From Spirochaetota bacterium (GTDB lineage Bacteria; Spirochaetota; UBA4802; JAFGJZ01), in the NCBI GenBank assembly GCA_027858855.1, contig JAQIBV010000007.1, positions 1 through 64,000 on the forward strand: a DNA stretch of 64,000 nt, read 5' to 3'. The position numbers and the translations under genes were made by a program. This document shows, piece by piece, positions 1 to 64,000 of the stretch (its first letter is position 1; the number at the start of each line of letters is the position of its first letter). The notes beneath the pieces are model-generated. The model ran no database searches and was not told the DNA's origin. It saw only the letters and a list, made by a program, of their open reading frames with translations.

Positions 1-206
1 GGCATGTAAGGGGGGGCCCAGATCGTCGTTTATGACTATTTAGACTTTCAATATAGTCAAAGAGCTCGCTCCCTAATATCTGTGTCTTTTCTATTAAATG
101 CAAGATCTCTTGCTTTTCATTATAAGGATTGTCTATTTTGTGAATAGAATAATTTGAAAAAGGTAGTAGTGAGCAAAACTGTTACAAATATGACAAAATA
201 TTTCAT
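1..206 (-). pseudogene. Frameshifted, edge-truncated secreted protein fragment
   Basis: An ATG at 204-206 with an upstream AAAGG opens a frame that looks like a signal peptide (MKYFVIFVTVLLTTTFFKLF) and stops after 28 codons. A second frame, shifted by one base near the A-run at about 140-146, stays open to the left edge and encodes protein-like sequence (NPYNEKQEILHLIEKTQ, then LFDYIESLNSHKRR). Joined, they would make one secreted protein carrying a single-base insertion. It may be a decaying gene or an assembly error. No family is recognised and the 3' end lies outside the window. Confidence 0.4.
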
Positions 207-686
207 GCTTACCTTTATAAAGTACTAGTCGTTTGCGGGCTCACTGCTCGCTAATTCGACCTTAGCCATACTATGTTTTATCAGCAGTACTAACGTAGAT
301 TCTTTACCAGTGAAATCTCTCTAAGACGCTTATTACCTGTTGCGAATATATATAAAAGTCTGAATTTTTGGTCAAGAAAAACGATAATTGTTTCGCAATT
401 CGGACATTAGTAAAGGTTAAATATGTTTTAAATTAACCACAAGATATATATTTTTGAACTATTGCTTTATGCCTTAAGATTAATTTATTGTAAATAATTT
501 TTCCAATACCTTTGAGTAAATTGATAAATAATACCGTTGATATGTGGATGGGTAGCAGCTTTTGTATTATCGTCTGTTTTCGACCGTCAAATGGCTGCTA
601 CGACTAATGTTAGTTTTTTTAAAATTTTTTTACATTTCTGCTCTATTTTACGTCTTCATTAATGAGTTTGTTAATGGAGGTCTTTT
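207..686. other. Non-coding AT-rich stretch with one inverted repeat
   Basis: No coding frame of any quality was seen here. It separates the fragment at the left edge from the ribbon-helix-helix-like gene. It contains an 8-bp inverted repeat (GTAGCAGC at 552-559, GCTGCTAC at 594-601) with a partly paired 34-nt interior, followed by T-runs. This could be a terminator-like or regulatory structure upstream of the next gene. No clear promoter hexamers were identified. Confidence 0.4.
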
Positions 687-1160
687 ATGAGCAGCAATGA
701 ATCTAAAATTAGAACTTCAATCAGTGTACAGTTGAAATGGAGAAAGTTTCTGGAAGATTATGCAAAAAATCATGGATTAGGTGTTTCTGATTTAATAAAC
801 ATACTTTTGGATAAGCAGATGATAAGAATGAAAAACAGTCCGGAGGGGCGATATGGCCCGATGAAGTATCAGCCTCGTGGCTTGGGGTATAAGCCTGTTC
901 ACCTTGACCTTCAATTTGCTATGTATAGCAAATTGAAGGATGTTATGTTTCTTTTCCGTTTTACGCTTTCTTTTATTCTTTCTTTAGCAATGGAATCGTT
1001 TGAAGAGCTAATGAATCCTGAAAAAAGAAGTGAGTTTGTAGATAGTTATCCAGAAAATTGCCACAGTACGATAGTTACAGAGGTGGAAAATGTTACGTTA
1101 TTTGCAAATTACTGGGGAATACCACCGGGCGACCATGAAATAACAATACCAACTGGCTAA
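687..1160 (+). CDS. Ribbon-helix-helix-like protein (resembles spirochaetal DUF1564 type)
   Basis: 157 aa, start set by a good ribosome-binding site (TGGAGG, 8 nt upstream). The N-terminus (KIRTSISVQLKWRKFLEDYA, then GLGVSDLINILLDKQM) looks like a strand plus two helices of a CopG/Arc-type ribbon-helix-helix DNA-binding fold. A second half (YKPVHLDL, then RFTLSFILSLAMESFEEL) repeats the strand-helix-helix pattern. The linker with a KYQ-x-x-GLGY feature recalls the DUF1564 proteins that are abundant in Leptospira; this is from memory of the family and not a search. It stands alone, convergent with the methyltransferase gene. A DNA-binding regulator or antitoxin-like role is inference; no toxin partner is visible beside it. 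Confidence 0.5.
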   Translation: MSSNESKIRTSISVQLKWRKFLEDYAKNHGLGVSDLINILLDKQMIRMKNSPEGRYGPMKYQPRGLGYKPVHLDLQFAMYSKLKDVMFLFRFTLSFILSLAMESFEELMNPEKRSEFVDSYPENCHSTIVTEVENVTLFANYWGIPPGDHEITIPTG

Positions 1161-1261
1161 AAATGAGTTAAACAGTGCAGAAAAAAGACCATCAGATTCA
1201 ACAGATTATTATTCAGGTGACAGTTGAACTTAAAATTATTATGGTTTCTAAATGCCTTTTA

Positions 1262-2017
1262 TCAGAAAGACTTCTCCATTATCAGTATCATCTTGTTCGA
1301 GAATTGGTGGAATTTTTCTTTCATGGAATTTGCAAAGCGGTCAATGATTTTAAATCCGCTATCTTTAACGAAGCGTTCTATCTCCTTTTGATAGTAGGCT
1401 CGCATCTTGTGCTTGTCTTCCAGTCTTCGCACTTTACCCATTGTAAAAACATGATAGTTGTAAAAAACTTCTACAATCGTTCGGGGTTGTTTTTCAATTA
1501 GTGTAAAACCCCGTTCACGTACAATTTTGTTGTCATGTGCATATGTTGTTGATACATGAGTTAGAGGACGATGCTCAATTTTATGAAGAGGGTAGGCGTT
1601 CCAGATTTCGAAAATGGCTAGCCCTCCCGGTTTAAGTGATCGGAAGGTGTTGTACATTACCTGGTCAATATCCTGGTTGGTAAGCATGTAGTTAAATGAA
1701 CCAAACAAACAGATCACCATGTCAAATTCCTGATAGTGATCAAAGTCGTTCATTGATCCGAGTTCATATTTAATGTTAATGCCATTCCGTTTCTTTGCAT
1801 GTCTTATCATTTCGACAGAGTTGTCAATTCCGTGACAGACAAAGCCCTCTTTTGCAAGAAGTCCCAGATGTTCTCCGGTGCCGCATCCCAAGTCAAGAAT
1901 GCGCGATTTTGAATTGCGAGGAAGAAGTTGCTTAATTAATCCGACATCATTTGATATGTTGCGATTTTTATTTTCTATATAAAAATAGTATTCCGCTAAG
2001 TCAGAGTATAGTCTCAT
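1262..2017 (-). CDS. Class I SAM-dependent methyltransferase
   Basis: 251 aa. The glycine-rich SAM-binding motif I (LDLGCGTGEH, residues 41-50) is followed by the acidic ribose-binding residue in GIDNS and a motif-IV-like stretch (FDMVICLFGSFNYM). The C-terminal third is variable and carries the substrate specificity, which cannot be read. The start ATG directly abuts the stop codon of ptsI, so it is translated from the ptsI transcript. There is no obvious link to phosphotransfer. Fold assignment is secure; the substrate is unknown. Confidence 0.8.
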   Translation of the reverse strand: MRLYSDLAEYYFYIENKNRNISNDVGLIKQLLPRNSKSRILDLGCGTGEHLGLLAKEGFVCHGIDNSVEMIRHAKKRNGINIKYELGSMNDFDHYQEFDMVICLFGSFNYMLTNQDIDQVMYNTFRSLKPGGLAIFEIWNAYPLHKIEHRPLTHVSTTYAHDNKIVRERGFTLIEKQPRTIVEVFYNYHVFTMGKVRRLEDKHKMRAYYQKEIERFVKDSGFKIIDRFANSMKEKFHQFSNKMILIMEKSF

Positions 2018-3763
2018 CTATTTCACCAGGCTTGGAAACTTCCTTTTTACATGATTCTGCAAAAAGCTGTCAGCATCCGAAGTCGTTTCGATATCCATTA
2101 ACGTATCGACAAGTTCTTCGCATTCCTTTATAGTTACCGATCTGATAATCCGTTTTACAGGATACATATAGGTTGCAGCCATAGAGAATGAGCGAAATCC
2201 GAGACCCAGAAGAATCATGGTATATAGAGGTTCTCCAGCCATTTCACCACAGATTGAAGCCGGAATGTTTTTTCTCTTACTTGATTCATTAATAAGTTTT
2301 AGCATCTTCAGAACTGCAAGATCTACCGGATTATACAGATATGCGACCTGTTCACCAATACGGTCAACCGCTAGAGTATATTGAACAAGGTCATTTGTTC
2401 CAACTGAGAAGAAGTCGGCATGTTTTGCCAAGCGCTCGGAATTAATTGCTGCCGATGGAACTTCGATCATGATTCCAAGTTCTATGTTATCATCAAAGTC
2501 TTTACCTTCGTTCTTCAGCTCTTCCTTAGCTTCGTTAGTTATCTTTCTGGCCCAAATAATCTCTTCAACAGTAGAGATCATAGGAAACATCAGTTTGACA
2601 TTTTTCCGATAACTGGCTCGAAGTATTGCCCGTAACTGTGTACGGAACATATCTTCGTTTGCTAATGAAAAACGAATTGCACGACATCCTAAAAATGGAT
2701 TGCGCTCTTTATACTGTTCGGTAAAACCGTAAACCTTGTCTCCGCCAACATCAATAGTTCTGATTGTTACAGGCGCCGGGTAGAAAAAGTCGACAACTTT
2801 CGAGTATTGAGTAAACTGGGTATCCTCATCTGCGAGGTAGGTGTCCATAAATAAAAACTCTGATCTGTAAAGGCCAATTCCTTCAGCGCCATGATCACGT
2901 ATCTGGCTCATCTCTTCGGGCAGTTCAATGTTGCCAAAAATAGAAATCTGGGCATCATCAAGTGTAACAGAGGGAAGATGTGTCAGCTTTGAGAGCTCAT
3001 GTTCGAGGATCAGAAGTTCCTGTTGCTGAGTTACATAATCACGTATTTCGGAGGTAGAGGGATTCACTAGGATAATTCCCTTAACACCATCAACGATAAC
3101 TCGGTCACCATTCTTTATGTTACTTGTGCCGTTACGTGTTCCGACAATAGCCGGAATTTCAAGGGCACGTGCAATAATTGCAGTATGCGATGTTTTGCCA
3201 CCTACATTTGTAACAAACGCCAGTACATTGTCACGATCAAGAAGTGCAGTATCAGAGGGAGTTAATTCTGTTGCAAAAACTACAACTTCTTCATCAAGTT
3301 TAGCAAGAGTTGTGTGCTCTACCTCTTGAAGATTCGCAATAAGCCGTTTATGAATATCAGAAATGTCGATTATTCGTTCACGCAGGTAGTCGTCTTCTAT
3401 AGAGTCGAGGCTTTGAATCAACTTAAGAGAGATATCGTTTAGAATCCATTCAACATTCTTGTGTTCGTCTCTAATTTGATCAATTGCCTTTTGCTCAATG
3501 AGGGGATCCTCAAGTACCATCAGGTGACTTGTGAAAATGTCTGCTAGATCTTTGGTCAGGCTGCGCGCAACCTGAGACTGAATGCCAATAATCTCTTTTT
3601 TTGTCTTGGCAAGTGCATCTTCGAATCGTTCAATTTCTTCTTGAACTTCATCGTCATTAATATAGTATTTCGGAATGACAACCTTGGTTCCTTTAAACAG
3701 GAGAGCCTTACCGATTCGTATTCCCGGTGAAGCAGTTATTCCTCTGATAATCTTATCTGACAT
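2018..3763 (-). CDS. ptsI: Phosphoenolpyruvate-protein phosphotransferase (enzyme I)
   Basis: 581 aa, the usual length. Enzyme I takes phosphate from PEP and passes it to HPr. The active histidine lies in GGKTSHTAIIARA (H193). The PEP/Mg site is seen in GIGLYRSEFLFM (about 296-306), RTIDVGGDK (335-343) and GIMIEVPSAA (430-439), with the catalytic cysteine in ASICGEMAG (C505). Its partners ptsH and hprK are encoded 19 kb away, and no EII permease is in the window, so a regulatory role is likely at least in part. The transcript continues into a methyltransferase gene. A good sigma-70-type promoter lies just upstream. Confidence 0.96.
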   Translation of the reverse strand: MSDKIIRGITASPGIRIGKALLFKGTKVVIPKYYINDDEVQEEIERFEDALAKTKKEIIGIQSQVARSLTKDLADIFTSHLMVLEDPLIEQKAIDQIRDEHKNVEWILNDISLKLIQSLDSIEDDYLRERIIDISDIHKRLIANLQEVEHTTLAKLDEEVVVFATELTPSDTALLDRDNVLAFVTNVGGKTSHTAIIARALEIPAIVGTRNGTSNIKNGDRVIVDGVKGIILVNPSTSEIRDYVTQQQELLILEHELSKLTHLPSVTLDDAQISIFGNIELPEEMSQIRDHGAEGIGLYRSEFLFMDTYLADEDTQFTQYSKVVDFFYPAPVTIRTIDVGGDKVYGFTEQYKERNPFLGCRAIRFSLANEDMFRTQLRAILRASYRKNVKLMFPMISTVEEIIWARKITNEAKEELKNEGKDFDDNIELGIMIEVPSAAINSERLAKHADFFSVGTNDLVQYTLAVDRIGEQVAYLYNPVDLAVLKMLKLINESSKRKNIPASICGEMAGEPLYTMILLGLGFRSFSMAATYMYPVKRIIRSVTIKECEELVDTLMDIETTSDADSFLQNHVKRKFPSLVK

Positions 3764-3798
3764 GTTAATATTCCGAAATAAGTGATTTACGCATTTGT

Positions 3799-3827
3799 AA
3801 TCTATTTTTAAAATTAATCTTTGTCAA
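3799..3827 (-). promoter_or_regulatory. Sigma-70-type promoter for ptsI
   Basis: Read on the minus strand: TTGACA (3822-3827), a 17-nt spacer and TAGATT (3799-3804). The expected transcription start gives a leader of roughly 30 nt before the ptsI ATG at 3763. Both hexamers and the spacing are near consensus. Confidence 0.65.
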
Positions 3828-3944
3828 GTTAATAATATGGCCTATTTTATGCTATACTTTATACATAATCGAAAAATGAGGTATGAGGGCTTCAATAATA
3901 GCAGATTGTCGTTTGCTTTCCCTGATAACAGAAACATTTACAGA

Positions 3945-5132
3945 TTATAATTGAGCAGGGTTACCTAATAGCCGTTTACTGAAGAATCTGATGCCAAAAA
4001 GCCCAATTGGTGCAGTAAAAAGAATAGCGATAACTGCAATTGCTAGAATTGTCTTGCCTTCAGCAATACCATGCGATAACGCAACACCACCAAGAGCTGC
4101 CTGAACGGTGGCTTTTGGAACGTAGGCAATCATACAGAAGAGTCGCTCCTTGAAGCTAAGGCCGGAGAACATAGTAGCTAAAAAGACACCAAATGATCGA
4201 AAGAGCAGTCCTACACAGATAAGAGCTATACCCTTAAGGCCGGCGTCATACGCAACTTTTACATCAAGCGAAAACCCTATTAGAACAAATAGAATTATTT
4301 CGGCAATTATCCATATTTTTGATAGCTTGGAAGAGAGTTCATGAGCGATAGCTTCGTGTTTTTCAAGTAGTACAAATCCGCAACTCATTATACCAAGAAG
4401 TGCAGCAAAATGGTAGATGTCTCCGATTTGTACCAACAGCGTAGCAAATACAAGAATAATCAGAGTTTTTTCTGTTGCACGGAGTTTTTCGTGATGCTTT
4501 TTGAAATATCTACCAAGCAGTAAACCTGTAGCTGTACCTGCGACGATACCTAAAATCAGAGAGATTGGAACTGATATAATTGCCCTCGATACCGAGGCAT
4601 CGCCACTAGTCGATAAACCGAGAAAAACAGAAAAAAGTGTTATGGCAAAAACATCATCTATAGAGGCTCCGGCCATAATGATAGTTGGCACTTCAGAATG
4701 CCCTCTATCCTTAAGTTCAAGCATAGATGGTATAACAACTGCCGGAGAAACAGCGGCGAGCATGAAGGCTGTTAAACCGCTTACCGACCAACTGAAGCCA
4801 AAAAGATGCCTTAATAACAGAGTCAAGGCTGCTCCTTCAATTATACAGGGGATAAAAGCCATAGCAATAGCTGTTGCGCCTACTTTTTGCAGAACTGTTT
4901 TCTGTATACCTAGCCCGGCTCTTAGTAAAATAACAATTAGCGCGAACGATTTAAGATAGGGAGCTAACTGCCACAAAATTTCATGGGTAAAGGGTTGAAT
5001 CGTAACTGAGCAGATGATACCAAATATAACCATACCTAGAACCGGAGGCAGTTTCATTTTAGCGAAGATACGACTGAAGACCCAGCCTCCCCCCAGAATT
5101 ATTATTAGTATGGTGTTTATTTGAAGAGTCAT
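3945..5132 (-). CDS. Cation/proton antiporter (CPA superfamily)
   Basis: 395 aa, almost wholly hydrophobic with about 11-12 membrane segments. It matches the Na+(K+)/H+ exchanger domain. The unwound-helix segment is AVSPAVVIPS (about 127-136), and the ion-binding helix carries a paired aspartate in ASIDDVFAI (D159, D160), the CPA2-like arrangement. There is no C-terminal TrkA-N/KTN domain as in KefB/C, so it resembles the shorter NapA/YjbQ-type transporters. The RBS AGGGAG lies upstream of a run of A's. It should export Na+ or K+ in exchange for protons; the ion cannot be told from sequence. It is a single gene, divergent from the hydrolase. Confidence 0.88.
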   Translation of the reverse strand: MTLQINTILIIILGGGWVFSRIFAKMKLPPVLGMVIFGIICSVTIQPFTHEILWQLAPYLKSFALIVILLRAGLGIQKTVLQKVGATAIAMAFIPCIIEGAALTLLLRHLFGFSWSVSGLTAFMLAAVSPAVVIPSMLELKDRGHSEVPTIIMAGASIDDVFAITLFSVFLGLSTSGDASVSRAIISVPISLILGIVAGTATGLLLGRYFKKHHEKLRATEKTLIILVFATLLVQIGDIYHFAALLGIMSCGFVLLEKHEAIAHELSSKLSKIWIIAEIILFVLIGFSLDVKVAYDAGLKGIALICVGLLFRSFGVFLATMFSGLSFKERLFCMIAYVPKATVQAALGGVALSHGIAEGKTILAIAVIAILFTAPIGLFGIRFFSKRLLGNPAQL

Positions 5133-5242
5133 TTTTTTTGCTCCCTGATCTATTATTGCATCGTATCGAAAGCCTATAATTAAATTTATTGTCTATCTTT
5201 ATGCAGTTGATATTATGTACAAGTAATGGTCTAAATGTTTTT

Positions 5243-5263
5243 TGATAAAATCTTATTTTATCA
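5243..5263. repeat. Perfect 9-bp palindrome in the antiporter/hydrolase intergenic region
   Basis: TGATAAAAT (5243-5251), CTT, ATTTTATCA (5255-5263). It sits in the 283-nt divergent intergenic region, about 110 nt upstream of the antiporter ATG and 150 nt upstream of the hydrolase ATG. It could be an operator for a dimeric regulator or a small hairpin. A TATAAT (5356-5361) to its right could be the -10 of the hydrolase promoter, but no good -35 is paired with it. Confidence 0.4.
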
Positions 5264-5415
5264 GAGATGATGCATCCGTATATCAACTTGACAAAGGGGT
5301 GTTGCATACATATTTATTCAATGAGTTTGGAAAATGCCTTTGGTTTTATTTTTTGTATAATTATGTTATTATCAGTTTAGTTCGCATCCTTAAAAAATAA
5401 TAATTTGAGGGTTTT

Positions 5416-6066
5416 ATGAATATGTTACTTAAAGAGTTTCCTACTTCACATTCATTAACTGTATTGATCCATGGTTTAGAGTCATCTAAGGATGACTGGA
5501 CAGAGAAAAACGGTTTTACCAAGGGAGGAAATCTGACCGCCCTTCTGGAGGATAATGAACTCTCCTATTGCGCTCAGGATCTGTACGGTCATGGTCAGTT
5601 TAAGGCCGATGAACCTGGATTTGATCCGACCGATATTTCAGATGAGTTATGGCCTTTGTTTATAAAGCGTTCGGTCAGAGCCTGTCTTGAGGCTATAGAG
5701 TCTTTATGTAATAGTGGTGCGTATCAGTCTTTGAACGTCATCACCTATTCAGGGGGATCACAAATAGGTGTTGAATTGTTGAAAGAACAACTTTCTTTGC
5801 CGGTAGCAGTTGTAGCTATGGCTGTCCCGCCTCTGCAAAGGGATTATGATGACGAATATTCGCTTCACAACAACCTTGATGTTTTTTCTAATACAAAAAA
5901 TTTCTTTTTCTTCGGTATTGCTGATGAAGAAACTCCGATCGAAGATTGCAGATGGCTTGTTCCGCAATTGCCCAAAAATAGTGTCCATTTTGAATATCAA
6001 TCAGGTCACTCTCTGCCGGTTCAGTGGGTCAGTGATTGTTTAAGCGAACTGTTACGGGTAGTTTGA
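5416..6066 (+). CDS. Alpha/beta-hydrolase fold protein
   Basis: 216 aa, a cytoplasmic serine hydrolase. The oxyanion-hole HG is in VLIHGLESS (19-20). The nucleophile elbow is TYSGG (S112), with Thr in place of the usual first Gly. The acid is D170 in GIADEETP and the histidine is H198 in SGHSLP, all in family order. The cap insertion is small. The substrate is unknown; small esterases and thioesterases look like this. The last 15 nt overlap the 3' end of argC on the other strand, so the two genes are convergent. Confidence 0.8.
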   Translation: MNMLLKEFPTSHSLTVLIHGLESSKDDWTEKNGFTKGGNLTALLEDNELSYCAQDLYGHGQFKADEPGFDPTDISDELWPLFIKRSVRACLEAIESLCNSGAYQSLNVITYSGGSQIGVELLKEQLSLPVAVVAMAVPPLQRDYDDEYSLHNNLDVFSNTKNFFFFGIADEETPIEDCRWLVPQLPKNSVHFEYQSGHSLPVQWVSDCLSELLRVV

Positions 6067-7098
6067 CGGATAGTCAAGCCCGGTAGTCTCGTTCAGTCCT
6101 AGCAATATATTGGCGCACTGGACAGCGTTGCCAGATTGCCCTTTCATCAGGTTGTCTATTACTGAGGTAATTAGTAATTTACCTGTTCGGAGGTCTACTA
6201 GCGGCCTGATGAGGCATGTGTTGGTTCCTCGCACAAATGATGTATTAGGAGACTTATCCGTTATTGTTACGAATGGTGCATCTCTGTAATACTCTTCAAA
6301 AAGAGCTGTAATATCGGCCTGTTTAACTGATGTAGATATATCAGCATAGATGTTAGAGAGTATTCCCCGCGTCATCGGAATAACCTGTGGTACAAAGAAT
6401 AGCTTGTAGTTGCTCTTTTGTTTTCTATTGATATTCATTTCGGCCTCCACCAGGTGCTGGTGTGAGCCTTCACGATAGGTGTTAATGTTTTCGTATCGCT
6501 GAGGGTAAAAATTGGCTGCACCGGGATTCTTTCCTGCGCCAGAGACTCCTGACTTTGAGTCACATACTATTGTTTCAGTTGTTATTATGCCATTTTCGCT
6601 TAGAGGTAACAATGGTAGAATCAGTGATATTGCAAAGCAGCCGGGGTTGCCCACGATAGTGGCGTCAGATATCGCGGTTTTGTTCTTTTCACACAGCCCG
6701 TACACAGAATGTTTCATTGCGTCTACTGCAGTATGTTCCGGTTTCATGGATTTGTTCACTGCATATGTTTTGTACTCTTCCATCGAATTAAAACGGAAAT
6801 CCCCACTATAGTCAATAACAGGTATGTTTCTTGCAACGAATTCATCTATTAAATTCATACCTGCCTGGTCTGGCGTACAGAAGAAGGCTATGTCTATTGA
6901 GGAGTAGTCAATTGTTTCCATCGATTTGACTTCAAGATCATAAAAGTTGCTGAGGTGTGGATATATGTCGGATATTTTTATGTTAATCTCGTTTTTTGCA
7001 AAGAGTTGTGTTACGGTAATTTCAGGATGACGAGCCAGAATCTCAAGAAGGCCACATCCACCGAAACCGGTAGCTCCAATTATTGCTGCTTTTTTCAT
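6052..7098 (-). CDS. argC: N-acetyl-gamma-glutamyl-phosphate reductase
   Basis: 348 aa from the ATG at 7098, chosen over an upstream in-frame GTG because CAGGTG lies 6 nt before it and the protein then starts MKKAAIIGATGFGG, the NADP-binding loop. The catalytic cysteine is in GNPGCFAIS (C154). The histidine region GSHQHLVEAE and the C-terminal FVRGTN and GQSGNAVQ segments are typical. It carries out the third step of arginine synthesis, reducing N-acetylglutamyl phosphate to the semialdehyde. No other arg genes are nearby. It is divergent from asd, which encodes a member of the same enzyme superfamily. Confidence 0.95.
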   Translation of the reverse strand: MKKAAIIGATGFGGCGLLEILARHPEITVTQLFAKNEINIKISDIYPHLSNFYDLEVKSMETIDYSSIDIAFFCTPDQAGMNLIDEFVARNIPVIDYSGDFRFNSMEEYKTYAVNKSMKPEHTAVDAMKHSVYGLCEKNKTAISDATIVGNPGCFAISLILPLLPLSENGIITTETIVCDSKSGVSGAGKNPGAANFYPQRYENINTYREGSHQHLVEAEMNINRKQKSNYKLFFVPQVIPMTRGILSNIYADISTSVKQADITALFEEYYRDAPFVTITDKSPNTSFVRGTNTCLIRPLVDLRTGKLLITSVIDNLMKGQSGNAVQCANILLGLNETTGLDYPSNYP

Positions 7099-7360
7099 AA
7101 TTAACACCTGTAATATTGATAGATTTTATCCTCATCGTCTGTTGATGTCCCGCAGGAGCAAACAAAAAAGAATCCGGTACACAGAAGTCGTAACTTTGTA
7201 GTTGATTTCCTTTGTTTAAGGATCGGTGTAAAGGATTTTTTTGATACGTGGATTATTTTATTGACAAATAGTATCAATATTTTGATTTTAGTTAAAACTC
7301 TACCTTGTTTCCGTAATAGATGGAATAAGGATGAGTGTATAAATTTTTGTGGAGTCAATA

Positions 7361-8368
7361 ATGAAAAAGTATAATGTAGTCGTTCTTGGTGCTACGGGCG
7401 CAGTTGGTCTTGAATTCAGAAAACTTCTCGTTGAACGGAATTTCCCTATTGATAAAATTAAGTTTTTAGGTAAGTCTACTGTTGGTCAGGAAATTCCATT
7501 TGGAGACACAACGGTAACTGTTGAAGCAGTTGAGGATGGCTGTTTTGACGGTTTTGATATTGCACTCTTTTCCGGTGGCGGTGCTATCAGTCTTGAGGTT
7601 GCCAAGAAGGCGGTTGCCGCAGGTTGTGTTGTTGTTGATAACAGTTCTGCCTGGCGTATGGATCCTGATGTTCCTCTGGTTGTTCCCGAGGTAAATCCAG
7701 ATGCTGTTGCTGCTCATAAGGGAATAATCGCTAATCCGAATTGTACAACAATTCAGATGGTAGTATGTCTGCAGGCCATTGAAAAACTGTCACATATAAC
7801 AAAAGTACATGTTTCAACATATCAGGCCGCAAGTGGTGCAGGTGCCAGCGGAATGGCAGAGCTTGAAGAGCAGACAAAACAGATCGTTAACGGTGAAGAG
7901 CCAACAGTAGAGAAGTTTGCTTATCAGTTGGCAATGAATATTATTCCCCAGGTTGATGTATTTACAGATAACGGGTATACAAAAGAAGAGATGAAGATGT
8001 ATTACGAGACCAAGAAGATTATGGACTCGGATATTAACGTGAGCGCAACCTGTGTGCGTATTCCGGTTATGCGAAATCATTCAGAGGCAATTTGGCTCGA
8101 GACCGAGAAGGAGCTTGATCTTGCGGATGTGCGTAAGGCTTTTGAAAACGCTCCTGGTGTAACTGTCGTCGATGATCCTGCGTCTCAGAAATATCCAATG
8201 CCATTGTTCGGAGCAGGTGAGGATGATGTCTTCGTTGGACGTATCAGAAAGGACTTAACCAACCCTAAAGGATTGACCTTCTGGTGTGTTGGTGATCAGA
8301 TTAAAAAAGGTGCAGCGCTTAATACTGTTCAGATTGCTGAACTCATGATTGAAAAGGGGCTTTTGTAA
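7361..8368 (+). CDS. asd: Aspartate-semialdehyde dehydrogenase
   Basis: 335 aa. The start is the ATG at 7361 with GTGGAG 7 nt upstream; a GTG at 7349 is in frame but is part of that ribosome-binding site. NADP loop: VVLGATGAVG. Catalytic cysteine: NPNCTT (C128). Catalytic histidine region: VMRNHSEA (H240). It reduces aspartyl phosphate to the semialdehyde that feeds lysine/diaminopimelate, threonine and methionine synthesis, and so peptidoglycan. It is a single gene closed by a strong terminator. A TTGACA at 7261-7266 may be its -35, but the matching -10 is weak. Confidence 0.96.
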   Translation: MKKYNVVVLGATGAVGLEFRKLLVERNFPIDKIKFLGKSTVGQEIPFGDTTVTVEAVEDGCFDGFDIALFSGGGAISLEVAKKAVAAGCVVVDNSSAWRMDPDVPLVVPEVNPDAVAAHKGIIANPNCTTIQMVVCLQAIEKLSHITKVHVSTYQAASGAGASGMAELEEQTKQIVNGEEPTVEKFAYQLAMNIIPQVDVFTDNGYTKEEMKMYYETKKIMDSDINVSATCVRIPVMRNHSEAIWLETEKELDLADVRKAFENAPGVTVVDDPASQKYPMPLFGAGEDDVFVGRIRKDLTNPKGLTFWCVGDQIKKGAALNTVQIAELMIEKGLL

Positions 8369-8405
8369 AAATAGCCGGCAAATTTAGTCATGATAATTGC
8401 CTTAT

Positions 8406-8439
8406 AAAAAACGCCGGTACATTAGTACCGGCGTTTTTT
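8406..8439 (+). terminator. Intrinsic terminator after asd, probably bidirectional
   Basis: A perfect 10-bp stem (ACGCCGGTAC at 8411-8420, GTACCGGCGT at 8425-8434) with the 4-nt loop ATTA, flanked by an A-run on the left and a T-run on the right. It therefore works on both strands, closing asd and the convergent flaA gene. Confidence 0.92.
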
Positions 8440-8472
8440 ATGGTTTTATTTTTAGTTGGTTTTTAGTTTTTT

Positions 8473-9141
8473 CTACCAGTCGTCACTCTGATCATCCTTG
8501 TATTTATCTCTGACTTTAGCTGAAATATTATCAACATAAAAGAAGTTCCAGCTTGGTAGACGTTCTCGGCTGCTTGGGTTGTAGGTCATTTTTAAAATTC
8601 CCATCTGGCGAGCCTGAGAAAGGTATTTGTCCTCTTGACGGATGCTTTTGGTCAGTTTAACAGTTAATTTGCGCCAACCAAGGAAATTAAGTTTTCCGAA
8701 TGATAGACGGTGAACCTGTTTGTCAGCGTCCTGTAGGATAAGGGAAAGCTCTCCGGAGAATTTTTTACCATACACCCACATCGATATTGATTGACAGTGC
8801 TTTTCGATGATAAGTTTTTCCGGAAAGTTTATGGTAACATAATCTCCCTGTCGTCCATATACTTTAACTCCAAGATATTTCTTTGAACCTTTTACGGGTG
8901 CTGGAAAGACATCCCTTATAGCTATAGATGCCTTCTGATCTTTGGTAACGCGAATGGAGACATCTTTATCACCGTATGCAGTTGTTTCGAAATCTTCAAG
9001 TGTTATTTCCTGGTATATCTGATCACCCAGGGCTGATGAGGTTGTGTCTGTGGTTTCTGTGGTCTCTTCCGGTGGAGTTTCCTGTGATATTAGTGATGCG
9101 GAAAAAATCAGTATTAATAGTAGAACCGCGGTTTTTTTCAT
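8473..9141 (-). CDS. flaA: FlaA-family flagellar filament outer layer (sheath) protein
   Basis: 222 aa from the ATG at 9141, which has AGGAGA 7-8 nt upstream; longer in-frame starts lack a ribosome site. A signal peptide (KKTAVLLLILIFSASLIS) is followed by a Thr/Glu-rich stretch. The body has the spirochaetal FlaA layout: a DFE strand near the start of the mature domain, YGRQGDYVTINF, GKLNFLGWRKLTVKLTKSI and a final WNFFYVDNISAKVRD. FlaA coats the FlaB core of periplasmic flagella in spirochaetes. Shorter than some paralogues but complete. This gene is the main reason for calling the organism a spirochaete. A related beta-sandwich domain of other function cannot be fully excluded. Confidence 0.75.
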   Translation of the reverse strand: MKKTAVLLLILIFSASLISQETPPEETTETTDTTSSALGDQIYQEITLEDFETTAYGDKDVSIRVTKDQKASIAIRDVFPAPVKGSKKYLGVKVYGRQGDYVTINFPEKLIIEKHCQSISMWVYGKKFSGELSLILQDADKQVHRLSFGKLNFLGWRKLTVKLTKSIRQEDKYLSQARQMGILKMTYNPSSRERLPSWNFFYVDNISAKVRDKYKDDQSDDW

Positions 9142-9666
9142 AAATAATCTCCTCTGAATAATTACAGATGCAGTAAAACTGTGACGCTGACCTGATATAA
9201 GAATGAAAGGTATTATTTTCATACTTATATCAACGTCTTATGGTAATGATACCGGAAAATCAGGTTTAATCATAAAAAATAGCGAAAAAACGGATAATCA
9301 GGCTAACCATAAGATAACATTATACAGGCAAATGTCAACCATAAACGGTAGCCGTTATTAGTTGGGAGCGCATGTTTTTAGGCTTGAAAAAAGAGCTTGT
9401 TATTAATTATTGGTAATTATTGGCTGCTGGTTTTTCTGAATGTACTTGAAGGCGGTTAAGCATAGATGCCTGCCTATTTAGTTTTATTCGATTTGTAAAA
9501 TAAGATTGTTCCCTGGGTTTTATTCCATGCAGTTGGTACATTGTAATATATTTCCATCCACTTTGATAAAGGGCGAAAACACGTAAATTGTGCAATTTTT
9601 GAACTTCTATGTTGACAGATACAGGTCTCTTTATAGCTTTAAATAAATTTTTTTTCGGAGTAATTT
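9142..9666. promoter_or_regulatory. Divergent flaA/carB intergenic region with probable carB promoter
   Basis: 525 nt without a convincing gene; a 62-codon minus-strand frame at 9407-9595 has no ribosome site or family resemblance. For carB, TTGACA (9612-9617) with TAGCTT (9634-9639) after 16 nt is the best sigma-70 candidate and leaves a leader of about 20-25 nt. No FliA-type promoter was found for flaA on the minus strand. Confidence 0.4.
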
Positions 9667-12600
9667 ATGCCAAAACGCAATGACATACATAAGATACTTA
9701 TTATTGGATCGGGTCCTATAGTAATCGGGCAGGCCTGCGAATTTGACTATTCCGGTTCTCAGGCCTGTAAGGCGCTGAAAGAGGAGGGGTATCAGGTTGT
9801 ACTTGTCAATTCGAATCCTGCAACAATCATGACTGACCCCGAGATGGCCGACAGTACCTATATAGAGCCCATTACACCAGAGTTTGTTAAAAGAATAATT
9901 GAAATTGAGAAGCCAGACTCTTTATTGCCAACCGTTGGTGGACAGACCGCGCTTAATACTGCTATGGATCTGTATCACATGGGAGTATTAGAAAAAAATG
10001 GAGTTAAACTGATAGGTGCGAATGTAGAGGCTATCGAAAAGGCTGAAGACCGCAATCTTTTTAAGCAGGCCATGATTAAGATTGGAGCTGACGTTCCTAA
10101 GTCAATGATTGCCTCTAATCTTGAAGAGGCCATGAGTGTATTAGAAGAGATTAAGCTGCCTCTCATTATTCGTTCGGCTTTCACGCTTGGCGGTAGTGGT
10201 GGAAACATAGTTTATAATAGGGAAGACTATGTCGACATGGTGCTTAATGGAATAGACGAGTCTCCTATCAGTCAGGTTATCGTTGAGGAGTCTGTTCTTG
10301 GGTGGAAAGAGTTTGAGCTTGAAGTTATGCGTGATACAGCGGATAATGTTGTAATTGTCTGTTCGATTGAAAACCTTGACCCCATGGGTGTTCACACCGG
10401 TGATTCTATCACTGTTGCCCCACAGCAGACATTGACTGACCGGGAGTATCAGAATCTGCGGGATCTCTCCTTAAAAATTATCCGTGAGATCGGTGTTGAT
10501 ACCGGCGGATCAAATATACAGTTTGCTGTGAATCCTGAAGACGGCAGAGTGATTGTTATTGAAATGAACCCGCGTGTAAGTCGATCTTCTGCTCTCGCCT
10601 CGAAAGCTACCGGATTCCCAATTGCGAAGATTGCCGCAAAGCTTGCAGTTGGTTACACTCTTGATGAGATACGTAATGATATAACGCGCGAGACTCCGGC
10701 TTCGTTTGAGCCAAGCATAGATTACGTTGTTCTGAAGATTCCCCGATTTAATTTTGAAAAATTTCCCGGTGCTGATAACCGTCTTGGACCGCAAATGAAG
10801 GCTGTTGGTGAAGCAATGGCTATTGGTCGTACTTTTAAAGAGTCTTTGCAAAAGGCGATGCGTTCCCTTGAAACAGACCGATATGGTCTTGGAAGTGATG
10901 GAAATCAGAAGATTGAGAGCAAGTTGCGACAGTTATCTGCCGACAAATTAGCTGATACACTCGAGTACTATCTGGTTAATCCGTTGGCAGATCGTATTTT
11001 TTATGTAAAGCTGGCGCTTGAGCATGGATGGTCTCCAGAGCGCATTCACGAAATGTGTAAAATTGATCCCTGGTTTCTGTATCAGATGCAGGAGCTTGTT
11101 GAGAGCGAAAATGAGTTCAAAAAGCATGTTAAACAGAATGGTATCACAGTAGATAGTATCAGCCATATGAAAGAGCTCGGATTCTCTGACCGCCAATTGG
11201 CCTATCTGGCCGATTGTGAAGCATTGGTGACTCTTTTTGACAGCGGTGCCGAGAATCAGAAGGCCTATGCGGAAAAAATGAATTTTGCCGAGAATCAAAT
11301 ACGTGAATTCCGATTTGCTAATAACATAATTCCGGGGTATCGCCTGGTCGACACCTGTGCCGGAGAGTTCGAAGCCTATACACCTTATTACTATTCTGCC
11401 TATGACTATGATGATGAGAGCAGAAAGAGCGGTAAAAAGAGTGTAATGATTCTTGGAGGCGGGCCTAACCGTATTGGACAGGGAATTGAATTTGATTATT
11501 GCTGTTGTCATGCCTCCTATGCTTTAGAGGAGGAGGGCTATGAGTCGATTATGGTTAATTCGAATCCTGAGACGGTTTCGACTGATTATGATACCTCTGA
11601 CAAGCTCTACTTCGAGCCGTTAACTTTAGAAGATATTCTTCACATATATAAAAAGGAGCAACCTGAGGGTGTAATCGTTCAGTTTGGCGGTCAGACTCCG
11701 TTAAAACTGGCTAATCATCTGCTTGAAAATGGTGTAAATGTTTTAGGAACCTCTCCTGATTCTATAGATAGAGCCGAAGATCGTGAACGTTTCTCCGCGG
11801 TCGTTCGTAAACTTGACTTGAAACAGCCTGAAAATGGAATTGCATTTACTAAAGAGGATGCCTTTGCCATAGCTGATCGTATTGGTTATCCCGTTTTGGT
11901 GCGACCTTCGTATGTTCTCGGAGGGCGCGCGATGGCAATAATTTACGATAAAGAGAGTCTCGCGGATTATATTGAGAATGCTGTCGATCTTTCACCTGAA
12001 CATCCAGTGCTGGTTGATGATTTTCTTGAAGAGGCTATTGAGGTCGATGTCGATGCTCTCTGTGATGGAGATGATGTCTATGTTGCCGCGATAATGCGCC
12101 ATGTAGAACTTGCGGGTGTTCACTCTGGCGATAGTGCCTGTGTCATTCCTCCTGTGGGTATTGCTCCTGAAATGGTAGAGCTTATTGAAAAACAGACTTC
12201 GGCACTCGCAATTGAGTTGGGGGTGTTGGGGCTTATAAATATTCAGTTTGCTGTCAAGGGCAGCGATCTTTATGTTCTTGAGGTTAACCCCCGTGCTTCG
12301 CGAACGGTACCTTTCGTGTCGAAAGCGAAGGGAATTCCGGTAGCCAAGATTGCTCTTAAGTTAATGGTTGGTCGAAAGCTGAAGGATTTTAATCTAAGTG
12401 AACGCAAAGAGCTCGATTACGTCTGTGTGAAAGAGGCGGTGCTGCCTTTTAAAAAGTTTCCAGGTGTCGATACTATTTTAACGCCCGAGATGAAGTCCAC
12501 CGGAGAGGTTATGGGTATTGCTGCCACTTTCAACGAAGCCTATTACAAGGCCTCTCTTGCAGCTGGTGATCATTTTCCTCTTGAAGGTACAGTATTTGTC

Positions 12601-12981
12601 TCGCTTAACCGTGCAAGTAGGGATGACATTATAGACGATATCCGAAAAATTTCAGCAGCTGGTTACAGTATCGCAGCAACTTCAGGAACAGCGCGTTATT
12701 TAAAAGAGTCCGGGATTGAGTGCATTTCTGTTTCCAAGGTTGATGAGGGTCGTCCTGATATACTTGATCTGGTCAAAAACGGTGATATTGATGTAATTTT
12801 TAATACTCCGGCGGGTGTACGCTCCAAGCAGGACAGTAATTCCATTAGACAGGTGGCTGTTAGGTATAAAATTCCTATTGTAACTACAGTTCCGGCTATA
12901 AAGGCGGCCGTAGACGGCATGATGCATATGAAAAGTGATGATACAGTTAATGTCAAGCCGATACAGCAGTATCATTCGTAG
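9667..12981 (+). CDS. carB: Carbamoyl-phosphate synthase large subunit
   Basis: 1104 aa, full length. Two ATP-grasp halves are visible: the carboxyphosphate half begins [20 protein letters not shown] and holds TVGGQTALN, and the carbamoyl-phosphate half begins at about residue 593 ([20 protein letters not shown]) and holds [10 protein letters not shown]. An oligomerisation region lies between them. The MGS-like allosteric domain is at the C-terminus (about 945-1090; [17 protein letters not shown]). It makes carbamoyl phosphate from bicarbonate, ammonia supplied by CarA, and two ATP, for arginine and pyrimidines. carA is not in the window. RBS CGGAG. Confidence 0.97.
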
Positions 12982-13036
12982 TAGACATAGTATCGTCCTA
13001 TCTGTTTTTTTAGGTGTTCTGAGTATTTACTATTAT

Positions 13037-13061
13037 GAGGGTTCTCACTTTGAGAATCCTC
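13037..13061 (+). terminator. Hairpin after carB, possible terminator
   Basis: GAGGGTTCTCA (13037-13047), CTT, TGAGAATCCTC (13051-13061): 11 pairs including one G-U. Only a weak AT-rich tail follows, so it is a poor intrinsic terminator or a 3'-end stabiliser. Confidence 0.5.
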
Positions 13062-13121
13062 AAATAATTTAATGTGTAATAATAGGTTTTTTAGATTTTT
13101 CCGGTTTTTTCTCCTTTATCC

Positions 13122-13149
13122 TCAAGTTATAGGGAGATATTGTCGATAA
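13122..13149 (+). promoter_or_regulatory. Sigma-28 (FliA)-like promoter
   Basis: TCAAGTTA (13122-13129), 12 nt, GTCGATAA (13142-13149), compared with the enterobacterial FliA consensus TAAAGTTT-N11-GCCGATAA. The -35 has 6 of 8 and the -10 has 7 of 8 matches, with a spacer one base longer than ideal. It lies about 70 nt upstream of a very small gene that resembles a putative motility protein. Confidence 0.5.
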
Positions 13150-13219
13150 GTTTATATTAAGGAAGTACAGGGGCAATCGCATATGAAGTTAAAACTTGGC
13201 GTTTCCCCAGGAGGCCATT

Positions 13220-13390
13220 ATGGATATAGGTTCTATTAGCCAATCCATGCAGTCGACTATACAGCTCGGTGATATGTTAAAAGATATTACCTCTCAGCAG
13301 ACAGGATTAACCGACAAGTTGGTTGGTATGGCTGTTGAGCAGAAAGTTGGTAGTGATAAAGTTGGTAATCTTGCCGACTTTATGGCTTAA
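13220..13390 (+). CDS. Small YjfB-like putative motility protein
   Basis: 56 aa. The start ATG at 13220 has a perfect AGGAGG 5 nt upstream; an upstream in-frame start would lie before that site. The sequence (MDIGSISQSMQSTIQLGDML, then LADFMA) is all helical and fits the short YjfB-like pattern: MDI at the start, a spaced hydrophobic helix, then a second helix near the end. That family is annotated only as putative motility protein and no activity is known. The FliA-like promoter in front supports co-expression with late flagellar genes. It is monocistronic with its own terminator. Family assignment is by eye and tentative. Confidence 0.6.
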   Translation: MDIGSISQSMQSTIQLGDMLKDITSQQTGLTDKLVGMAVEQKVGSDKVGNLADFMA

Positions 13391-13416
13391 TTCTTCTGCA
13401 GAGCTTATGATGCATG

Positions 13417-13440
13417 TATGACCGCTCTTTGGCGGTCATA
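13417..13440 (+). terminator. Terminator between the small motility-like gene and hsp20
   Basis: A perfect 9-bp stem TATGACCGC (13417-13425) / GCGGTCATA (13432-13440) with a 6-nt loop, followed by CTTTATT. It sits between convergent genes and may serve both. The U-tail is short. Confidence 0.65.
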
Positions 13441-13476
13441 CTTTATTAATCATCTTATGTGATTCATGATTCGGGA

Positions 13477-13836
13477 TTACTGTTTGTAGGTAATCTCAAT
13501 CTTCTTCGGTTTTACCTCTTCACTTTTGCCAAGCTCTAAGGTTAGCACTCCGTCTTCGAGAGAGGCGGATATCTTCTGTGAGTCGATATTTCGATCAATC
13601 TTAAACGACCGTCTGTAGGCGTAGACACCTTCGTTTTCACTCTCTTTCGTATGCAGAAAGAGTTCGGGATCGGTCTTTGCTGTGATTTCCAACAGATTGT
13701 TTTCAAGTGTGACATCAAGCCCGTCTTTGGTTACGCCGGGTATGTCGGCTTGAAGAACAAAGTGTCCCTCTTCCTCGTAGATGTCGGTAGCCGGTGTAAT
13801 ATAGTTGTATTGAGTATTTTCAATGTTCTTATTCAT
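13477..13836 (-). CDS. Hsp20/alpha-crystallin small heat-shock protein (second gene)
   Basis: 119 aa. Alpha-crystallin domain: an early strand GHFVLQADIPGV, the hydrophobic LENNLLEITAKT, and the conserved ASLEDGVLTLEL towards the C-terminus. The C-terminal tail ends KPKKIEITYK, carrying the I-x-I-type anchor that docks neighbouring subunits. It is an ATP-independent holdase that binds unfolding proteins in the cytoplasm. It lies 11 nt after the first hsp20 gene, so both are transcribed from the CIRCE-controlled promoter and may form hetero-oligomers. Confidence 0.9.
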   Translation of the reverse strand: MNKNIENTQYNYITPATDIYEEEGHFVLQADIPGVTKDGLDVTLENNLLEITAKTDPELFLHTKESENEGVYAYRRSFKIDRNIDSQKISASLEDGVLTLELGKSEEVKPKKIEITYKQ

Positions 13837-13847
13837 GGCCTATCCTC

Positions 13848-14240
13848 CTATTTGATTGTTATTTTCTTTGGAAGTGCATCAGGGCTCTTCTTTAAAACAA
13901 TGCGTAATACTCCTTCTTTCAATGAAGCTGCTGCTGCATCGCCATCAACCTTGTAGGGTAGCTTAATTGTGCGGGCAAATCGGTTTGATGTGCGCTCTTT
14001 GCGGATATACCTATGCTCCTTGGTGTCATTTTTTCGATCATAACTGACTTTTAGCGTGTTGTTTTCAAGCTGTATGTCGATGTCTTCAATTTTAGCACCT
14101 GGAACCAGGTATTTTACAGTTATTTCGCCCTCTTTCTCTTCAAAATCGACATTTGATAACTCGTGAACCGTATGCCTAGGCTCAATAAACGATTCAAGAA
14201 GAGAGTTGATGTCCTGTAATACATTATAAGTAGTTAACAT
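13848..14240 (-). CDS. Hsp20/alpha-crystallin small heat-shock protein (first gene)
   Basis: 130 aa with RBS AAAGGAGG upstream of the ATG at 14240. Alpha-crystallin domain: EGEITVKYLVPGA, LENNTLKVSYDRK, FARTIKLPYKVD and ASLKEGVLRIVL. The tail LPKKITIK carries the I-x-I anchor. It diverges clearly from the second copy and so is not a recent duplicate. Expression should be repressed by HrcA through the palindrome immediately upstream; hrcA itself is not in this window. Confidence 0.9.
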   Translation of the reverse strand: MLTTYNVLQDINSLLESFIEPRHTVHELSNVDFEEKEGEITVKYLVPGAKIEDIDIQLENNTLKVSYDRKNDTKEHRYIRKERTSNRFARTIKLPYKVDGDAAAASLKEGVLRIVLKKSPDALPKKITIK

Positions 14241-14260
14241 GACCTACCTCCTTTAAAATG

Positions 14261-14309
14261 CTACTTTGTTATTAGCACTCACCTGTAACGAGTGCTAATA
14301 ACAAAGTAG
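14261..14309. promoter_or_regulatory. CIRCE operator (HrcA site) with extended 20-bp arms
   Basis: The core TTAGCACTC (14272-14280), 9 nt, GAGTGCTAA (14290-14298) is an exact CIRCE match. The dyad symmetry goes on perfectly for another 11 bp on each side, giving 20-bp arms (14261-14280 and 14290-14309). The left arm ends 20 nt before the hsp20 start codon and the right arm overlaps the predicted -10. Confidence 0.95.
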
Positions 14310-14331
14310 TGGTGAAATAGATAATCGTCAA
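14303..14331 (-). promoter_or_regulatory. Sigma-70 promoter of the hsp20 operon
   Basis: On the minus strand: TTGACG (14326-14331), 17 nt, TACTTT (14303-14308). The -10 lies inside the outer part of the CIRCE palindrome, so bound HrcA would occlude RNA polymerase. Confidence 0.6.
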
Positions 14332-14432
14332 TAATTTTTTTTAGTAAGTATATATTTTTTTGAGTTTTTTTATCTGCAGCACATATCTGTATCAGTCAAT
14401 TTTCCCTAAATATAAAGAGACTTTGGATTCTG

Positions 14433-15200
14433 TTATGCTAGTCTTTTCGGTCTAAATCGTGTAGTAATCAAACCGGCAACTCCAGCTGTAACCATAGCTG
14501 CTGCAATTAGCTGAGCCTGGGTTAGCCCTGCAATAAGATCTGGATTTAGTCTGATGAATTCTATTAAAAAGCGGGTTGTTCCTGTCAGTATCAGGAATAG
14601 GGAGAAAATCCATCCTTTCGAATGGTTATCGCGGCGGAGGATGAGGAGGGTTCCAGCAATTATGAAGTAAAAAAACGACTCGAAAAGAGATGTTGGATGG
14701 ACTGTTTCGAGAGTAGGTATTATTCCGTTAGGGTAGGGTAGTGCCAGAAAAGAGGCGGAACGGATGCCATGGCATCCATCACCGGAGATATGGCAGCCAA
14801 TGCGACCGAAGGCAAAACCGGTTGCGATTGCAGGTGCGCTTAAGTCGAAGACCTCTATGACCGAATATTTATATAGGCGAATAATCAGTGCGCAACCGGC
14901 CAAAGCCAGCAGTAAACCGCCATACACAACCAGTCCGCTGCGTGAAAAAAGTATTTCAATCGGAGCCGCCGAAAATTGAGCGAAGTTTTCAAATATGTAA
15001 AAAAGTTTTGCTCCTAACAGCCCTAACAGCACGGCTGCAAGAAGAATATAAAATGCCAGATCTGGGTTTTTTTTGTCGATGACCACTTCTCGTTCTAAAA
15101 CACGAAAAGCACTATAAAATCCGATGCCCAGCATGATGCCGTATGATCCGATAACAAAAGGAGAGCCGAAAAGGGTAGTCTGAAAAATAGCAGGAAACAT
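14433..15200 (-). CDS. lgt: Prolipoprotein diacylglyceryl transferase
   Basis: 255 aa from the ATG at 15200 with GGAGAG 4 nt upstream; the in-frame TTG at 15212 overlaps that site. Polytopic inner-membrane protein of about seven segments. The Lgt signature region reads GFAFGRIGCHISGDGCHG, a variant found in several non-proteobacterial groups, and the early SYGIMLGIGF segment and late RFLIEFIR are typical. It moves diacylglycerol from phosphatidylglycerol onto the lipobox cysteine of prolipoproteins such as the GH16 lipoprotein at 61.9-63.4 kb. It is a single gene with no lsp or lnt nearby. Confidence 0.93.
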   Translation of the reverse strand: MFPAIFQTTLFGSPFVIGSYGIMLGIGFYSAFRVLEREVVIDKKNPDLAFYILLAAVLLGLLGAKLFYIFENFAQFSAAPIEILFSRSGLVVYGGLLLALAGCALIIRLYKYSVIEVFDLSAPAIATGFAFGRIGCHISGDGCHGIRSASFLALPYPNGIIPTLETVHPTSLFESFFYFIIAGTLLILRRDNHSKGWIFSLFLILTGTTRFLIEFIRLNPDLIAGLTQAQLIAAAMVTAGVAGLITTRFRPKRLA

Positions 15201-15399
15201 GGTACTCTCCAAAAAAAATATATTAACTGTTGCAGATTGAGTCTTTAAATTGAAAGTTGTAAAGCCTTTTTTGATGTCTGTTGTTGTAACTAATGTTAAT
15301 CCTTTGAGTTCTAACGATTAACCTTTGCGCAGTGTTTGTTTAAGTGCATTAAAAAAATTAGTTTGGAAAAAGTTTCAAAGAAAAATATGGAGATTTCTG

Positions 15400-16170
15400 A
15401 TGAAGTATTTTATTATAGCCCTTGTTGTGGCAGTTACTTTACCTTTTATTGTTCTTAAGGGAGATCCAATGAGAGGCCTGTACGGAGATGTTGATGAACG
15501 AAGTTATTTGTCGGGGATGTTTAATCTCACAAAGCATCCTCTTTTTGTGAATATTTCGACATTGGATATAGATACAGACGGACGGAAACACTATCTTCGA
15601 CGTTCGACTGCTGAAGCCTTAAAAAAAATGTGTGACGCCTTTCACAAAGATAACCCCGAAGTTCGTCTATATGTTACCAGTTCGACACGCAACTACTATT
15701 ATCAGAAAGCTATCTGGGATGCTAAGTTTGACGGAAAACGGAAAGTTGATGGTAAGGCTCTTAATAAAAGCGAACCAAATCACTATAAACGAGCCCTCAA
15801 GATATTGCAGTATTCGTCAATGCCTGGTACATCCCGGCACCACTGGGGGACCGATCTTGATTTTAACTCTCTTGTTAACTCCTATTATGAAAAGGGTGAC
15901 GGTCTGATTATATATAACTGGTTACGAAAGAATGCTTCCCGTTTCGGTTTTTATCAGCCCTATACTGCTGGACGCAAGGAGGGTTACAATGAGGAACGCT
16001 GGCACTGGAGCTATCTCCCCGAGTCTTTGCTGTTTTTAGACAGGTGGATGAGCTGTTTTGGTGAAGACACCTCATTTTTTGCGAAAAAGGGCAGTTTTGG
16101 CGGGGCTGAATATGCTGATACCCTGGCGTCTGTTTACGTGCTTGGTATCAATCCGGAGTGTAAGAGATAA
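15400..16170 (+). CDS. VanY-type D-Ala-D-Ala carboxypeptidase (peptidase M15B)
   Basis: 256 aa from the ATG at 15400 (GGAG 7 nt upstream). An N-terminal membrane segment (residues 2-19) anchors it to the periplasmic side. Zinc motif: SRHHWGTDLDF, with H147 and D154 as ligands; the catalytic Glu and third ligand are in ERWHWSY (E199, H202). STRNYYYQKAIWD is the usual SxxR substrate region. It trims the terminal D-Ala from peptidoglycan stem peptides. Longer than a minimal M15B domain because of a 50-residue N-terminal segment. A small unknown gene follows after 2 nt. Confidence 0.88.
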   Translation: MKYFIIALVVAVTLPFIVLKGDPMRGLYGDVDERSYLSGMFNLTKHPLFVNISTLDIDTDGRKHYLRRSTAEALKKMCDAFHKDNPEVRLYVTSSTRNYYYQKAIWDAKFDGKRKVDGKALNKSEPNHYKRALKILQYSSMPGTSRHHWGTDLDFNSLVNSYYEKGDGLIIYNWLRKNASRFGFYQPYTAGRKEGYNEERWHWSYLPESLLFLDRWMSCFGEDTSFFAKKGSFGGAEYADTLASVYVLGINPECKR

Positions 16171-16172
16171 AT

Positions 16173-16538
16173 ATGGATAAAAAAGAGCGGGCTTTCTTAA
16201 TACGAAAGGGGAATGAACTGTTTAACAATGGAGATCATACCGGTGCAGAAAAGATTTTTATGGAAACAAACTACATAGACGGAATAATTAGGATAGGTGA
16301 TTATCTTTATTACGATAAAAAGCTTCCCCTGGCGGCCTACAAGTATTATAAGATAGCCGGTTGTAATTCCAAAATATCAGAGATATTTGGTCGGATGGTA
16401 TTTGCATTGAAGTGTGTTATTGAGGGTAAAAGCAGTGAGGATGTGGTGCCTAAAATACACCTTGAACCTGTTGACGTACACCCTAAGTTAAAACTGTATG
16501 CTGAAGAGATTTTGCGTGACAATGGCGAATTGCCCTGA
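16173..16538 (+). CDS. Small TPR-like protein of unknown function
   Basis: 121 aa, soluble, mostly helical. Pairs of helices such as FLIRKGNELFNNGDHTGAEK and LPLAAYKYYKIAG resemble one to two tetratricopeptide-like hairpins. No catalytic motif. It starts 2 nt after the M15B peptidase stop and is surely cotranscribed with it. It ends 2 nt before the converging gene. A scaffold or partner role beside the peptidase is inference only. Confidence 0.65.
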   Translation: MDKKERAFLIRKGNELFNNGDHTGAEKIFMETNYIDGIIRIGDYLYYDKKLPLAAYKYYKIAGCNSKISEIFGRMVFALKCVIEGKSSEDVVPKIHLEPVDVHPKLKLYAEEILRDNGELP

Positions 16539-16540
16539 CA

Positions 16541-17539
16541 TTATTGCTGAATAAAGTTCGATTCGGTCTTGATGTACTGTTCAAGAGTTGTTAGTTGGGT
16601 CAACACTTCTTTAATCTCTTTAACTGTAGTTTCAAGTGTGAATTTTGCATCGTTGAGGTTTTGTCTGGCAATAGCATTGATTTTTGAAGCCATATTCATC
16701 TCTATTTCATCAATTATTTTCTGGAAAGTGTCGGTAAAGTTATAAAGTTTTTTATAAACATGCTTCAAGTGCTGATCCATTTCATAGAGTAGAATGTAGT
16801 GATACTTCCTTTTGTCCGTTTGAAGCTGGTTAAGTATATCACGGCAGCGTGGATCAATATGTGTGATGTAAAATGAGATCGGTCGTGGATATTCGTTGAT
16901 TTCTCGATAAACAGAGATGATATCCTCAATTTTTTGAAAACCGTCAATTTCAAGTGAGCGGTGGGTGTCTTCAAGCCAGTTAGATATTTCGCGATCCTCA
17001 TGTGTTATCATTTTAGAGTTATGTATGTTGTTGATAATACCGTTAAAACGGTCTTTATGAGTGCTGATTGTTTTAAAAATGTCTTTAATGAAGTTGTCAG
17101 GATTGAACGTTTTCAGCTCGCTCTGAATTGTGTTTAACTCAACCCCGCTCGTAGAATTCTCGGTTTCCTCTTTGTTGCTATCATATTCAGACGTCTCATC
17201 ATAATTATCAATTTCAGAGAGAATCTCTTCACGCTCTGAAGTGGGGGGCTCTTCAGCTGGAGAGTCATAAGAGGGCTCTGTAATTGGTATATCACCCAGT
17301 TCAGCCTCCTCTACCATCTGCTGCTTTCTTTTTTCACGAATACGGTGATGAATCATTTGTGCACGATCATTTGAGGTTCTTAGAATACGGATCACCTCGA
17401 CCTTGCGTTTGCTTCGGTTAAACCTTAATCCGTACATGGTACCATTACTGTCCATATAGCGTTTGTTCAGATCATAAACAGAGGCCTTGGTCGTGTCAAT
17501 CTCATCAATATTGTCGATATGGATAAAGTCGGTTCTCAT
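16541..17539 (-). CDS. Unknown coiled-coil protein downstream of a PilZ gene
   Basis: 332 aa; the start ATG overlaps the PilZ gene stop (TGATG), so translation is coupled. N-terminal about 80 residues form a small basic alpha/beta region (MYGLRFNRSKRKVEVIRILR). An acidic low-complexity segment follows (about 80-125, rich in Glu/Asp/Ser). The C-terminal 200 residues are predicted helical and coiled-coil-like, ending with TLETTVKEIKEVLTQLTTLE. No signal peptide or membrane segment. No family recognised. The coupling suggests it acts with the PilZ protein in c-di-GMP signalling, which is inference. Confidence 0.6.
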   Translation of the reverse strand: MRTDFIHIDNIDEIDTTKASVYDLNKRYMDSNGTMYGLRFNRSKRKVEVIRILRTSNDRAQMIHHRIREKRKQQMVEEAELGDIPITEPSYDSPAEEPPTSEREEILSEIDNYDETSEYDSNKEETENSTSGVELNTIQSELKTFNPDNFIKDIFKTISTHKDRFNGIINNIHNSKMITHEDREISNWLEDTHRSLEIDGFQKIEDIISVYREINEYPRPISFYITHIDPRCRDILNQLQTDKRKYHYILLYEMDQHLKHVYKKLYNFTDTFQKIIDEIEMNMASKINAIARQNLNDAKFTLETTVKEIKEVLTQLTTLEQYIKTESNFIQQ

Positions 17540-17922
17540 CACTCTGCTATTTCATCACTGCTGAATTCTTCAATTGGTATATCAAACCGTATTGCAAGGT
17601 AGGCGTCTTCTCTGATTTTCAGTTCCGCGAATTTTTTTAATACTTCGGATGGGTTATTTTTCATTAATCCAGTTCTTACTATTGTTCCGGGAATTGACAG
17701 GATTCGTTCTCTGGTTTTAAAGAGAACAGTAATAGAGCGGTTTATTCCGGTTTTAGTGTGTGAAGCAACAAAGAGCCCTCCCTTGCTTATATCCAGAATA
17801 CGTCCCTTTCCTTTTACGGGGCGTGTATGTATCAGTTCGGGGTTTTCGGGGTCACCATCGTGATACTGAAATTTTACTTTCAAAAGGCACGAATAGCGTT
17901 GGTATTCTCGTTTTTCTTGCAT
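17539..17922 (-). CDS. PilZ-domain c-di-GMP-binding protein
   Basis: 127 aa, a single PilZ domain. The arginine motif REYQRYSC (R5/R9) and the second motif DISKGGLFV lie at the expected distance and make the c-di-GMP site. Strands ITVLFKTRERILSIPGTIVR complete the barrel. It is a receptor that changes shape on binding c-di-GMP, often controlling motility or exopolysaccharide; in spirochaetes PilZ proteins affect flagellar motility. First gene of a two-gene unit with the coiled-coil protein. The intact motifs suggest binding ability. Confidence 0.88.
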   Translation of the reverse strand: MQEKREYQRYSCLLKVKFQYHDGDPENPELIHTRPVKGKGRILDISKGGLFVASHTKTGINRSITVLFKTRERILSIPGTIVRTGLMKNNPSEVLKKFAELKIREDAYLAIRFDIPIEEFSSDEIAE

Positions 17923-19847
<1,925 letters not shown>

Positions 19848-19898
19848 AGCTTGAAATAATTATCTTTCGGTTGTACTTTCAATACAGAGGTTTGATTT

Positions 19899-21329
19899 AT
19901 GGCGGTTTCTCTTTCCATAGGCTTAAAACAGTCACAGCGTCTTGCCATGACGCAGAGCTTGAGACAATCTATAGAGATGCTTCAGCTATCTACATTGGAA
20001 CTTGCTGAGACTATTTCTCATGAGCTTGAAACGAATCCTATCCTTGAAGAAGTGGCTACTTCTGAAGATGTAACATATAACGATGAATTAATTCAGGACA
20101 TGAATCTCCAACTTTCGGGTGATACCTCGAAGGCTGATCGTATTGAAGAACGTGATCGCGATTTCGGCAATACAAGTGATGCCGGGTTTCAAAAAAGTTA
20201 TGACGATGACCGAAAGCAGCAGGCTATTGAGAATGCCTTTGTTGAAAGGGAGTCTCTTGCCGACCATCTGACCGCTCAGGTTCGTGTGCAGAAGGGCTCA
20301 GAAGAAGAGATCGACTTTTTGGTGACGCTCATATCCCTTCTTGATGATAATGGTTTTTTTACCGATAATTACCAGACCTTTTGTAAAGAACAGTCTGTTA
20401 CTACCGACTATCTTATAGGATGTTTAAAGAAAATTTCGTTTCTTGAACCGGTTGGCTGTGGTGCCTCGTCAGTACAGCAGACACTTCTGTGGCAGTGTGA
20501 AAGCAGGTATCCCGATGATGATATATTATGCACAATGATTCGTGAGTATTTTGATCTGCTTTCGAAGTTGTTTTACGATCAGATTTCAAAAAAAATGGAT
20601 TTACCGGTTGATCTTATAATTAAAAAAAGTACATTGATTCAGGGGCTCTCTCCCTATCCTGGCAGGCTTTTTTCAAAAAAAGAGACAAACTATGTTATTC
20701 CCGAGTTGGAAGTTCACTATGTAGATGATCAGATAATTCTGATGTTCTATGACGATTGGATTCCACGGGTGAAAATCAACAGCTATTATACCAGTATGGT
20801 TGCGTCTTCCAAGATTGATAAAGAGATTAAAAAATACATTCGTGAAAGAATTAATTCTGCGAAATATCTATTGCGCAGTATTTCCGGCCGTCGTGAAACA
20901 ATCGAAAAGGTTGTTCGCGCAATTATGGAGTTTCAGACCGATTTTCTGCAAAAAGGTCCGGGCCATCTTAAGCCACTTATTCATGCTGATATTGCCGATC
21001 ATACAGGGTTTAACGAGTCGACAATTAGCCGGGTTACTTCGAATAAGTATGTTCAGACATCCTGGGGTATTTTTGAACTGAAATATTTCTTTGTTACCCG
21101 TGTAAATTCAGAAAATAGTGATCAATCTTCTGATAATGTGCTAAAACTAATACAGGATATTATTACCGGCGAAGACCCTGAAAATCCTTTTACAGATGAG
21201 CAGATTGTCAGTCGTCTGGACAAGGCCGGTATCCAGACTGCCAGACGAACAATTGCAAAGTATCGTGGTGTCCTTAACATTCCTTCTTCAACAAAGAGGA
21301 AACGAATAAATAAGTTAAAAATGGAGTGA
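19899..21329 (+). CDS. rpoN: RNA polymerase sigma-54 factor
   Basis: 476 aa. Region I, the activator-interacting glutamine-rich segment, is intact (QSQRLAMTQSLRQSIEMLQL). An acidic region II follows. The core-binding and helix-turn-helix parts (STISRVTSNKYVQTSWGIFE) precede the RpoN box ARRTIAKYRGVLNIP, which reads the -24 element. It needs an AAA+ activator such as the one encoded 5 kb downstream. hpf begins 4 nt after its stop, as in many bacteria. Confidence 0.97.
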   Translation: MAVSLSIGLKQSQRLAMTQSLRQSIEMLQLSTLELAETISHELETNPILEEVATSEDVTYNDELIQDMNLQLSGDTSKADRIEERDRDFGNTSDAGFQKSYDDDRKQQAIENAFVERESLADHLTAQVRVQKGSEEEIDFLVTLISLLDDNGFFTDNYQTFCKEQSVTTDYLIGCLKKISFLEPVGCGASSVQQTLLWQCESRYPDDDILCTMIREYFDLLSKLFYDQISKKMDLPVDLIIKKSTLIQGLSPYPGRLFSKKETNYVIPELEVHYVDDQIILMFYDDWIPRVKINSYYTSMVASSKIDKEIKKYIRERINSAKYLLRSISGRRETIEKVVRAIMEFQTDFLQKGPGHLKPLIHADIADHTGFNESTISRVTSNKYVQTSWGIFELKYFFVTRVNSENSDQSSDNVLKLIQDIITGEDPENPFTDEQIVSRLDKAGIQTARRTIAKYRGVLNIPSSTKRKRINKLKME

Positions 21330-21333
21330 ACGT

Positions 21334-22119
21334 ATGAACCTAAGAATTACAGGAAGACATGTCTCAGTTTCGGAAAAACTAAAGGAGCATGTAGAAAAAA
21401 AGGTTTCAAAAATCGAAAAGTATTTTAATCAAATTATCTCGGTTGAGGTAATCATTTTCGAAGAGAAGGTGGATAAAGTAGTAGAAATAATAATTCATGC
21501 TGATGGCGCAAAATTTTACAGCTCTGATAAGTCAGGCGATTATTACAGTTGTGTCGATTCGTTAATCGATAAGCTCGATCAGCAAATCAAAAAGCATAAG
21601 GAAAAGTTACAGCAGCATAAAGGTCCTGGTACCGGACATATGCCGATTATTGATCTTGCAGGTGATGATCATGAATCTGTCGCTGTAATTGAGGCATCTT
21701 CGAAACCTCTGAATTTTAAAGAAGCCTACCTTGAGTTGAAATTAGAAAATGATGGATACATTCTTTACAAAAAAGACAATGAAGATATTGATTATGCTAA
21801 TCATAATTATGCTTTGCTCTACGAAGATGATAAAAAATATGTTATGGTCGAAATTCCAGATGAGATGATTAAGAATAAATCTTTCAACGGCAAGTTAAGC
21901 TGTTTTGAACTTGATATAAAGAGTGACTCTGCGACTGATCCACAGATAGATTTGAAGGCAACAGATAAGGATATAGCTACCTTAAATATTAATCAGGCAA
22001 TTGTGGCACACGAGCAGAGTAATAACAAGTTTTTTCCTTTTTACAATACTGAATCGTCGTCGCTTAACCTTTTGGTTAAACGTTCAAATCAGCTTGAGAT
22101 CGTTGTTCCGGCACAATAG
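21334..22119 (+). CDS. hpf: Ribosome hibernation promoting factor, extended form
   Basis: 261 aa, longer than long-form HPF (about 180-190). Residues 1-95 are the ribosome-binding domain (LRITGRHVSVSEKLKEHV onward). Residues 118-174 resemble the dimerising C-terminal domain in a divergent form (KPLNFKEAYLELKLENDGYI, then YALLYEDDKKYVMVEIP). Residues 212-259 look like a second copy closer to the family pattern (AIVAHEQSNNKFFPFYN, then LLVKRSNQLEIVVP). It blocks the decoding centre in stationary phase and pairs 70S ribosomes into 100S dimers. Follows rpoN by 4 nt; hprK follows after 2 nt. Confidence 0.85.
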   Translation: MNLRITGRHVSVSEKLKEHVEKKVSKIEKYFNQIISVEVIIFEEKVDKVVEIIIHADGAKFYSSDKSGDYYSCVDSLIDKLDQQIKKHKEKLQQHKGPGTGHMPIIDLAGDDHESVAVIEASSKPLNFKEAYLELKLENDGYILYKKDNEDIDYANHNYALLYEDDKKYVMVEIPDEMIKNKSFNGKLSCFELDIKSDSATDPQIDLKATDKDIATLNINQAIVAHEQSNNKFFPFYNTESSSLNLLVKRSNQLEIVVPAQ

Positions 22120-22121
22120 TT

Positions 22122-23072
22122 ATGGTTCAGAAGCTTTTTTTACGAGATTTGCTGTCTAATCCTGAGGATACACAGTTGCACATGGTCTCCCTAACGGGAG
22201 AGATGGGGCTTGGAAGAGAAATTGACAGTGCAGATATAAACCGGCCGGGGCTTAGCCTCGCCGGTTTTTTTGACCATTTTGCCGGTAATCGTATTCAGGT
22301 ATTTGGTAAGGGAGAGAGTGCCTACATAGACTCACTTTCTCATAATGAGGCAATCGAATCGTTTAAAAAATTTTTTTCGTTCAAGGTATTCTGTACTATT
22401 TTTACTCATAGCAAACGCCCTCCTGATATTTTTCTTGAATTAGCTGAAAAAAATGGAACACCTGTTTTTGTTACTGATTTGACAACAGCGTCCTTTATTC
22501 GTTTACTGCACCATGTTGTATCGGAGACTCATGCCCCTCAGAAGAATATCCATGGAACCCTGGTTGATGTTTTTGGTCTTGGTGTGCTGATAATAGGATC
22601 AAGCGGAGTGGGTAAGAGCGAGGCTGCACTGGAACTGATAGAGCGGGGGCATCGCCTTATTGGTGATGATATCGTTAATGTAAAATGGGTAAAAGAGTCA
22701 ATGCTGGTAGGGCAGGGATCCAAGTTTATCCGTCACCACATGGAGATTAGAGGTCTTGGCATTTTGAATGTGACCGATGTATTCGGTATTGGTTCTGTTC
22801 GTAACCGAAAACGAATTGAGCTTGTCGTAAAACTGGAGTTATGGGATGATGACAAAGAGTATGAGCGGTTAGGGCTCTCTGAAACCCATTATAACCTTTT
22901 GGGAATGGAAGTCCCCTATGTTTTATTACCAGTCAGACCAGGAAGAAATATCCCGATACTGATTGAAAGTGCTGCATTGAATCAGCGCTTGAAAAAGATG
23001 GGTGTGTACTCGGCCCAGGAGCTTGATAAGCGCATACAGGAATGGATAAAGTTGGAGAGAAGTGATGGTTGA
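22122..23072 (+). CDS. hprK: HPr kinase/phosphorylase
   Basis: 316 aa, normal length. Residues 1-130 form the N-terminal domain. The kinase domain has H144 (IHGTLVDV), the Walker A loop GSSGVGKSE (159-167) and the D182/D183 pair (LIGDDIV). The signature EIRGLGILNVTDVFGIGSVR (208 onward) governs the phosphorylase reaction. It phosphorylates HPr on Ser46 with ATP or PPi and reverses this in response to phosphate and sugar phosphates. The target ptsH overlaps its 3' end by 8 nt. Confidence 0.96.
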   Translation: MVQKLFLRDLLSNPEDTQLHMVSLTGEMGLGREIDSADINRPGLSLAGFFDHFAGNRIQVFGKGESAYIDSLSHNEAIESFKKFFSFKVFCTIFTHSKRPPDIFLELAEKNGTPVFVTDLTTASFIRLLHHVVSETHAPQKNIHGTLVDVFGLGVLIIGSSGVGKSEAALELIERGHRLIGDDIVNVKWVKESMLVGQGSKFIRHHMEIRGLGILNVTDVFGIGSVRNRKRIELVVKLELWDDDKEYERLGLSETHYNLLGMEVPYVLLPVRPGRNIPILIESAALNQRLKKMGVYSAQELDKRIQEWIKLERSDG

Positions 23073-23328
23073 GAAGAAAGTTGTGATACCGGGAGATTCC
23101 GGCATACATGCCCGACCGGCGACAATGCTTGTTAAAATGGCAACAAAATTTAACTGCAATGTTTTTATTGAAAAAGATGGTACAGATGCTAATTTAAAGT
23201 CTATACTTAATATTCTTGCCTTGGGTCTTACAGGTGGTACTGAAATAAAAATCAAAGCTGATGGAGTGGGTGAGAACGAAGCAGTGGATGAGATAGTAGC
23301 TTTGATTGAACGTGACTTTGCAGACTGA
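23065..23328 (+). CDS. ptsH: Phosphocarrier protein HPr
   Basis: 87 aa from the ATG at 23065; a GTG one codon earlier is unnecessary. With this start the phosphorylation site falls at the canonical position, H15 in SGIHARPA, and the HprK target at S46 in LKSILNIL. Both sites are intact, so this HPr can take phosphate from enzyme I on His15 and from HprK on Ser46. Overlaps hprK by 8 nt and shares the TGATG junction with the kinase gene downstream, a sign of translational coupling. Confidence 0.96.
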   Translation: MVEKKVVIPGDSGIHARPATMLVKMATKFNCNVFIEKDGTDANLKSILNILALGLTGGTEIKIKADGVGENEAVDEIVALIERDFAD

Positions 23329-25118
23329 TGCTACAGTTCTTTTTTAAGGGTGGCCGGGACAGAAAGGGGCGCATTCAGGATTTTGCTGTACTATTCGGGC
23401 TGTTGCTATTTTCCACTGTTCTGATCCTCGGTCTTTTACCAAGACAGGGAGATTCTGCTTCATCATTAAATACGTTTTTCATGAATATAATGATGGTTGT
23501 TCCTGTCATTATTGCTGTCTATTTTATTATAATATCGTTCCGTCGTAAAATTAGCAATTCTGTTTCTCATGTAAGTACATCTATACGAACCAAGATAATG
23601 CTGGCACTTCTTTTTGTTGCTATCGTTCCTACCTTGCCGATCACAATAATCTCAAATAATATTGTTAACACAGCTATTTCTGAACTATTCACTCTTGATA
23701 CTCAGACTATTTTACAGGAGGCAGTTCACCTTTCAGCCGATTCGAAAGAGCTCTATTTTTCATCTCTTGAAAGAGAGCGGCAGTGGTTCTATCGGACATT
23801 GCGTCGTGGTATGATTGATCTCAACACCTCTGATACAAATAACTATATAGCTCAGACGATGGCAGACCGTGGAATTATCTATGAGTGCTATCGATTTGAA
23901 AGAATCGGTAGTAAAAAAAATATAGTTCCGGTTTACCTCAACAAGGATGGAGTTAAATTCAGGAAAGACCTCCGCTGGTTTATTGGTTTTACTTCTGCTC
24001 AAAGCAGTATGAAAATGTATCGTATGACCTCTTCTGACCAGACCTTAATTATGACTATGGCCCGCCGGGACGACTATATTGCAGTTTTTTACAGAATCAT
24101 TCCTGAAGATTTTTTCTCGACTCGTCAGGCAATCGAAAAGGCTCAGGCTCGATATGAACAGAAGGCGTTTTTTATACCCTTTATCCAGAATGCCATTGGT
24201 GTATTTCTTTTAATACTTTCGATTGTGGTTATTTTGATATCTGTGGGATTAAGTTTTTTCCTTTCAAGAAACATAACACGACCGCTCTATGAACTGGTTG
24301 ATGCCTCTCGCCTGATTGCAAAGGGTGATTTTACAGTTCATTTGACAAGAAAGGCCTCGGATGAAATATCATTGTTATATGGTTCTTTCAATGCAATGGT
24401 AAGTCAGCTCGATGAGAGCCGCAGAGCAATGATGCATATGCAAAAACTTGAGGCATGGAAAGAGGTTGGTTCCAAGTTGATGCATGAGATAAAAAATCCT
24501 TTGACACCTATTAGGCTGTCGGCAGAACGGATACGCAGAAAGTATTTCGAAAATTCAGAGAGTCTTGATGCTGTTGTAAAAACAGGTACAGATACAATTA
24601 TTGAAGAAGTCGATGCTCTTCAGCATATTTTACAGGAGTTTTCGCGCTACACCCGCTTACCAAAGCTGACTCCTGTTCTGCAGAATGTTAATGAGATATT
24701 ACAGAATTGCGTAGATTTCTTTCATGGTCATGAAAAGATAGATTTCAAATTATTCCTTGACGATAGCCTTGTTGACCTTAAAATCGATAGAATTCTCTTC
24801 CGCCAGGTTTTAATAAATATAATAAAGAATGCTATTGAGGCCATGGACTATATAGGAGAGATCGTGATCTCGAGTGAATCTGATGGTTCGAACGCTATTA
24901 TCAGAATTAGAGATAATGGCCCCGGTATACCACATAACGATTTAAGCCGTTTGTTCGAGCCTACGTTTTCACGAAAGCAGGATGGAACTGGTCTTGGCCT
25001 TGCAATTGTTGAAAAGATTGTACTTGAACATGGTGGTAGAATTAAATGCAGAAGTGTGGTCGGTAACGGGGCTGAATTCATTATTAAACTTCCCATTAAT
25101 ATACAGGAGTCGCGTTAA
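23328..25118 (+). CDS. NtrY-like membrane sensor histidine kinase
   Basis: 596 aa. Membrane segments at about 18-37, 53-71 and 90-110. An extracytoplasmic sensing region follows (111-282), then another membrane segment (284-312), a HAMP domain (313-365) and the kinase core. H-box GSKLMHEIKNPLTPIRLSAE with phospho-acceptor H386 is the NtrY type, followed by SAERIRRKY. ATP-binding boxes: NIIKNAIEAM, DNGPGIP, GTGLGLAIVEKI. The start overlaps the ptsH stop and the response regulator gene follows after 2 nt, so the three form one unit. The stimulus is unknown. Confidence 0.93.
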   Translation: MLQFFFKGGRDRKGRIQDFAVLFGLLLFSTVLILGLLPRQGDSASSLNTFFMNIMMVVPVIIAVYFIIISFRRKISNSVSHVSTSIRTKIMLALLFVAIVPTLPITIISNNIVNTAISELFTLDTQTILQEAVHLSADSKELYFSSLERERQWFYRTLRRGMIDLNTSDTNNYIAQTMADRGIIYECYRFERIGSKKNIVPVYLNKDGVKFRKDLRWFIGFTSAQSSMKMYRMTSSDQTLIMTMARRDDYIAVFYRIIPEDFFSTRQAIEKAQARYEQKAFFIPFIQNAIGVFLLILSIVVILISVGLSFFLSRNITRPLYELVDASRLIAKGDFTVHLTRKASDEISLLYGSFNAMVSQLDESRRAMMHMQKLEAWKEVGSKLMHEIKNPLTPIRLSAERIRRKYFENSESLDAVVKTGTDTIIEEVDALQHILQEFSRYTRLPKLTPVLQNVNEILQNCVDFFHGHEKIDFKLFLDDSLVDLKIDRILFRQVLINIIKNAIEAMDYIGEIVISSESDGSNAIIRIRDNGPGIPHNDLSRLFEPTFSRKQDGTGLGLAIVEKIVLEHGGRIKCRSVVGNGAEFIIKLPINIQESR

Positions 25119-25120
25119 CT

Positions 25121-26473
25121 ATGGCAAAGGTATTAATTGTTGATGATGAACCGAATATTCTTAAGGTTCTTAGCCAGATATTGCAGGATGAAGAGCATAT
25201 TGTGTACGAGGCAGCTGATGGAGCCTCTGCGCAAGATTTTATTGCAAAAAATGATATTGATCTTGCGTTCATAGATTTATGGCTTCCCGATATTGATGGC
25301 CTGGAAATTCTTGAACAGCTAAAAAACATTCAGCCAGATGTTGCGGTTATTATGATATCTGGACATGCTTCAATTGATGTCGCAGTCAAAGCGACCAAGA
25401 TGGGCGCTTATGATTTTATGGAAAAGCCCCCGGCTTATGACCGTATTGTGACGATTGCACGAAATGCGTTGGAAACTGCATTACTTCGCAAAGAGAATCG
25501 CTCGCTTAAGGACAGCAGTGAAGATGGAGAGATGATCGGATCTTCTTCCGCTCTTCAGGAAATTAAAGAGACAATTGACCGTGCTGCGGCGACCAATGCA
25601 CGTGTCTTTATTACCGGGCCTAATGGTAGCGGAAAAGAGCTTGTTGCCAAGGCAATATATAAAAGATCGAAGCGTAAAGGACGCCCATTTGTTAAGGTAA
25701 ACTGTGCTGCCATTCCGGATGAACTGATTGAAAGCGAACTCTTTGGTCATGAAAAGGGATCTTTTACCGGTGCTGTTGGAAAGCGTCTGGGCAAATTCGA
25801 GACAGCACATGGCGGTTCAATTTTTCTTGATGAGATTTGTGATATGAGTCTTTCGGCTCAGGCAAAGGTCTTAAGGGTTCTTCAGGAGTCGGAGTTTGAG
25901 CGTGTTGGTGGCAATGAGACAATTAAAGTGGATGTTCGTGTAATTGCTGCAACCAATGTGGATGTCGAGAAAGCCATTGAAGAGAATCGCTTCAGAGAGG
26001 ATCTCTATTATAGATTGAATGTTATCCCAATATATGTGCCCCCTCTTTCTGAACGCTCCTGTGATATTCCTTTGTTGGTTGATCACTACCTGACGATGTT
26101 TTCCAAAGAACATGGTATTGGGGAAAAGCGAATCGATGAGAAGGGAATGTCTTTTCTGAAAAATTATCCGTGGCCCGGTAATGTTCGACAGCTGAAAAAC
26201 ATTATTGAACGGGTGGCAATTATGGTGTCGCGTGATATTATAACTGATGTTGATATCGAACACTATATAGAGTCGGCTGATTCATTTACCGACTTATCAC
26301 TTACTGATAAGTCATCTTTGAAAAAGGCTAAAGAGCAATTTGAAAAAGAATTTATAACCAAAACACTTCAGTCGTTGAATATGAATGTTACACTTACGGC
26401 CAAAGAACTTGGTATAGAACGCACGAATCTTCATCGTAAAATCAAGCAGTATAATATAGATACTTCGCGGTAA
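25121..26473 (+). CDS. NtrX/NtrC-family sigma-54-dependent response regulator
   Basis: 450 aa, three domains. Receiver 1-120 with phospho-acceptor D52 (FIDLWLPD) and K102. AAA+ domain about 138-370 with Walker A GPNGSGKE (166-173) and the sigma-54 contact loop GSFTGA (213-218; Ser in place of the usual Ala, a known variant). Fis-type helix-turn-helix at the C-terminus (LTAKELGIERTNLHRKIKQY). Phosphorylated by the NtrY-like kinase in front, it should activate sigma-54 promoters; rpoN lies in the same gene run. Confidence 0.94.
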   Translation: MAKVLIVDDEPNILKVLSQILQDEEHIVYEAADGASAQDFIAKNDIDLAFIDLWLPDIDGLEILEQLKNIQPDVAVIMISGHASIDVAVKATKMGAYDFMEKPPAYDRIVTIARNALETALLRKENRSLKDSSEDGEMIGSSSALQEIKETIDRAAATNARVFITGPNGSGKELVAKAIYKRSKRKGRPFVKVNCAAIPDELIESELFGHEKGSFTGAVGKRLGKFETAHGGSIFLDEICDMSLSAQAKVLRVLQESEFERVGGNETIKVDVRVIAATNVDVEKAIEENRFREDLYYRLNVIPIYVPPLSERSCDIPLLVDHYLTMFSKEHGIGEKRIDEKGMSFLKNYPWPGNVRQLKNIIERVAIMVSRDIITDVDIEHYIESADSFTDLSLTDKSSLKKAKEQFEKEFITKTLQSLNMNVTLTAKELGIERTNLHRKIKQYNIDTSR

Positions 26474-26476
26474 AAC

Positions 26477-27142
26477 ATGTATCAAGAACTGGCCAAAATA
26501 ATTCGTGACTCGCCTGAGTCAGTGCTTCTGCATAAAGACGGTGAAGACCTAACTTTCCTCATCGAGTGGTTGTCCCGTGAAATCCCTCCAGCTGAAGACA
26601 TAAAACATCCAGTTCACGAGCCTGTACAAGTCGAGACCGTCTATAATTCGGTAGAAGCATGTAATGCCTGCCCTGATATAGTTGAACGGAAAAAAAGTGT
26701 TGGTGATGGCACAAGCGGAGTTATGATTATCCTCAATGCTCCGATGTTTATGAGCTCTTTTGAAAAAAATGAATTGCGTAAAGATTCCATCGACCTTCTT
26801 AAGAAGATGGTCGTTTCTATGAATCTTGAACTTTCAGAAGTGTATATTACAAATATGATCAAATGTGAGAGCTCGAACACGTTATTAAAACCGAGTACGC
26901 AGTTGCAGTCTTGCTTGCATTTTCTCGAGGATGAAATTGAAAAGATGTCTCCTGATATTGTTATAGTCTTTGGTGATCTGACTCCACTGCGCCGTGTTCG
27001 CAAGAAATTCATTCATTCCAGCTGGTACGAGATTCCTCATCCCCTTACATTAATACAAAATCCCCCGCTTAAGCGGGAGGCCTGGAATACAATGAAGCTT
27101 ATCTTGGCTACAATGGCTGAAATTAAAGAAAACAAACTATGA
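26477..27142 (+). CDS. Uracil-DNA glycosylase family 4-like protein, degenerate
   Basis: 221 aa. The C-terminal 160 residues follow the layout of iron-sulfur family 4 uracil-DNA glycosylases: four cysteines at suitable places (C62 and C65 in CNACPD, C130 in MIKC, C146 in LQSC), VYITNMIKC, and an HP near the end (IPHPLTLIQNP). However, the catalytic GE-A-PG-x-x-ED and G-PFVG motifs are absent; the position reads ILNAPMFMSSFEKNEL. It may bind the cluster and DNA without normal glycosylase chemistry, or use different residues. The final 4 nt overlap priA, pointing to a replication or repair role. Confidence 0.7.
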   Translation: MYQELAKIIRDSPESVLLHKDGEDLTFLIEWLSREIPPAEDIKHPVHEPVQVETVYNSVEACNACPDIVERKKSVGDGTSGVMIILNAPMFMSSFEKNELRKDSIDLLKKMVVSMNLELSEVYITNMIKCESSNTLLKPSTQLQSCLHFLEDEIEKMSPDIVIVFGDLTPLRRVRKKFIHSSWYEIPHPLTLIQNPPLKREAWNTMKLILATMAEIKENKL

Positions 27143-29079
27143 AATATGCCGACGTTTTTTTGTCTGTACCGCAGGACTCTTTTTTTACTTATAGCATTCC
27201 TGAAAATATGCATGTTACCAAAGGAGTCCGTGTTGTTGTTCCTTTCGGTAAAAGAACACTACCGGGTGCAGTTATCACAACACATAATAAAAAACCAATG
27301 GGATTCGCTGTAAAACCGATCCTTGAGTTTCTGGATGATCAACCGCTCTTTTCAGACACCTTTGTTGAACTCTGTGACTATACAGCAACGACCTATTGTG
27401 CGGCACGGGGAGAAGTTTATGCGCTTGCTCTTCCTGGAAGAGGTAGTGGAGTCAGCCGTTATAAGGATCCATTCATTGTCGAACCATACAGCTTTAAACT
27501 CTCAGATAAACAACAATCTGTATGCGATGAAATTTTGAAATCAGCAACACAAGCCCATCTTCTGTTTGGTGTAACTGGGAGTGGTAAAACTGAACTCTAT
27601 ATGGAGCTTGCGCTCAGGCAGATAGCTGCTGGAAAATCTGTTATATATCTTGTACCCGAGATTACGCTATCTTCACAGTTACATCAGCGATTACTTGCTG
27701 TATTCGGTGATGATCTTGTTTTGTATCACAGTGGGCTGACACCAAACCAGAGAGCTCATCACTGGAAGCTCTTTTACACTAATAAAAAAAAGATAGTCGT
27801 TGGAACACGTTCCGCGATTTTTATGCAGGCTGAAAAATTAGGCCTAATAATCATTGATGAAGAGCACGATTCATCCTATAAAGAGAATTCTACACCACGG
27901 TACAGTGCTAAACGTCTGGCATTGTATCGCATGAAACGTGAAGGGTGCACTGTTGTACTTGGATCTGCTACACCATCAATAGAGAGTTACTTTGCAGCTA
28001 AAACGGGTGTGCTGCACTATCACGAGCTTAACGAGCGTTTTGGAAATGCAGGAGTACCGCAGATAACTACTGTTGATGTGGGAGATTCAAAAGAGGGTAT
28101 CTCAAACTTGTTGCGTGTTGAAACTACGGAGGCTGCTCGCAGAGGTGAACAGTCCGTTTATCTTTTGAATCGACGTGGATATTCACCTGTTTTGTTGTGT
28201 GGTGATTGCAAAAAACGCGTCGAATGCCCCGACTGCTGTGTGAGTCTTAATTATCATAGTGACGGTTTTTTACGCTGTCACTATTGTGGCTATTCTGTTG
28301 TTTCATTTACTCGGTGCCCTTCATGCAATTCAGAAAATTTGAAGAAAATAGGCAGTGGTACGCAAAGAGTGGAAGAACACATTGAGACTCTCTTTCCCTC
28401 TTTGCGGGTATATCGTCTTGATCGCGATTCTTCAAAAAAAAAGGGGGCAATTGTTGATCTGATAGAGAGGATTAACCAGCGTGAGGTTGATGTTATTGTC
28501 GGAACGCAGATGATTGCTAAAGGGTTCGATTTTCACCACATCACCGTTGTGGGAATACTAATGGCTGACATCGGTATGAATCTTCCTGATTTCCGCTCAA
28601 CTGAACGTATATTTTCACTATTAATGCAGGTCGCCGGAAGATGCGGAAGAGGAGAGCTGCCGGGCAAGGTTATAGTTCAGACACTGGATCCGCAGCACTA
28701 TCTATTCGAATTTGTCCGAAAACAGGACTACTCCGCCTTTTATGAACATGAAATAAAACTGCGAAAAATGATGAATTATCCACCTTTTGTACGACTAATA
28801 CGGGTAGTTATGCGTGGAAAAAATGAAGGCGCGGTTTTGAAAGTATCTGATGATATTGGTGATTATCTTAAGAGTGCAGTTTCAGCAGTTAAAGGGGTAC
28901 AGGTTTTGGGGCCTGCACCGGCACCGTTTACGAGGCTTGGTGGTAATTTCAGGTATCATATTATTGTTAAAATCAAAGCGGGTGTCTGTATTCGTGAGCA
29001 CCTGTTGCAGCTTGTTAAAAAATTCAAAAAACCGGATCTATATTTAGAAATTGATATCGATCCGGTTGATCTTCTATAA
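27139..29079 (+). CDS. priA: Primosomal protein N' (replication restart helicase)
   Basis: 646 aa. N-terminal 3'-DNA-binding domain (1-105), superfamily 2 helicase core with Walker A GVTGSGKTELYME and DEEH box IIIDEEHDSSYK, and motif VI QVAGRCGRGELPGKV. Zinc sites are intact: CGDCKKRVECPDC and CHYCGYS...CPSC. It recognises stalled forks and reloads the replicative helicase. Slightly shorter than the E. coli protein but complete. Overlaps the preceding gene by 4 nt and ends 8 nt before the convergent TPR gene. Confidence 0.96.
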   Translation: MKYADVFLSVPQDSFFTYSIPENMHVTKGVRVVVPFGKRTLPGAVITTHNKKPMGFAVKPILEFLDDQPLFSDTFVELCDYTATTYCAARGEVYALALPGRGSGVSRYKDPFIVEPYSFKLSDKQQSVCDEILKSATQAHLLFGVTGSGKTELYMELALRQIAAGKSVIYLVPEITLSSQLHQRLLAVFGDDLVLYHSGLTPNQRAHHWKLFYTNKKKIVVGTRSAIFMQAEKLGLIIIDEEHDSSYKENSTPRYSAKRLALYRMKREGCTVVLGSATPSIESYFAAKTGVLHYHELNERFGNAGVPQITTVDVGDSKEGISNLLRVETTEAARRGEQSVYLLNRRGYSPVLLCGDCKKRVECPDCCVSLNYHSDGFLRCHYCGYSVVSFTRCPSCNSENLKKIGSGTQRVEEHIETLFPSLRVYRLDRDSSKKKGAIVDLIERINQREVDVIVGTQMIAKGFDFHHITVVGILMADIGMNLPDFRSTERIFSLLMQVAGRCGRGELPGKVIVQTLDPQHYLFEFVRKQDYSAFYEHEIKLRKMMNYPPFVRLIRVVMRGKNEGAVLKVSDDIGDYLKSAVSAVKGVQVLGPAPAPFTRLGGNFRYHIIVKIKAGVCIREHLLQLVKKFKKPDLYLEIDIDPVDLL

Positions 29080-29087
29080 AATTATTT

Positions 29088-31130
29088 TTATTCTCCCAAC
29101 GATTCTTCATATTGTGAGCTTGCCGCTCTGCGATTGATGCGTATCTCCTCATTTCCGGGATCCTCTTCAATACCTAAAGAGAAGGCACGTATGGCTTTTT
29201 TATAATCTTTAAGTTTATAGTAAGACTTTCCAATATAGTTGTAGGCCTCTGCTATTTCTTTGGATTCATTTGAACCTTTGATAACCTGATAAAAAGCTTC
29301 GATTGCCTGATCGTATAATGTCTTTTTATAATAGATGATGCCTAATGCGTAAAGTGTTTCGGGTTCATTTGGATCATGCATCAGGGCTTTTTTCATATAC
29401 ATCACTGAATCAGATAGTGACTCGTTATTCGATGTTTCATTTTCGGTATCCACACTAAGAAGTGCAAGATTAATAAGAGATTTGCGTGTAAGCTCTTTAT
29501 CAATATCCAGATTAATTACCTGTTTGTAATACTTCATTGCATCAGAAGTATTGCCTTTTTTGTTGAAGATAGTTGCAAGAGAAAAGAGCGCCTCACTGTT
29601 GGCCGGCCATTTTTCTGCAATTTTTGAGTACTCATTCTGAGCTTCGTCAAGATGTCCTGTAGAGTAGAGAAGATCGGCAAGTGCAATCAGTGGTCGCGGG
29701 TTGTCTGGATTGATGCTGTAGGCCTTGCGCCAGGTTTGAATCGCATTAATGGTGTCACCGCTATTGTTGTATGATTGTCCCATAAAATATAGTGTTTCGT
29801 CGTCACGCGGGTTTATGTTTAACGATTTTTGGTATGCGTCTATTGCATCTTCATAGCGTTCATTTTCGTCATATATTGTACCCATGTAAAGAAGAGCCTG
29901 GCGAGCGTTTTCAGATGCCGGCTCAATTTCTGTAATCCGTCTGAAGTAGACAAGCGCTGCATTAAAATCACGGCTTTTGTAATAGAGTTCGCCCAACTTT
30001 TTTAGAACCGTAACATTCCTGCTGTTTTTAGCAGCTACCTTCTTGTACAGATCAATTCCTTTAGCATAGTTGTTATAGCTGCTCGAGTAGACGTCTGCTA
30101 ATCCTTGAAGCAGAATAATGTCATCACTGCCAGTCTCTTCAGCTTTAGTAAAATAGTCTATTGCACGGTCTTTGTCGTCTTTTTTAAGATAGGCCAATCC
30201 AAGATTGAAGAGATCTTCTGGCGAATTTGAATTCAGGTTAATCGCATAGTTAAGATATTTTATTGCAGATTCAACATTGTTCTCTTCTAGTGAAAGTGAA
30301 CCAAGTCGTGAATATGAGAGGTAGGCGATACGTCCCTTATCTGATGTTCCTGCGAGTTTTAACTCTTCCATTGCTTCTGTACGCTCACCTGTTTTCAGAA
30401 GTGAGAGTGCACGATTATAGTGAGCATAGGCATTATCTGAATTGATGCTGGTTGCGTGCTTGTACATGTCGGCTGCGGCTTTGAATTTTTTCTGTTTGAA
30501 CAGAATATTGCCCTTTGCAACGAAGGCATCATCCAAATCTGGGCGTTTTTCGATAGCCATGTCTATATAGTCGATGGCACGATCCAGATCGTTCATGCCG
30601 GTATAGGCACGGGCTGTTTCAATATATGCAGCGTGGTTTTTGTCATTATATTTAAGAGATCGTTTGAAGTAGTCAATAGCTTTGGTAAAGTTTTCGTTAG
30701 CAAGTTCAATTCTTCCAAGATAGATCAATGCTTCTGATTTGTCTTCATCAGAGGCATCTGATTCAGTAACCTCGTAAAAGGCACTGATTGCATCGGGATA
30801 GTTCTGAACGTTATAAAGGCGTATGCCTTTAAGAAGATCGGCATTACTCGTAGTGGGCACCACTTCAGACGGGGCAACTGTCTCTTCCTGCGGGAACAGA
30901 TCGTTGAAAATTGATGATCCTTCTTTCTTGACTGAATCGGGACGCTTGAAAAAGAAGATAAAATAAAAGACAATTGCCAGAGCTAATAGAAATAGAACAA
31001 TTGCGATAGCAATTTGAACAATATGGCGTTTTCGGGAGGAGGATACAGTAGCTGAAAGGTTTTCATTTACAACAACATGGGGTTGTGCTTCCCCCAGAGA
31101 TATCCTGTTCTTAACAATTCTCTTTTTCAT
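29088..31130 (-). CDS. Membrane-anchored tetratricopeptide-repeat protein
   Basis: 680 aa. A basic cytoplasmic N-terminus, one membrane segment (about 38-63, IVLFLLALAIVFYFIFFF) and then about 16 TPR units from residue 98 to the end, with typical repeats such as AIDYIDMAIEKRPDLDDAFV and AYNYIGKSYYKLKDYKKAI. The repeats should face the periplasm. It is a protein-protein scaffold; the partner is unknown. It follows nusB downstream on the same strand, but a hairpin lies between them. Encoded in the same direction as the type II secretion genes, which may or may not be meaningful. Confidence 0.85.
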   Translation of the reverse strand: MKKRIVKNRISLGEAQPHVVVNENLSATVSSSRKRHIVQIAIAIVLFLLALAIVFYFIFFFKRPDSVKKEGSSIFNDLFPQEETVAPSEVVPTTSNADLLKGIRLYNVQNYPDAISAFYEVTESDASDEDKSEALIYLGRIELANENFTKAIDYFKRSLKYNDKNHAAYIETARAYTGMNDLDRAIDYIDMAIEKRPDLDDAFVAKGNILFKQKKFKAAADMYKHATSINSDNAYAHYNRALSLLKTGERTEAMEELKLAGTSDKGRIAYLSYSRLGSLSLEENNVESAIKYLNYAINLNSNSPEDLFNLGLAYLKKDDKDRAIDYFTKAEETGSDDIILLQGLADVYSSSYNNYAKGIDLYKKVAAKNSRNVTVLKKLGELYYKSRDFNAALVYFRRITEIEPASENARQALLYMGTIYDENERYEDAIDAYQKSLNINPRDDETLYFMGQSYNNSGDTINAIQTWRKAYSINPDNPRPLIALADLLYSTGHLDEAQNEYSKIAEKWPANSEALFSLATIFNKKGNTSDAMKYYKQVINLDIDKELTRKSLINLALLSVDTENETSNNESLSDSVMYMKKALMHDPNEPETLYALGIIYYKKTLYDQAIEAFYQVIKGSNESKEIAEAYNYIGKSYYKLKDYKKAIRAFSLGIEEDPGNEEIRINRRAASSQYEESLGE

Positions 31131-31230
31131 AACTACCTGACCTATTATTTTAAGGTGCCCGCAGGAAATTCGGTCGTCATGGAACTGTCAGAGAATGATT
31201 GCTTCAGGATTCTCTTTCTGACTAAGGCCT

Positions 31231-31265
31231 TCGAAAACGGCTGTTCTTAAAACAACCGTTTTCGA
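31231..31265 (-). terminator. Terminator-like hairpin after nusB
   Basis: On the minus-strand transcript, TCGAAAACGGTTGTT pairs with AACAGCCGTTTTCGA over 15 positions including one G-U, with a 5-nt loop. The U-run lies within the right arm. It starts 5 nt after the nusB stop codon and separates nusB from the TPR gene. Confidence 0.6.
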
Positions 31266-31269
31266 TATA

Positions 31270-31683
31270 TCAAGAATTATGCAGTTCGTGTTTCCTGACG
31301 GAATCGAGAATACCATTGATAAAGGTTCCAGAATTGTCTCCGCCAAACCGCTTGCCAAGCTCGATAGCTTCATTTATCGTTACGGCAGCCGGTATCTCGG
31401 TTAAATTCTGCAATGAATAGATTGACATCCTTAAAATGGTCTTGTCGATACTTTCAATACGGTCGAATTTCCAGTTTTTTGCGTATCTTATAATAATATC
31501 GTCAATTTGTTCAATTTTATGCAGTGTTCCGCGAATAATCTTCTCAGAAAAAGTCAGGGTATCCTGGTCAGATGGTTCGGGTAGCCATTCAAACGTGCAG
31601 ATCTCATCAATTGAGCAGTCAACTGAATTGAGCATGTAAAGGGCCTGCATGGCAATTTCGCGTGATTTTCTTCGTTTTCCCAT
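31270..31683 (-). CDS. nusB: Transcription antitermination factor NusB
   Basis: 137 aa, all helical. Begins GKRRKSREIAMQALYML with the Arg-rich RNA-binding first helix, and has the family segment TEIPAAVTINEAIELGKRFG and a final GTFINGILDSV. It binds boxA RNA with NusE/S10 to prevent termination in rRNA operons. It starts 9 nt after ribH, a pairing seen in many bacteria. Confidence 0.95.
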   Translation of the reverse strand: MGKRRKSREIAMQALYMLNSVDCSIDEICTFEWLPEPSDQDTLTFSEKIIRGTLHKIEQIDDIIIRYAKNWKFDRIESIDKTILRMSIYSLQNLTEIPAAVTINEAIELGKRFGGDNSGTFINGILDSVRKHELHNS

Positions 31684-31692
31684 ACTTTTCTA

Positions 31693-32154
31693 CTAAATCT
31701 TTTTGAAGAGATTTGCCATCTCTATCGCGCTTAAAGCAGCATCAAAACCCTTGTTTCCAGATTTTGTTCCAGCCCGCTCGATTGCCTGCTCGATCGAATC
31801 AGTTGTTAGAACACCAAAAATAACCGGAATATCAGTGTCGCATGAGACATGCGCGATTCCTTTTGCTGCTTCTGAGGCAACATAATCGAAGTGTGGTGTG
31901 GATCCCCGGATAATCGTACCAAGACAGATTATAGCATCATATCGTTTTGATTTTGCAAGTCGAGCTGCTGCTGATGGTATTTCGAAAGCCCCTGGTACCC
32001 AGATAATATTGATATCCTCTTCACTGCATTCATGCCTTTTAAGACAGTCAAGTGATCCCCCAATTAGCTTTGAAGTAATAAATTCATTAAAACGTGATGC
32101 TATTATAGCAATTTTAAGACCTTTAGCCGTTAAATTACCTTCGAATACTGTCAT
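31693..32154 (-). CDS. ribH: 6,7-dimethyl-8-ribityllumazine synthase
   Basis: 153 aa from the ATG at 32154 (AAGGTGG just upstream; the GTG at 32163 is within that site). Motifs: [25 protein letters not shown] and [15 protein letters not shown] with the catalytic histidine, then [16 protein letters not shown]. It condenses the ribityl-uracil intermediate with dihydroxybutanone phosphate in riboflavin synthesis and assembles as a cage or pentamer. No other rib genes and no FMN riboswitch were seen in the 132 nt upstream. Confidence 0.96.
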
Positions 32155-32286
32155 ATAATCCACCTTGTCATCCTAAGATACGACATTGAAGAAATAAAAC
32201 TATTAATTGTCAATAGGGAACTTGTAAAAAAGCTCCTTCACCGCTGATTTTTCACATTTAGATCCTGGTAATAATTATGATGCTGT

Positions 32287-33162
32287 TCAGTATGAGCCTT
32301 GGTTTTTAAAGCTGTCTGAAATAACTTTCAGTCTGTTGACTACATCCTCTATCATTGAATCGGGGGTTGATGCGCCGGCTGTGACAGCTACGTAATCTGA
32401 CTCGTTGAAGGCTTTGACTGGTAATTCCGAACTCTGCTCTATATGGAATGTGACTATGTCTCTTGATTTCCCTATTTCGGCCAGTCGTTTAGTGTTGCTT
32501 GAGTTTTTGCCTCCGACAACTACGAGTTTAGTGATATTCTTCTCTGAAAGAAGGTTTGCCAGATGTTTTTGGCGATCGTGAGTTGCACTGCAAATTGTAT
32601 TCATAATAGTTACTTTTTGATTAAACTTTTTTTCTGCAACTTCACGGATGGTGTTAAAAAGCTCTTCGTCAAATGTAGTCTGCGAAATCACAAGATAGTG
32701 ATCGGCAGAGGGCAGGGCGTTAATCATTTCCGAGCTGTTGATTACGGCGAATCCATTATGAGCGTAGCTTTGAAGTGAAATTACCTCTGGGTGATCTTTG
32801 TACCCGCAAATAATGATGAAATTTTCAGATAGATTAGCCTTTTTAATTATTGATTGAATACGGGTAACACGCGGGCAGCAGAGATTGACAATTTTTTCGG
32901 CAGACTGCTTCAGATTCCTGTACTCTTCATAGGGGATTCCGTGTGTCCTGATTGCAAAGCAGCTGCCATCCGGTACTTCTGTCAGGTCGGTATATTGCTC
33001 TAACCCCTTTTTGTTGAGTGTCTCAATAACATGTGGATTGTGGATTATGTCGCCGTGAATATAGATTTTTGATTTTCTTTGAGCTAGTTCCCGCGAAACG
33101 GTTTCGATTGCATTGCGAACGCCCATACAGAATCCGGCATGTGTATCGATGTATAAATCCAC
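32287..33162 (-). CDS. ispH: 4-hydroxy-3-methylbut-2-enyl diphosphate reductase
   Basis: 291 aa. Three cysteines of the [4Fe-4S] cluster: AGFCMGVRNA (C12), CCPRV (around 95) and TICSATHDRQ (around 192), with HGDIIHNPHVI and the TAGASTPDS loop also typical. It is the last step of the MEP pathway to IPP and DMAPP. The start is a GTG whose G is shared with the TAG stop of the preceding gspN (TAGTG), and no Shine-Dalgarno is visible, so translation depends on coupling to gspN. C12 rules out a later start. Confidence 0.95.
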   Translation of the reverse strand: MDLYIDTHAGFCMGVRNAIETVSRELAQRKSKIYIHGDIIHNPHVIETLNKKGLEQYTDLTEVPDGSCFAIRTHGIPYEEYRNLKQSAEKIVNLCCPRVTRIQSIIKKANLSENFIIICGYKDHPEVISLQSYAHNGFAVINSSEMINALPSADHYLVISQTTFDEELFNTIREVAEKKFNQKVTIMNTICSATHDRQKHLANLLSEKNITKLVVVGGKNSSNTKRLAEIGKSRDIVTFHIEQSSELPVKAFNESDYVAVTAGASTPDSMIEDVVNRLKVISDSFKNQGSY

Positions 33163-33992
33163 TATTTTATGAATTTTATATCGGGGTTGGCCACTGTTCC
33201 ACCGAGTGAAATGCGCAAAGAGTTTGTTGCGGGGTTAAGATAGCTTGTAATAAGCATCCGGTATGCTTCGAGTAATCCGGAGTTGGCATTAATATCTATA
33301 GTCAGATTAAGACGCGACATAGCAAAACCCTTTTCGTTTAAACCAATGGAGCCAGCTATGGTTCCATTTAGATCGGGACCGTTAAATATGGTTTTATTAA
33401 AAGTTGCGGTGTAATCTGATATTGTAATGTCACCTTTAATCTGGTTGAAGGTGATATCGGGTACTGAAAAACCAGTAATCTTGATCCCGTTCAATGAAGC
33501 GTTACGAATTGTTAGTTGAATGTTTCCTGATGAGGGCATTGAGTTTTGTCTGTTTATTATAATGTCGGTTGATCCATTAATAGAGCCTTTAAATGCATTA
33601 TCCGAATTTTCAAACATGCAGTTTGATATCGAAAAGTTAGTCTTCAGTTTGCTACTTATAAGAAAAGCTGAAGGGCTTGTTTTGAGCGAAATCTTATCAG
33701 AACTGATGGTAGATCCGTTTTTCAGGGTTGCAATGAAAGAATCTGAACCTGCGTTTCCAAAAACAGAGAATGAAAACCCCGGCAAAGATATAGTCTGTAA
33801 TGATTTACCTTCCAGGCTTTTTAGCTGATTCAGGATTAATTTATCGTAGGGAAAGGTCATAGCTGTAAATATAATTGTTAGTATGACTCCTGTAAAGCAG
33901 AATCTCTTAAAACCACTTTGTTGGATTGTCGTTTTCAAAAATGTTTGAATTGATGTTTTAATTCTGTTCAAGATTATAGATATATTTTTCAT
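33162..33992 (-). CDS. gspN: Type II secretion protein GspN-like
   Basis: 276 aa. A membrane segment near residues 32-48 (FCFTGVILTIIFTAMTF) is followed by a periplasmic beta-rich region. The region contains ASLNGIKITGFSVPDITF and a closing NSLRISLGGTVANPDIKFI, as in GspN proteins of Leptospira and deltaproteobacterial type II systems. Low sequence conservation is normal for this component; it is assigned by fold pattern and by its place as last gene of the gsp operon. Begins 3 nt after gspM. Role in the system is uncertain and it is not universal. Confidence 0.75.
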   Translation of the reverse strand: MKNISIILNRIKTSIQTFLKTTIQQSGFKRFCFTGVILTIIFTAMTFPYDKLILNQLKSLEGKSLQTISLPGFSFSVFGNAGSDSFIATLKNGSTISSDKISLKTSPSAFLISSKLKTNFSISNCMFENSDNAFKGSINGSTDIIINRQNSMPSSGNIQLTIRNASLNGIKITGFSVPDITFNQIKGDITISDYTATFNKTIFNGPDLNGTIAGSIGLNEKGFAMSRLNLTIDINANSGLLEAYRMLITSYLNPATNSLRISLGGTVANPDIKFIK

Positions 33993-33995
33993 TTG

Positions 33996-34523
33996 TTAGT
34001 TTTTCTCATAGATGTAAATTTTCAGCAGGATGTCATAAAGGTTACGCTCTTTGGCTACGTTCTTAATATCCAGGTAATTGATATATATAAGATTATTTTT
34101 TGATTCGATATCCTGAATAAATGCGAGAAGTGACTGTATTGGTACACTTACGAATTTAAGATCCATATTATAGCGTGTATATTTATTCTGGATATTCGTT
34201 GGGTTACTTCTTTTGTATGCTATCTGTGACACCATGTTATGCTTAGTAATAAGATCATCAATTGATGCCAGTGCTTCACCCGACTTTCTGTTTAACAAGT
34301 TTTCGAAGCGATTGTTTTCCCTTCGGGCATTCTCGTAGGTATTGAATAGTTTATTCAGCTCGGCGATCTGTGCTTCGGCAGATCTATCATCCTGTACACT
34401 GTCTTCAGAGATGGTTGTTAAGGGAGTATAGACGAACTTAAACAGTAATACCCCTGTTAAAATCAGGGCAAGAAGGAGTAGCAGTTTTTTTTCGCGATCC
34501 GAAATAGTTTTAAGTGCGAGCAT
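33996..34523 (-). CDS. gspM: Type II secretion protein GspM-like
   Basis: 175 aa, bitopic inner-membrane protein: short cytoplasmic start, membrane helix (about 14-33, LLLLLALILTGVLLFKFVY), then a coiled-coil helix (ARRENNRFENLLNR) and a ferredoxin-like periplasmic domain (LKFVSVPIQSLLAFIQDIES), the GspM/PilO architecture. It partners GspL in the assembly platform. Start overlaps the gspL stop by one base. Confidence 0.8.
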   Translation of the reverse strand: MLALKTISDREKKLLLLLALILTGVLLFKFVYTPLTTISEDSVQDDRSAEAQIAELNKLFNTYENARRENNRFENLLNRKSGEALASIDDLITKHNMVSQIAYKRSNPTNIQNKYTRYNMDLKFVSVPIQSLLAFIQDIESKNNLIYINYLDIKNVAKERNLYDILLKIYIYEKN

Positions 34524-36118
34524 TATTTACTTTTCCCCTTAAGTTTGATCTCTACTGAAAAACGTGAAATAGAACCAGTAGATGTCGTTCTATCGGTTAC
34601 AGTATCAAATATGGGTACTGCTTTCAGTTTTGTCAGAAAATCAGATAGTGTTGAACTCTCCTCAACAGTGCCGGAAAGATTAATGCCTTTATCAGAAATT
34701 GTTAGGCTCTTAAGTTCTAAATCACTCTCTTCTGGTAACTGAGTAGCAACAGCGCTGATTAGTTTAATCATGCTGTTTTCTTCTGGAATAAGATTTTTAA
34801 CCAGATTTATTTTTTCGGTCTCTTTCTGAGTAATTTGTCGAGCCGAGGATAGTGGATTCTGGTCAGTTGGCTTTACCTTAAAAAGAGTTGAGAATTGTTT
34901 TTCCAGAACATCTCGTGTAGCTGCATGCTCGTAGGTTGAAAAAACAAAATTCAATACAAGTACTATACAAAGAACTATAATTGAAAGTGAAGAAAAGAAT
35001 AGCGCAGGATACAGTTTAACAATATCAATTGAGCCAAAAGGAGAGCTGCTTTTTTCTGCGCAGAAATCAATATAATCAGATCGATTTTTATATAACTCTA
35101 TCAGTCCGTAACAGTTTGAGAACTTTGTCTGAACTATCTGATTAGGAAAATCATTAGTTGCAGGAAGCGCATTTACGGGAAGTTCCAGCGCAGAAGAGAA
35201 GACATCAGAAATACGAGGAAGTAGTGCGCCACCTCCGGTTAAGTAAATTCTTTCAAATTCAACTATTGGACTATCCGCCTTAATCGATTGGATGGTCATC
35301 TGTATCTGGTCGCAAATATCGGTGAAAATATCTGTACCTGCCTGGAATATTTGCTGCATCTGTTTTTTTGTAATCTTCAATGACTTATAAAAATTGGAGT
35401 TAAAGTTGTTGTCGGTATCGGATAAATCAAGATGAAGGTTCTCAAATTTGCCGTAGGCTTCGTTATAATCAATTTTGAGTATATCTGCTATTTCAGATAT
35501 AACTGTCGAACAAGCCGCTTGGATCATGCGAGTTGAGATTAAATTACTTTCATGAATCAGGTTGACTACGGTTTTTGAATGTCCAATGTCAATTTGAATA
35601 AAAGAGTGGGCTTCTATGGAGTTGGGGTGCAGTGACTCAAATAGGCTGTTCGATTCAATTCCGGTGTATTGTGGTTTTAAACCTGTTTTTTCCAAAGGCT
35701 CAAGAAACCGGGACATATGATCTTTTAAAACCGCAGCTGCGATAATTTTTCCCTCCTCCTCGCTCTGATGGGATAGTTGAAAAGAGAGATCAGTCTCTTC
35801 AATTTCAAACGGGAGGGTCTCTTCGGCTTCAAGAGGCAACACTTCTGCAATCTTTGCTGGATCAGAAAAAGGGAAGGCGAAGTTTCGCAGAATGACCGAT
35901 TTCAGCGGAATATTGGTTATCAGTGTATAGTCGGTGTCTGTAAACTCGGTCATAAGATCTTCAAGAGAATCGAATAATTCCTGTTGCTGATTTTCAGCCG
36001 ACGGATCGATCATTCGGGATGAGAAATGAATTATATCAGTTTTTTTCAGCCCCCGTTTTGCAGAAATAGCTTTTATTGAGGAGGAACCGATATCGATAGC
36101 GAGCAGTTTTTCAAACAA
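34523..36118 (-). CDS. gspL: Type II secretion protein GspL (PilM-like actin fold plus periplasmic domain)
   Basis: About 531 aa from a proposed TTG at 36118: GAGGT lies 5 nt upstream and the protein then starts LFEKLLAIDIGSSSIKAI, like PilM. The in-frame ATG at 36163 sits in the loop of a hairpin and is less likely. Cytoplasmic actin-like ATPase-fold domain ([41 protein letters not shown]), membrane segment (SIIVLCIVLVLNFVFS), then a periplasmic PilN/GspL-type domain (SDLELKSLTISDKGINLSGT). Recruits GspE to the membrane. Confidence 0.87.
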   Translation of the reverse strand: MFEKLLAIDIGSSSIKAISAKRGLKKTDIIHFSSRMIDPSAENQQQELFDSLEDLMTEFTDTDYTLITNIPLKSVILRNFAFPFSDPAKIAEVLPLEAEETLPFEIEETDLSFQLSHQSEEEGKIIAAAVLKDHMSRFLEPLEKTGLKPQYTGIESNSLFESLHPNSIEAHSFIQIDIGHSKTVVNLIHESNLISTRMIQAACSTVISEIADILKIDYNEAYGKFENLHLDLSDTDNNFNSNFYKSLKITKKQMQQIFQAGTDIFTDICDQIQMTIQSIKADSPIVEFERIYLTGGGALLPRISDVFSSALELPVNALPATNDFPNQIVQTKFSNCYGLIELYKNRSDYIDFCAEKSSSPFGSIDIVKLYPALFFSSLSIIVLCIVLVLNFVFSTYEHAATRDVLEKQFSTLFKVKPTDQNPLSSARQITQKETEKINLVKNLIPEENSMIKLISAVATQLPEESDLELKSLTISDKGINLSGTVEESSTLSDFLTKLKAVPIFDTVTDRTTSTGSISRFSVEIKLKGKSK

Positions 36119-36152
36119 AGTGTACCTCGAATATTTGTGATCTTTAGACTGA

Positions 36153-36177
36153 TTACCCAGCATTTAAACCTGGGTAA
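36153..36177 (-). promoter_or_regulatory. Hairpin holding the upstream gspL ATG in its loop
   Basis: TTACCCAG / CTGGGTAA, an 8-bp perfect stem with a 9-nt loop (36161-36169) that contains the ATG at 36161-36163. It lies in the 177-nt gap between gspK and gspL, the longest gap in the gsp operon. It may hide that ATG or mark a processing or attenuation point. Confidence 0.45.
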
Positions 36178-36340
36178 CTCCCTGACTCTGTAATAAATAC
36201 GACCCATTTTATCACTATTCAGGGGTAATTACGTACTGCCGGTTGTAAAGTAGATTTTTTCTACGTTTCAAAAATCAATTCCACTGTGTGAAACTTCAGG
36301 ACTATTTGAAAATAATCTTTTTTAATTGTTAAATGCATTT

Positions 36341-37564
36341 TTAGTGTAATGCAAAGTAGTAATAGTGCTTGAGCGTTCGATCAAATACAGCGGTTATTGT
36401 TACTCTATGACTATTCATATAGCCATGAATTGTAATACGAAACAGGTTCGAGTGGGTAGTAAGACAGTTTTTTCGTATCAGCTCGTCCCTGATAAACTCT
36501 TTTGCATCATCAACATTAGTAAAAGGGCTGTTGCGTCTTCGCAGTATAATCTGTTTAACATCATTATCATTCATATCGGGAGCAATTGCTCGAAGAACAC
36601 GGTAGCTGGCGGTATTTATATTAATCTTGTTCGATTGACTGTTAAAAAGATTCAGGTCTCCGTTCACACGCAGGTATTCACTAAGCTGTCTTGATCGCTC
36701 AGGTCCTATTGGCACCTCTTCTCCAATAGTGTCAGTATCATCTTCATCAGTCTCTTCTGGCGATTCCATAAGGGCGAGAATATCCAGAGAACTTCTCTCA
36801 TCGTTCGAATCAACCAGAATGTCGGATTCGATCTCTTCGGTTTTGTTGCCACCGGAAAAGCCGTAATAAACGTCTGGGGTAAAATAACGTACCAGAAGTA
36901 GCTGGTCGATACTGTCCATCGCATCGTCCTGTGCCGAATAGGGGGTCGAAAGCGTAGAGTAGTAGTCATATGTTTCGGCACCGCTTCCGGTTTTACTCTT
37001 ATCCTGGTCTACCCAGTCTACAACTGCATCAGCATAATCTGTAGGGTAGCCCATGTTTAAAAAAAAGCGGTTAAGTATACTGAAAAATGTTGTCTGTTGT
37101 ACGTATTTGGTTGAAACAGCACTGATGTTGATCTTTGACTGTTCATCTTCAATGATAATTTTAACTGTGCCGTTTCCCAGTTCAAATTCGGGAAAGTCAA
37201 GAGCCCAGATGTCACCGAATGAGTCGATATTTTTGTTTTTGTTTTTGATCGGCAGCATTGGAATGGATGTCCCCTTCTGGTCAACATCCAGAATAATGTG
37301 TGCAAGGTTAAGCCCTGCGTAGGCAATTGACTCGGCCTGAGCCTCGTTTTTAAACTTTTTCATATAGTTAATATTTGTCTGTGCATTTACTAGAAAATTG
37401 GTAGATACTGAAACAAGCAGTGTACTAATAATAAGCACAATAATCAGAACATAACCTCTATTTCCGCCTGCATAATTGAAAATTCCAAACTCTTCTAGCG
37501 TGCGGGATCGTCGCTGGTAATATTTTGAAAGTTGATTATAGATCTCTTTTATAAACTTTTTCAT
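36341..37564 (-). CDS. gspK: Type II secretion minor pseudopilin GspK
   Basis: 407 aa from the ATG at 37564, 4 nt after the gspJ stop; an upstream in-frame start would overlap gspJ. Type IV pilin-like N-terminus with the membrane helix RGYVLIIVLIISTLLVSVST, preceded by a longer than usual 35-residue leader. The large alpha domain follows, with VDWVDQDKSKTG (calcium and linker region) and a helix-hairpin-helix-like SAM part (INTASYRVLRAIAPDMNDND). It caps the pseudopilus tip with GspI and GspJ. Confidence 0.92.
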   Translation of the reverse strand: MKKFIKEIYNQLSKYYQRRSRTLEEFGIFNYAGGNRGYVLIIVLIISTLLVSVSTNFLVNAQTNINYMKKFKNEAQAESIAYAGLNLAHIILDVDQKGTSIPMLPIKNKNKNIDSFGDIWALDFPEFELGNGTVKIIIEDEQSKINISAVSTKYVQQTTFFSILNRFFLNMGYPTDYADAVVDWVDQDKSKTGSGAETYDYYSTLSTPYSAQDDAMDSIDQLLLVRYFTPDVYYGFSGGNKTEEIESDILVDSNDERSSLDILALMESPEETDEDDTDTIGEEVPIGPERSRQLSEYLRVNGDLNLFNSQSNKININTASYRVLRAIAPDMNDNDVKQIILRRRNSPFTNVDDAKEFIRDELIRKNCLTTHSNLFRITIHGYMNSHRVTITAVFDRTLKHYYYFALH

Positions 37565-37568
37565 TCTG

Positions 37569-38237
37569 TTATTCAAACCTGTTAAGTAGTGAGGTAAAGC
37601 TAAAGACCTCATCTGTGCCCCGATAGTTGCGCAGTGTCAGGGTTACCTTTACTCCACGGGGGAAACGATTGCGCTCTCTGCTGTCCCACTTTGTGCTCCA
37701 GTCGTTAATCTTGTCTTCAGTATATTCGATCTTCATATCAATTACATTCTCCAGAAGAATTGATTCCGTGCCGCCTTCTTCTGGTTTGTCATCATATTCC
37801 AGAGCTTCTCGCCTCATAAGAAAGTAGATATCCTGATAAGAGGGATCCTCTTTTAAATAGTAGGATATCTCTTTTACATCTGAGCTGAATGTAGGCTCCG
37901 AGTAACTGCTTGAAATATAAAGATCAGATTTTACGACAGAAACCAGGTGAATCGACCCTTTCCAAGGTGGGTATGGTGAGTTTTCGCCGACAAGAAAAAG
38001 ATCACGATTATATCTGTTTTGAAGTGTACAGCTTATCTCTCTATCCATGCGTCGGATAGCCATGTTTACATTTTCATAGAATTCGCCAATTCCCGACATG
38101 TCGTGAATTGCGAACGTAATGGAACGGTTTGCTCCATATATCATAAGCAGAACTATGCTCGAAATTGCCAGAGCTACCATCAATTCGAGCAGGGTAAATC
38201 CCTTATTAGATTTCAGTATTCTGATTAATCGTTTCAT
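37569..38237 (-). CDS. gspJ: Type II secretion minor pseudopilin GspJ
   Basis: 222 aa. Prepilin peptidase site and hydrophobic helix: NKGFTLLELMVALAISSIVL (cleavage after G, then F at +1 and E at +5). The body has MAIRRMDREISCTLQ, typical of GspJ. Overlaps gspI by 4 nt (ATGA). Confidence 0.92.
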   Translation of the reverse strand: MKRLIRILKSNKGFTLLELMVALAISSIVLLMIYGANRSITFAIHDMSGIGEFYENVNMAIRRMDREISCTLQNRYNRDLFLVGENSPYPPWKGSIHLVSVVKSDLYISSSYSEPTFSSDVKEISYYLKEDPSYQDIYFLMRREALEYDDKPEEGGTESILLENVIDMKIEYTEDKINDWSTKWDSRERNRFPRGVKVTLTLRNYRGTDEVFSFTSLLNRFE

Positions 38238-38632
38238 AAGGGGTAGATGTACTCAATAGAATATGAACGCTCGACACTGTTTTCTTTCCACAGGACTGTT
38301 ACAACGGCAATGTTTGCAGGGATTGGTCCAAGAAGCTGATGTTCGAAGCGTTCAATGCTGATCTCATAGGTGAATCCGGGATATTCGTCGACAGGAGACC
38401 CGCTGATTGTAGTATTTTGCATCTTGAGTATTTTCAGTTCATTAAGTTTTGACCGTGCGATAATGATAGCCTTAGTCAGATTCTTATTCTGCGAAATGGC
38501 CATCGTGCCGGTCGAGATACCCTTATATAGGGGCAGAACAATAATACTCAGTATTGTAATTGCTATTAGTATCTCTATCAGAGCGAACCCACACTTTTTA
38601 GAAGCCTGATTTCCACATCGATTCAAAATCAA
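38234..38632 (-). CDS. gspI: Type II secretion minor pseudopilin GspI
   Basis: 132 aa. Starts with TTG at 38632: AAAGGAGG lies 6 nt upstream and no ATG is available before the prepilin motif KKCGFALIEILIAITILSI. Body: AIIIARSKLNELKIL and a C-terminal VTVLWKENSVERSYSI. First member of the pseudopilus tip complex. Its start overlaps gspH by 35 nt. The unusual start codon may keep its dose low. Confidence 0.9.
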   Translation of the reverse strand: MILNRCGNQASKKCGFALIEILIAITILSIIVLPLYKGISTGTMAISQNKNLTKAIIIARSKLNELKILKMQNTTISGSPVDEYPGFTYEISIERFEHQLLGPIPANIAVVTVLWKENSVERSYSIEYIYPL

Positions 38633-39200
38633 TATGATCCTCCTTTACGTAGGGGTATTTCATCAGCTTCGAAATAATAATAGAGTAACGTTCTGTATCT
38701 TCAACAGTAACATGAATAATTACGTTTTTGGTAAAACCATCCGGATAAAAAGGTATAAGCGCTGTACCTGAGGTTATATCTCGGCCGTCTGCGAAGAGCA
38801 CCCTGTTTATCATAAAAGATGTAGCAAATTCCCTTGTTTTGAGCATCCGGTTTGAGGAGTCGCTTAGAACACCGTCCGGTGCTACGGTGACAATTGACAG
38901 TCCGTTAGTTCGTTCAAGAATTTCCTTGTTTATGTCATCAAAATCGGCTGTAGCCGGAAAGTAGAGGTGGACGGCAAGAAGGTTGATCCGGTTATTCACA
39001 AAAGCATCGTCAAATGTCTTAACTATTATGGATGAGACAAGAGAGATGTTTTTTTTAGGGCTGTCAAAGAAAGATGAGATTCTAGGAGCAACCACTGCTG
39101 AAATTATCGATAGTAGGGCAATAACGATAAGGATTTCAACCAGGGAGAATCCCTGGTTGCCCCTAATCTCGCTTTTATTCCCAGCTTGTGATGTCAGCAT
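38598..39200 (-). CDS. gspH: Type II secretion pseudopilin GspH
   Basis: 200 aa. Prepilin motif NQGFSLVEILIVIALLSIIS with glutamate at +5, then a pilin-like beta domain (AVHLYFPATADFDDI, FYPDGFTKNVIIHV). Larger than average for GspH but with the right layout and gene position. Its start overlaps gspG by 26 nt. Confidence 0.85.
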   Translation of the reverse strand: MLTSQAGNKSEIRGNQGFSLVEILIVIALLSIISAVVAPRISSFFDSPKKNISLVSSIIVKTFDDAFVNNRINLLAVHLYFPATADFDDINKEILERTNGLSIVTVAPDGVLSDSSNRMLKTREFATSFMINRVLFADGRDITSGTALIPFYPDGFTKNVIIHVTVEDTERYSIIISKLMKYPYVKEDHIDFESMWKSGF

Positions 39201-39645
39201 CTACACCTTCTCCGCCTTCCTGGCCGTCTGCTCCTAAAGAGATAAGGTCGTAGGCGCGTCCCTCTTCACCAGGGCATCGGTAAATAAAATCGTTGCCCCA
39301 TGGGTCTTTCTGTATGGAACTCCCCTTGATATAGCCACCAGTATTGTAGTTATTAGGAACTGGCTCGCTTGAGGGTTGTTCGATTAGTGAGATAAGTCCC
39401 TGATCGGTAGTAGGGTAGAAGCCGTTGTCAAGACTGTAGCGATCAAGAGCTAGCTCGAAAGATTTAATCATCTCTCCGGCTTTTGAGACTCTTGCTTTTT
39501 GCGGCATGTCCATAAACTGCGGCACTACAACAATGGCCAGAATACTCATTATGGTAATTACAATCATAATCTCAAGCAGGGAGAATCCATCACGTTCTCC
39601 GATTTTAGTCAAAAACTGCGCTATACGTTTACATATTCTTTTCAT
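39175..39645 (-). CDS. gspG: Type II secretion major pseudopilin GspG
   Basis: 156 aa. Prepilin motif RDGFSLLEIMIVITIMSILA; the C-terminal half has DNGFYPTTDQGLISLIEQP, KDPWGNDFIYRCPG and DLISLGADGQEGGEG, the calcium-binding loop pattern of the major pseudopilin. It polymerises into the periplasmic pseudopilus. An 88-nt gap separates it from gspF. Confidence 0.96.
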   Translation of the reverse strand: MKRICKRIAQFLTKIGERDGFSLLEIMIVITIMSILAIVVVPQFMDMPQKARVSKAGEMIKSFELALDRYSLDNGFYPTTDQGLISLIEQPSSEPVPNNYNTGGYIKGSSIQKDPWGNDFIYRCPGEEGRAYDLISLGADGQEGGEGVDADITSWE

Positions 39646-39733
39646 CTTATACTCCTGAATAATGTGTGATTTATTAAAATCAGTGAATTGCAGAATAGGG
39701 CTTTTTACATGAGTAGCTTATCAGCCCATTATG

Positions 39734-40987
39734 TTACTGAACTATCAGGTTCATCTGGAAAATAGGGAGCATTACTGCTAGAACAATTCCCCCTACAATT
39801 CCTCCCATGAATACGATGATAAGGGGCTCTATCATATTAGTCAAACTTGTTATTGTTAAATCTATCTCGGTCTCGTAAACTTCACCAATTTTTACCAGCA
39901 TCGAATCGAGTTTGTCACTTGCCTCGCCGGCGTTAATCATACCCAGAACCATTTTCGGCAGAAAATCTGCTGCCGCAAGAGCTTTAGAGACGGGGGTGCC
40001 CTCTCGAACTTTAAAGGCAGCCTCATTTATCTTCTTTTCAATAATAGTGTTGCCGACAATTTTTTCCACAATCTCGAAAGACTTAAGTATATCTACATTG
40101 TTATTAAGCATGATACCCATGTTCTGAGTAAATCGGTATACAATCATCTTGTTATAGAGCACCTTAAAAACAGGAATGTTCATTTTAAATTCATCAAATT
40201 TTACACGTCCCTTATCCGTGTTCACATAGCGGTATAACAGAAAAATAGCCAGGCCTAACAGAATGATTACCAAAGGAAGAAAGGAGGAGAGAAACGAGCT
40301 TATGGCCATGACTATTTGTGTCGGAACTGGAAGGTCGTGACCCATGTCTTCAAACATTTCTGCAAGGGATGGAACAATTTTTACCATCAAAAAAATAACA
40401 ATCATTATGGAAAAAAAGATCATGAATCCGGGATACCAGAGCGCAGATTGAACCTTGCTCTTCAGAATAACATTCTTCTCTTCTATGTCGGCGAGCCTCT
40501 CAATGACCTCATCCAGAGATCCAAGGTTTTCACCAACCTTGACCATGTTTATGTACATGTCTGAAAAGACGCCACGGTGCTTCAGCAGACAGTTCGAAAA
40601 GGAGGCTCCGTTTTCCAGGTTCTCTTTGATATCGGCAACCACCTGTTTGAAGTACTGATGATCGGTCTGTTCCATTATATCGTTTATGGTACGTAACAGA
40701 GGCATGCCTGCCGACAGCAGTGTTGCAAGCTGTCGTGAAAAGATACCGACCTGTTTGGCAGCCATTTTCTTTGCAATAAAAGAGCTTGCACCTGTAAAAA
40801 TGCGTGCAAAGGTCGAGTCAGAGCTCTTCTGGCGGATTTCAGCTTCTGCGGTCGACTTGGGGGTGATTTTTGATACATACAGACCGTCCTGCTTCAGCAT
40901 TAGCTTGGCTTTGGTCTCGCTTGTTGCATCAACAAGACCGGTCAGACGTTCTCCTTTTCGGTTAAGAGCTTCATACTGATATATCAT
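39734..40987 (-). CDS. gspF: Type II secretion inner-membrane platform protein GspF
   Basis: 417 aa. Two T2SSF repeats: the first around FSRQLATLLSAGMPLLRTIN and the second around FTQNMGIMLNNNVDILKSFE, with three membrane segments (about 186-208, 236-255, and the last at 387-410, IIVFMGGIVGGIVLAVMLPI). It links the GspE motor to pseudopilus assembly. Start overlaps the gspE stop by 4 nt. Confidence 0.96.
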   Translation of the reverse strand: MIYQYEALNRKGERLTGLVDATSETKAKLMLKQDGLYVSKITPKSTAEAEIRQKSSDSTFARIFTGASSFIAKKMAAKQVGIFSRQLATLLSAGMPLLRTINDIMEQTDHQYFKQVVADIKENLENGASFSNCLLKHRGVFSDMYINMVKVGENLGSLDEVIERLADIEEKNVILKSKVQSALWYPGFMIFFSIMIVIFLMVKIVPSLAEMFEDMGHDLPVPTQIVMAISSFLSSFLPLVIILLGLAIFLLYRYVNTDKGRVKFDEFKMNIPVFKVLYNKMIVYRFTQNMGIMLNNNVDILKSFEIVEKIVGNTIIEKKINEAAFKVREGTPVSKALAAADFLPKMVLGMINAGEASDKLDSMLVKIGEVYETEIDLTITSLTNMIEPLIIVFMGGIVGGIVLAVMLPIFQMNLIVQ

Positions 40988-42690
40988 GTGTTACTTACTC
41001 TCAGAACTTCTTCGATGGTTGTGATACCCTCAAGAACCTTACGGATACCGTCTTCATAGAGGGTCTGCATTCCCTCTTTTACTGCCTGAGTCTTGATGGT
41101 ACCGGCATCAGCATTTGACACCACCAGTTTCTTTATTTCGTTTGATATTGGTAACAGTTCGTAAATACCGGTTCGGCCACTGTAACCTGTGCCCAGACAT
41201 TTTTCGCAACCCTTGCCGTGGAAAAGCTTGCCGTTTTTCAGAGACGAGAGCTTTATCTTAAGCTCTGAAAGTTCTTTGGCCTGTGGCTTATAGGTAGTCT
41301 TGCATTCAGGGCAGATCCTTCTGATGAGGCGCTGTGCTAAAAAGGCGTTTACAGAAGATGAGATCAGAAAAGGCTCGATTCCCATATCCGCAAGTCGGGT
41401 AACAGCTGATGCCGCATCATTAGTGTGGATTGTCGAAAATACGCGGTGTCCGGTTAGTGCCGATTGAATGGCAATTTCAGCGGTCTCAATATCGCGAATC
41501 TCACCGACCATAATGATGTCGGGATCCTGGCGCAAAATAGATCTTAAGCCTGAGGCGAAGGTAAGGCCTATTTTGGTGTTTACCTGCATTTGCCCGACAC
41601 CGTTAAGCTGATACTCTATTGGGTCTTCGACCGTCAGAATGTTGACATCTGTGCTGTTAAGACGGGTCAGGGCGCTGTAGAGTGTTGTCGATTTACCACT
41701 ACCGGTTGGGCCTGTAACCAGAATGACACCATGTGGCTTGTCTAGGGCTTTCTTGAATTTTACAAGCATCTCTTTGGAAAAACCGATGGTTTCCAGGTCA
41801 AAACTCATGTCAGATTTATTCAAAAGACGCATTACCACCCGCTCTCCATAATGCGTCGGGAAGATGGAAACACGTATATCTATATCTTTTTTACCGATTT
41901 TAAGCTGAATTCGTCCGTCCTGCGGTAGCCGGTTTTCGGCAATGTTCAGGTTTGACATTATTTTTATACGTGAAATTATCGCGTTTTGCAGCTTCTTTGG
42001 AGGTTCGTGCATCCTGTACAGAATACCGTCAATCCGGTAACGGACTATCAGATCCTTTTCGTACGGCTCGATGTGAATATCACTGGCCCGTTCCTGAACG
42101 GCTTCGGTTATCGCCTTATTCACAAAACGAATTATCGGCGCCTCGTTGGCCATGTCCAGAATGTCTTCGGTTTCACTGAAGGCAGAACCACCGAGCAGGT
42201 CGAAATCGGAATCCTCCAGCTCGTTAAACATGTTAGAGGTGTCCTCTTCTGAACGCACACCGAAGTGGTTAATTATTATCCGTTCAATTTCTTCAGGGCG
42301 ACAAATTACAGGAGAGATCGTGTAGTCCGGAAAGAGTGTAGCAATGTCGTCAAGTGGCTGAAAGTTGAGTGGATCGGATGTTGCAACATGCAGATCCATC
42401 TTTTTTACGTAGTAGGGCGCAATTTTGTTGCGTTTAAGGTTGGCAATAGCCACATTTTCAAGAATGCCCTGTTTATCGTTAAATTCAGGTCTGGCATCGT
42501 ATGGTATGCCATACTGTTCAGAGAGGGCGCTGTAGAGCGCTTCATCGGTAATGACGCCTTTTTTAATGAGTATCTCGCCAATTCGAATGCTCTGGGTTAT
42601 CTGAACTTCAAGAGCCGATATCAATTCTGTTTCTGAAATCTGATTATTGGCTATCAGAATTTCACCAATTTTCTTTTTTGAACGTATCAT
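40984..42690 (-). CDS. gspE: Type II secretion ATPase GspE
   Basis: 568 aa. N-terminal GspE-N domain (1-150), then ERASDIHIEPYEKDLIVRYR, Walker A GPTGSGKST, Asp box TVEDPIEYQL, Walker B DPDIIMVGEIRD, His box LTGHRVFSTIHTNDA and the tetracysteine zinc site (CPEC...CEKC). All catalytic parts are intact. A hexameric cytoplasmic motor. Abuts gspD with no spacer. Confidence 0.97.
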   Translation of the reverse strand: MIRSKKKIGEILIANNQISETELISALEVQITQSIRIGEILIKKGVITDEALYSALSEQYGIPYDARPEFNDKQGILENVAIANLKRNKIAPYYVKKMDLHVATSDPLNFQPLDDIATLFPDYTISPVICRPEEIERIIINHFGVRSEEDTSNMFNELEDSDFDLLGGSAFSETEDILDMANEAPIIRFVNKAITEAVQERASDIHIEPYEKDLIVRYRIDGILYRMHEPPKKLQNAIISRIKIMSNLNIAENRLPQDGRIQLKIGKKDIDIRVSIFPTHYGERVVMRLLNKSDMSFDLETIGFSKEMLVKFKKALDKPHGVILVTGPTGSGKSTTLYSALTRLNSTDVNILTVEDPIEYQLNGVGQMQVNTKIGLTFASGLRSILRQDPDIIMVGEIRDIETAEIAIQSALTGHRVFSTIHTNDAASAVTRLADMGIEPFLISSSVNAFLAQRLIRRICPECKTTYKPQAKELSELKIKLSSLKNGKLFHGKGCEKCLGTGYSGRTGIYELLPISNEIKKLVVSNADAGTIKTQAVKEGMQTLYEDGIRKVLEGITTIEEVLRVSNT

Positions 42691-44478
42691 TTATCTGTTT
42701 AACAACTTTTGTTCTTCTTTCTTTTCCTGCGTGATCCGATGCAGTTTCGCGGAATCTGTTACAATATGTGGCGTAATGAAAACCAGAAGATTTGTTTTGG
42801 TATATTTGACTTCCTTGTACTTAAACAGCCATCCAAGCACCGGAATGTCTCCCAGGATAGGAACTTTGGTTTCTGACTCCGATTTGTTATTACTTATCAG
42901 TCCGCCGACAACAACAGTCTTGCCATCTTCGACTGAAACTATGGTTTTAATGTCACGCTTGCTTATATCCGGTGGTATGTAGGTATTACTAAGCGTCGTA
43001 CCCGCCGATTTAACGGAGTTAACCTCCTGATAAAGCTCCAGTGTAATCTTTTCGCCCTTTGTAATGTGCGGAGTAATCTTGAGCTTCAGACCTGCATCTT
43101 TGTAGTCGTAGCTGAAACTGGATGTTCCGTCAGAGTTTACAATATTATTTGAAGGTACCGGAAACTGGTCACCCACATTTATCTCAGCTTCCTGATTATC
43201 GATGGTCATCAGTTGAGGCGTAGAGAGGATGCTGAAGTTTTTATCTGTTGCCTGAGCATTCAGAAGCATGAAGGCCAGCTGCGAGCGATCGCTCAGAAAA
43301 CCAAGCTGAAATCCCTGGCTGAGTGGTAGAACCACATCTTTTCCTGCAACTTTGGTGTCAGAAAAATTTGCGTTAGAGCTGAATATCTGTGAACCACCTA
43401 CGGCGCCACCGTACTCACTTCCGGTAGCAGCATTAGCTCCCAGCATCCAGTCTACTCCGAAGCCCCAACCGTTTTCAGCCGAAACCTCAATTATAAGCGC
43501 TTCTATAAGTACCTGTTCACGAACAATATCCAGTTGAGAAATTATTGCCTTTATTTGTTTGAACTCTTCGCCTGTTGCAGTAATTATCAGTGAATTTGTG
43601 TCGCCATTTGCGATAATTGAGAATTTGGATTGCTTCGATGAGGCGGTAGGCTGCCGTGTTGCAGCGGCTGCTGACCGTGACGGTCGAGCTTTAGATTCGA
43701 CAGCTGGAGGAGGGGTTCGAGGGGCCGTGTTTATTTTGGCCGTCTCTGAAAAGGGAACGCGCGATAGTACCTCTGCCAGCTCTTTTGCATTTGCATTCTG
43801 AAGATGAACAACGTGTATATTACCCTTACTTAGGCTCTCTCCGTCACCGGTTTCGTCTACAGCAGGCGCTATGTCGAGCGCCTGGGCTACCTTGATTAGT
43901 CCTTCAATTTCACTTGCCATACCAGAAAGAATTATATAATTCAAATCTTCATACGAAAGAACCTTGGTAGATCTTGATTTTAGGGTGTTGAGTATATTTC
44001 GTATCTTGTAGGCGTCGCCTGCTTTAACATTATATATGTAGGTAACAGTTTCGCCTTCACGTGCGGATACATTAAGATCATCATCTATAACCAGCTGTGT
44101 ATTTGACGAAATGGCGTCATCTATTGTTACTATCTTGATAAGGTTTTCAGTCTCGATCACGGCAAAGCCCTGAAGCTGAAGGATAGACTTCATTATGTTA
44201 TAGGCTTCGGTTACGGGAATCCGTTTAGAAGAGATAACGGTGATTTTACCCCGTACCTTGTTGTCGGCAATGATGTTTTTACCGATAAGGGAACTCATCA
44301 TCTTCAGAAACTCGTTGATGTCCTGATCGTTAATGTTCAGGGCAAAAGTGGCTGGCTTCTTGGCGTAAAGAGCGCGGAATCCCAGTCGAGGTGGATTACC
44401 ACTGTATGAGATGAAGAGAGATGAAATAAGTATACATGCAGTAAATAGTGCGATTGTCCGTTTTTTATTGATTTTCAT
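42691..44478 (-). CDS. gspD: Type II secretion secretin GspD
   Basis: 595 aa. A signal anchor or signal peptide (KRTIALFTACILISSLFIS), N0-N3 domains (FALNINDQDINEFLKMMSSL is N0), then the secretin core with VPILGDIPVLGWLFKY and a final LVFITPHIV. A Pro/Ala/Ser-rich insert (about 245-285) interrupts the N-domain region. It forms the outer-membrane channel, so the cell has an outer membrane. gspC lies 18 nt upstream. Confidence 0.96.
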   Translation of the reverse strand: MKINKKRTIALFTACILISSLFISYSGNPPRLGFRALYAKKPATFALNINDQDINEFLKMMSSLIGKNIIADNKVRGKITVISSKRIPVTEAYNIMKSILQLQGFAVIETENLIKIVTIDDAISSNTQLVIDDDLNVSAREGETVTYIYNVKAGDAYKIRNILNTLKSRSTKVLSYEDLNYIILSGMASEIEGLIKVAQALDIAPAVDETGDGESLSKGNIHVVHLQNANAKELAEVLSRVPFSETAKINTAPRTPPPAVESKARPSRSAAAATRQPTASSKQSKFSIIANGDTNSLIITATGEEFKQIKAIISQLDIVREQVLIEALIIEVSAENGWGFGVDWMLGANAATGSEYGGAVGGSQIFSSNANFSDTKVAGKDVVLPLSQGFQLGFLSDRSQLAFMLLNAQATDKNFSILSTPQLMTIDNQEAEINVGDQFPVPSNNIVNSDGTSSFSYDYKDAGLKLKITPHITKGEKITLELYQEVNSVKSAGTTLSNTYIPPDISKRDIKTIVSVEDGKTVVVGGLISNNKSESETKVPILGDIPVLGWLFKYKEVKYTKTNLLVFITPHIVTDSAKLHRITQEKKEEQKLLNR

Positions 44479-44496
44479 AGTGTCCTGTTTGTCCGG

Positions 44497-45336
44497 TTAA
44501 TCATTTATAATAAATTCGAATGTCTCGTCTTTCCCGCGGCGTTGGACATTGATAACAACTTTGCTTTCATTTGGAATAGTCTGCCACAGTTCGTACAGTT
44601 TTTGAGTGCTGGTTATCTGGTGTCCGTTTATCTTCTGTAAAATATCTCCGCTTCGCATACCATATTTGTAAAGCATATTTTGGCTGCTGACCCGTTTTAG
44701 CCTGTATCCGATTATCTGGCCATCTTTTCTGTAGGGCGAGACAACCAGCCCACGCAGCATATTATCCATGTTGTTTTTAAGATCCTGTTGCAACTCCGAT
44801 CTGCTAAGTGTAGTTTTTATACTTCCAGAAGAGCGTGAAGCGCTGGATCTCGAACTAGGTGCTGTTTCTTTTGGCGGATACATGTCGAGTATCATTTTCT
44901 GGTCATCTTTTTTCAGATAAACCTTAGTTTCTGTTATCCAGGTCAGTACATAACCGTAAACATTCTGTCCGATTTTAAATACTTCCGAGTTTTTTTCACC
45001 CCGTTTGCTTACCAGGGCGCGAGCTATAGAAACGGAACCCGTGATAGTTCCAAGAAGCGACAGATCAGAAACTTGTGCTGGGGCTTCGCTTACATCGTCC
45101 TCACCGGCCTCATCCAACTCTGCAAGCCGAAAAAGAGAGCTTTCGAGTATGTTTTGGTGAGATGGTGTTGATATGCTGCCTCTTTCGCTTTTCACGCGCG
45201 AAAGAGCTTTTTTTACGTCGGTCTGCGGAGAAAAAAGCGTGTTTCCGAGTATCATGTTGATACCGAAAGAGGTTAACGCGGCCAACAGGGCGACTGACGC
45301 AAATGTAATTGCATGGAATTTTAACTGACTACTCAT
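44497..45336 (-). CDS. gspC: Type II secretion protein GspC
   Basis: 279 aa. One membrane segment (about 8-29), a homology region (ARALVSKRGEKNSEVFKIGQ, then VLTWITETKVYLKK), a Ser-rich linker, and a C-terminal PDZ domain (MRSGDILQKINGHQITSTQK). It couples the inner platform to the secretin and helps select substrates. First gene of the twelve-gene gsp operon. A TTGACA lies about 125 nt upstream, but no good -10 is paired with it. Confidence 0.93.
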   Translation of the reverse strand: MSSQLKFHAITFASVALLAALTSFGINMILGNTLFSPQTDVKKALSRVKSERGSISTPSHQNILESSLFRLAELDEAGEDDVSEAPAQVSDLSLLGTITGSVSIARALVSKRGEKNSEVFKIGQNVYGYVLTWITETKVYLKKDDQKMILDMYPPKETAPSSRSSASRSSGSIKTTLSRSELQQDLKNNMDNMLRGLVVSPYRKDGQIIGYRLKRVSSQNMLYKYGMRSGDILQKINGHQITSTQKLYELWQTIPNESKVVINVQRRGKDETFEFIIND

Positions 45337-45709
45337 TATGATGTCTATTCTCTCGCCAAATTATATTGATTATGTCGTAAATTTCTAAAAATACCTAATA
45401 AGGCAAAACTTAGTTTCTAGAAATTCCAATCATACAGTTCTCTTATGGAATTTTGCTGTCAATTTAAATATTCATGATAATCATGTAAAGCATAAAGTGC
45501 TGATGATAATATCTTGACATCACAGACGGTGCAAATAACATAAGAAATGTATCAGACCTGCTTGTTACACTTTTAAACACTTAAACGAGGTTATCTTCTG
45601 GAATTCCAAACTTTTTCAAAGGTCGGAATTATAAGCGAGTCTCTTGTCATTTTTTTTGTTTTATTTACTTTTCCGGAGGCTGAAAACCTTCAGAAAAAAC
45701 GGGGGGATT
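45337..45709. promoter_or_regulatory. Divergent gspC / membrane-protein intergenic region with promoter
   Basis: 373 nt without a gene. On the plus strand TTGACA (45514-45519), 16 nt, TAACAT (45536-45541) is a reasonable sigma-70 promoter, giving a leader of about 160 nt before the ATG at 45710. An 8-bp inverted repeat (AATTTCTA 45380-45387, TAGAAATT 45418-45425) lies nearer gspC. Confidence 0.4.
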
Positions 45710-46345
45710 ATGGTCGTTATTTATATAGCTTTTGTATGTGTAATCGTCGGTATAGTTTTTCTGGTGAAATCCACACAGACTGAAAAGGTTACAATGTCTG
45801 ATTCAGGCCGCAACAGAGAGCCTGTTGTTACGGCTTCGAGGGGGCATGTCGAACAGCCCGTTAGTTTCAAAACACACGAATATTCCTATGCTGTATCTCC
45901 TCAGCCATTTGCGGAGGAGCACCATGTTTCACAGAACAGTGTACCTTTGCCAGAGGTGGACGTTCAGTCGGGTACTCTTGAGGTTTCACCAGAGCCACCT
46001 GATACAATAATGCAAGGCGAGCTTGTTGCTGTACTCTATGAAGATAAGGATAGCTCGGTCAGTTTTAGTGGTGACTCTGATACCCTGTTTCCCGACAAAT
46101 TCCAAAAGTTAAAAAGGGTCGGTTCTGGAGCTTTAACGTTAAGTTCTGATTCCATGAGTCTTCGGTTTGATAAGACTATGTACCGTTTTGATTTTAACCG
46201 TCTTAAAGAGATTCGTGGAGATAAGAGCGGTGTGCTTCTTTTCCCTGATAATATTTCCTACCCGTTACTGGTTGTAGCGCCTGAAGTTGATGATTTTTCA
46301 CAAAGGGTTCTTGCGGCTTATAATGGGTTTAAAAAGGTTTCCTGA
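45710..46345 (+). CDS. Single-pass membrane protein, unknown, with possible PH-like C-terminal domain
   Basis: 211 aa from the ATG at 45710 (GGGGGG 3 nt upstream). An N-terminal membrane segment (VVIYIAFVCVIVGIVFLV) precedes a low-complexity linker (about 25-105). The C-terminal 105 residues (ALTLSSDSMSLRFDKTMYRF, then LKEIRGDKSGVLLFP) have the strand pattern of a small PH-like beta sandwich ending in a helix; this is a guess from pattern. It is followed after 2 nt by a TPR protein and then by the shape operon. Function unknown. Confidence 0.6.
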   Translation: MVVIYIAFVCVIVGIVFLVKSTQTEKVTMSDSGRNREPVVTASRGHVEQPVSFKTHEYSYAVSPQPFAEEHHVSQNSVPLPEVDVQSGTLEVSPEPPDTIMQGELVAVLYEDKDSSVSFSGDSDTLFPDKFQKLKRVGSGALTLSSDSMSLRFDKTMYRFDFNRLKEIRGDKSGVLLFPDNISYPLLVVAPEVDDFSQRVLAAYNGFKKVS

Positions 46346-46347
46346 CA

Positions 46348-47301
46348 ATGTACTACAGGTATAAAAAAAATAAAGGATCAGGCACTCTGATAAAGCTGTT
46401 TCTTTTGGTATTCTTTATTGTTGGTGGTGTGTATCTAGCAAACAGGTATAATGAATACCTGTTTTTCTGGAAGTACACCATAAATCAGATTTCCGGCGAA
46501 GTAATTCGATCTGCATCGATTGAGGATCAGAAAAAACAGGTGGATATTCTTTCTAAAGCATTGGGAAAGAGCAGTGCTTATGTTGAAGATAACCCACTTT
46601 CTAAAGAGGCATTTTTTGTCCATGCACAGACTCTTACGCGTCTTGCTGAAGCAGAGGCGGATGTCGATTTTACGTCATATGTGCTCAGTGGAGATGTTAA
46701 TCCCTTTTCAGCGCGTTCAAAGAGTTTGCTTTTTGACGCCCTCAAGGCTTTAAAGAAAGGTATAGCTCTTGATGAACGACAGGTTATTCCGGATGCTCTT
46801 CTTGTACTTGCAGCGAAGCTGCTTTTTTATACAGGGTATGCATCACAGGAGGCTATCTACTATTATATAGAAGGGGTTGCTTTACCAGCTTCTCTCGCAG
46901 GTGTGGAGGATCGTCGTTTTTACGGTCTGATGCTCATTTTGAAGGGAGATGTGGATGCCGGGGTTTCATACTTGAAAGAGCGTGGGAGGGTTGTCTCTTT
47001 TGAGGATAAGCTCTTCTTAAGTAGCGCATATAAGAGAGCCGGGCAGTATACGGATGCGATTGTAAGCTATAAAGAGCTTCTTGCTGATCAAAAATCATCA
47101 AAATATGAAGCGTTTATCCGATATAATTTAGGTGAGATCTATTTTGAACAGTCCCTGTTTAACGAGGCTCTCGAAGAACTTTTGAAGCTACAGCTTTTGA
47201 CTCCGGATGACAAAAAGGTTCATCGTCTGATTGGGGAAGTTTATGTTAAACTAGGTGATAAGAAATCAGCTGAGGCTTATCTTAAGAGTGCTGACAGCTG
47301 A
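46348..47301 (+). CDS. Membrane-anchored TPR protein upstream of mreB
   Basis: 317 aa. N-terminal basic stretch and membrane segment (LIKLFLLVFFIVGGVYLANRY), then helical repeats; the last three (about 215-312; SAYKRAGQYTDAIVSYKELL and HRLIGEVYVKLGDKKSAEAY) are clear tetratricopeptides. Cotranscribed with the preceding membrane protein (2-nt gap). Position just ahead of mreBCD suggests, but does not prove, an envelope role. Confidence 0.75.
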   Translation: MYYRYKKNKGSGTLIKLFLLVFFIVGGVYLANRYNEYLFFWKYTINQISGEVIRSASIEDQKKQVDILSKALGKSSAYVEDNPLSKEAFFVHAQTLTRLAEAEADVDFTSYVLSGDVNPFSARSKSLLFDALKALKKGIALDERQVIPDALLVLAAKLLFYTGYASQEAIYYYIEGVALPASLAGVEDRRFYGLMLILKGDVDAGVSYLKERGRVVSFEDKLFLSSAYKRAGQYTDAIVSYKELLADQKSSKYEAFIRYNLGEIYFEQSLFNEALEELLKLQLLTPDDKKVHRLIGEVYVKLGDKKSAEAYLKSADS

Positions 47302-47652
47302 GTCCCTCCCTGCAGAATTGGTTCAGCTTAAAAACCTTGACAAAATGTAGAATAAAAAATAAGTATCAACTTGAATATAGAGATGCAACAAGTCGTAGAG
47401 GCGAATTTTAGAAGGTGTTTTAGAGTAATCTAAGCCATCTGAATATATCCAATTTCTCTCAAAGAAATCCTGTGGAGAACTTCGAAAATTATTATTAATG
47501 ACATGTCTTTCTGTCGAAAGCGTTCGGCCGGGTGGAAGAGCTGAACAGATAATGATTTTTCGTTATATCCGGTTGAAAGAGAAGTTTTTCTGATCCGGGT
47601 TTGCCTATACATAACTGGTATGCTAATGTGATTGATTCTAAAGAGGTGGGAG
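47302..47652 (+). promoter_or_regulatory. Upstream region of the mre operon with candidate promoter
   Basis: 351 nt, no gene. TTGACA (47337-47342), 17 nt, TAAGTA (47360-47365) is the best promoter candidate and would give a leader near 280 nt. The leader contains a GC-richer patch (about 47515-47545) but no recognisable riboswitch. Confidence 0.4.
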
Positions 47653-48678
47653 ATGCTTTTTAATTCATTTTATGGTATGTTTTCTAATGATATGGGGATA
47701 GACTTGGGCACTGCCAATACACTGGTTCACGTTAAGGGACAGGGTATTGTTCTAAGTGAACCATCTGTTGTTGCTCAGCAGACCAGTACAGGCAAGGTTC
47801 TTGCTGTTGGTCATGAGGCAAAGCGGATGCTGGGACGTACACCGGGTGATATTGTTGCGATTCGTCCGATGAAAGACGGAGTTATTGCGGATTTTGAAAC
47901 AGTTGAGAAGATGATCCGCTATTTTATTACTAAAGTACATAAAAGAAAGACGCTTGTTCGTCCGCGGGTTGTTATCGGGGTTCCGTCAGGAATTACCGAG
48001 GTCGAGAAACGAGCGGTTCGTGAGTCGGCTGAGCAGGCAGGAGCAAGGGAGATATTTCTTATTGAAGAAGCTTTGGCCGCTGCAATAGGGGCTAATATTC
48101 CGATCCATGAACCTGCCGGACATATGATCGTAGATATCGGTGGAGGAACGACCGAGATCGCAGTTATTTCTCTGGGCGGTATGGTTATTGCGGATTCGGT
48201 TCGTATTGCCGGTGACGAGTTTGACGAAGCAATTATCAAATATATGCGGAATCAGTACAACCTCGTAGTCGGAGAGCGCATGGCTGAGGAGGTAAAGTTT
48301 CGTTTAGGTAATATCTTTCCCGACAAGAAGGTAGAGACTATGGATCTGAAAGGTCGTGATGCCATTTCGGGACTGCCTCGAACTCTTGAAATTGACTCCT
48401 CGGAAATCCGTAAGGCGCTTAAGGAGCCTGCAGATCAGATTCTTGATGGAATTAAGCATGCTCTAGAGCGAACTCCGCCTGAGCTTGCAGCCGACATTGT
48501 TGAGCGTGGAATTGTGTTAACAGGTGGTGGCGCCCTTCTTAAAGGTCTTGATAAATATATAAGCAAGGATACCGGTGTTCCCGTTATTCGTGCTGAAAAT
48601 CCATTAACCTGTGTTGTACTTGGCGCTGGTAAGTTCCTGGAAGAGCTGAAGAATCTTTATCGTTCTAACCTTAAATAG
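47653..48678 (+). CDS. mreB: Rod-shape-determining actin homologue MreB
   Basis: 341 aa from the ATG at 47653, with GAGGT 4 nt upstream. Phosphate-1 motif [14 protein letters not shown], connect-1, phosphate-2 [20 protein letters not shown] and adenosine motif [18 protein letters not shown] are intact. It forms membrane-bound filaments that guide the RodA/PBP2 synthase encoded downstream. A hairpin follows, so it may be made in excess over the later genes. Confidence 0.97.
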
Positions 48679-48701
48679 TCAGTTTTTTGGTATATCGAGT
48701 G

Positions 48702-48734
48702 AAATCTCCGTGTTGCTGCGGGGATTTTGTTTTA
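48702..48734 (+). terminator. Partial terminator between mreB and mreC
   Basis: AAATCTCCG (48702-48710) pairs with CGGGGATTT (48719-48727) including one U-G pair, with an 8-nt loop, followed by TGTTTT. A moderate intrinsic terminator within the operon that would lower transcription of mreC and beyond. Confidence 0.6.
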
Positions 48735-48837
48735 AAATATAGATATTTAAAATATCGTTAATATTTTCGTACTTCTGATTAGTAAAAATATATATTGGGG
48801 GGGCTTTCTCTGAAGCTCCCTTGTGCAATGTGGGATT

Positions 48838-49698
48838 ATGGAATTTTTTATACGACATAAGGCTATCGTAACGCTTGTAAGTTCCTTTCTTTTCTTTACA
48901 GTCTCTCTCTCTGTGCAATCTTCTACATTTACCCTCTCGGTAGAGGGGCTTGGCAGCCTCTTTCTCATGCCTTTTCAAAAAGGGTATAACTTTGTTCAAA
49001 AGGGAGCCCAGGTTATGTGGGCTGGATTTACAGAGCTTGATGATCTTAGGGCAGAGCTGAATCAGGCGCATCTGAAGCTACAGGAATACGAGGCCGCGAC
49101 TGAAGACTTTACCGAAATTAAGTGTGAAAATGAAAGGTTACGTTCGCTATTAGGACTTAAGGAGCAGGTTGTCTATAAATCTGTTGCTGCTCAGATAATT
49201 TCCAAGGATCCTGATAACTGGTTTCGTACAATTGTTATCAATAAAGGATCATCTGACGGAATTCGTATTAACATGCCTGTTGTAGCCTTTACCGGAGAGC
49301 AAAAAGCTGTTGTGGGTAAGGTTATTGAGGTTCGTGGATCGATTTCACGCGTTCAACCTCTCATCTCTCCAACAATGAAGGTTGGGGTGCGTCTGCAGGG
49401 GAGTCGATATCCTGGACTCATGGAGGGGTACTCTCTGAATTCAGGACTCTGCGTTGTTGACTATATAAATAAATCGGCCCTGCTCAATAAAGGGGATCAC
49501 GTCATAACATCCGGACAGGGTGGAATATTTCCTCCCGGACTTCTGGTCGGTACAATAGAAGAGACTCTTGTTCTCGAGTCGAGCGCCTTTAAACAGGCGA
49601 TAGTTAGACCGGTTATAGACTATAATCATGTTGAAGAGCTCTTCGTAATTTTGAAAATTCCGGATCTTGATTTAATTGAATTGATTGAAAGGCATTAA
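48838..49698 (+). CDS. mreC: Rod-shape-determining protein MreC
   Basis: 286 aa from the ATG at 48838 (GTGGG upstream). Membrane segment (about 10-28), coiled coil (LRAELNQAHLKLQEYEAA onward, 68-106), then the two beta-barrel domain with FRTIVINKGSSDGIR, QPLISPTMKVGVRL and VITSGQGGIFPPGLLVGTI. A periplasmic scaffold that activates PBP2. mreD follows after 2 nt. Confidence 0.96.
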   Translation: MEFFIRHKAIVTLVSSFLFFTVSLSVQSSTFTLSVEGLGSLFLMPFQKGYNFVQKGAQVMWAGFTELDDLRAELNQAHLKLQEYEAATEDFTEIKCENERLRSLLGLKEQVVYKSVAAQIISKDPDNWFRTIVINKGSSDGIRINMPVVAFTGEQKAVVGKVIEVRGSISRVQPLISPTMKVGVRLQGSRYPGLMEGYSLNSGLCVVDYINKSALLNKGDHVITSGQGGIFPPGLLVGTIEETLVLESSAFKQAIVRPVIDYNHVEELFVILKIPDLDLIELIERH

Positions 49699-49700
49699 CT

Positions 49701-50204
49701 ATGAATGTATCGTATATTTTTACCGCAATAATACTGATTGTCAGCCTCGTTATGCAGGGGCACTCCTCTTTTGATGTCTTGCGTATAGGAGGGGTTAAAC
49801 CGGATATTGCCTTCATTGCTGTTATCTACTACTCCTACTCTTTTGGTTCGTTTTATGGTGAGGTGACGGCTCTTGTTTCCGGTTTCTTTCACGACTCGAT
49901 GTCCAATGCTCCGTTAGGGCTTCTTACTCTGCCCAAGGTTATTGTTGCTTTTGCTGTTGGGCTTATGGGGCGTGCGGTTATGAAGACAAATATACTGACA
50001 ATAATTCCGCTTGTGTTTGGCGCTTCGGTCTTGAAAGGAGTAATTAGCCTTCTTCTTTGTATGATCTTCCACGAAGCGGGTTTTGCGGATATTGCTTATA
50101 TTATTCTTCCTGAATCATTTTATAACGCCTTACTTGCTATTCCGCTTTTTCTTGTTTTTGATAAGATATATGAAAATGAGCTGGGGCGGGAGGGTAACTA
50201 CTGA
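49701..50204 (+). CDS. mreD: Rod-shape-determining membrane protein MreD
   Basis: 167 aa, five to six membrane segments. It has GGVKPDIAFIAVIYYSYSFG and FFHDSMSNAPLGLLTLPKVI, matching the MreD pattern of a conserved D and GLL. Identified by family pattern plus position. Its stop overlaps the mrdA start (TGATG). Confidence 0.9.
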   Translation: MNVSYIFTAIILIVSLVMQGHSSFDVLRIGGVKPDIAFIAVIYYSYSFGSFYGEVTALVSGFFHDSMSNAPLGLLTLPKVIVAFAVGLMGRAVMKTNILTIIPLVFGASVLKGVISLLLCMIFHEAGFADIAYIILPESFYNALLAIPLFLVFDKIYENELGREGNY

Positions 50205-52045
50205 TGGCTCAAACCTCTTTCCGCAGTCAAATGGTTGAGGCTTTCCGTGTACGTGTTTTCTTTTACATCGGTATTGTCCTGTTTGTTTTCATTGTAGTTA
50301 TTTTCCAGCTAATAAATCTTCAGTTCGTGCATGGTGCTGAATATGTTGAACGTGCACGAAGTAATATGGAGGACTTTGTTCCGATTGTTGCCTCGCGTGG
50401 AGAAGTTTTTGATCGTAATTTCTCTACAGCCAGTGGGAACAATAAAGTAATAGTCTCAAACCGTGCTTCATTCAATATTTCAACCGTACCCGCCAAATTT
50501 AATTCAAAAAAAGGAATGCAAGCCGCCTTAGTGCGTCTATCAGAGATTGTCGATCTGGATGTGAAATCGGTGATGAAAGAGTATAATGCAGTCAATCCTT
50601 GGCAGCGTATTATTATTCGTGAAGATGTTTCGTTTGAAAAAATTGTAAAAATTGCGTCGCATAAAGATATATATGTCAATATCGATTGGGAGGTAGCTCC
50701 TGTAAGGGTCTATAACTATGGGTCGATGTTTTCACATGTTGTCGGTTATATAGGCAGCATTTCAAAGAAAGAGTTCCTTGAATTGAAGGATAAGGGGTAT
50801 CGCTACTACCAGAAATTAGGTAAGTCGGGTATTGAGCGTCAGTATGATGAAGAGCTTCGTGGAACAGACGGCAGTGTTAAGCGAATTGTAGATGTACGTA
50901 ACCGCACTGAGGGAGAAGAGATCGGTTTCCAGCCTGTATCCGGAAACAATGTAGTTTTAACTTTGGATCTGGAAGTGCAGAAGGCAGCCTTCGAGGCGTT
51001 TGAGGGATTAGTTGGTTCAGCTATTGTTATTAAAGCGGGCACTGGCGAGGTGATTTCACTTGTAAGTAAACCCGGTTATAACCCAAACGCTATTATATCC
51101 AAGAATAATCAGGCCATTATTCGTAAGCTCTATGCCGATACTACACGCCCCTTCTTAAATCGTGTTATACAATCAAAGTATCCACCAGCTTCAACCTTTA
51201 AACTGGTAACTGCTATATCTGCACTGGAAGAGGAGAAGTGGGAGGCCGAACGAATTGTTAACTGTCCCGGTTATTTTGTACTAAAAGGGATGCGTGACAC
51301 TATTATTTACGATTACGCTGTTTTTGGAAGAATCAATCTGATCGAGGCGATAGGAAAATCGGCTTCAGTCTATTTTTACACAATGGGGTACAAGATAGGG
51401 CCTACTTCGATCATGAATTATGCTAACCACTTCGGGCTAAATGAGCGTTCTGGAATTGATCTTCCAGGAGAGGTAGCAGGTTTTGTTCCGTCTCAGAAAT
51501 GGAAGCGTAAAAAGCTGGGAGAGGGGTGGTATGACGGTGACACAATAAATCTCGCCATCGGTCAGGGATTTCTTGCTGTTACACCTATCAGTATGGCCAA
51601 TTTAGTTTGTGGTATAGTCAATAATGGAATAATCTATCGTCCTCAGGTCGTTAAGGAGATACGGTCGCCTGATAACAGTCAGGTATTGAAGGCTTTGGAG
51701 CCTGAGAAAATCCGAGAAATACCTCTGACTCCATCAACCCTGAATGTGATAAAAACCGGAATGCGTTTATCAGTTAAGAACGGTACATCCCGGCGTCTTT
51801 CTTATCTGCCTGTAGATTTCGCAGGCAAGACAGGTACTGCGCAGACTCGTTCTGTGCGTGATTCCAAGTATACGCAGCATGGATGGTTTATTGGTTATGG
51901 TCCTTACGGAGCAGCACCTGAAGATACTTATGTAATAATGGTTATGGTAGAGTATGGTATTGCCGGTGCAGCAACCGCCGTTCCAATTGCTGAAAAAGTT
52001 TTTGCAAAAATGATTGAGCAGGGATACTTTGATGTTCAAAAATGA
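50204..52045 (+). CDS. mrdA: Penicillin-binding protein 2 (peptidoglycan transpeptidase)
   Basis: 613 aa. Cytoplasmic tail and signal anchor (about 17-40), a pedestal domain, then the transpeptidase with STFK (S330-K333) and KTGTAQ (542-547). The middle S-x-N/D motif reads SAS (386-388), where PBP2 usually has S-C-D. Cross-links elongation peptidoglycan in partnership with RodA. rodA begins within its last 14 nt. Confidence 0.95.
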   Translation: MAQTSFRSQMVEAFRVRVFFYIGIVLFVFIVVIFQLINLQFVHGAEYVERARSNMEDFVPIVASRGEVFDRNFSTASGNNKVIVSNRASFNISTVPAKFNSKKGMQAALVRLSEIVDLDVKSVMKEYNAVNPWQRIIIREDVSFEKIVKIASHKDIYVNIDWEVAPVRVYNYGSMFSHVVGYIGSISKKEFLELKDKGYRYYQKLGKSGIERQYDEELRGTDGSVKRIVDVRNRTEGEEIGFQPVSGNNVVLTLDLEVQKAAFEAFEGLVGSAIVIKAGTGEVISLVSKPGYNPNAIISKNNQAIIRKLYADTTRPFLNRVIQSKYPPASTFKLVTAISALEEEKWEAERIVNCPGYFVLKGMRDTIIYDYAVFGRINLIEAIGKSASVYFYTMGYKIGPTSIMNYANHFGLNERSGIDLPGEVAGFVPSQKWKRKKLGEGWYDGDTINLAIGQGFLAVTPISMANLVCGIVNNGIIYRPQVVKEIRSPDNSQVLKALEPEKIREIPLTPSTLNVIKTGMRLSVKNGTSRRLSYLPVDFAGKTGTAQTRSVRDSKYTQHGWFIGYGPYGAAPEDTYVIMVMVEYGIAGAATAVPIAEKVFAKMIEQGYFDVQK

Positions 52046-53345
52046 TATAAACAGACTTGATTTTGTATTGCTTGTTTCAGTCATTCTGGTAGTGGCTATC
52101 GGTATTCTTACAATTTATAGTGCCGGCTTTGACTCGATTCTTGGTGTTAATAACAATATGTACCGTCGTCAAATTCTCTGGTTTCTGCTTGGTTTTCTGT
52201 GTTTACTTGCTATTACCTTTCTTGATTACCGCATTCTGGGGGATTACTCTCTTCAGGTATACGGGTTTATTCTGGTAGTTCTTATTCTTACAACCTATTT
52301 TGGTCCACGAATCCGAAACATGCGGGCATGGATAAGTTTTGGCTTCTTTTCAATTCAACCGTCAGAGTTTATGAAACTTGCGACTGTAATCGTTCTGGCT
52401 AAGTATCTTGAATTGCGAGAGCGTGACATACACAGGTTTAAAGAGCTTCTTCTTCCAACTGTTATAGCTTTTGTACCCATGTTCTTTATTATGCAGCAAC
52501 CCGACTTCGGTACAGCAATGATTTTTATTCCAGTGCTCTTCGCAATGCTTTTCGCAGCGGGAGCTGATATCACACATCTTGTTTCAATTATCTTTATTGC
52601 TGTGATAGGTCTGTTGGTTCCGATGACAATTACCTTTCATGAATGGTCTAATCCCGAATCTACTAACCGAATACTTGAACTCTATTATAAAGGAAACCAG
52701 CTATATTTTTTAGCCACCTTCTTTTTCATAGTGGCTTCAATAACTTTTATTCTTCATCTATTCAGGGTGAACAAGGTCTTCCGAAAGATATATATCCCCT
52801 CATATGTTTTTTCGTTAGGTGTTTTCATTTCTGTTATTTTTCAGCGCTATCTTCAGGATTATCAGAAAAAAAGAATCCTGGTCTTTTTAAATCCGGATCT
52901 CGATCCGCATGGCTCAGGATACAACGTAATTCAATCAAAGATTGCAATCGGTTCAGGAGGACTTTTCGGAAAAGGTTTTCTTGAAGGAACTCAGACCCGG
53001 CTTGGATTTTTACCTGAAAAAACTTCAGACTTTATTGTTGCCGTTGTTGCAGAGGAGTGGGGGTTTGTAGGTGTTACACTTCTGCTGATTTTATTGTTTA
53101 CTATTGTCTATCGTGGGTTAAAAATTTCGATGGAAACCAAAGATAAGTATGGTGCACTTCTCGCCATTGGAATATCTTCAATATTTTTCGTTCATATTGT
53201 TATTAATGTGGGTATGGTTATTGGCATTATGCCGGTGACTGGTCTTCCGTTATCTTTTGTGTCGTATGGTGGCTCTAACCTTCTTGCGGCTCTCATGGGC
53301 GTAGGGCTTCTGCTCTCAATCGGCATGCGCCGAAGTAGTATATAG
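52032..53345 (+). CDS. rodA: SEDS peptidoglycan glycosyltransferase RodA
   Basis: 437 aa from the ATG at 52032, which overlaps mrdA by 14 nt. About ten membrane segments, with RMWISFGFFSIQPSEFMKLA-type core (here AWISFGFFSIQPSEFMKLAT), QQPDFGTAMIF, and the late GLPLSFVSYGGSNLLAALMG. The catalytic aspartate loop is in FLNPDLDPHGSGYNVIQSK. Longer than the usual 370-400 residues because of two extra membrane-like segments (about 220-280), seen also in other spirochaetal RodA proteins as far as I recall. Confidence 0.95.
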   Translation: MFKNDINRLDFVLLVSVILVVAIGILTIYSAGFDSILGVNNNMYRRQILWFLLGFLCLLAITFLDYRILGDYSLQVYGFILVVLILTTYFGPRIRNMRAWISFGFFSIQPSEFMKLATVIVLAKYLELRERDIHRFKELLLPTVIAFVPMFFIMQQPDFGTAMIFIPVLFAMLFAAGADITHLVSIIFIAVIGLLVPMTITFHEWSNPESTNRILELYYKGNQLYFLATFFFIVASITFILHLFRVNKVFRKIYIPSYVFSLGVFISVIFQRYLQDYQKKRILVFLNPDLDPHGSGYNVIQSKIAIGSGGLFGKGFLEGTQTRLGFLPEKTSDFIVAVVAEEWGFVGVTLLLILLFTIVYRGLKISMETKDKYGALLAIGISSIFFVHIVINVGMVIGIMPVTGLPLSFVSYGGSNLLAALMGVGLLLSIGMRRSSI

Positions 53346-53449
53346 TAAGCCTAATATCTTCTCATACCTAATGATTTTTCCAGGTTTTCTGAAGGTAAAC
53401 AGCAGCTGGGCCGATGTAATAAGTAATCAGCCGTTTACCAGAGGTTAAT

Positions 53450-54598
53450 ATGCGCTTTCTTCATTTATTTGTAATAATTACTGTTTTTTGTCTGTTTTAT
53501 TCTCATCCTGCTTCAGCAGAAGTCCATGCTGATTCCATTTCCATTAACCGTTCATTTGATATTTTACAAAAACCGCAAAAAAATGATTATCGTCCGGTTC
53601 TGGCCGAAGCTGCATCAAAGTTGAAATCCTGGAAAATATTTTTTTCCGGAACATTCATTGATGGTAAAAGGCTACAGCAGATAGTGAAGGCTTCAGAGGC
53701 TCAACCTTTGACACGGGTACTTCGTGAAAACCTGAGGCAACCCGTAGATACCTATGATTTTTTACTTTTTTTAGATGACCTGCTTTATCATGGCGATAAA
53801 CAAAAATTGCGAGGAAAGCTGGTATGGGTTACTTCAGGTCGAGCCCGACGTGCAGGAATACTGCTTCATCCAGATGACGTCTTCTTTAACAAGCCACGTT
53901 TGTATGGTAAAACTATGAATCAGTTGTCAATTGATCGTCCGCAGCAACCGAAAAATTTGGTTCCGGCCGAAGATGGTCATCTGTTAGGGCCTAGATGGAC
54001 TGCACGGTATAAAAATACCTCCAGTGAAAAAGCACGGTTGCGCGAGCTTGCCCTGAAAAACAAAACATTTGCTCGTAATGTCGAACTACTCATGAAACAG
54101 CTAAGACAGCAGGGGGCTGATGTTGGTTTACACTCGGCTTATCGGAAACGGGAACGCGGATATCTGATGTGGGGGGCCTTCATATTGAGCAGGGCTCGAA
54201 CGAGTGGAGAAGTGGATAAACATGTAGCCGAGCTTAATACAGTTAACAAAAAGCATAAGCTGAATGTAAGGATTATCTGGAAAGATCCCTCCGGATGGAG
54301 ACAGACTATCGAGCGCGCCAAAAAGATGGCAGCAAGTTATGATGTAGTGTATGCTACAAAGAGGGGAGCTCTTAACTCTGACCATTATGACGCGCGTGCT
54401 GTCGACATCAGCGCTACCGGACTTCCCTCACGACTCGTTTTGAAATCACCCTCTGGTGTTACAAAAGTTTTCAATATGAACGGGGTGGATGAGTCACGTG
54501 ATCTAAATCTTTCACCTGCCATAATAGACTGGGTCGAAAAACAGTTCAATTTTAAGAAGCTACGAAGCGATTATCCTCACTGGAGCGATGCTGAATAA
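53450..54598 (+). CDS. Secreted M15/Hedgehog-like zinc peptidase
   Basis: 382 aa with a signal peptide (RFLHLFVIITVFCLFYSHPA, cleaved near ASA). The C-terminal domain has SDHYDARAVDIS (H312, D319 as zinc ligands), the pattern shared by M15 peptidases and Hedgehog domains, and a terminal DYPHWSD with the likely third ligand H377. The SAYRKRERG segment fits the SxxR substrate site. The first 200 residues are not recognised. Expected to cut peptidoglycan peptides in the periplasm. Follows rodA by 104 nt on the same strand. Confidence 0.72.
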   Translation: MRFLHLFVIITVFCLFYSHPASAEVHADSISINRSFDILQKPQKNDYRPVLAEAASKLKSWKIFFSGTFIDGKRLQQIVKASEAQPLTRVLRENLRQPVDTYDFLLFLDDLLYHGDKQKLRGKLVWVTSGRARRAGILLHPDDVFFNKPRLYGKTMNQLSIDRPQQPKNLVPAEDGHLLGPRWTARYKNTSSEKARLRELALKNKTFARNVELLMKQLRQQGADVGLHSAYRKRERGYLMWGAFILSRARTSGEVDKHVAELNTVNKKHKLNVRIIWKDPSGWRQTIERAKKMAASYDVVYATKRGALNSDHYDARAVDISATGLPSRLVLKSPSGVTKVFNMNGVDESRDLNLSPAIIDWVEKQFNFKKLRSDYPHWSDAE

Positions 54599-54818
54599 GC
54601 TAAAAGAATTTCATTCAAATGGCTCCTGCAATGATAACGAGTCCTTTGGAAATGAGATTTTTATTCAAGTTTTGAAAAAAAAGTGCACAATTCTCATCAA
54701 AACGCAGTAATAATAGATGAGGGTGTTGTAAATACCTTCAAATAATTATTTTGGCTGAAATTATGTATCAATGAATTTCTTTAATGTTTGTCAGTCAAAA
54801 ACGTTTCTGGATGGTTAA

Positions 54819-55493
54819 ATGGAGCTGTTGAAACAGTTGGTGGTATTTTTCTGGGACTTCTTTTCTCCTGTGCCTTGTGCAGTCTGTGGCGGTGAATACA
54901 ATCGCACAGATGGCCCCGTTTGTCCACTCTGTAGTAGAGTTGCGCAGCCAGTTGTAACAGCAGGCAATCCTTCTGAGTACCTCAGCGGGAGGTACTTCTA
55001 TTTTTCGTACATCCTTTCCCTGTTTCTCTATAACTCTGAAATACAATCTCTGATTATCTCGTTTAAAGAAAAAGAGCGTGTCGATCTTGCTAGTTATTTC
55101 GGAAGTATAGCCGCTGGCTGTAAAGAAATATTTGCTGCAAACTTTGATGTAATTACAGCCGTTCCACTTTCCCGCCTTAAACAGTCTGAACGTGGGTATA
55201 ATCAGTCTGAGCTTTTTGCACGTCAGTTATCAAGATTCAGTGGAAAACCATACAAACAGTTTTTAAGGTGTAAAGGGGGTAAGAAGATCCAGAAAAAATT
55301 ATCGTATGAGCATCGATCTTTTAACTGTATCGGTCGCTATGATCCTGTCAAACAAGTAGTTTGTCCCGAACGGGTTCTTTTAGTTGATGATGTTGTGACT
55401 ACAGGGGCAACATTAAATGAGTGTTCCAGAATTCTCAAAAAAATGGGAGCACTCACTGTATTTTCGTTGACCATAGCCCGTGTTGATATATAA
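54819..55493 (+). CDS. comF: ComF-family phosphoribosyltransferase-like protein
   Basis: 224 aa. N-terminal zinc finger CAVCGG...CPLC (C20, C23, C35, C38) and a type I phosphoribosyltransferase domain with the PRPP loop VLLVDDVVTTGAT (186-198) and PLSRLKQSERGYNQSELFA, as in ComFC. In naturally competent bacteria it helps process incoming single-stranded DNA; in others the role is open. It stands alone after a 220-nt gap with nothing notable. Confidence 0.9.
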   Translation: MELLKQLVVFFWDFFSPVPCAVCGGEYNRTDGPVCPLCSRVAQPVVTAGNPSEYLSGRYFYFSYILSLFLYNSEIQSLIISFKEKERVDLASYFGSIAAGCKEIFAANFDVITAVPLSRLKQSERGYNQSELFARQLSRFSGKPYKQFLRCKGGKKIQKKLSYEHRSFNCIGRYDPVKQVVCPERVLLVDDVVTTGATLNECSRILKKMGALTVFSLTIARVDI

Positions 55494-55597
55494 TTACATA
55501 TGGTATTTACAGAAACTACCTTTCGATTGGCAGCTATACCTTTAAAAATTGTATTTAAACAGGTTTTTTGAGGTTACCTAAGAAAACGGAGTTATTA

Positions 55598-55927
55598 ATG
55601 AAACGTATTTCAGAAGAGAATATGGAAATTATTGAATTGGATGGACGTATAGACCAGGAGGCGTCTGAAGAGTTGGAAAATACTCTTGAGGAGTGTTTTT
55701 CTTCTGGAAATACAAATATCTGTATAGATATGATTAATGTTAAACATATCTGTAGTTCTGCACTGGGAGTTCTTGTTGCAGTAAAACGAAAAATTAAGGA
55801 TAATCATGGTGATATTAAGCTTGTTATAGCCAATGATAATCTGATGAAATTATTTCAAACTACAATGCTTGATAAAGTTTTCGAAATTTATGAAACTCAG
55901 CGCGAGTGTCATACTGCGTTTGACTGA
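55598..55927 (+). CDS. STAS-domain anti-anti-sigma-factor-like protein
   Basis: 109 aa from the ATG at 55598 (CGGAG upstream). Whole-length STAS fold: IIELDGRIDQEASEELENTL, CIDMINVKHICSSALGVLVA with the conserved phosphorylatable serine, and FQTTMLDKVFEIYET. Proteins like SpoIIAA/RsbV bind an anti-sigma kinase when unphosphorylated. No kinase or phosphatase partner is nearby, so the target is unknown. Starts a run of five closely spaced genes. Confidence 0.88.
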   Translation: MKRISEENMEIIELDGRIDQEASEELENTLEECFSSGNTNICIDMINVKHICSSALGVLVAVKRKIKDNHGDIKLVIANDNLMKLFQTTMLDKVFEIYETQRECHTAFD

Positions 55928-55941
55928 TACAAGGGGGTAGC

Positions 55942-56163
55942 GTGATTTCGGAAAAAATGAGGATTGTGTTACAGCACTATAATGAAGGTCTCTCCCTTTA
56001 TCGTTCGCGTGACTGGGATGGGGCTATCGAAGCCTTTAACAAGGCGCTTGAGGCTGATCCACAGGATGGGCCTTCTCTCTGTTATATTCAGCGTTCCCGT
56101 GAGTATAAACAGACTCCGCCTCCCCTGGATTGGGATGGTGTTTTTACGATGACAACAAAATAG
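55942..56163 (+). CDS. Small TPR protein resembling the C-terminal tail of class III cyclases
   Basis: 73 aa. The start is GTG at 55942 with AGGGGG 4 nt upstream. A single TPR-like unit (GLSLYRSRDWDGAIEAFNKA) ends in SLCYIQRSREYKQTPPPLDW and DGVFTMTTK. The PPP-x-DWDG-V-x-TxK ending is what many spirochaetal and other adenylate/guanylate cyclases carry after the catalytic domain. Here it is free-standing. It lies 14 nt after the STAS gene and 15 nt before bactofilin. Function unknown. Confidence 0.7.
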   Translation: MISEKMRIVLQHYNEGLSLYRSRDWDGAIEAFNKALEADPQDGPSLCYIQRSREYKQTPPPLDWDGVFTMTTK

Positions 56164-56178
56164 GAGAACTTTTTTTCC

Positions 56179-56574
56179 ATGGCAAAAAAAATTATTCAGA
56201 TAAATAAAAACCCGGTCTACGATTTCGGTATGGTTGCGACTGTATTCGGTCCGGATACCGAGTTTTATGGTGACCTTAATTTCAAGCAGTCTCTTCAAAT
56301 CAATGGCTACTTTGAAGGAGAGATAGTTTCAGACGGTTATCTTGTAATTGGAAAGGGGTCTACAGTAAAAGCTAATGTAAGGGCAAAATCTGTGATTGTT
56401 GCCGGCGAGATACATGGCAACATAGAGGCCTCGTCTAATATCGAGATTCATGAAAATGGTAAACTGTATGGAAATATCCGTACAATGAAACTTAAAATCG
56501 CAGATGGTGTCGTCTTCGAGGGTAACTGTGAAATGATCAAACCCGATGGAGAGATAAAAAAAGCGGTAGTGTAG
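56179..56574 (+). CDS. Bactofilin
   Basis: 131 aa. One bactofilin (DUF583) beta-helix domain (about 22-115) with six-residue rungs: GPDTEFYGDLNFKQSLQING, GEIHGNIEASSNIEI, LYGNIRTMKLKIADG. A short hydrophobic N-terminus could touch the membrane. It self-assembles into nucleotide-free filaments used for cell shape, stalk or motility structures. It sits 9 kb downstream of the mre operon, fitting an envelope-architecture role. Confidence 0.92.
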   Translation: MAKKIIQINKNPVYDFGMVATVFGPDTEFYGDLNFKQSLQINGYFEGEIVSDGYLVIGKGSTVKANVRAKSVIVAGEIHGNIEASSNIEIHENGKLYGNIRTMKLKIADGVVFEGNCEMIKPDGEIKKAVV

Positions 56575-56577
56575 TCG

Positions 56578-57576
56578 ATGAATCGATCTGCTGATTTTTA
56601 TACAGCTCATGATGGTGGTGTGCAGTGCACTCTTTGTCCTCATGATTGCAGGCTTAATGCAGGTCAAATTTCCCGGTGCAAAGTTCGTTCTGTTGAATCG
56701 GGAAAGCTCATCCCACTATCTTATGGCATGGTCTCTTCTGGTTCTGTCGATCCGATGGAAAAGAAACCTCTGTATCACTATTATCCGGGTTCACAAATCT
56801 TTTCGGTCGGTAGTTTCGGCTGCAACCTGACATGTCCTTTCTGCCAAAACTGGCAGATATCCCAGAGTTTCGTCACTTCTAAAAAAATCTCACCCCGTGA
56901 ACTCATACAAATGGCTCTTAAAGCGAAGACATCTTCAATAGCCTATACCTATTCAGAGCCTGTGGTCTGGTATGAATATGTTTACGACTGTTCCGTACTG
57001 GCTCATGAGGCGGGGCTTAAGAATGTATTGGTTACTAATGGTTACATAAATCCTGAGCCTTTAAAGCAACTATTGCCATTTATAGATGCTTTGAATATTG
57101 ATGTGAAGAGTTTTTCTGATAAAACTTACAGAAAATATCTGAATGGTACACTCGCTCCTGTATTGAAAACTGTTGAGGATTCTTTAGGTGTTGCGCATGT
57201 TGAACTAACGACACTTGTGGTGACAGATATGAACGATTCTATGGAGGAAATGAAGAAACTTGCTATGTGGATTGCGGAACTGGATAAAACCATACCTCTG
57301 CATATATCGCGTTATTTCCCCTCTTATAAATATAAACAGCAACCATCAGATGAGGCCTTTATTAATGATTTATATACATATGCTAAAACGATTTTGTCTC
57401 ATGTGTATGTTGGTAATATGCAGGGGACGACAGAAACTCATAATTCATATTGCAGCCAATGTGGTGAACTGCTGATTGACAGAAATGGATACAGTGTTAA
57501 GTTTGGTTCATTAAAAGATGGAGTTTGCGTAATTTGCGGACACCAATTTGAGGGAGAAACCGGGGGAAATATATGA
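56578..57576 (+). CDS. amrS: AmrS-type radical SAM enzyme
   Basis: 332 aa. Cluster motif CNLTCPFC (C82, C86, C89) preceded by the characteristic YYPGSQIFSVGSFG and followed by NWQISQ. Extra cysteines at the N-terminus (C17, C20, C24, C34) and a C-terminal CSQCGELL...CVICGHQF pair may bind metal. This is the radical SAM member of the AmmeMemoRadiSam group, often next to MEMO1 and AMMECR1 homologues; neither is here. Formerly annotated as a pyruvate-formate-lyase activator. The reaction is not established. Begins 3 nt after bactofilin; folD overlaps its end by 4 nt. Confidence 0.88.
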   Translation: MNRSADFYTAHDGGVQCTLCPHDCRLNAGQISRCKVRSVESGKLIPLSYGMVSSGSVDPMEKKPLYHYYPGSQIFSVGSFGCNLTCPFCQNWQISQSFVTSKKISPRELIQMALKAKTSSIAYTYSEPVVWYEYVYDCSVLAHEAGLKNVLVTNGYINPEPLKQLLPFIDALNIDVKSFSDKTYRKYLNGTLAPVLKTVEDSLGVAHVELTTLVVTDMNDSMEEMKKLAMWIAELDKTIPLHISRYFPSYKYKQQPSDEAFINDLYTYAKTILSHVYVGNMQGTTETHNSYCSQCGELLIDRNGYSVKFGSLKDGVCVICGHQFEGETGGNI

Positions 57577-58460
57577 GTGCAGAAATAATTGATGGAAAAA
57601 AAATAGCAGAAGATATACGGAGCGTACTTGCAAAAGAGATCAACTCTTTGGATGGCGATGGGCGACCGGGGCTAGCCGTGGTGCTTATAGGAAGTGATCC
57701 AGCTTCTGAAGTTTATGTAAGAATGAAAAAAAAGGCATGTGCAGACATTGGTGTCGAATCATACGAATACTCTTATGGAGCTGATTATGGAGAAGATGCA
57801 CTATTAGATCTGATATCTGATTTGAATGAAGATCCAAAAGTGAATGGAATACTCGTTCAACTTCCTTTGCCTGCTGGTTACGACGAAAAAAAGGTCATAG
57901 AAGCAATTGCTCCGGAAAAAGATGTTGATGGTTTTCACCCGCAAAATGTTGGCCGCATTGTTATTGGTGATACCGACTGTTTTTTGCCCTGTACTCCCTA
58001 CGGATGTCAGATTCTGATCAAGAGGGTTGTGGGTGACCTGAAAGGAAAGCATGTTGTAATTGTTGGGCGCAGCAATCTTGTTGGAAAGCCCCTGGCCAAC
58101 ATGCTTATACAGAAGAGTGACATGGCAAACTGTATTGTCACAGTCTGTCATAGTGCGGCAGCGGATATCGGGCTATATACCCGTCAGGCTGATATTCTTG
58201 TTGCAGCAGCCGGTTCGCCGGGTCTTATTACGGCCGATATGGTTAAACCCGGTGCGGTTGTTATTGATGTTGGAACTACACGCATAGAAAACCCTGATAA
58301 ACCCGGTACAAAGCGTTTAGCAGGAGATGTAGATTTTGAATCAGTAAGTCAGGTTGCATCGGCAATAACACCCGTTCCTGGAGGTGTCGGGCCAATGACG
58401 ATTACCATGCTGCTTTCAAATACTGTTAAAGCCTACAAGATGCATAATGGAATTGCTTAA
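57573..58460 (+). CDS. folD: Methylenetetrahydrofolate dehydrogenase/cyclohydrolase
   Basis: 295 aa. Signature YVRMKKKACADIG with the catalytic lysine, GILVQLPLP, DVDGFHPQNVG, NADP-binding IVGRSNLVGKPLANML, and the final ITPVPGGVGPMTITMLLSNT. Interconverts methylene-, methenyl- and formyl-tetrahydrofolate. Translationally coupled to amrS by a 4-nt overlap. Confidence 0.97.
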   Translation: MSAEIIDGKKIAEDIRSVLAKEINSLDGDGRPGLAVVLIGSDPASEVYVRMKKKACADIGVESYEYSYGADYGEDALLDLISDLNEDPKVNGILVQLPLPAGYDEKKVIEAIAPEKDVDGFHPQNVGRIVIGDTDCFLPCTPYGCQILIKRVVGDLKGKHVVIVGRSNLVGKPLANMLIQKSDMANCIVTVCHSAAADIGLYTRQADILVAAAGSPGLITADMVKPGAVVIDVGTTRIENPDKPGTKRLAGDVDFESVSQVASAITPVPGGVGPMTITMLLSNTVKAYKMHNGIA

Positions 58461-58521
58461 AATTAGTACCAATTTTTATGCTTTATTCATGATTCTTTTG
58501 TGCCGACATGTTGTCTATGTA

Positions 58522-58559
58522 GTTGATGAATCGCATGGCATAAAGCTATGATTCTCAAC
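58522..58559 (+). promoter_or_regulatory. Imperfect hairpin between folD and a small ORF
   Basis: GTTGA-T-GAATC-G-CAT pairs with ATG-ATTC-TCAAC, giving about 12-14 pairs with two bulges around a short loop. It ends 11 nt before the GGAGGGG ribosome site of the next ORF and has no U-tail, so it looks like a leader structure more than a terminator. Confidence 0.4.
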
Positions 58560-58581
58560 ACCTTTAAGCGGAGGGGATGTA

Positions 58582-58761
58582 TTGTTTTATTATAATGAAA
58601 CTATTCTTCAGCAATATCGTGCTTCTGATGTTCAGAGTCGCCTGAGTCTTTATGATCAGTATCCCTATCTTCGTGAGATTTTCAACAGTATTGATCTTGA
58701 AGAGTGTGTACAGCGGAAGAAAGCGCTTGTAAATGCGTCAAAAAGGGTAATACCCATATAA
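58582..58761 (+). CDS. Small orphan protein, 59 aa
   Basis: Starts with TTG at 58582, GAGGGG 5 nt upstream. The sequence has normal coding composition (FYYNETILQQYRASDVQ, then LYDQYPYLREIFNSIDLEEC) and is hydrophilic and helical. An ATG at 58577 opens another frame that stops after 22 codons. No family recognised. The stop codon lies inside the left arm of an inverted repeat. Confidence 0.55.
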   Translation: MFYYNETILQQYRASDVQSRLSLYDQYPYLREIFNSIDLEECVQRKKALVNASKRVIPI

Positions 58762-58806
58762 GATTCTGATTGTCTAAAGGGACAATGAAAATATCATATG
58801 GGTATT
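58749..58806. repeat. Nested inverted repeat over the end of the 59-aa ORF
   Basis: Outer arms AATACCCATAT (58749-58759) and ATATGGGTATT (58796-58806) are a perfect 11-bp match. Between them is a second perfect 6-bp hairpin, ATTGTC (58769-58774) / GACAAT (58781-58786). No U-tract follows. Confidence 0.65.
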
Positions 58807-59182
58807 CCAGATAACCGTATGACTTTCGGCTTTAAGAAACAGTTGTCTTTTAAAAACTGGAAAAATCTGATTTGAGCTAATCAATTATTGTTGCTTGTCT
58901 GAATTCTATTTTCTAATCAATTTCCTGCTTTTTCCCCTTCTTTTTCTTCTCCTTTCTTTAATTCTTTAGTGATCCTTTTCTTCTTTCACCTCTTTTTTGA
59001 CTCTTGATATTGTACTAAGCCACAACCAGATACTATTACCTCTCATCTCTGACGGGAAAAATAGTATTTAAGTTTAAATCATGATATAATTTGTATTTAA
59101 ATACTATTTTTTGATAAATATGGATATTTTAATGCGGATTTTTGTTCGTTTTTTAGTATATTTTATTAGAGCGGGGGTGGAT
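58807..59182 (+). promoter_or_regulatory. Non-coding region with a promoter bracketed by a 15-bp inverted repeat
   Basis: 376 nt without a gene, partly pyrimidine-rich. An extended -10 (TGATATAAT; TATAAT at 59085-59090) lies between perfect 15-bp arms at 59057-59071 and 59097-59111, spaced 25 nt. The left arm covers the -35 position and the right arm covers the expected start site. This is the layout of two half-sites for a repressor. The gene at 59183 follows about 85 nt later. Confidence 0.6.
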
Positions 59183-59431
59183 ATGAAAGAACAGAATAAA
59201 CTGGAAGATGTTTTACTTATGAAAGCCCGGATCGGAGATCTGCTTCTGGCAATTAATCGCCTGGCTGATGTCTATCGATCCTTTTCTGAAAATTCACTGG
59301 AAATGCATAATAAGCTTTCGGGGTTGGAAGACGTTGAACCATCGGGTAAAGTTGTATCCTTTGTGAAAATGAAGCATCATTCTGTAGCATCTCTTTATGG
59401 AGCAGTACAAAAGAATGTGAAAATAAAGTAA
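59183..59431 (+). CDS. Small orphan protein, 82 aa
   Basis: Start ATG at 59183 with a G-rich site (GGGGGTGG) just before it; an earlier in-frame ATG at 59120 lacks one. Helical, leucine-rich (LEDVLLMKARIGDLLLAINR, then LADVYRSF) with a basic C-terminus. No family recognised. Controlled by the palindrome-bracketed promoter upstream. Confidence 0.55.
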   Translation: MKEQNKLEDVLLMKARIGDLLLAINRLADVYRSFSENSLEMHNKLSGLEDVEPSGKVVSFVKMKHHSVASLYGAVQKNVKIK

Positions 59432-59646
59432 TAATTTTTAATCTTTAATTACCGGCTTATTGATTTCAATGGATCGTAATCAGCGTTTTGATCTGTTGTC
59501 GAAAAAACTATTTGGTGAATCTGTTATAGTCAAAAAGTCATATAATTGATTCTTTATTCTATTCATGTTTGAACTCGATTATTGAGACTGCTGTTATTTC
59601 AGAAAGCGGCTTAATTTTTAAATAGTTATCGCTAGGGGAGGGAAAC

Positions 59647-59778
59647 ATGCTTGAGTATACACTGTTGAGTCCGGCAGTAATGATCGGTATTGTAATTGCT
59701 CTTGGTCTTTTTGGGGCAACAATTGCTTCATTTATTCATGATAACTGGAAGCCAAGGGATCCCTATCACCGACATTGA
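59647..59778 (+). CDS. Small single-pass membrane protein, 43 aa
   Basis: ATG at 59647 with GGGGAGGG 4 nt upstream, one of the best ribosome sites in the window. One membrane helix (VMIGIVIALGLFGATIASFI) and a charged tail (DNWKPRDPYHRH). Followed directly by a strong terminator, so it is a real transcription unit. No family recognised. Such proteins often modulate larger membrane complexes. Confidence 0.65.
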   Translation: MLEYTLLSPAVMIGIVIALGLFGATIASFIHDNWKPRDPYHRH

Positions 59779-59803
59779 TAATGTAATCCTGGTTCTTATA
59801 AGT

Positions 59804-59860
59804 CTAAAAAACGCCTAAAAAAACCGTTGTTCTCAAAGCGTTTTTTTAGACGTTTTTTAG
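59804..59860. terminator. Bidirectional intrinsic terminator
   Basis: A stem of about 21-22 bp made of CTAAAAAACG-CTAAAAAAAC and its complement with one mismatch, with a 12-nt loop. A-runs on the left and T-runs on the right. It lies between the 43-aa gene and the convergent acyl-CoA synthetase gene and serves both. Confidence 0.88.
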
Positions 59861-59926
59861 AGCTCTGCGAGAAAAATTTTCAATAAATACAATTCTAAAT
59901 TTTAGAAGCTCTCAAATTAAATGGAT

Positions 59927-61384
59927 TTATTTTATGTTAAAAGAACGCGGTATCTTATAGTTAGAGATATTATCCTTACACCAGATTTTTAATTCGTTTT
60001 CCGCTACACCTTTTGATGATTTGATTTCAGCTTCTATGTATTGACGGACGATGTCACCAGGTTGCTGCTCTTCTTTTACAATAATTGAAACGTCATCAAC
60101 CGCTGGATGATTTTTTAGTATTCTCTCGACTTCAAGCGGATATACATTAAAACCCGAATTAAGAATCATCTTCTTTTTTAACCCAGTAAGGTAGAGGTAG
60201 CCTTCAGAATCCATATGGCCCAAATCTCCGGTGTGCAACCAGCCATTGTCGAAGGACTCTTTTGTCTTTTCGGGTGCGTTATAATATCCTGAAGTAACAT
60301 TGATGCCTTTAACCATAACCTCTCCGGTTTCACCTTCTTTGACATCTTTGCCCTTATCGTCGACAATTTTTATCTCATTCCACTCCATAGCTTTTCCCAC
60401 TGAACCGTATCGGTTTTCAGTATGCATATGATTCCAGGTCACAATAGGTGAAGCCTCTGTTAAGCCATAACCTTCACGAATATCGAGTTCGTACTTTTCA
60501 CTGATAAGTTTCAACGCATCACCGGAAACACCTTCACCGCCACTGATACAAACACGCAGTTTTTTGAAAATTTTTCCAGCCGGAACCATGGCGTTCACCA
60601 TTAGAAACATACGCGGTACACCTGCCATCAGGGTAATGTCGTTGTTGTTAATAATTGGAATCAGATCCTGTGGATTGAATTTTCTCACCAATGTGAATGG
60701 TGTTCGCCCCTGGATAGGCATAATCAGGGTAACTGTTAATCCAAACGCATGGAACAGAGGAAGAACACTTATACAGTGATCGTCTTCATTTAAAAAGCCT
60801 GCAAGCACCTTGGTCGAGGCAATAATTCCCTTGTGTGTTAATTGTACTCCCAGTGGGAAACCGTCCATGGCAGATGTATAGATTATTGATACTGCTCTCT
60901 CATCATCGATAGGCTCGGATGATGTAAGGGGGGCTTCTTTTTGTAAAATTCCGGTAAGATTTCGATCCGGGTGGTTTTCATCAATGAGCCAGAATTTGTC
61001 AATATCGATAAAGAAAGTGTTGTCTATAGTAAAATTATCAAGATAGGCCTGTGATGTAATAATCAGAGATGCCTGTGAGTGTGCCACTATGTATTGTACT
61101 TCATAACGTCTGGCCACAGGCCCGACTAGTACACTTATAGCTCCAATTTGTGCTATTGCTAGGTAAGAGTAAACAAATTCAGGCGTATTTTGAAGACAGA
61201 GAACAACGCGATCACCCGGTTTTACCCCGCGAGATGCAATGTGAGCGGCACATTTTTGAGTGTTTTGTAGCCCCTCTTTATAGCTGATTTTATTACCTTC
61301 ATAGGTGAAAAAAATAGAATCCGGTTCTTCTTTTGCAGCAGATTCGAGAAGAGAGAAGACGTTTACATTTTTTGAATTGTCCAT
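59927..61384 (-). CDS. AMP-binding acyl-CoA synthetase-like protein with altered P-loop
   Basis: 485 aa, ANL superfamily. Present: VLPLFHAFGLT, GYGLTEASPIVTWNH, WLHTGDLGHMDSEGYLYLTG, LKKKMILNSGFNVYPLEVE and the C-terminal lysine region NYKIPRSF. The phosphate loop that normally reads YTSGTTGxPKG is YTSAMDGFPLG (169-179), losing both threonines and the lysine. Without those residues adenylation may be weak or the enzyme may be inactive. The family normally activates fatty acids as CoA esters. Single gene. Confidence 0.88.
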   Translation of the reverse strand: MDNSKNVNVFSLLESAAKEEPDSIFFTYEGNKISYKEGLQNTQKCAAHIASRGVKPGDRVVLCLQNTPEFVYSYLAIAQIGAISVLVGPVARRYEVQYIVAHSQASLIITSQAYLDNFTIDNTFFIDIDKFWLIDENHPDRNLTGILQKEAPLTSSEPIDDERAVSIIYTSAMDGFPLGVQLTHKGIIASTKVLAGFLNEDDHCISVLPLFHAFGLTVTLIMPIQGRTPFTLVRKFNPQDLIPIINNNDITLMAGVPRMFLMVNAMVPAGKIFKKLRVCISGGEGVSGDALKLISEKYELDIREGYGLTEASPIVTWNHMHTENRYGSVGKAMEWNEIKIVDDKGKDVKEGETGEVMVKGINVTSGYYNAPEKTKESFDNGWLHTGDLGHMDSEGYLYLTGLKKKMILNSGFNVYPLEVERILKNHPAVDDVSIIVKEEQQPGDIVRQYIEAEIKSSKGVAENELKIWCKDNISNYKIPRSFNIK

Positions 61385-61886
61385 TGTATATTCCTGTTAT
61401 ACTTTATATTTCTGTTGCGATTAAAAATAGAGACATCTCTGATAATTGGGGCTTAACTTTTTCAGTAAAGTATCCACCGGGATTGCTTACAGGTGATAAG
61501 AGCAAATTATGATTTTAACAGAAACGCAGATTAAGAATTAAATTTAGACTACTTTGCGTCAAGCAATTTATCTGCTTGTGATTCTGTAACAAGCAGATAA
61601 GTACAAGATGTGGGGAAAACTCCGTATCGCAATTGTCCTCTACCGTATGGTGCTTTTTAAGCAAGTGTCGTGGAAAAGTGTAGGAATTGTAAGATCCTGA
61701 TAACAGGCTATACTTGCATTTTGTTATGGCGTCGGGGGTAGCCTGAACTGTTAAACAGGTTTTTTAGAAGCCTCATTTACAAGGTTTCGAAATATCTGAT
61801 AGAAGATGAAAAGTAAATCAGGAGTTTCACAACTACAGGTGACCCATGTAGTTGTGAAACCCTTATAAGAAGAGGGGGGTGGCGTT
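61385..61886. repeat. Non-coding region with two perfect hairpins
   Basis: 502 nt without a gene between two minus-strand genes. It holds a perfect 12-bp inverted repeat with a 9-nt loop (61568-61579 / 61589-61600, TTATCTGCTTGT) and a perfect 14-bp inverted repeat with a 9-nt loop (61824-61837 / 61847-61860, GTTTCACAACTACA). The second starts 26 nt after the glucanase stop codon and could end that transcript, but neither has a U-tract. Confidence 0.6.
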
Positions 61887-63368
61887 TTAACGAGGGCTGA
61901 TATCTTTAAGCCAGACATCACCTATCCATACAGATGGAAGTGCGGTTCCAACATTAAATTCAAATCGGGCTTTCAGGTCGCTATCTTCGGCCATAGTAAA
62001 GTTGAATTTATAGGTTTTCAATTCTTTAGAAAGCTTAAATACTGATACTGGCGAGTATGTTGCCCAGTCACGGGTTTCGTCACCGCTTATTTTTACCATT
62101 ATTGAACGATCCTCACTTGCTTTTGCAATAAAACTGGCCTCATAGGTGTGCCCTTTAACAAGCGGAACATTCTGAATCAGCTGTACCGAGTAAAACTGTG
62201 ATCCCTGCTCTTTGATTTCAATTTTCGCGAAATTTTTGCCATCAATTTTTTCTAAAGAAATGTTTCCATCTCCACCAAAGGCATCAAGATGTAAAAAATA
62301 CCAGTAGGCACTGCCGGAAAGTCCATCGATTTTTTTATCCCCACCCGTAGAAACCGTGAAATTATTATTGTAGACCTCATTTCCATCTTCGCCTGCCGGT
62401 CGGGCTTCTGAAGGTCTTGCTTCCATGTAGTCTCTTGGGTCAGGTTTAACAGGTTTTCGGTATTCTCTTCCAGTCAATTCGTAAACACGAACATAGTCAA
62501 TCTTCATAGTAGCTGGAAAAGAGGTTGTTTCGTCTGACTCTCCATCATAAGAGCCACCCACTGCGAGGTTCATCAACAGGTAAAATTCTTTGTCAAAGGG
62601 AGCCGGGTAGGGGTTGTCTTCAGAATTCCACATGTTTTTTGTCTGGTACAGTTTTCCGTCAACATACCAGCGTAATTCGCCAGGCTCCCATTCAAGTGAA
62701 TAGATGTGCCATGTTGACGTATCCTGAGGGGGATCAGTAAAAGGAAATTCAAAGAAACCTCCACTGTAACGGTTTTCCGGCCAAACACCACCATAATGAA
62801 TTGTTCCGTAAACTTTAAGAAAGTCGCTTCCGCGGGCTTCCATTATGTCAATCTCACCTGATGCAGCCCATGCGCCGTATTCATTATTCTGAGGCATCAT
62901 CCATATCGCAGGCCAGAGCCCTTTACCGACCGGTAGTTTTGCCCGAATTTCAAAGCGTCCATATTTTTTACTGAAAAGACCATCGGTTTTCAGGCGTGCA
63001 GAGGTATAGTTGAATTTTTCAACAGTACCATCAACTACCCCTTTATGCGGCCCCTTAATTGCTGTAATATGCAGGGATCCACTTTTAATATAGCTATTCG
63101 AGTCTGAATCAGTGTAAAACTGTTTCTCGTCATTACCCCAGCCAGGAATATATTCCAGCTGATTATAGAAACCGTTTCCGAGGTCGTAGGTCCACTTGTC
63201 AGAATTTATAGAAAATCCGTTAAATTCATCATTCCAGACAAGAGACCACATACCATCTTTAGTTTGTGAAGGTGCTTTTGAACAAGAGGCTGGCAGGACA
63301 ATTAGATAAAGAAGTGTAAAAATCATAAAAAGTTGAGTAAGTTTAGATATAAATGCTGATTTATTCAT
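61887..63368 (-). CDS. GH16 beta-glucanase lipoprotein with C-terminal carbohydrate-binding domain
   Basis: 493 aa. Lipoprotein signal with lipobox LPASC (C29). Catalytic domain about 41-297 with the GH16 motif GEIDIMEARG (nucleophile E172, D174, acid/base E177), as in laminarinases that cut beta-1,3-glucan. A Pro/Glu-rich linker (about 300-328) leads to a CBM4/9-like beta-sandwich domain (about 330-493; FAKIEIKEQGSQFYSVQLIQ). Processed by Lgt and held in the outer or inner membrane; type II secretion could carry it outward. Suggests growth on algal or fungal glucan. Confidence 0.92.
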   Translation of the reverse strand: MNKSAFISKLTQLFMIFTLLYLIVLPASCSKAPSQTKDGMWSLVWNDEFNGFSINSDKWTYDLGNGFYNQLEYIPGWGNDEKQFYTDSDSNSYIKSGSLHITAIKGPHKGVVDGTVEKFNYTSARLKTDGLFSKKYGRFEIRAKLPVGKGLWPAIWMMPQNNEYGAWAASGEIDIMEARGSDFLKVYGTIHYGGVWPENRYSGGFFEFPFTDPPQDTSTWHIYSLEWEPGELRWYVDGKLYQTKNMWNSEDNPYPAPFDKEFYLLMNLAVGGSYDGESDETTSFPATMKIDYVRVYELTGREYRKPVKPDPRDYMEARPSEARPAGEDGNEVYNNNFTVSTGGDKKIDGLSGSAYWYFLHLDAFGGDGNISLEKIDGKNFAKIEIKEQGSQFYSVQLIQNVPLVKGHTYEASFIAKASEDRSIMVKISGDETRDWATYSPVSVFKLSKELKTYKFNFTMAEDSDLKARFEFNVGTALPSVWIGDVWLKDISPR

Positions 63369-63397
63369 AATGATATCTCCATTTTGGCAATAAGTTT

Positions 63398-63426
63398 ACG
63401 ATAGCAACAAATGCCGGATTTGTCAA
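63398..63426 (-). promoter_or_regulatory. Sigma-70-type promoter for the GH16 gene
   Basis: On the minus strand: TTGACA (63421-63426), 17 nt, TATCGT (63398-63403), followed by a leader of about 25 nt with GGAG before the ATG at 63368. Confidence 0.6.
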
Positions 63427-63624
63427 CGAAAAAGGATTGTGTGAAGATAAAATACTGATAGTTACTTATAAATTTTTTTTTATTAAGCAAATTCTGTAAA
63501 ATTATCTATTATTATAAATATTGTGCTATCTTCAAACTGTTTTTTGGGCGTTTTCTCGAGAGTTAGGGAGAAAATTTTAAATAAGTTCTTCCGATGCATT
63601 TCAGAGTTACACATTGTATGTAGC

Positions 63625-63672
63625 TCTTTCCACCAAGATTGGGCTGGTGTTTACCCAATCTTGGTGGAAAGA
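63625..63672. repeat. Perfect 19-bp inverted repeat
   Basis: Arms at 63625-63643 and 63654-63672 (TCTTTCCACCAAGATTGGG and its exact complement), with a 10-nt loop. It lies in the 420-nt space between the GH16 gene and the edge gene, which otherwise holds only the GH16 promoter. It is about 115 nt past the stop of the edge gene on the minus strand. No U-tract on either side, so a standard terminator is unlikely; an operator or 3'-stabilising hairpin is possible. Confidence 0.7.
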
Positions 63673-63788
63673 AACACAATACGGGCAATATAGGTAATCT
63701 GAAGTAGTAATTTGCTGCCTTTAGACAGATTTACTGCGAAGTAAGCATAAGATAAAATTTTTTCCACAAATACAAAAGAGCTGAATAT

Positions 63789-64000
63789 TTAGTTGCGGGG
63801 TTTATTCTTAGGAGGAACAGCAAGCGCACCGGCAAGGATAAGGCCAATGCCTGTAATAATGAAGAATCCGCAAATAATCCAAACAAAGATGTTTCCCATC
63901 GCCGAAGGCAGAATCATGATTGGCATCTGAAAATCTATTAAGTGTGAGATACTAAGCAGCGTTCCGATTAGCAGAGTAAAAATTCCTGAAACTGCAAACA
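63789..64000 (-). CDS. Membrane protein, C-terminal part only
   Basis: The minus-strand frame is open from the right edge to a TAA at 63789-63791, giving the last 69 residues. Two hydrophobic segments (FAVSGIFTLLIGTLLSIS and IFVWIICGFFIITGIGLILA) and a short basic tail (PPKNKPRN). No family recognised. The start lies beyond the window. Confidence 0.65.
   Translation of the reverse strand, partial: FAVSGIFTLLIGTLLSISHLIDFQMPIMILPSAMGNIFVWIICGFFIITGIGLILAGALAVPPKNKPRN

Follow-up and report, generated by a model that had tools for sequence, protein, structure and literature searches.

What becomes of ribosome pairing when a single chain of a hibernation-promoting factor (HPF) carries two C-terminal domains (CTDs)? 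The question is raised by an open reading frame in the window, the 64,000-nucleotide stretch of spirochaete DNA analyzed here. A sequence-only reading had placed this frame at 21334-22119, and its position and length are confirmed. The surplus of about 75 residues noted there agrees with ~71-79 residues in excess of single-CTD HPFs (182-190 aa). The gene, its parts and its direct neighbors are listed below.

19899..21329, plus strand: rpoN-like gene (sigma-54), upstream neighbor (ORF and reading of sequence)
21334..22119, plus strand: hpf, tandem-CTD hibernation-promoting factor, 261 aa (ORF and domain scans)
21343..21612, plus strand: S30AE N-domain, residues 4-93, the ribosome decoding-center domain (Pfam PF02482, E 1.6e-23; TM to HPF structures 0.8-0.9 of target)
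21622..21678, plus strand: linker, residues 97-115, fast-evolving and of low confidence (pLDDT <50 at 92-114; dN 0.35)
21679..21858, plus strand: CTD1, first long-HPF C-terminal domain, residues 116-175 (hhalign 98.0% to single CTDs; PDB CTD alignment; AlphaFold2 strands and helix)
21859..21942, plus strand: connector, residues 176-203 (AlphaFold2; dN 0.21)
21898-21924, plus strand: extra predicted strand in the connector, residues 189-197 (AlphaFold2, confident)
21943..22113, plus strand: CTD2, second long-HPF C-terminal domain, residues 204-260 (PF16321 21.2 bits, below the cut-off; hhalign 97.8%; AlphaFold2)
22122..23072, plus strand: hprK-like gene (HPr kinase), downstream neighbor (ORF and reading of sequence)

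The N-domain is of the ordinary S30AE type, and the protein belongs to the HPF/YfiA superfamily (PF02482 83.7 bits, cut-off 23.7; TIGR00741 86.8, cut-off 40.9). In this family the N-domain blocks the decoding center. The S30AE_C domain, which follows the linker in long HPFs, is present in two copies by profile and lies below the cut-off in single-sequence Pfam scans. In such a scan only CTD2 is detected (21.2 bits, cut-off 25), and residues 103-182 give no PF16321 signal.

An alignment of 72 tandem relatives was split into separate CTD1 and CTD2 profiles, and single-CTD HPFs of Streptococcus and Ureibacillus served as the comparison set. Matched to this set by hhalign, the CTD1 profile reaches 98.0% (score 61.0) and the CTD2 profile 97.8% (score 54.3). 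The two family profiles match each other at 89.6% with a score of 30.2; the maximum over 100 column shuffles is 13.0 and the reversed profile scores 10.9, which rules out chance likeness. A CTD1 profile built from the order of the window genome alone still matches Firmicute single CTDs at 94.2%. At this level the match of CTD1 to CTD2 is weak (17%), and the link between the copies needs the wider family. When the whole-protein profile is compared with PDB sequences, the CTDs of 6t7o, 5nko, 3ka5 and 3k2t align on the CTD1 columns (E ~1e-8 to 1e-7; 9e-9 for 6t7o). Several relatives have both copies above the Pfam cut-off in one ORF (G107, 33.3 and 37.3 bits; G223, 31.1 and 33.9 bits; G182, 31.3 and 39.8 bits). 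These relatives and the profile matches together establish the two tandem CTDs that the sequence-only reading had claimed.

Residues 118-174, proposed as one CTD copy, are indeed such a domain. A mere spacer in their place is ruled out by the PDB-aligned columns, the predicted strands and the hhalign match. The second domain proposed at residues 212-259 is also present, but it starts earlier, as its first strand (204-210) precedes residue 212. The first copy had been described as divergent and the second as the better one. This holds for Pfam on the single sequence but not at the family level, where CTD1 is by profile score slightly closer than CTD2 to ordinary HPF CTDs. The KP-EA motif is kept in CTD1, and the KP motif is absent from CTD2.

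AlphaFold2 predicts two strand-helix-three-strand units in the full protein (pLDDT 76.9, from a shallow alignment of 7 sequences, all from the relatives whose loci were fetched), two CTD folds per chain and not one, in agreement with the profiles. Two of the five AlphaFold2 models were poor. CTD1 comprises strand 117-120, helix 128-138 and strands 142-147, 159-165 and 168-173, with a loop insertion between its second and third strands. The best PDB match of the full model is RafH (8wi7_w, E 6.7e-12), and the 286 alignment columns run through both CTDs. The overall r.m.s. deviation of 23.8 is large, as a different placement of the N-domain would lead one to expect. Folded alone, the CTD pair has a pTM of 0.76, and RafH 8wi7_w is its only PDB match below 1e-3 (TM 0.59, r.m.s. 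deviation 5.0, 153 columns). Single-CTD crystal structures reach TM values of 0.26-0.30. The value for RafH is about twice as high, so both copies superpose at once and are predicted to be arranged relative to each other as in RafH. Packing of the two folds like an HPF CTD dimer is thus a predicted property (TM 0.59 over the pair). Matches of the pair to glyoxalase-like folds are below significance and were set aside.

Where a long HPF has a single CTD, pairing of two chains occurs through a hydrophobic face of the sheet and involves a swap of the first strand; in this way two 30S subunits are bridged into 100S (PMC5620043, PMC5620080, PMC6177447). Most of the interface positions defined in T. 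thermophilus (PMC6177447) hold a hydrophobic residue in each of the two copies of the window protein. The positions comprise Y142, L144 and the L161-L162-Y163 region in CTD1 (register uncertain by one) and F233, P235, L244, L246 and V248 in CTD2. The chain sequences used for comparison came from PDB 8whx (RafH) and 6gzx (a CTD). Interface position V160 is a proline in CTD2 of the window's order, which counts against self-pairing. The second strand of CTD2 (22027-22047, residues 232-238, FFPF) contains a proline where T. thermophilus HPF has a valine, and this proline is the commonest residue at its position among the aligned relatives.

In RafH, the two CTD folds of a single chain associate in the manner of a dimer. 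Its authors concluded that further dimerization is not possible and that 70S monosomes are hibernated, not 100S dimers; the RafH CTD itself is an AlphaFold2 model that was docked into density of low resolution (PMC10799931). For the window protein we consider it probable that it is likewise a RafH-type, self-paired long HPF, whose CTDs pack in cis and which hibernates single 70S ribosomes. The dimerization domain of a long-type HPF would have been duplicated. The N-domain would block the decoding center, and CTD1 and CTD2 would pack together in one chain as a pseudo-dimer, as two HPF chains usually pair. With the dimer surface spent in cis, 70S monosomes would be hibernated and no 100S bridge would form. 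The protein would sit at the 30S platform, as RafH does. This reading draws on the HPF-type nature of both copies, the predicted RafH-like superposition, the hydrophobic interface, the predicted connector strand, the equal constraint on the copies (see below) and the genome, in which neither RMF nor a second HPF was found. From these we infer the monomeric state and the platform binding site, and by analogy with RafH the 70S outcome. The sequence-only reading had suggested that the two domains could fold together inside a single chain. The prediction supports this, since the modeled pair superposes as a whole on the RafH pseudo-dimer, and by the same analogy it is plausible that such self-pairing would block ribosome pairing.

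The hydrophobic faces mostly kept in both copies could, however, serve two chains that swap domains (CTD1 with CTD2') and build a larger bridge, so that 100S would still be formed. It is through this surface that single-CTD HPFs pair (PMC5620043), and the genome has no RMF to pair ribosomes. We regard this as unlikely, as the predicted cis packing matches RafH and the connector holds a predicted strand. Less probable still is a loosely packed pair in which one CTD is freed for another job and binds a different partner, e.g. a protein or an rRNA helix. The loop insertion in CTD1 of the window's order, the lack of the KP motif in CTD2 and the separation of CTD1 and CTD2 in the tree would fit such a role, and S. 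aureus HPF reportedly binds another protein (PMC9522360). But the insertion is not common to all relatives, whereas the tandem is phylum-wide, and fold and packing positions are kept in both copies. The linking of at least three ribosomes into a chain by two CTDs that act as independent hooks, also suggested by the sequence-only reading, would require copies that face apart. Apart from the presence of two copies nothing favors this arrangement. The copies are predicted to be packed on each other in cis, with a confidently predicted strand in the connector, and we consider chaining highly improbable.

In the genome of 3.35 Mb, the ORF at 21334-22119 is the sole HPF match detected; searches of the same genome gave no match for RMF or a second HPF. 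The tight co-directional run around hpf reads pyrG - rpoN - hpf - hprK - ptsH - two-component genes, where the neighbors are named from reading their sequences alone and not from a domain scan. Four bases separate the rpoN stop from the hpf start, and a GGAG-like ribosome site overlaps the rpoN end (21325-21340). Only two bases lie between the hpf stop and the hprK start (22117-22124). This spacing of rpoN, hpf and hprK suggests coupled translation.

Both copies are conserved. Within the order, 42 of 46 genomes have a full-length match. In the remaining four, the gene is cut off by a contig end (one genome), is split by an apparent frameshift (one) or codes for the N-domain alone (one, 107 aa), and an incomplete genome gave no match at all. 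Across the phylum, 27 of ~54 sampled spirochaete families have the tandem form, counted by hand from the labels of fetched and aligned loci. An assembly artefact or one-off fusion is thereby ruled out. Several other spirochaete families have only frames of N-domain length (~100-145 aa). Among 120 Bacillota genomes, 116 have one clear S30AE_C domain each (77-115 bits) and none of these 116 has a tandem CTD, which rules out the tandem as a common feature of long HPFs in Bacillota. Between the window protein and an 80%-identical relative, for which synonymous sites are saturated, the non-synonymous distance is 0.08 in the N-domain, 0.21-0.35 in the linkers and 0.12 in both CTD1 and CTD2. Because the latter values are equal, CTD1 is as constrained as CTD2.

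Individual relatives deviate. In G030 (L101, ~1160-1200), hpf is split near G and T runs into two overlapping frames, a 107 aa N-domain and CTD1-CTD2; this is either a sequencing or assembly slip or a real division into a separate N-domain and CTD pair. The HPF of G003 (L100) is a 107 aa N-domain without both CTDs, and hprK and ptsH still lie downstream. The metagenome-type genome G021 has two full-length tandem HPF genes (contigs C251 and C259), either paralogues of recent origin or the result of two strains in one bin.

With a pairing domain that is doubled in many of its families and seems to satisfy itself, the phylum would be a natural experiment on the open question whether 100S pairing has a value beyond the plugging of ribosomes. 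An HPF with a doubled, self-paired CTD may have been inherited early in much of Spirochaetota, which would hibernate only single 70S ribosomes; 100S would have been given up phylum-wide by way of a domain duplication that either ran parallel to that of mycobacterial RafH or is common to both. We hold this wider reading tentatively, with belief and doubt close to balance. In the literature searched, no report of a tandem-CTD HPF in spirochaetes was found, and the only HPF structure from a spirochaete that turned up is of the short form, from Borrelia (PMC10618245). A survey from 2026 on the evolution of HPF relied on the PF16321 profile, which sees the copies of the window protein poorly. As Pfam finds only CTD2, and that below the cut-off, such factors can pass for short or single-CTD HPFs, a warning to surveys that tandem-CTD HPFs may be miscounted.

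Compared with known systems, the protein shares the N-domain with short HPF/YfiA, including Borrelia HPF (PMC10618245), and 70S hibernation is expected in both; the short forms, like the 107 aa form that is the only one in G003, have no CTD. With the single-CTD long HPFs of S. aureus, B. subtilis, L. lactis and T. thermophilus it shares the N-domain and a CTD of the same family (~98% for each copy), whereas in those proteins (182-190 aa) a single CTD pairs with that of a second chain, which gives 100S. The closest likeness is to RafH of M. smegmatis (PDB 8WHX/8WI7; PMC10799931), with N-domain, linker and two CTD folds in one chain of ~260 aa; RafH is the top PDB match for the full model and for the CTD pair. 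The tandem-CTD HPF is a kind already known through RafH. Sequence identity to RafH is low (12%), however, and the connector strand and the CTD1 loop insertion are extra in the spirochaete protein. Copy-to-copy profile scores weakly favor CTD1 with the first and CTD2 with the second RafH copy, and the CTD tree (63 columns) has weak forks; the duplication may be shared with RafH or separate in origin. Mycobacteria also have MPY, whereas the spirochaete protein is the sole HPF found in its genome, and the spirochaete form is widely spread in its phylum. RafH would no longer be a peculiarity of mycobacteria but one example of a broader class.
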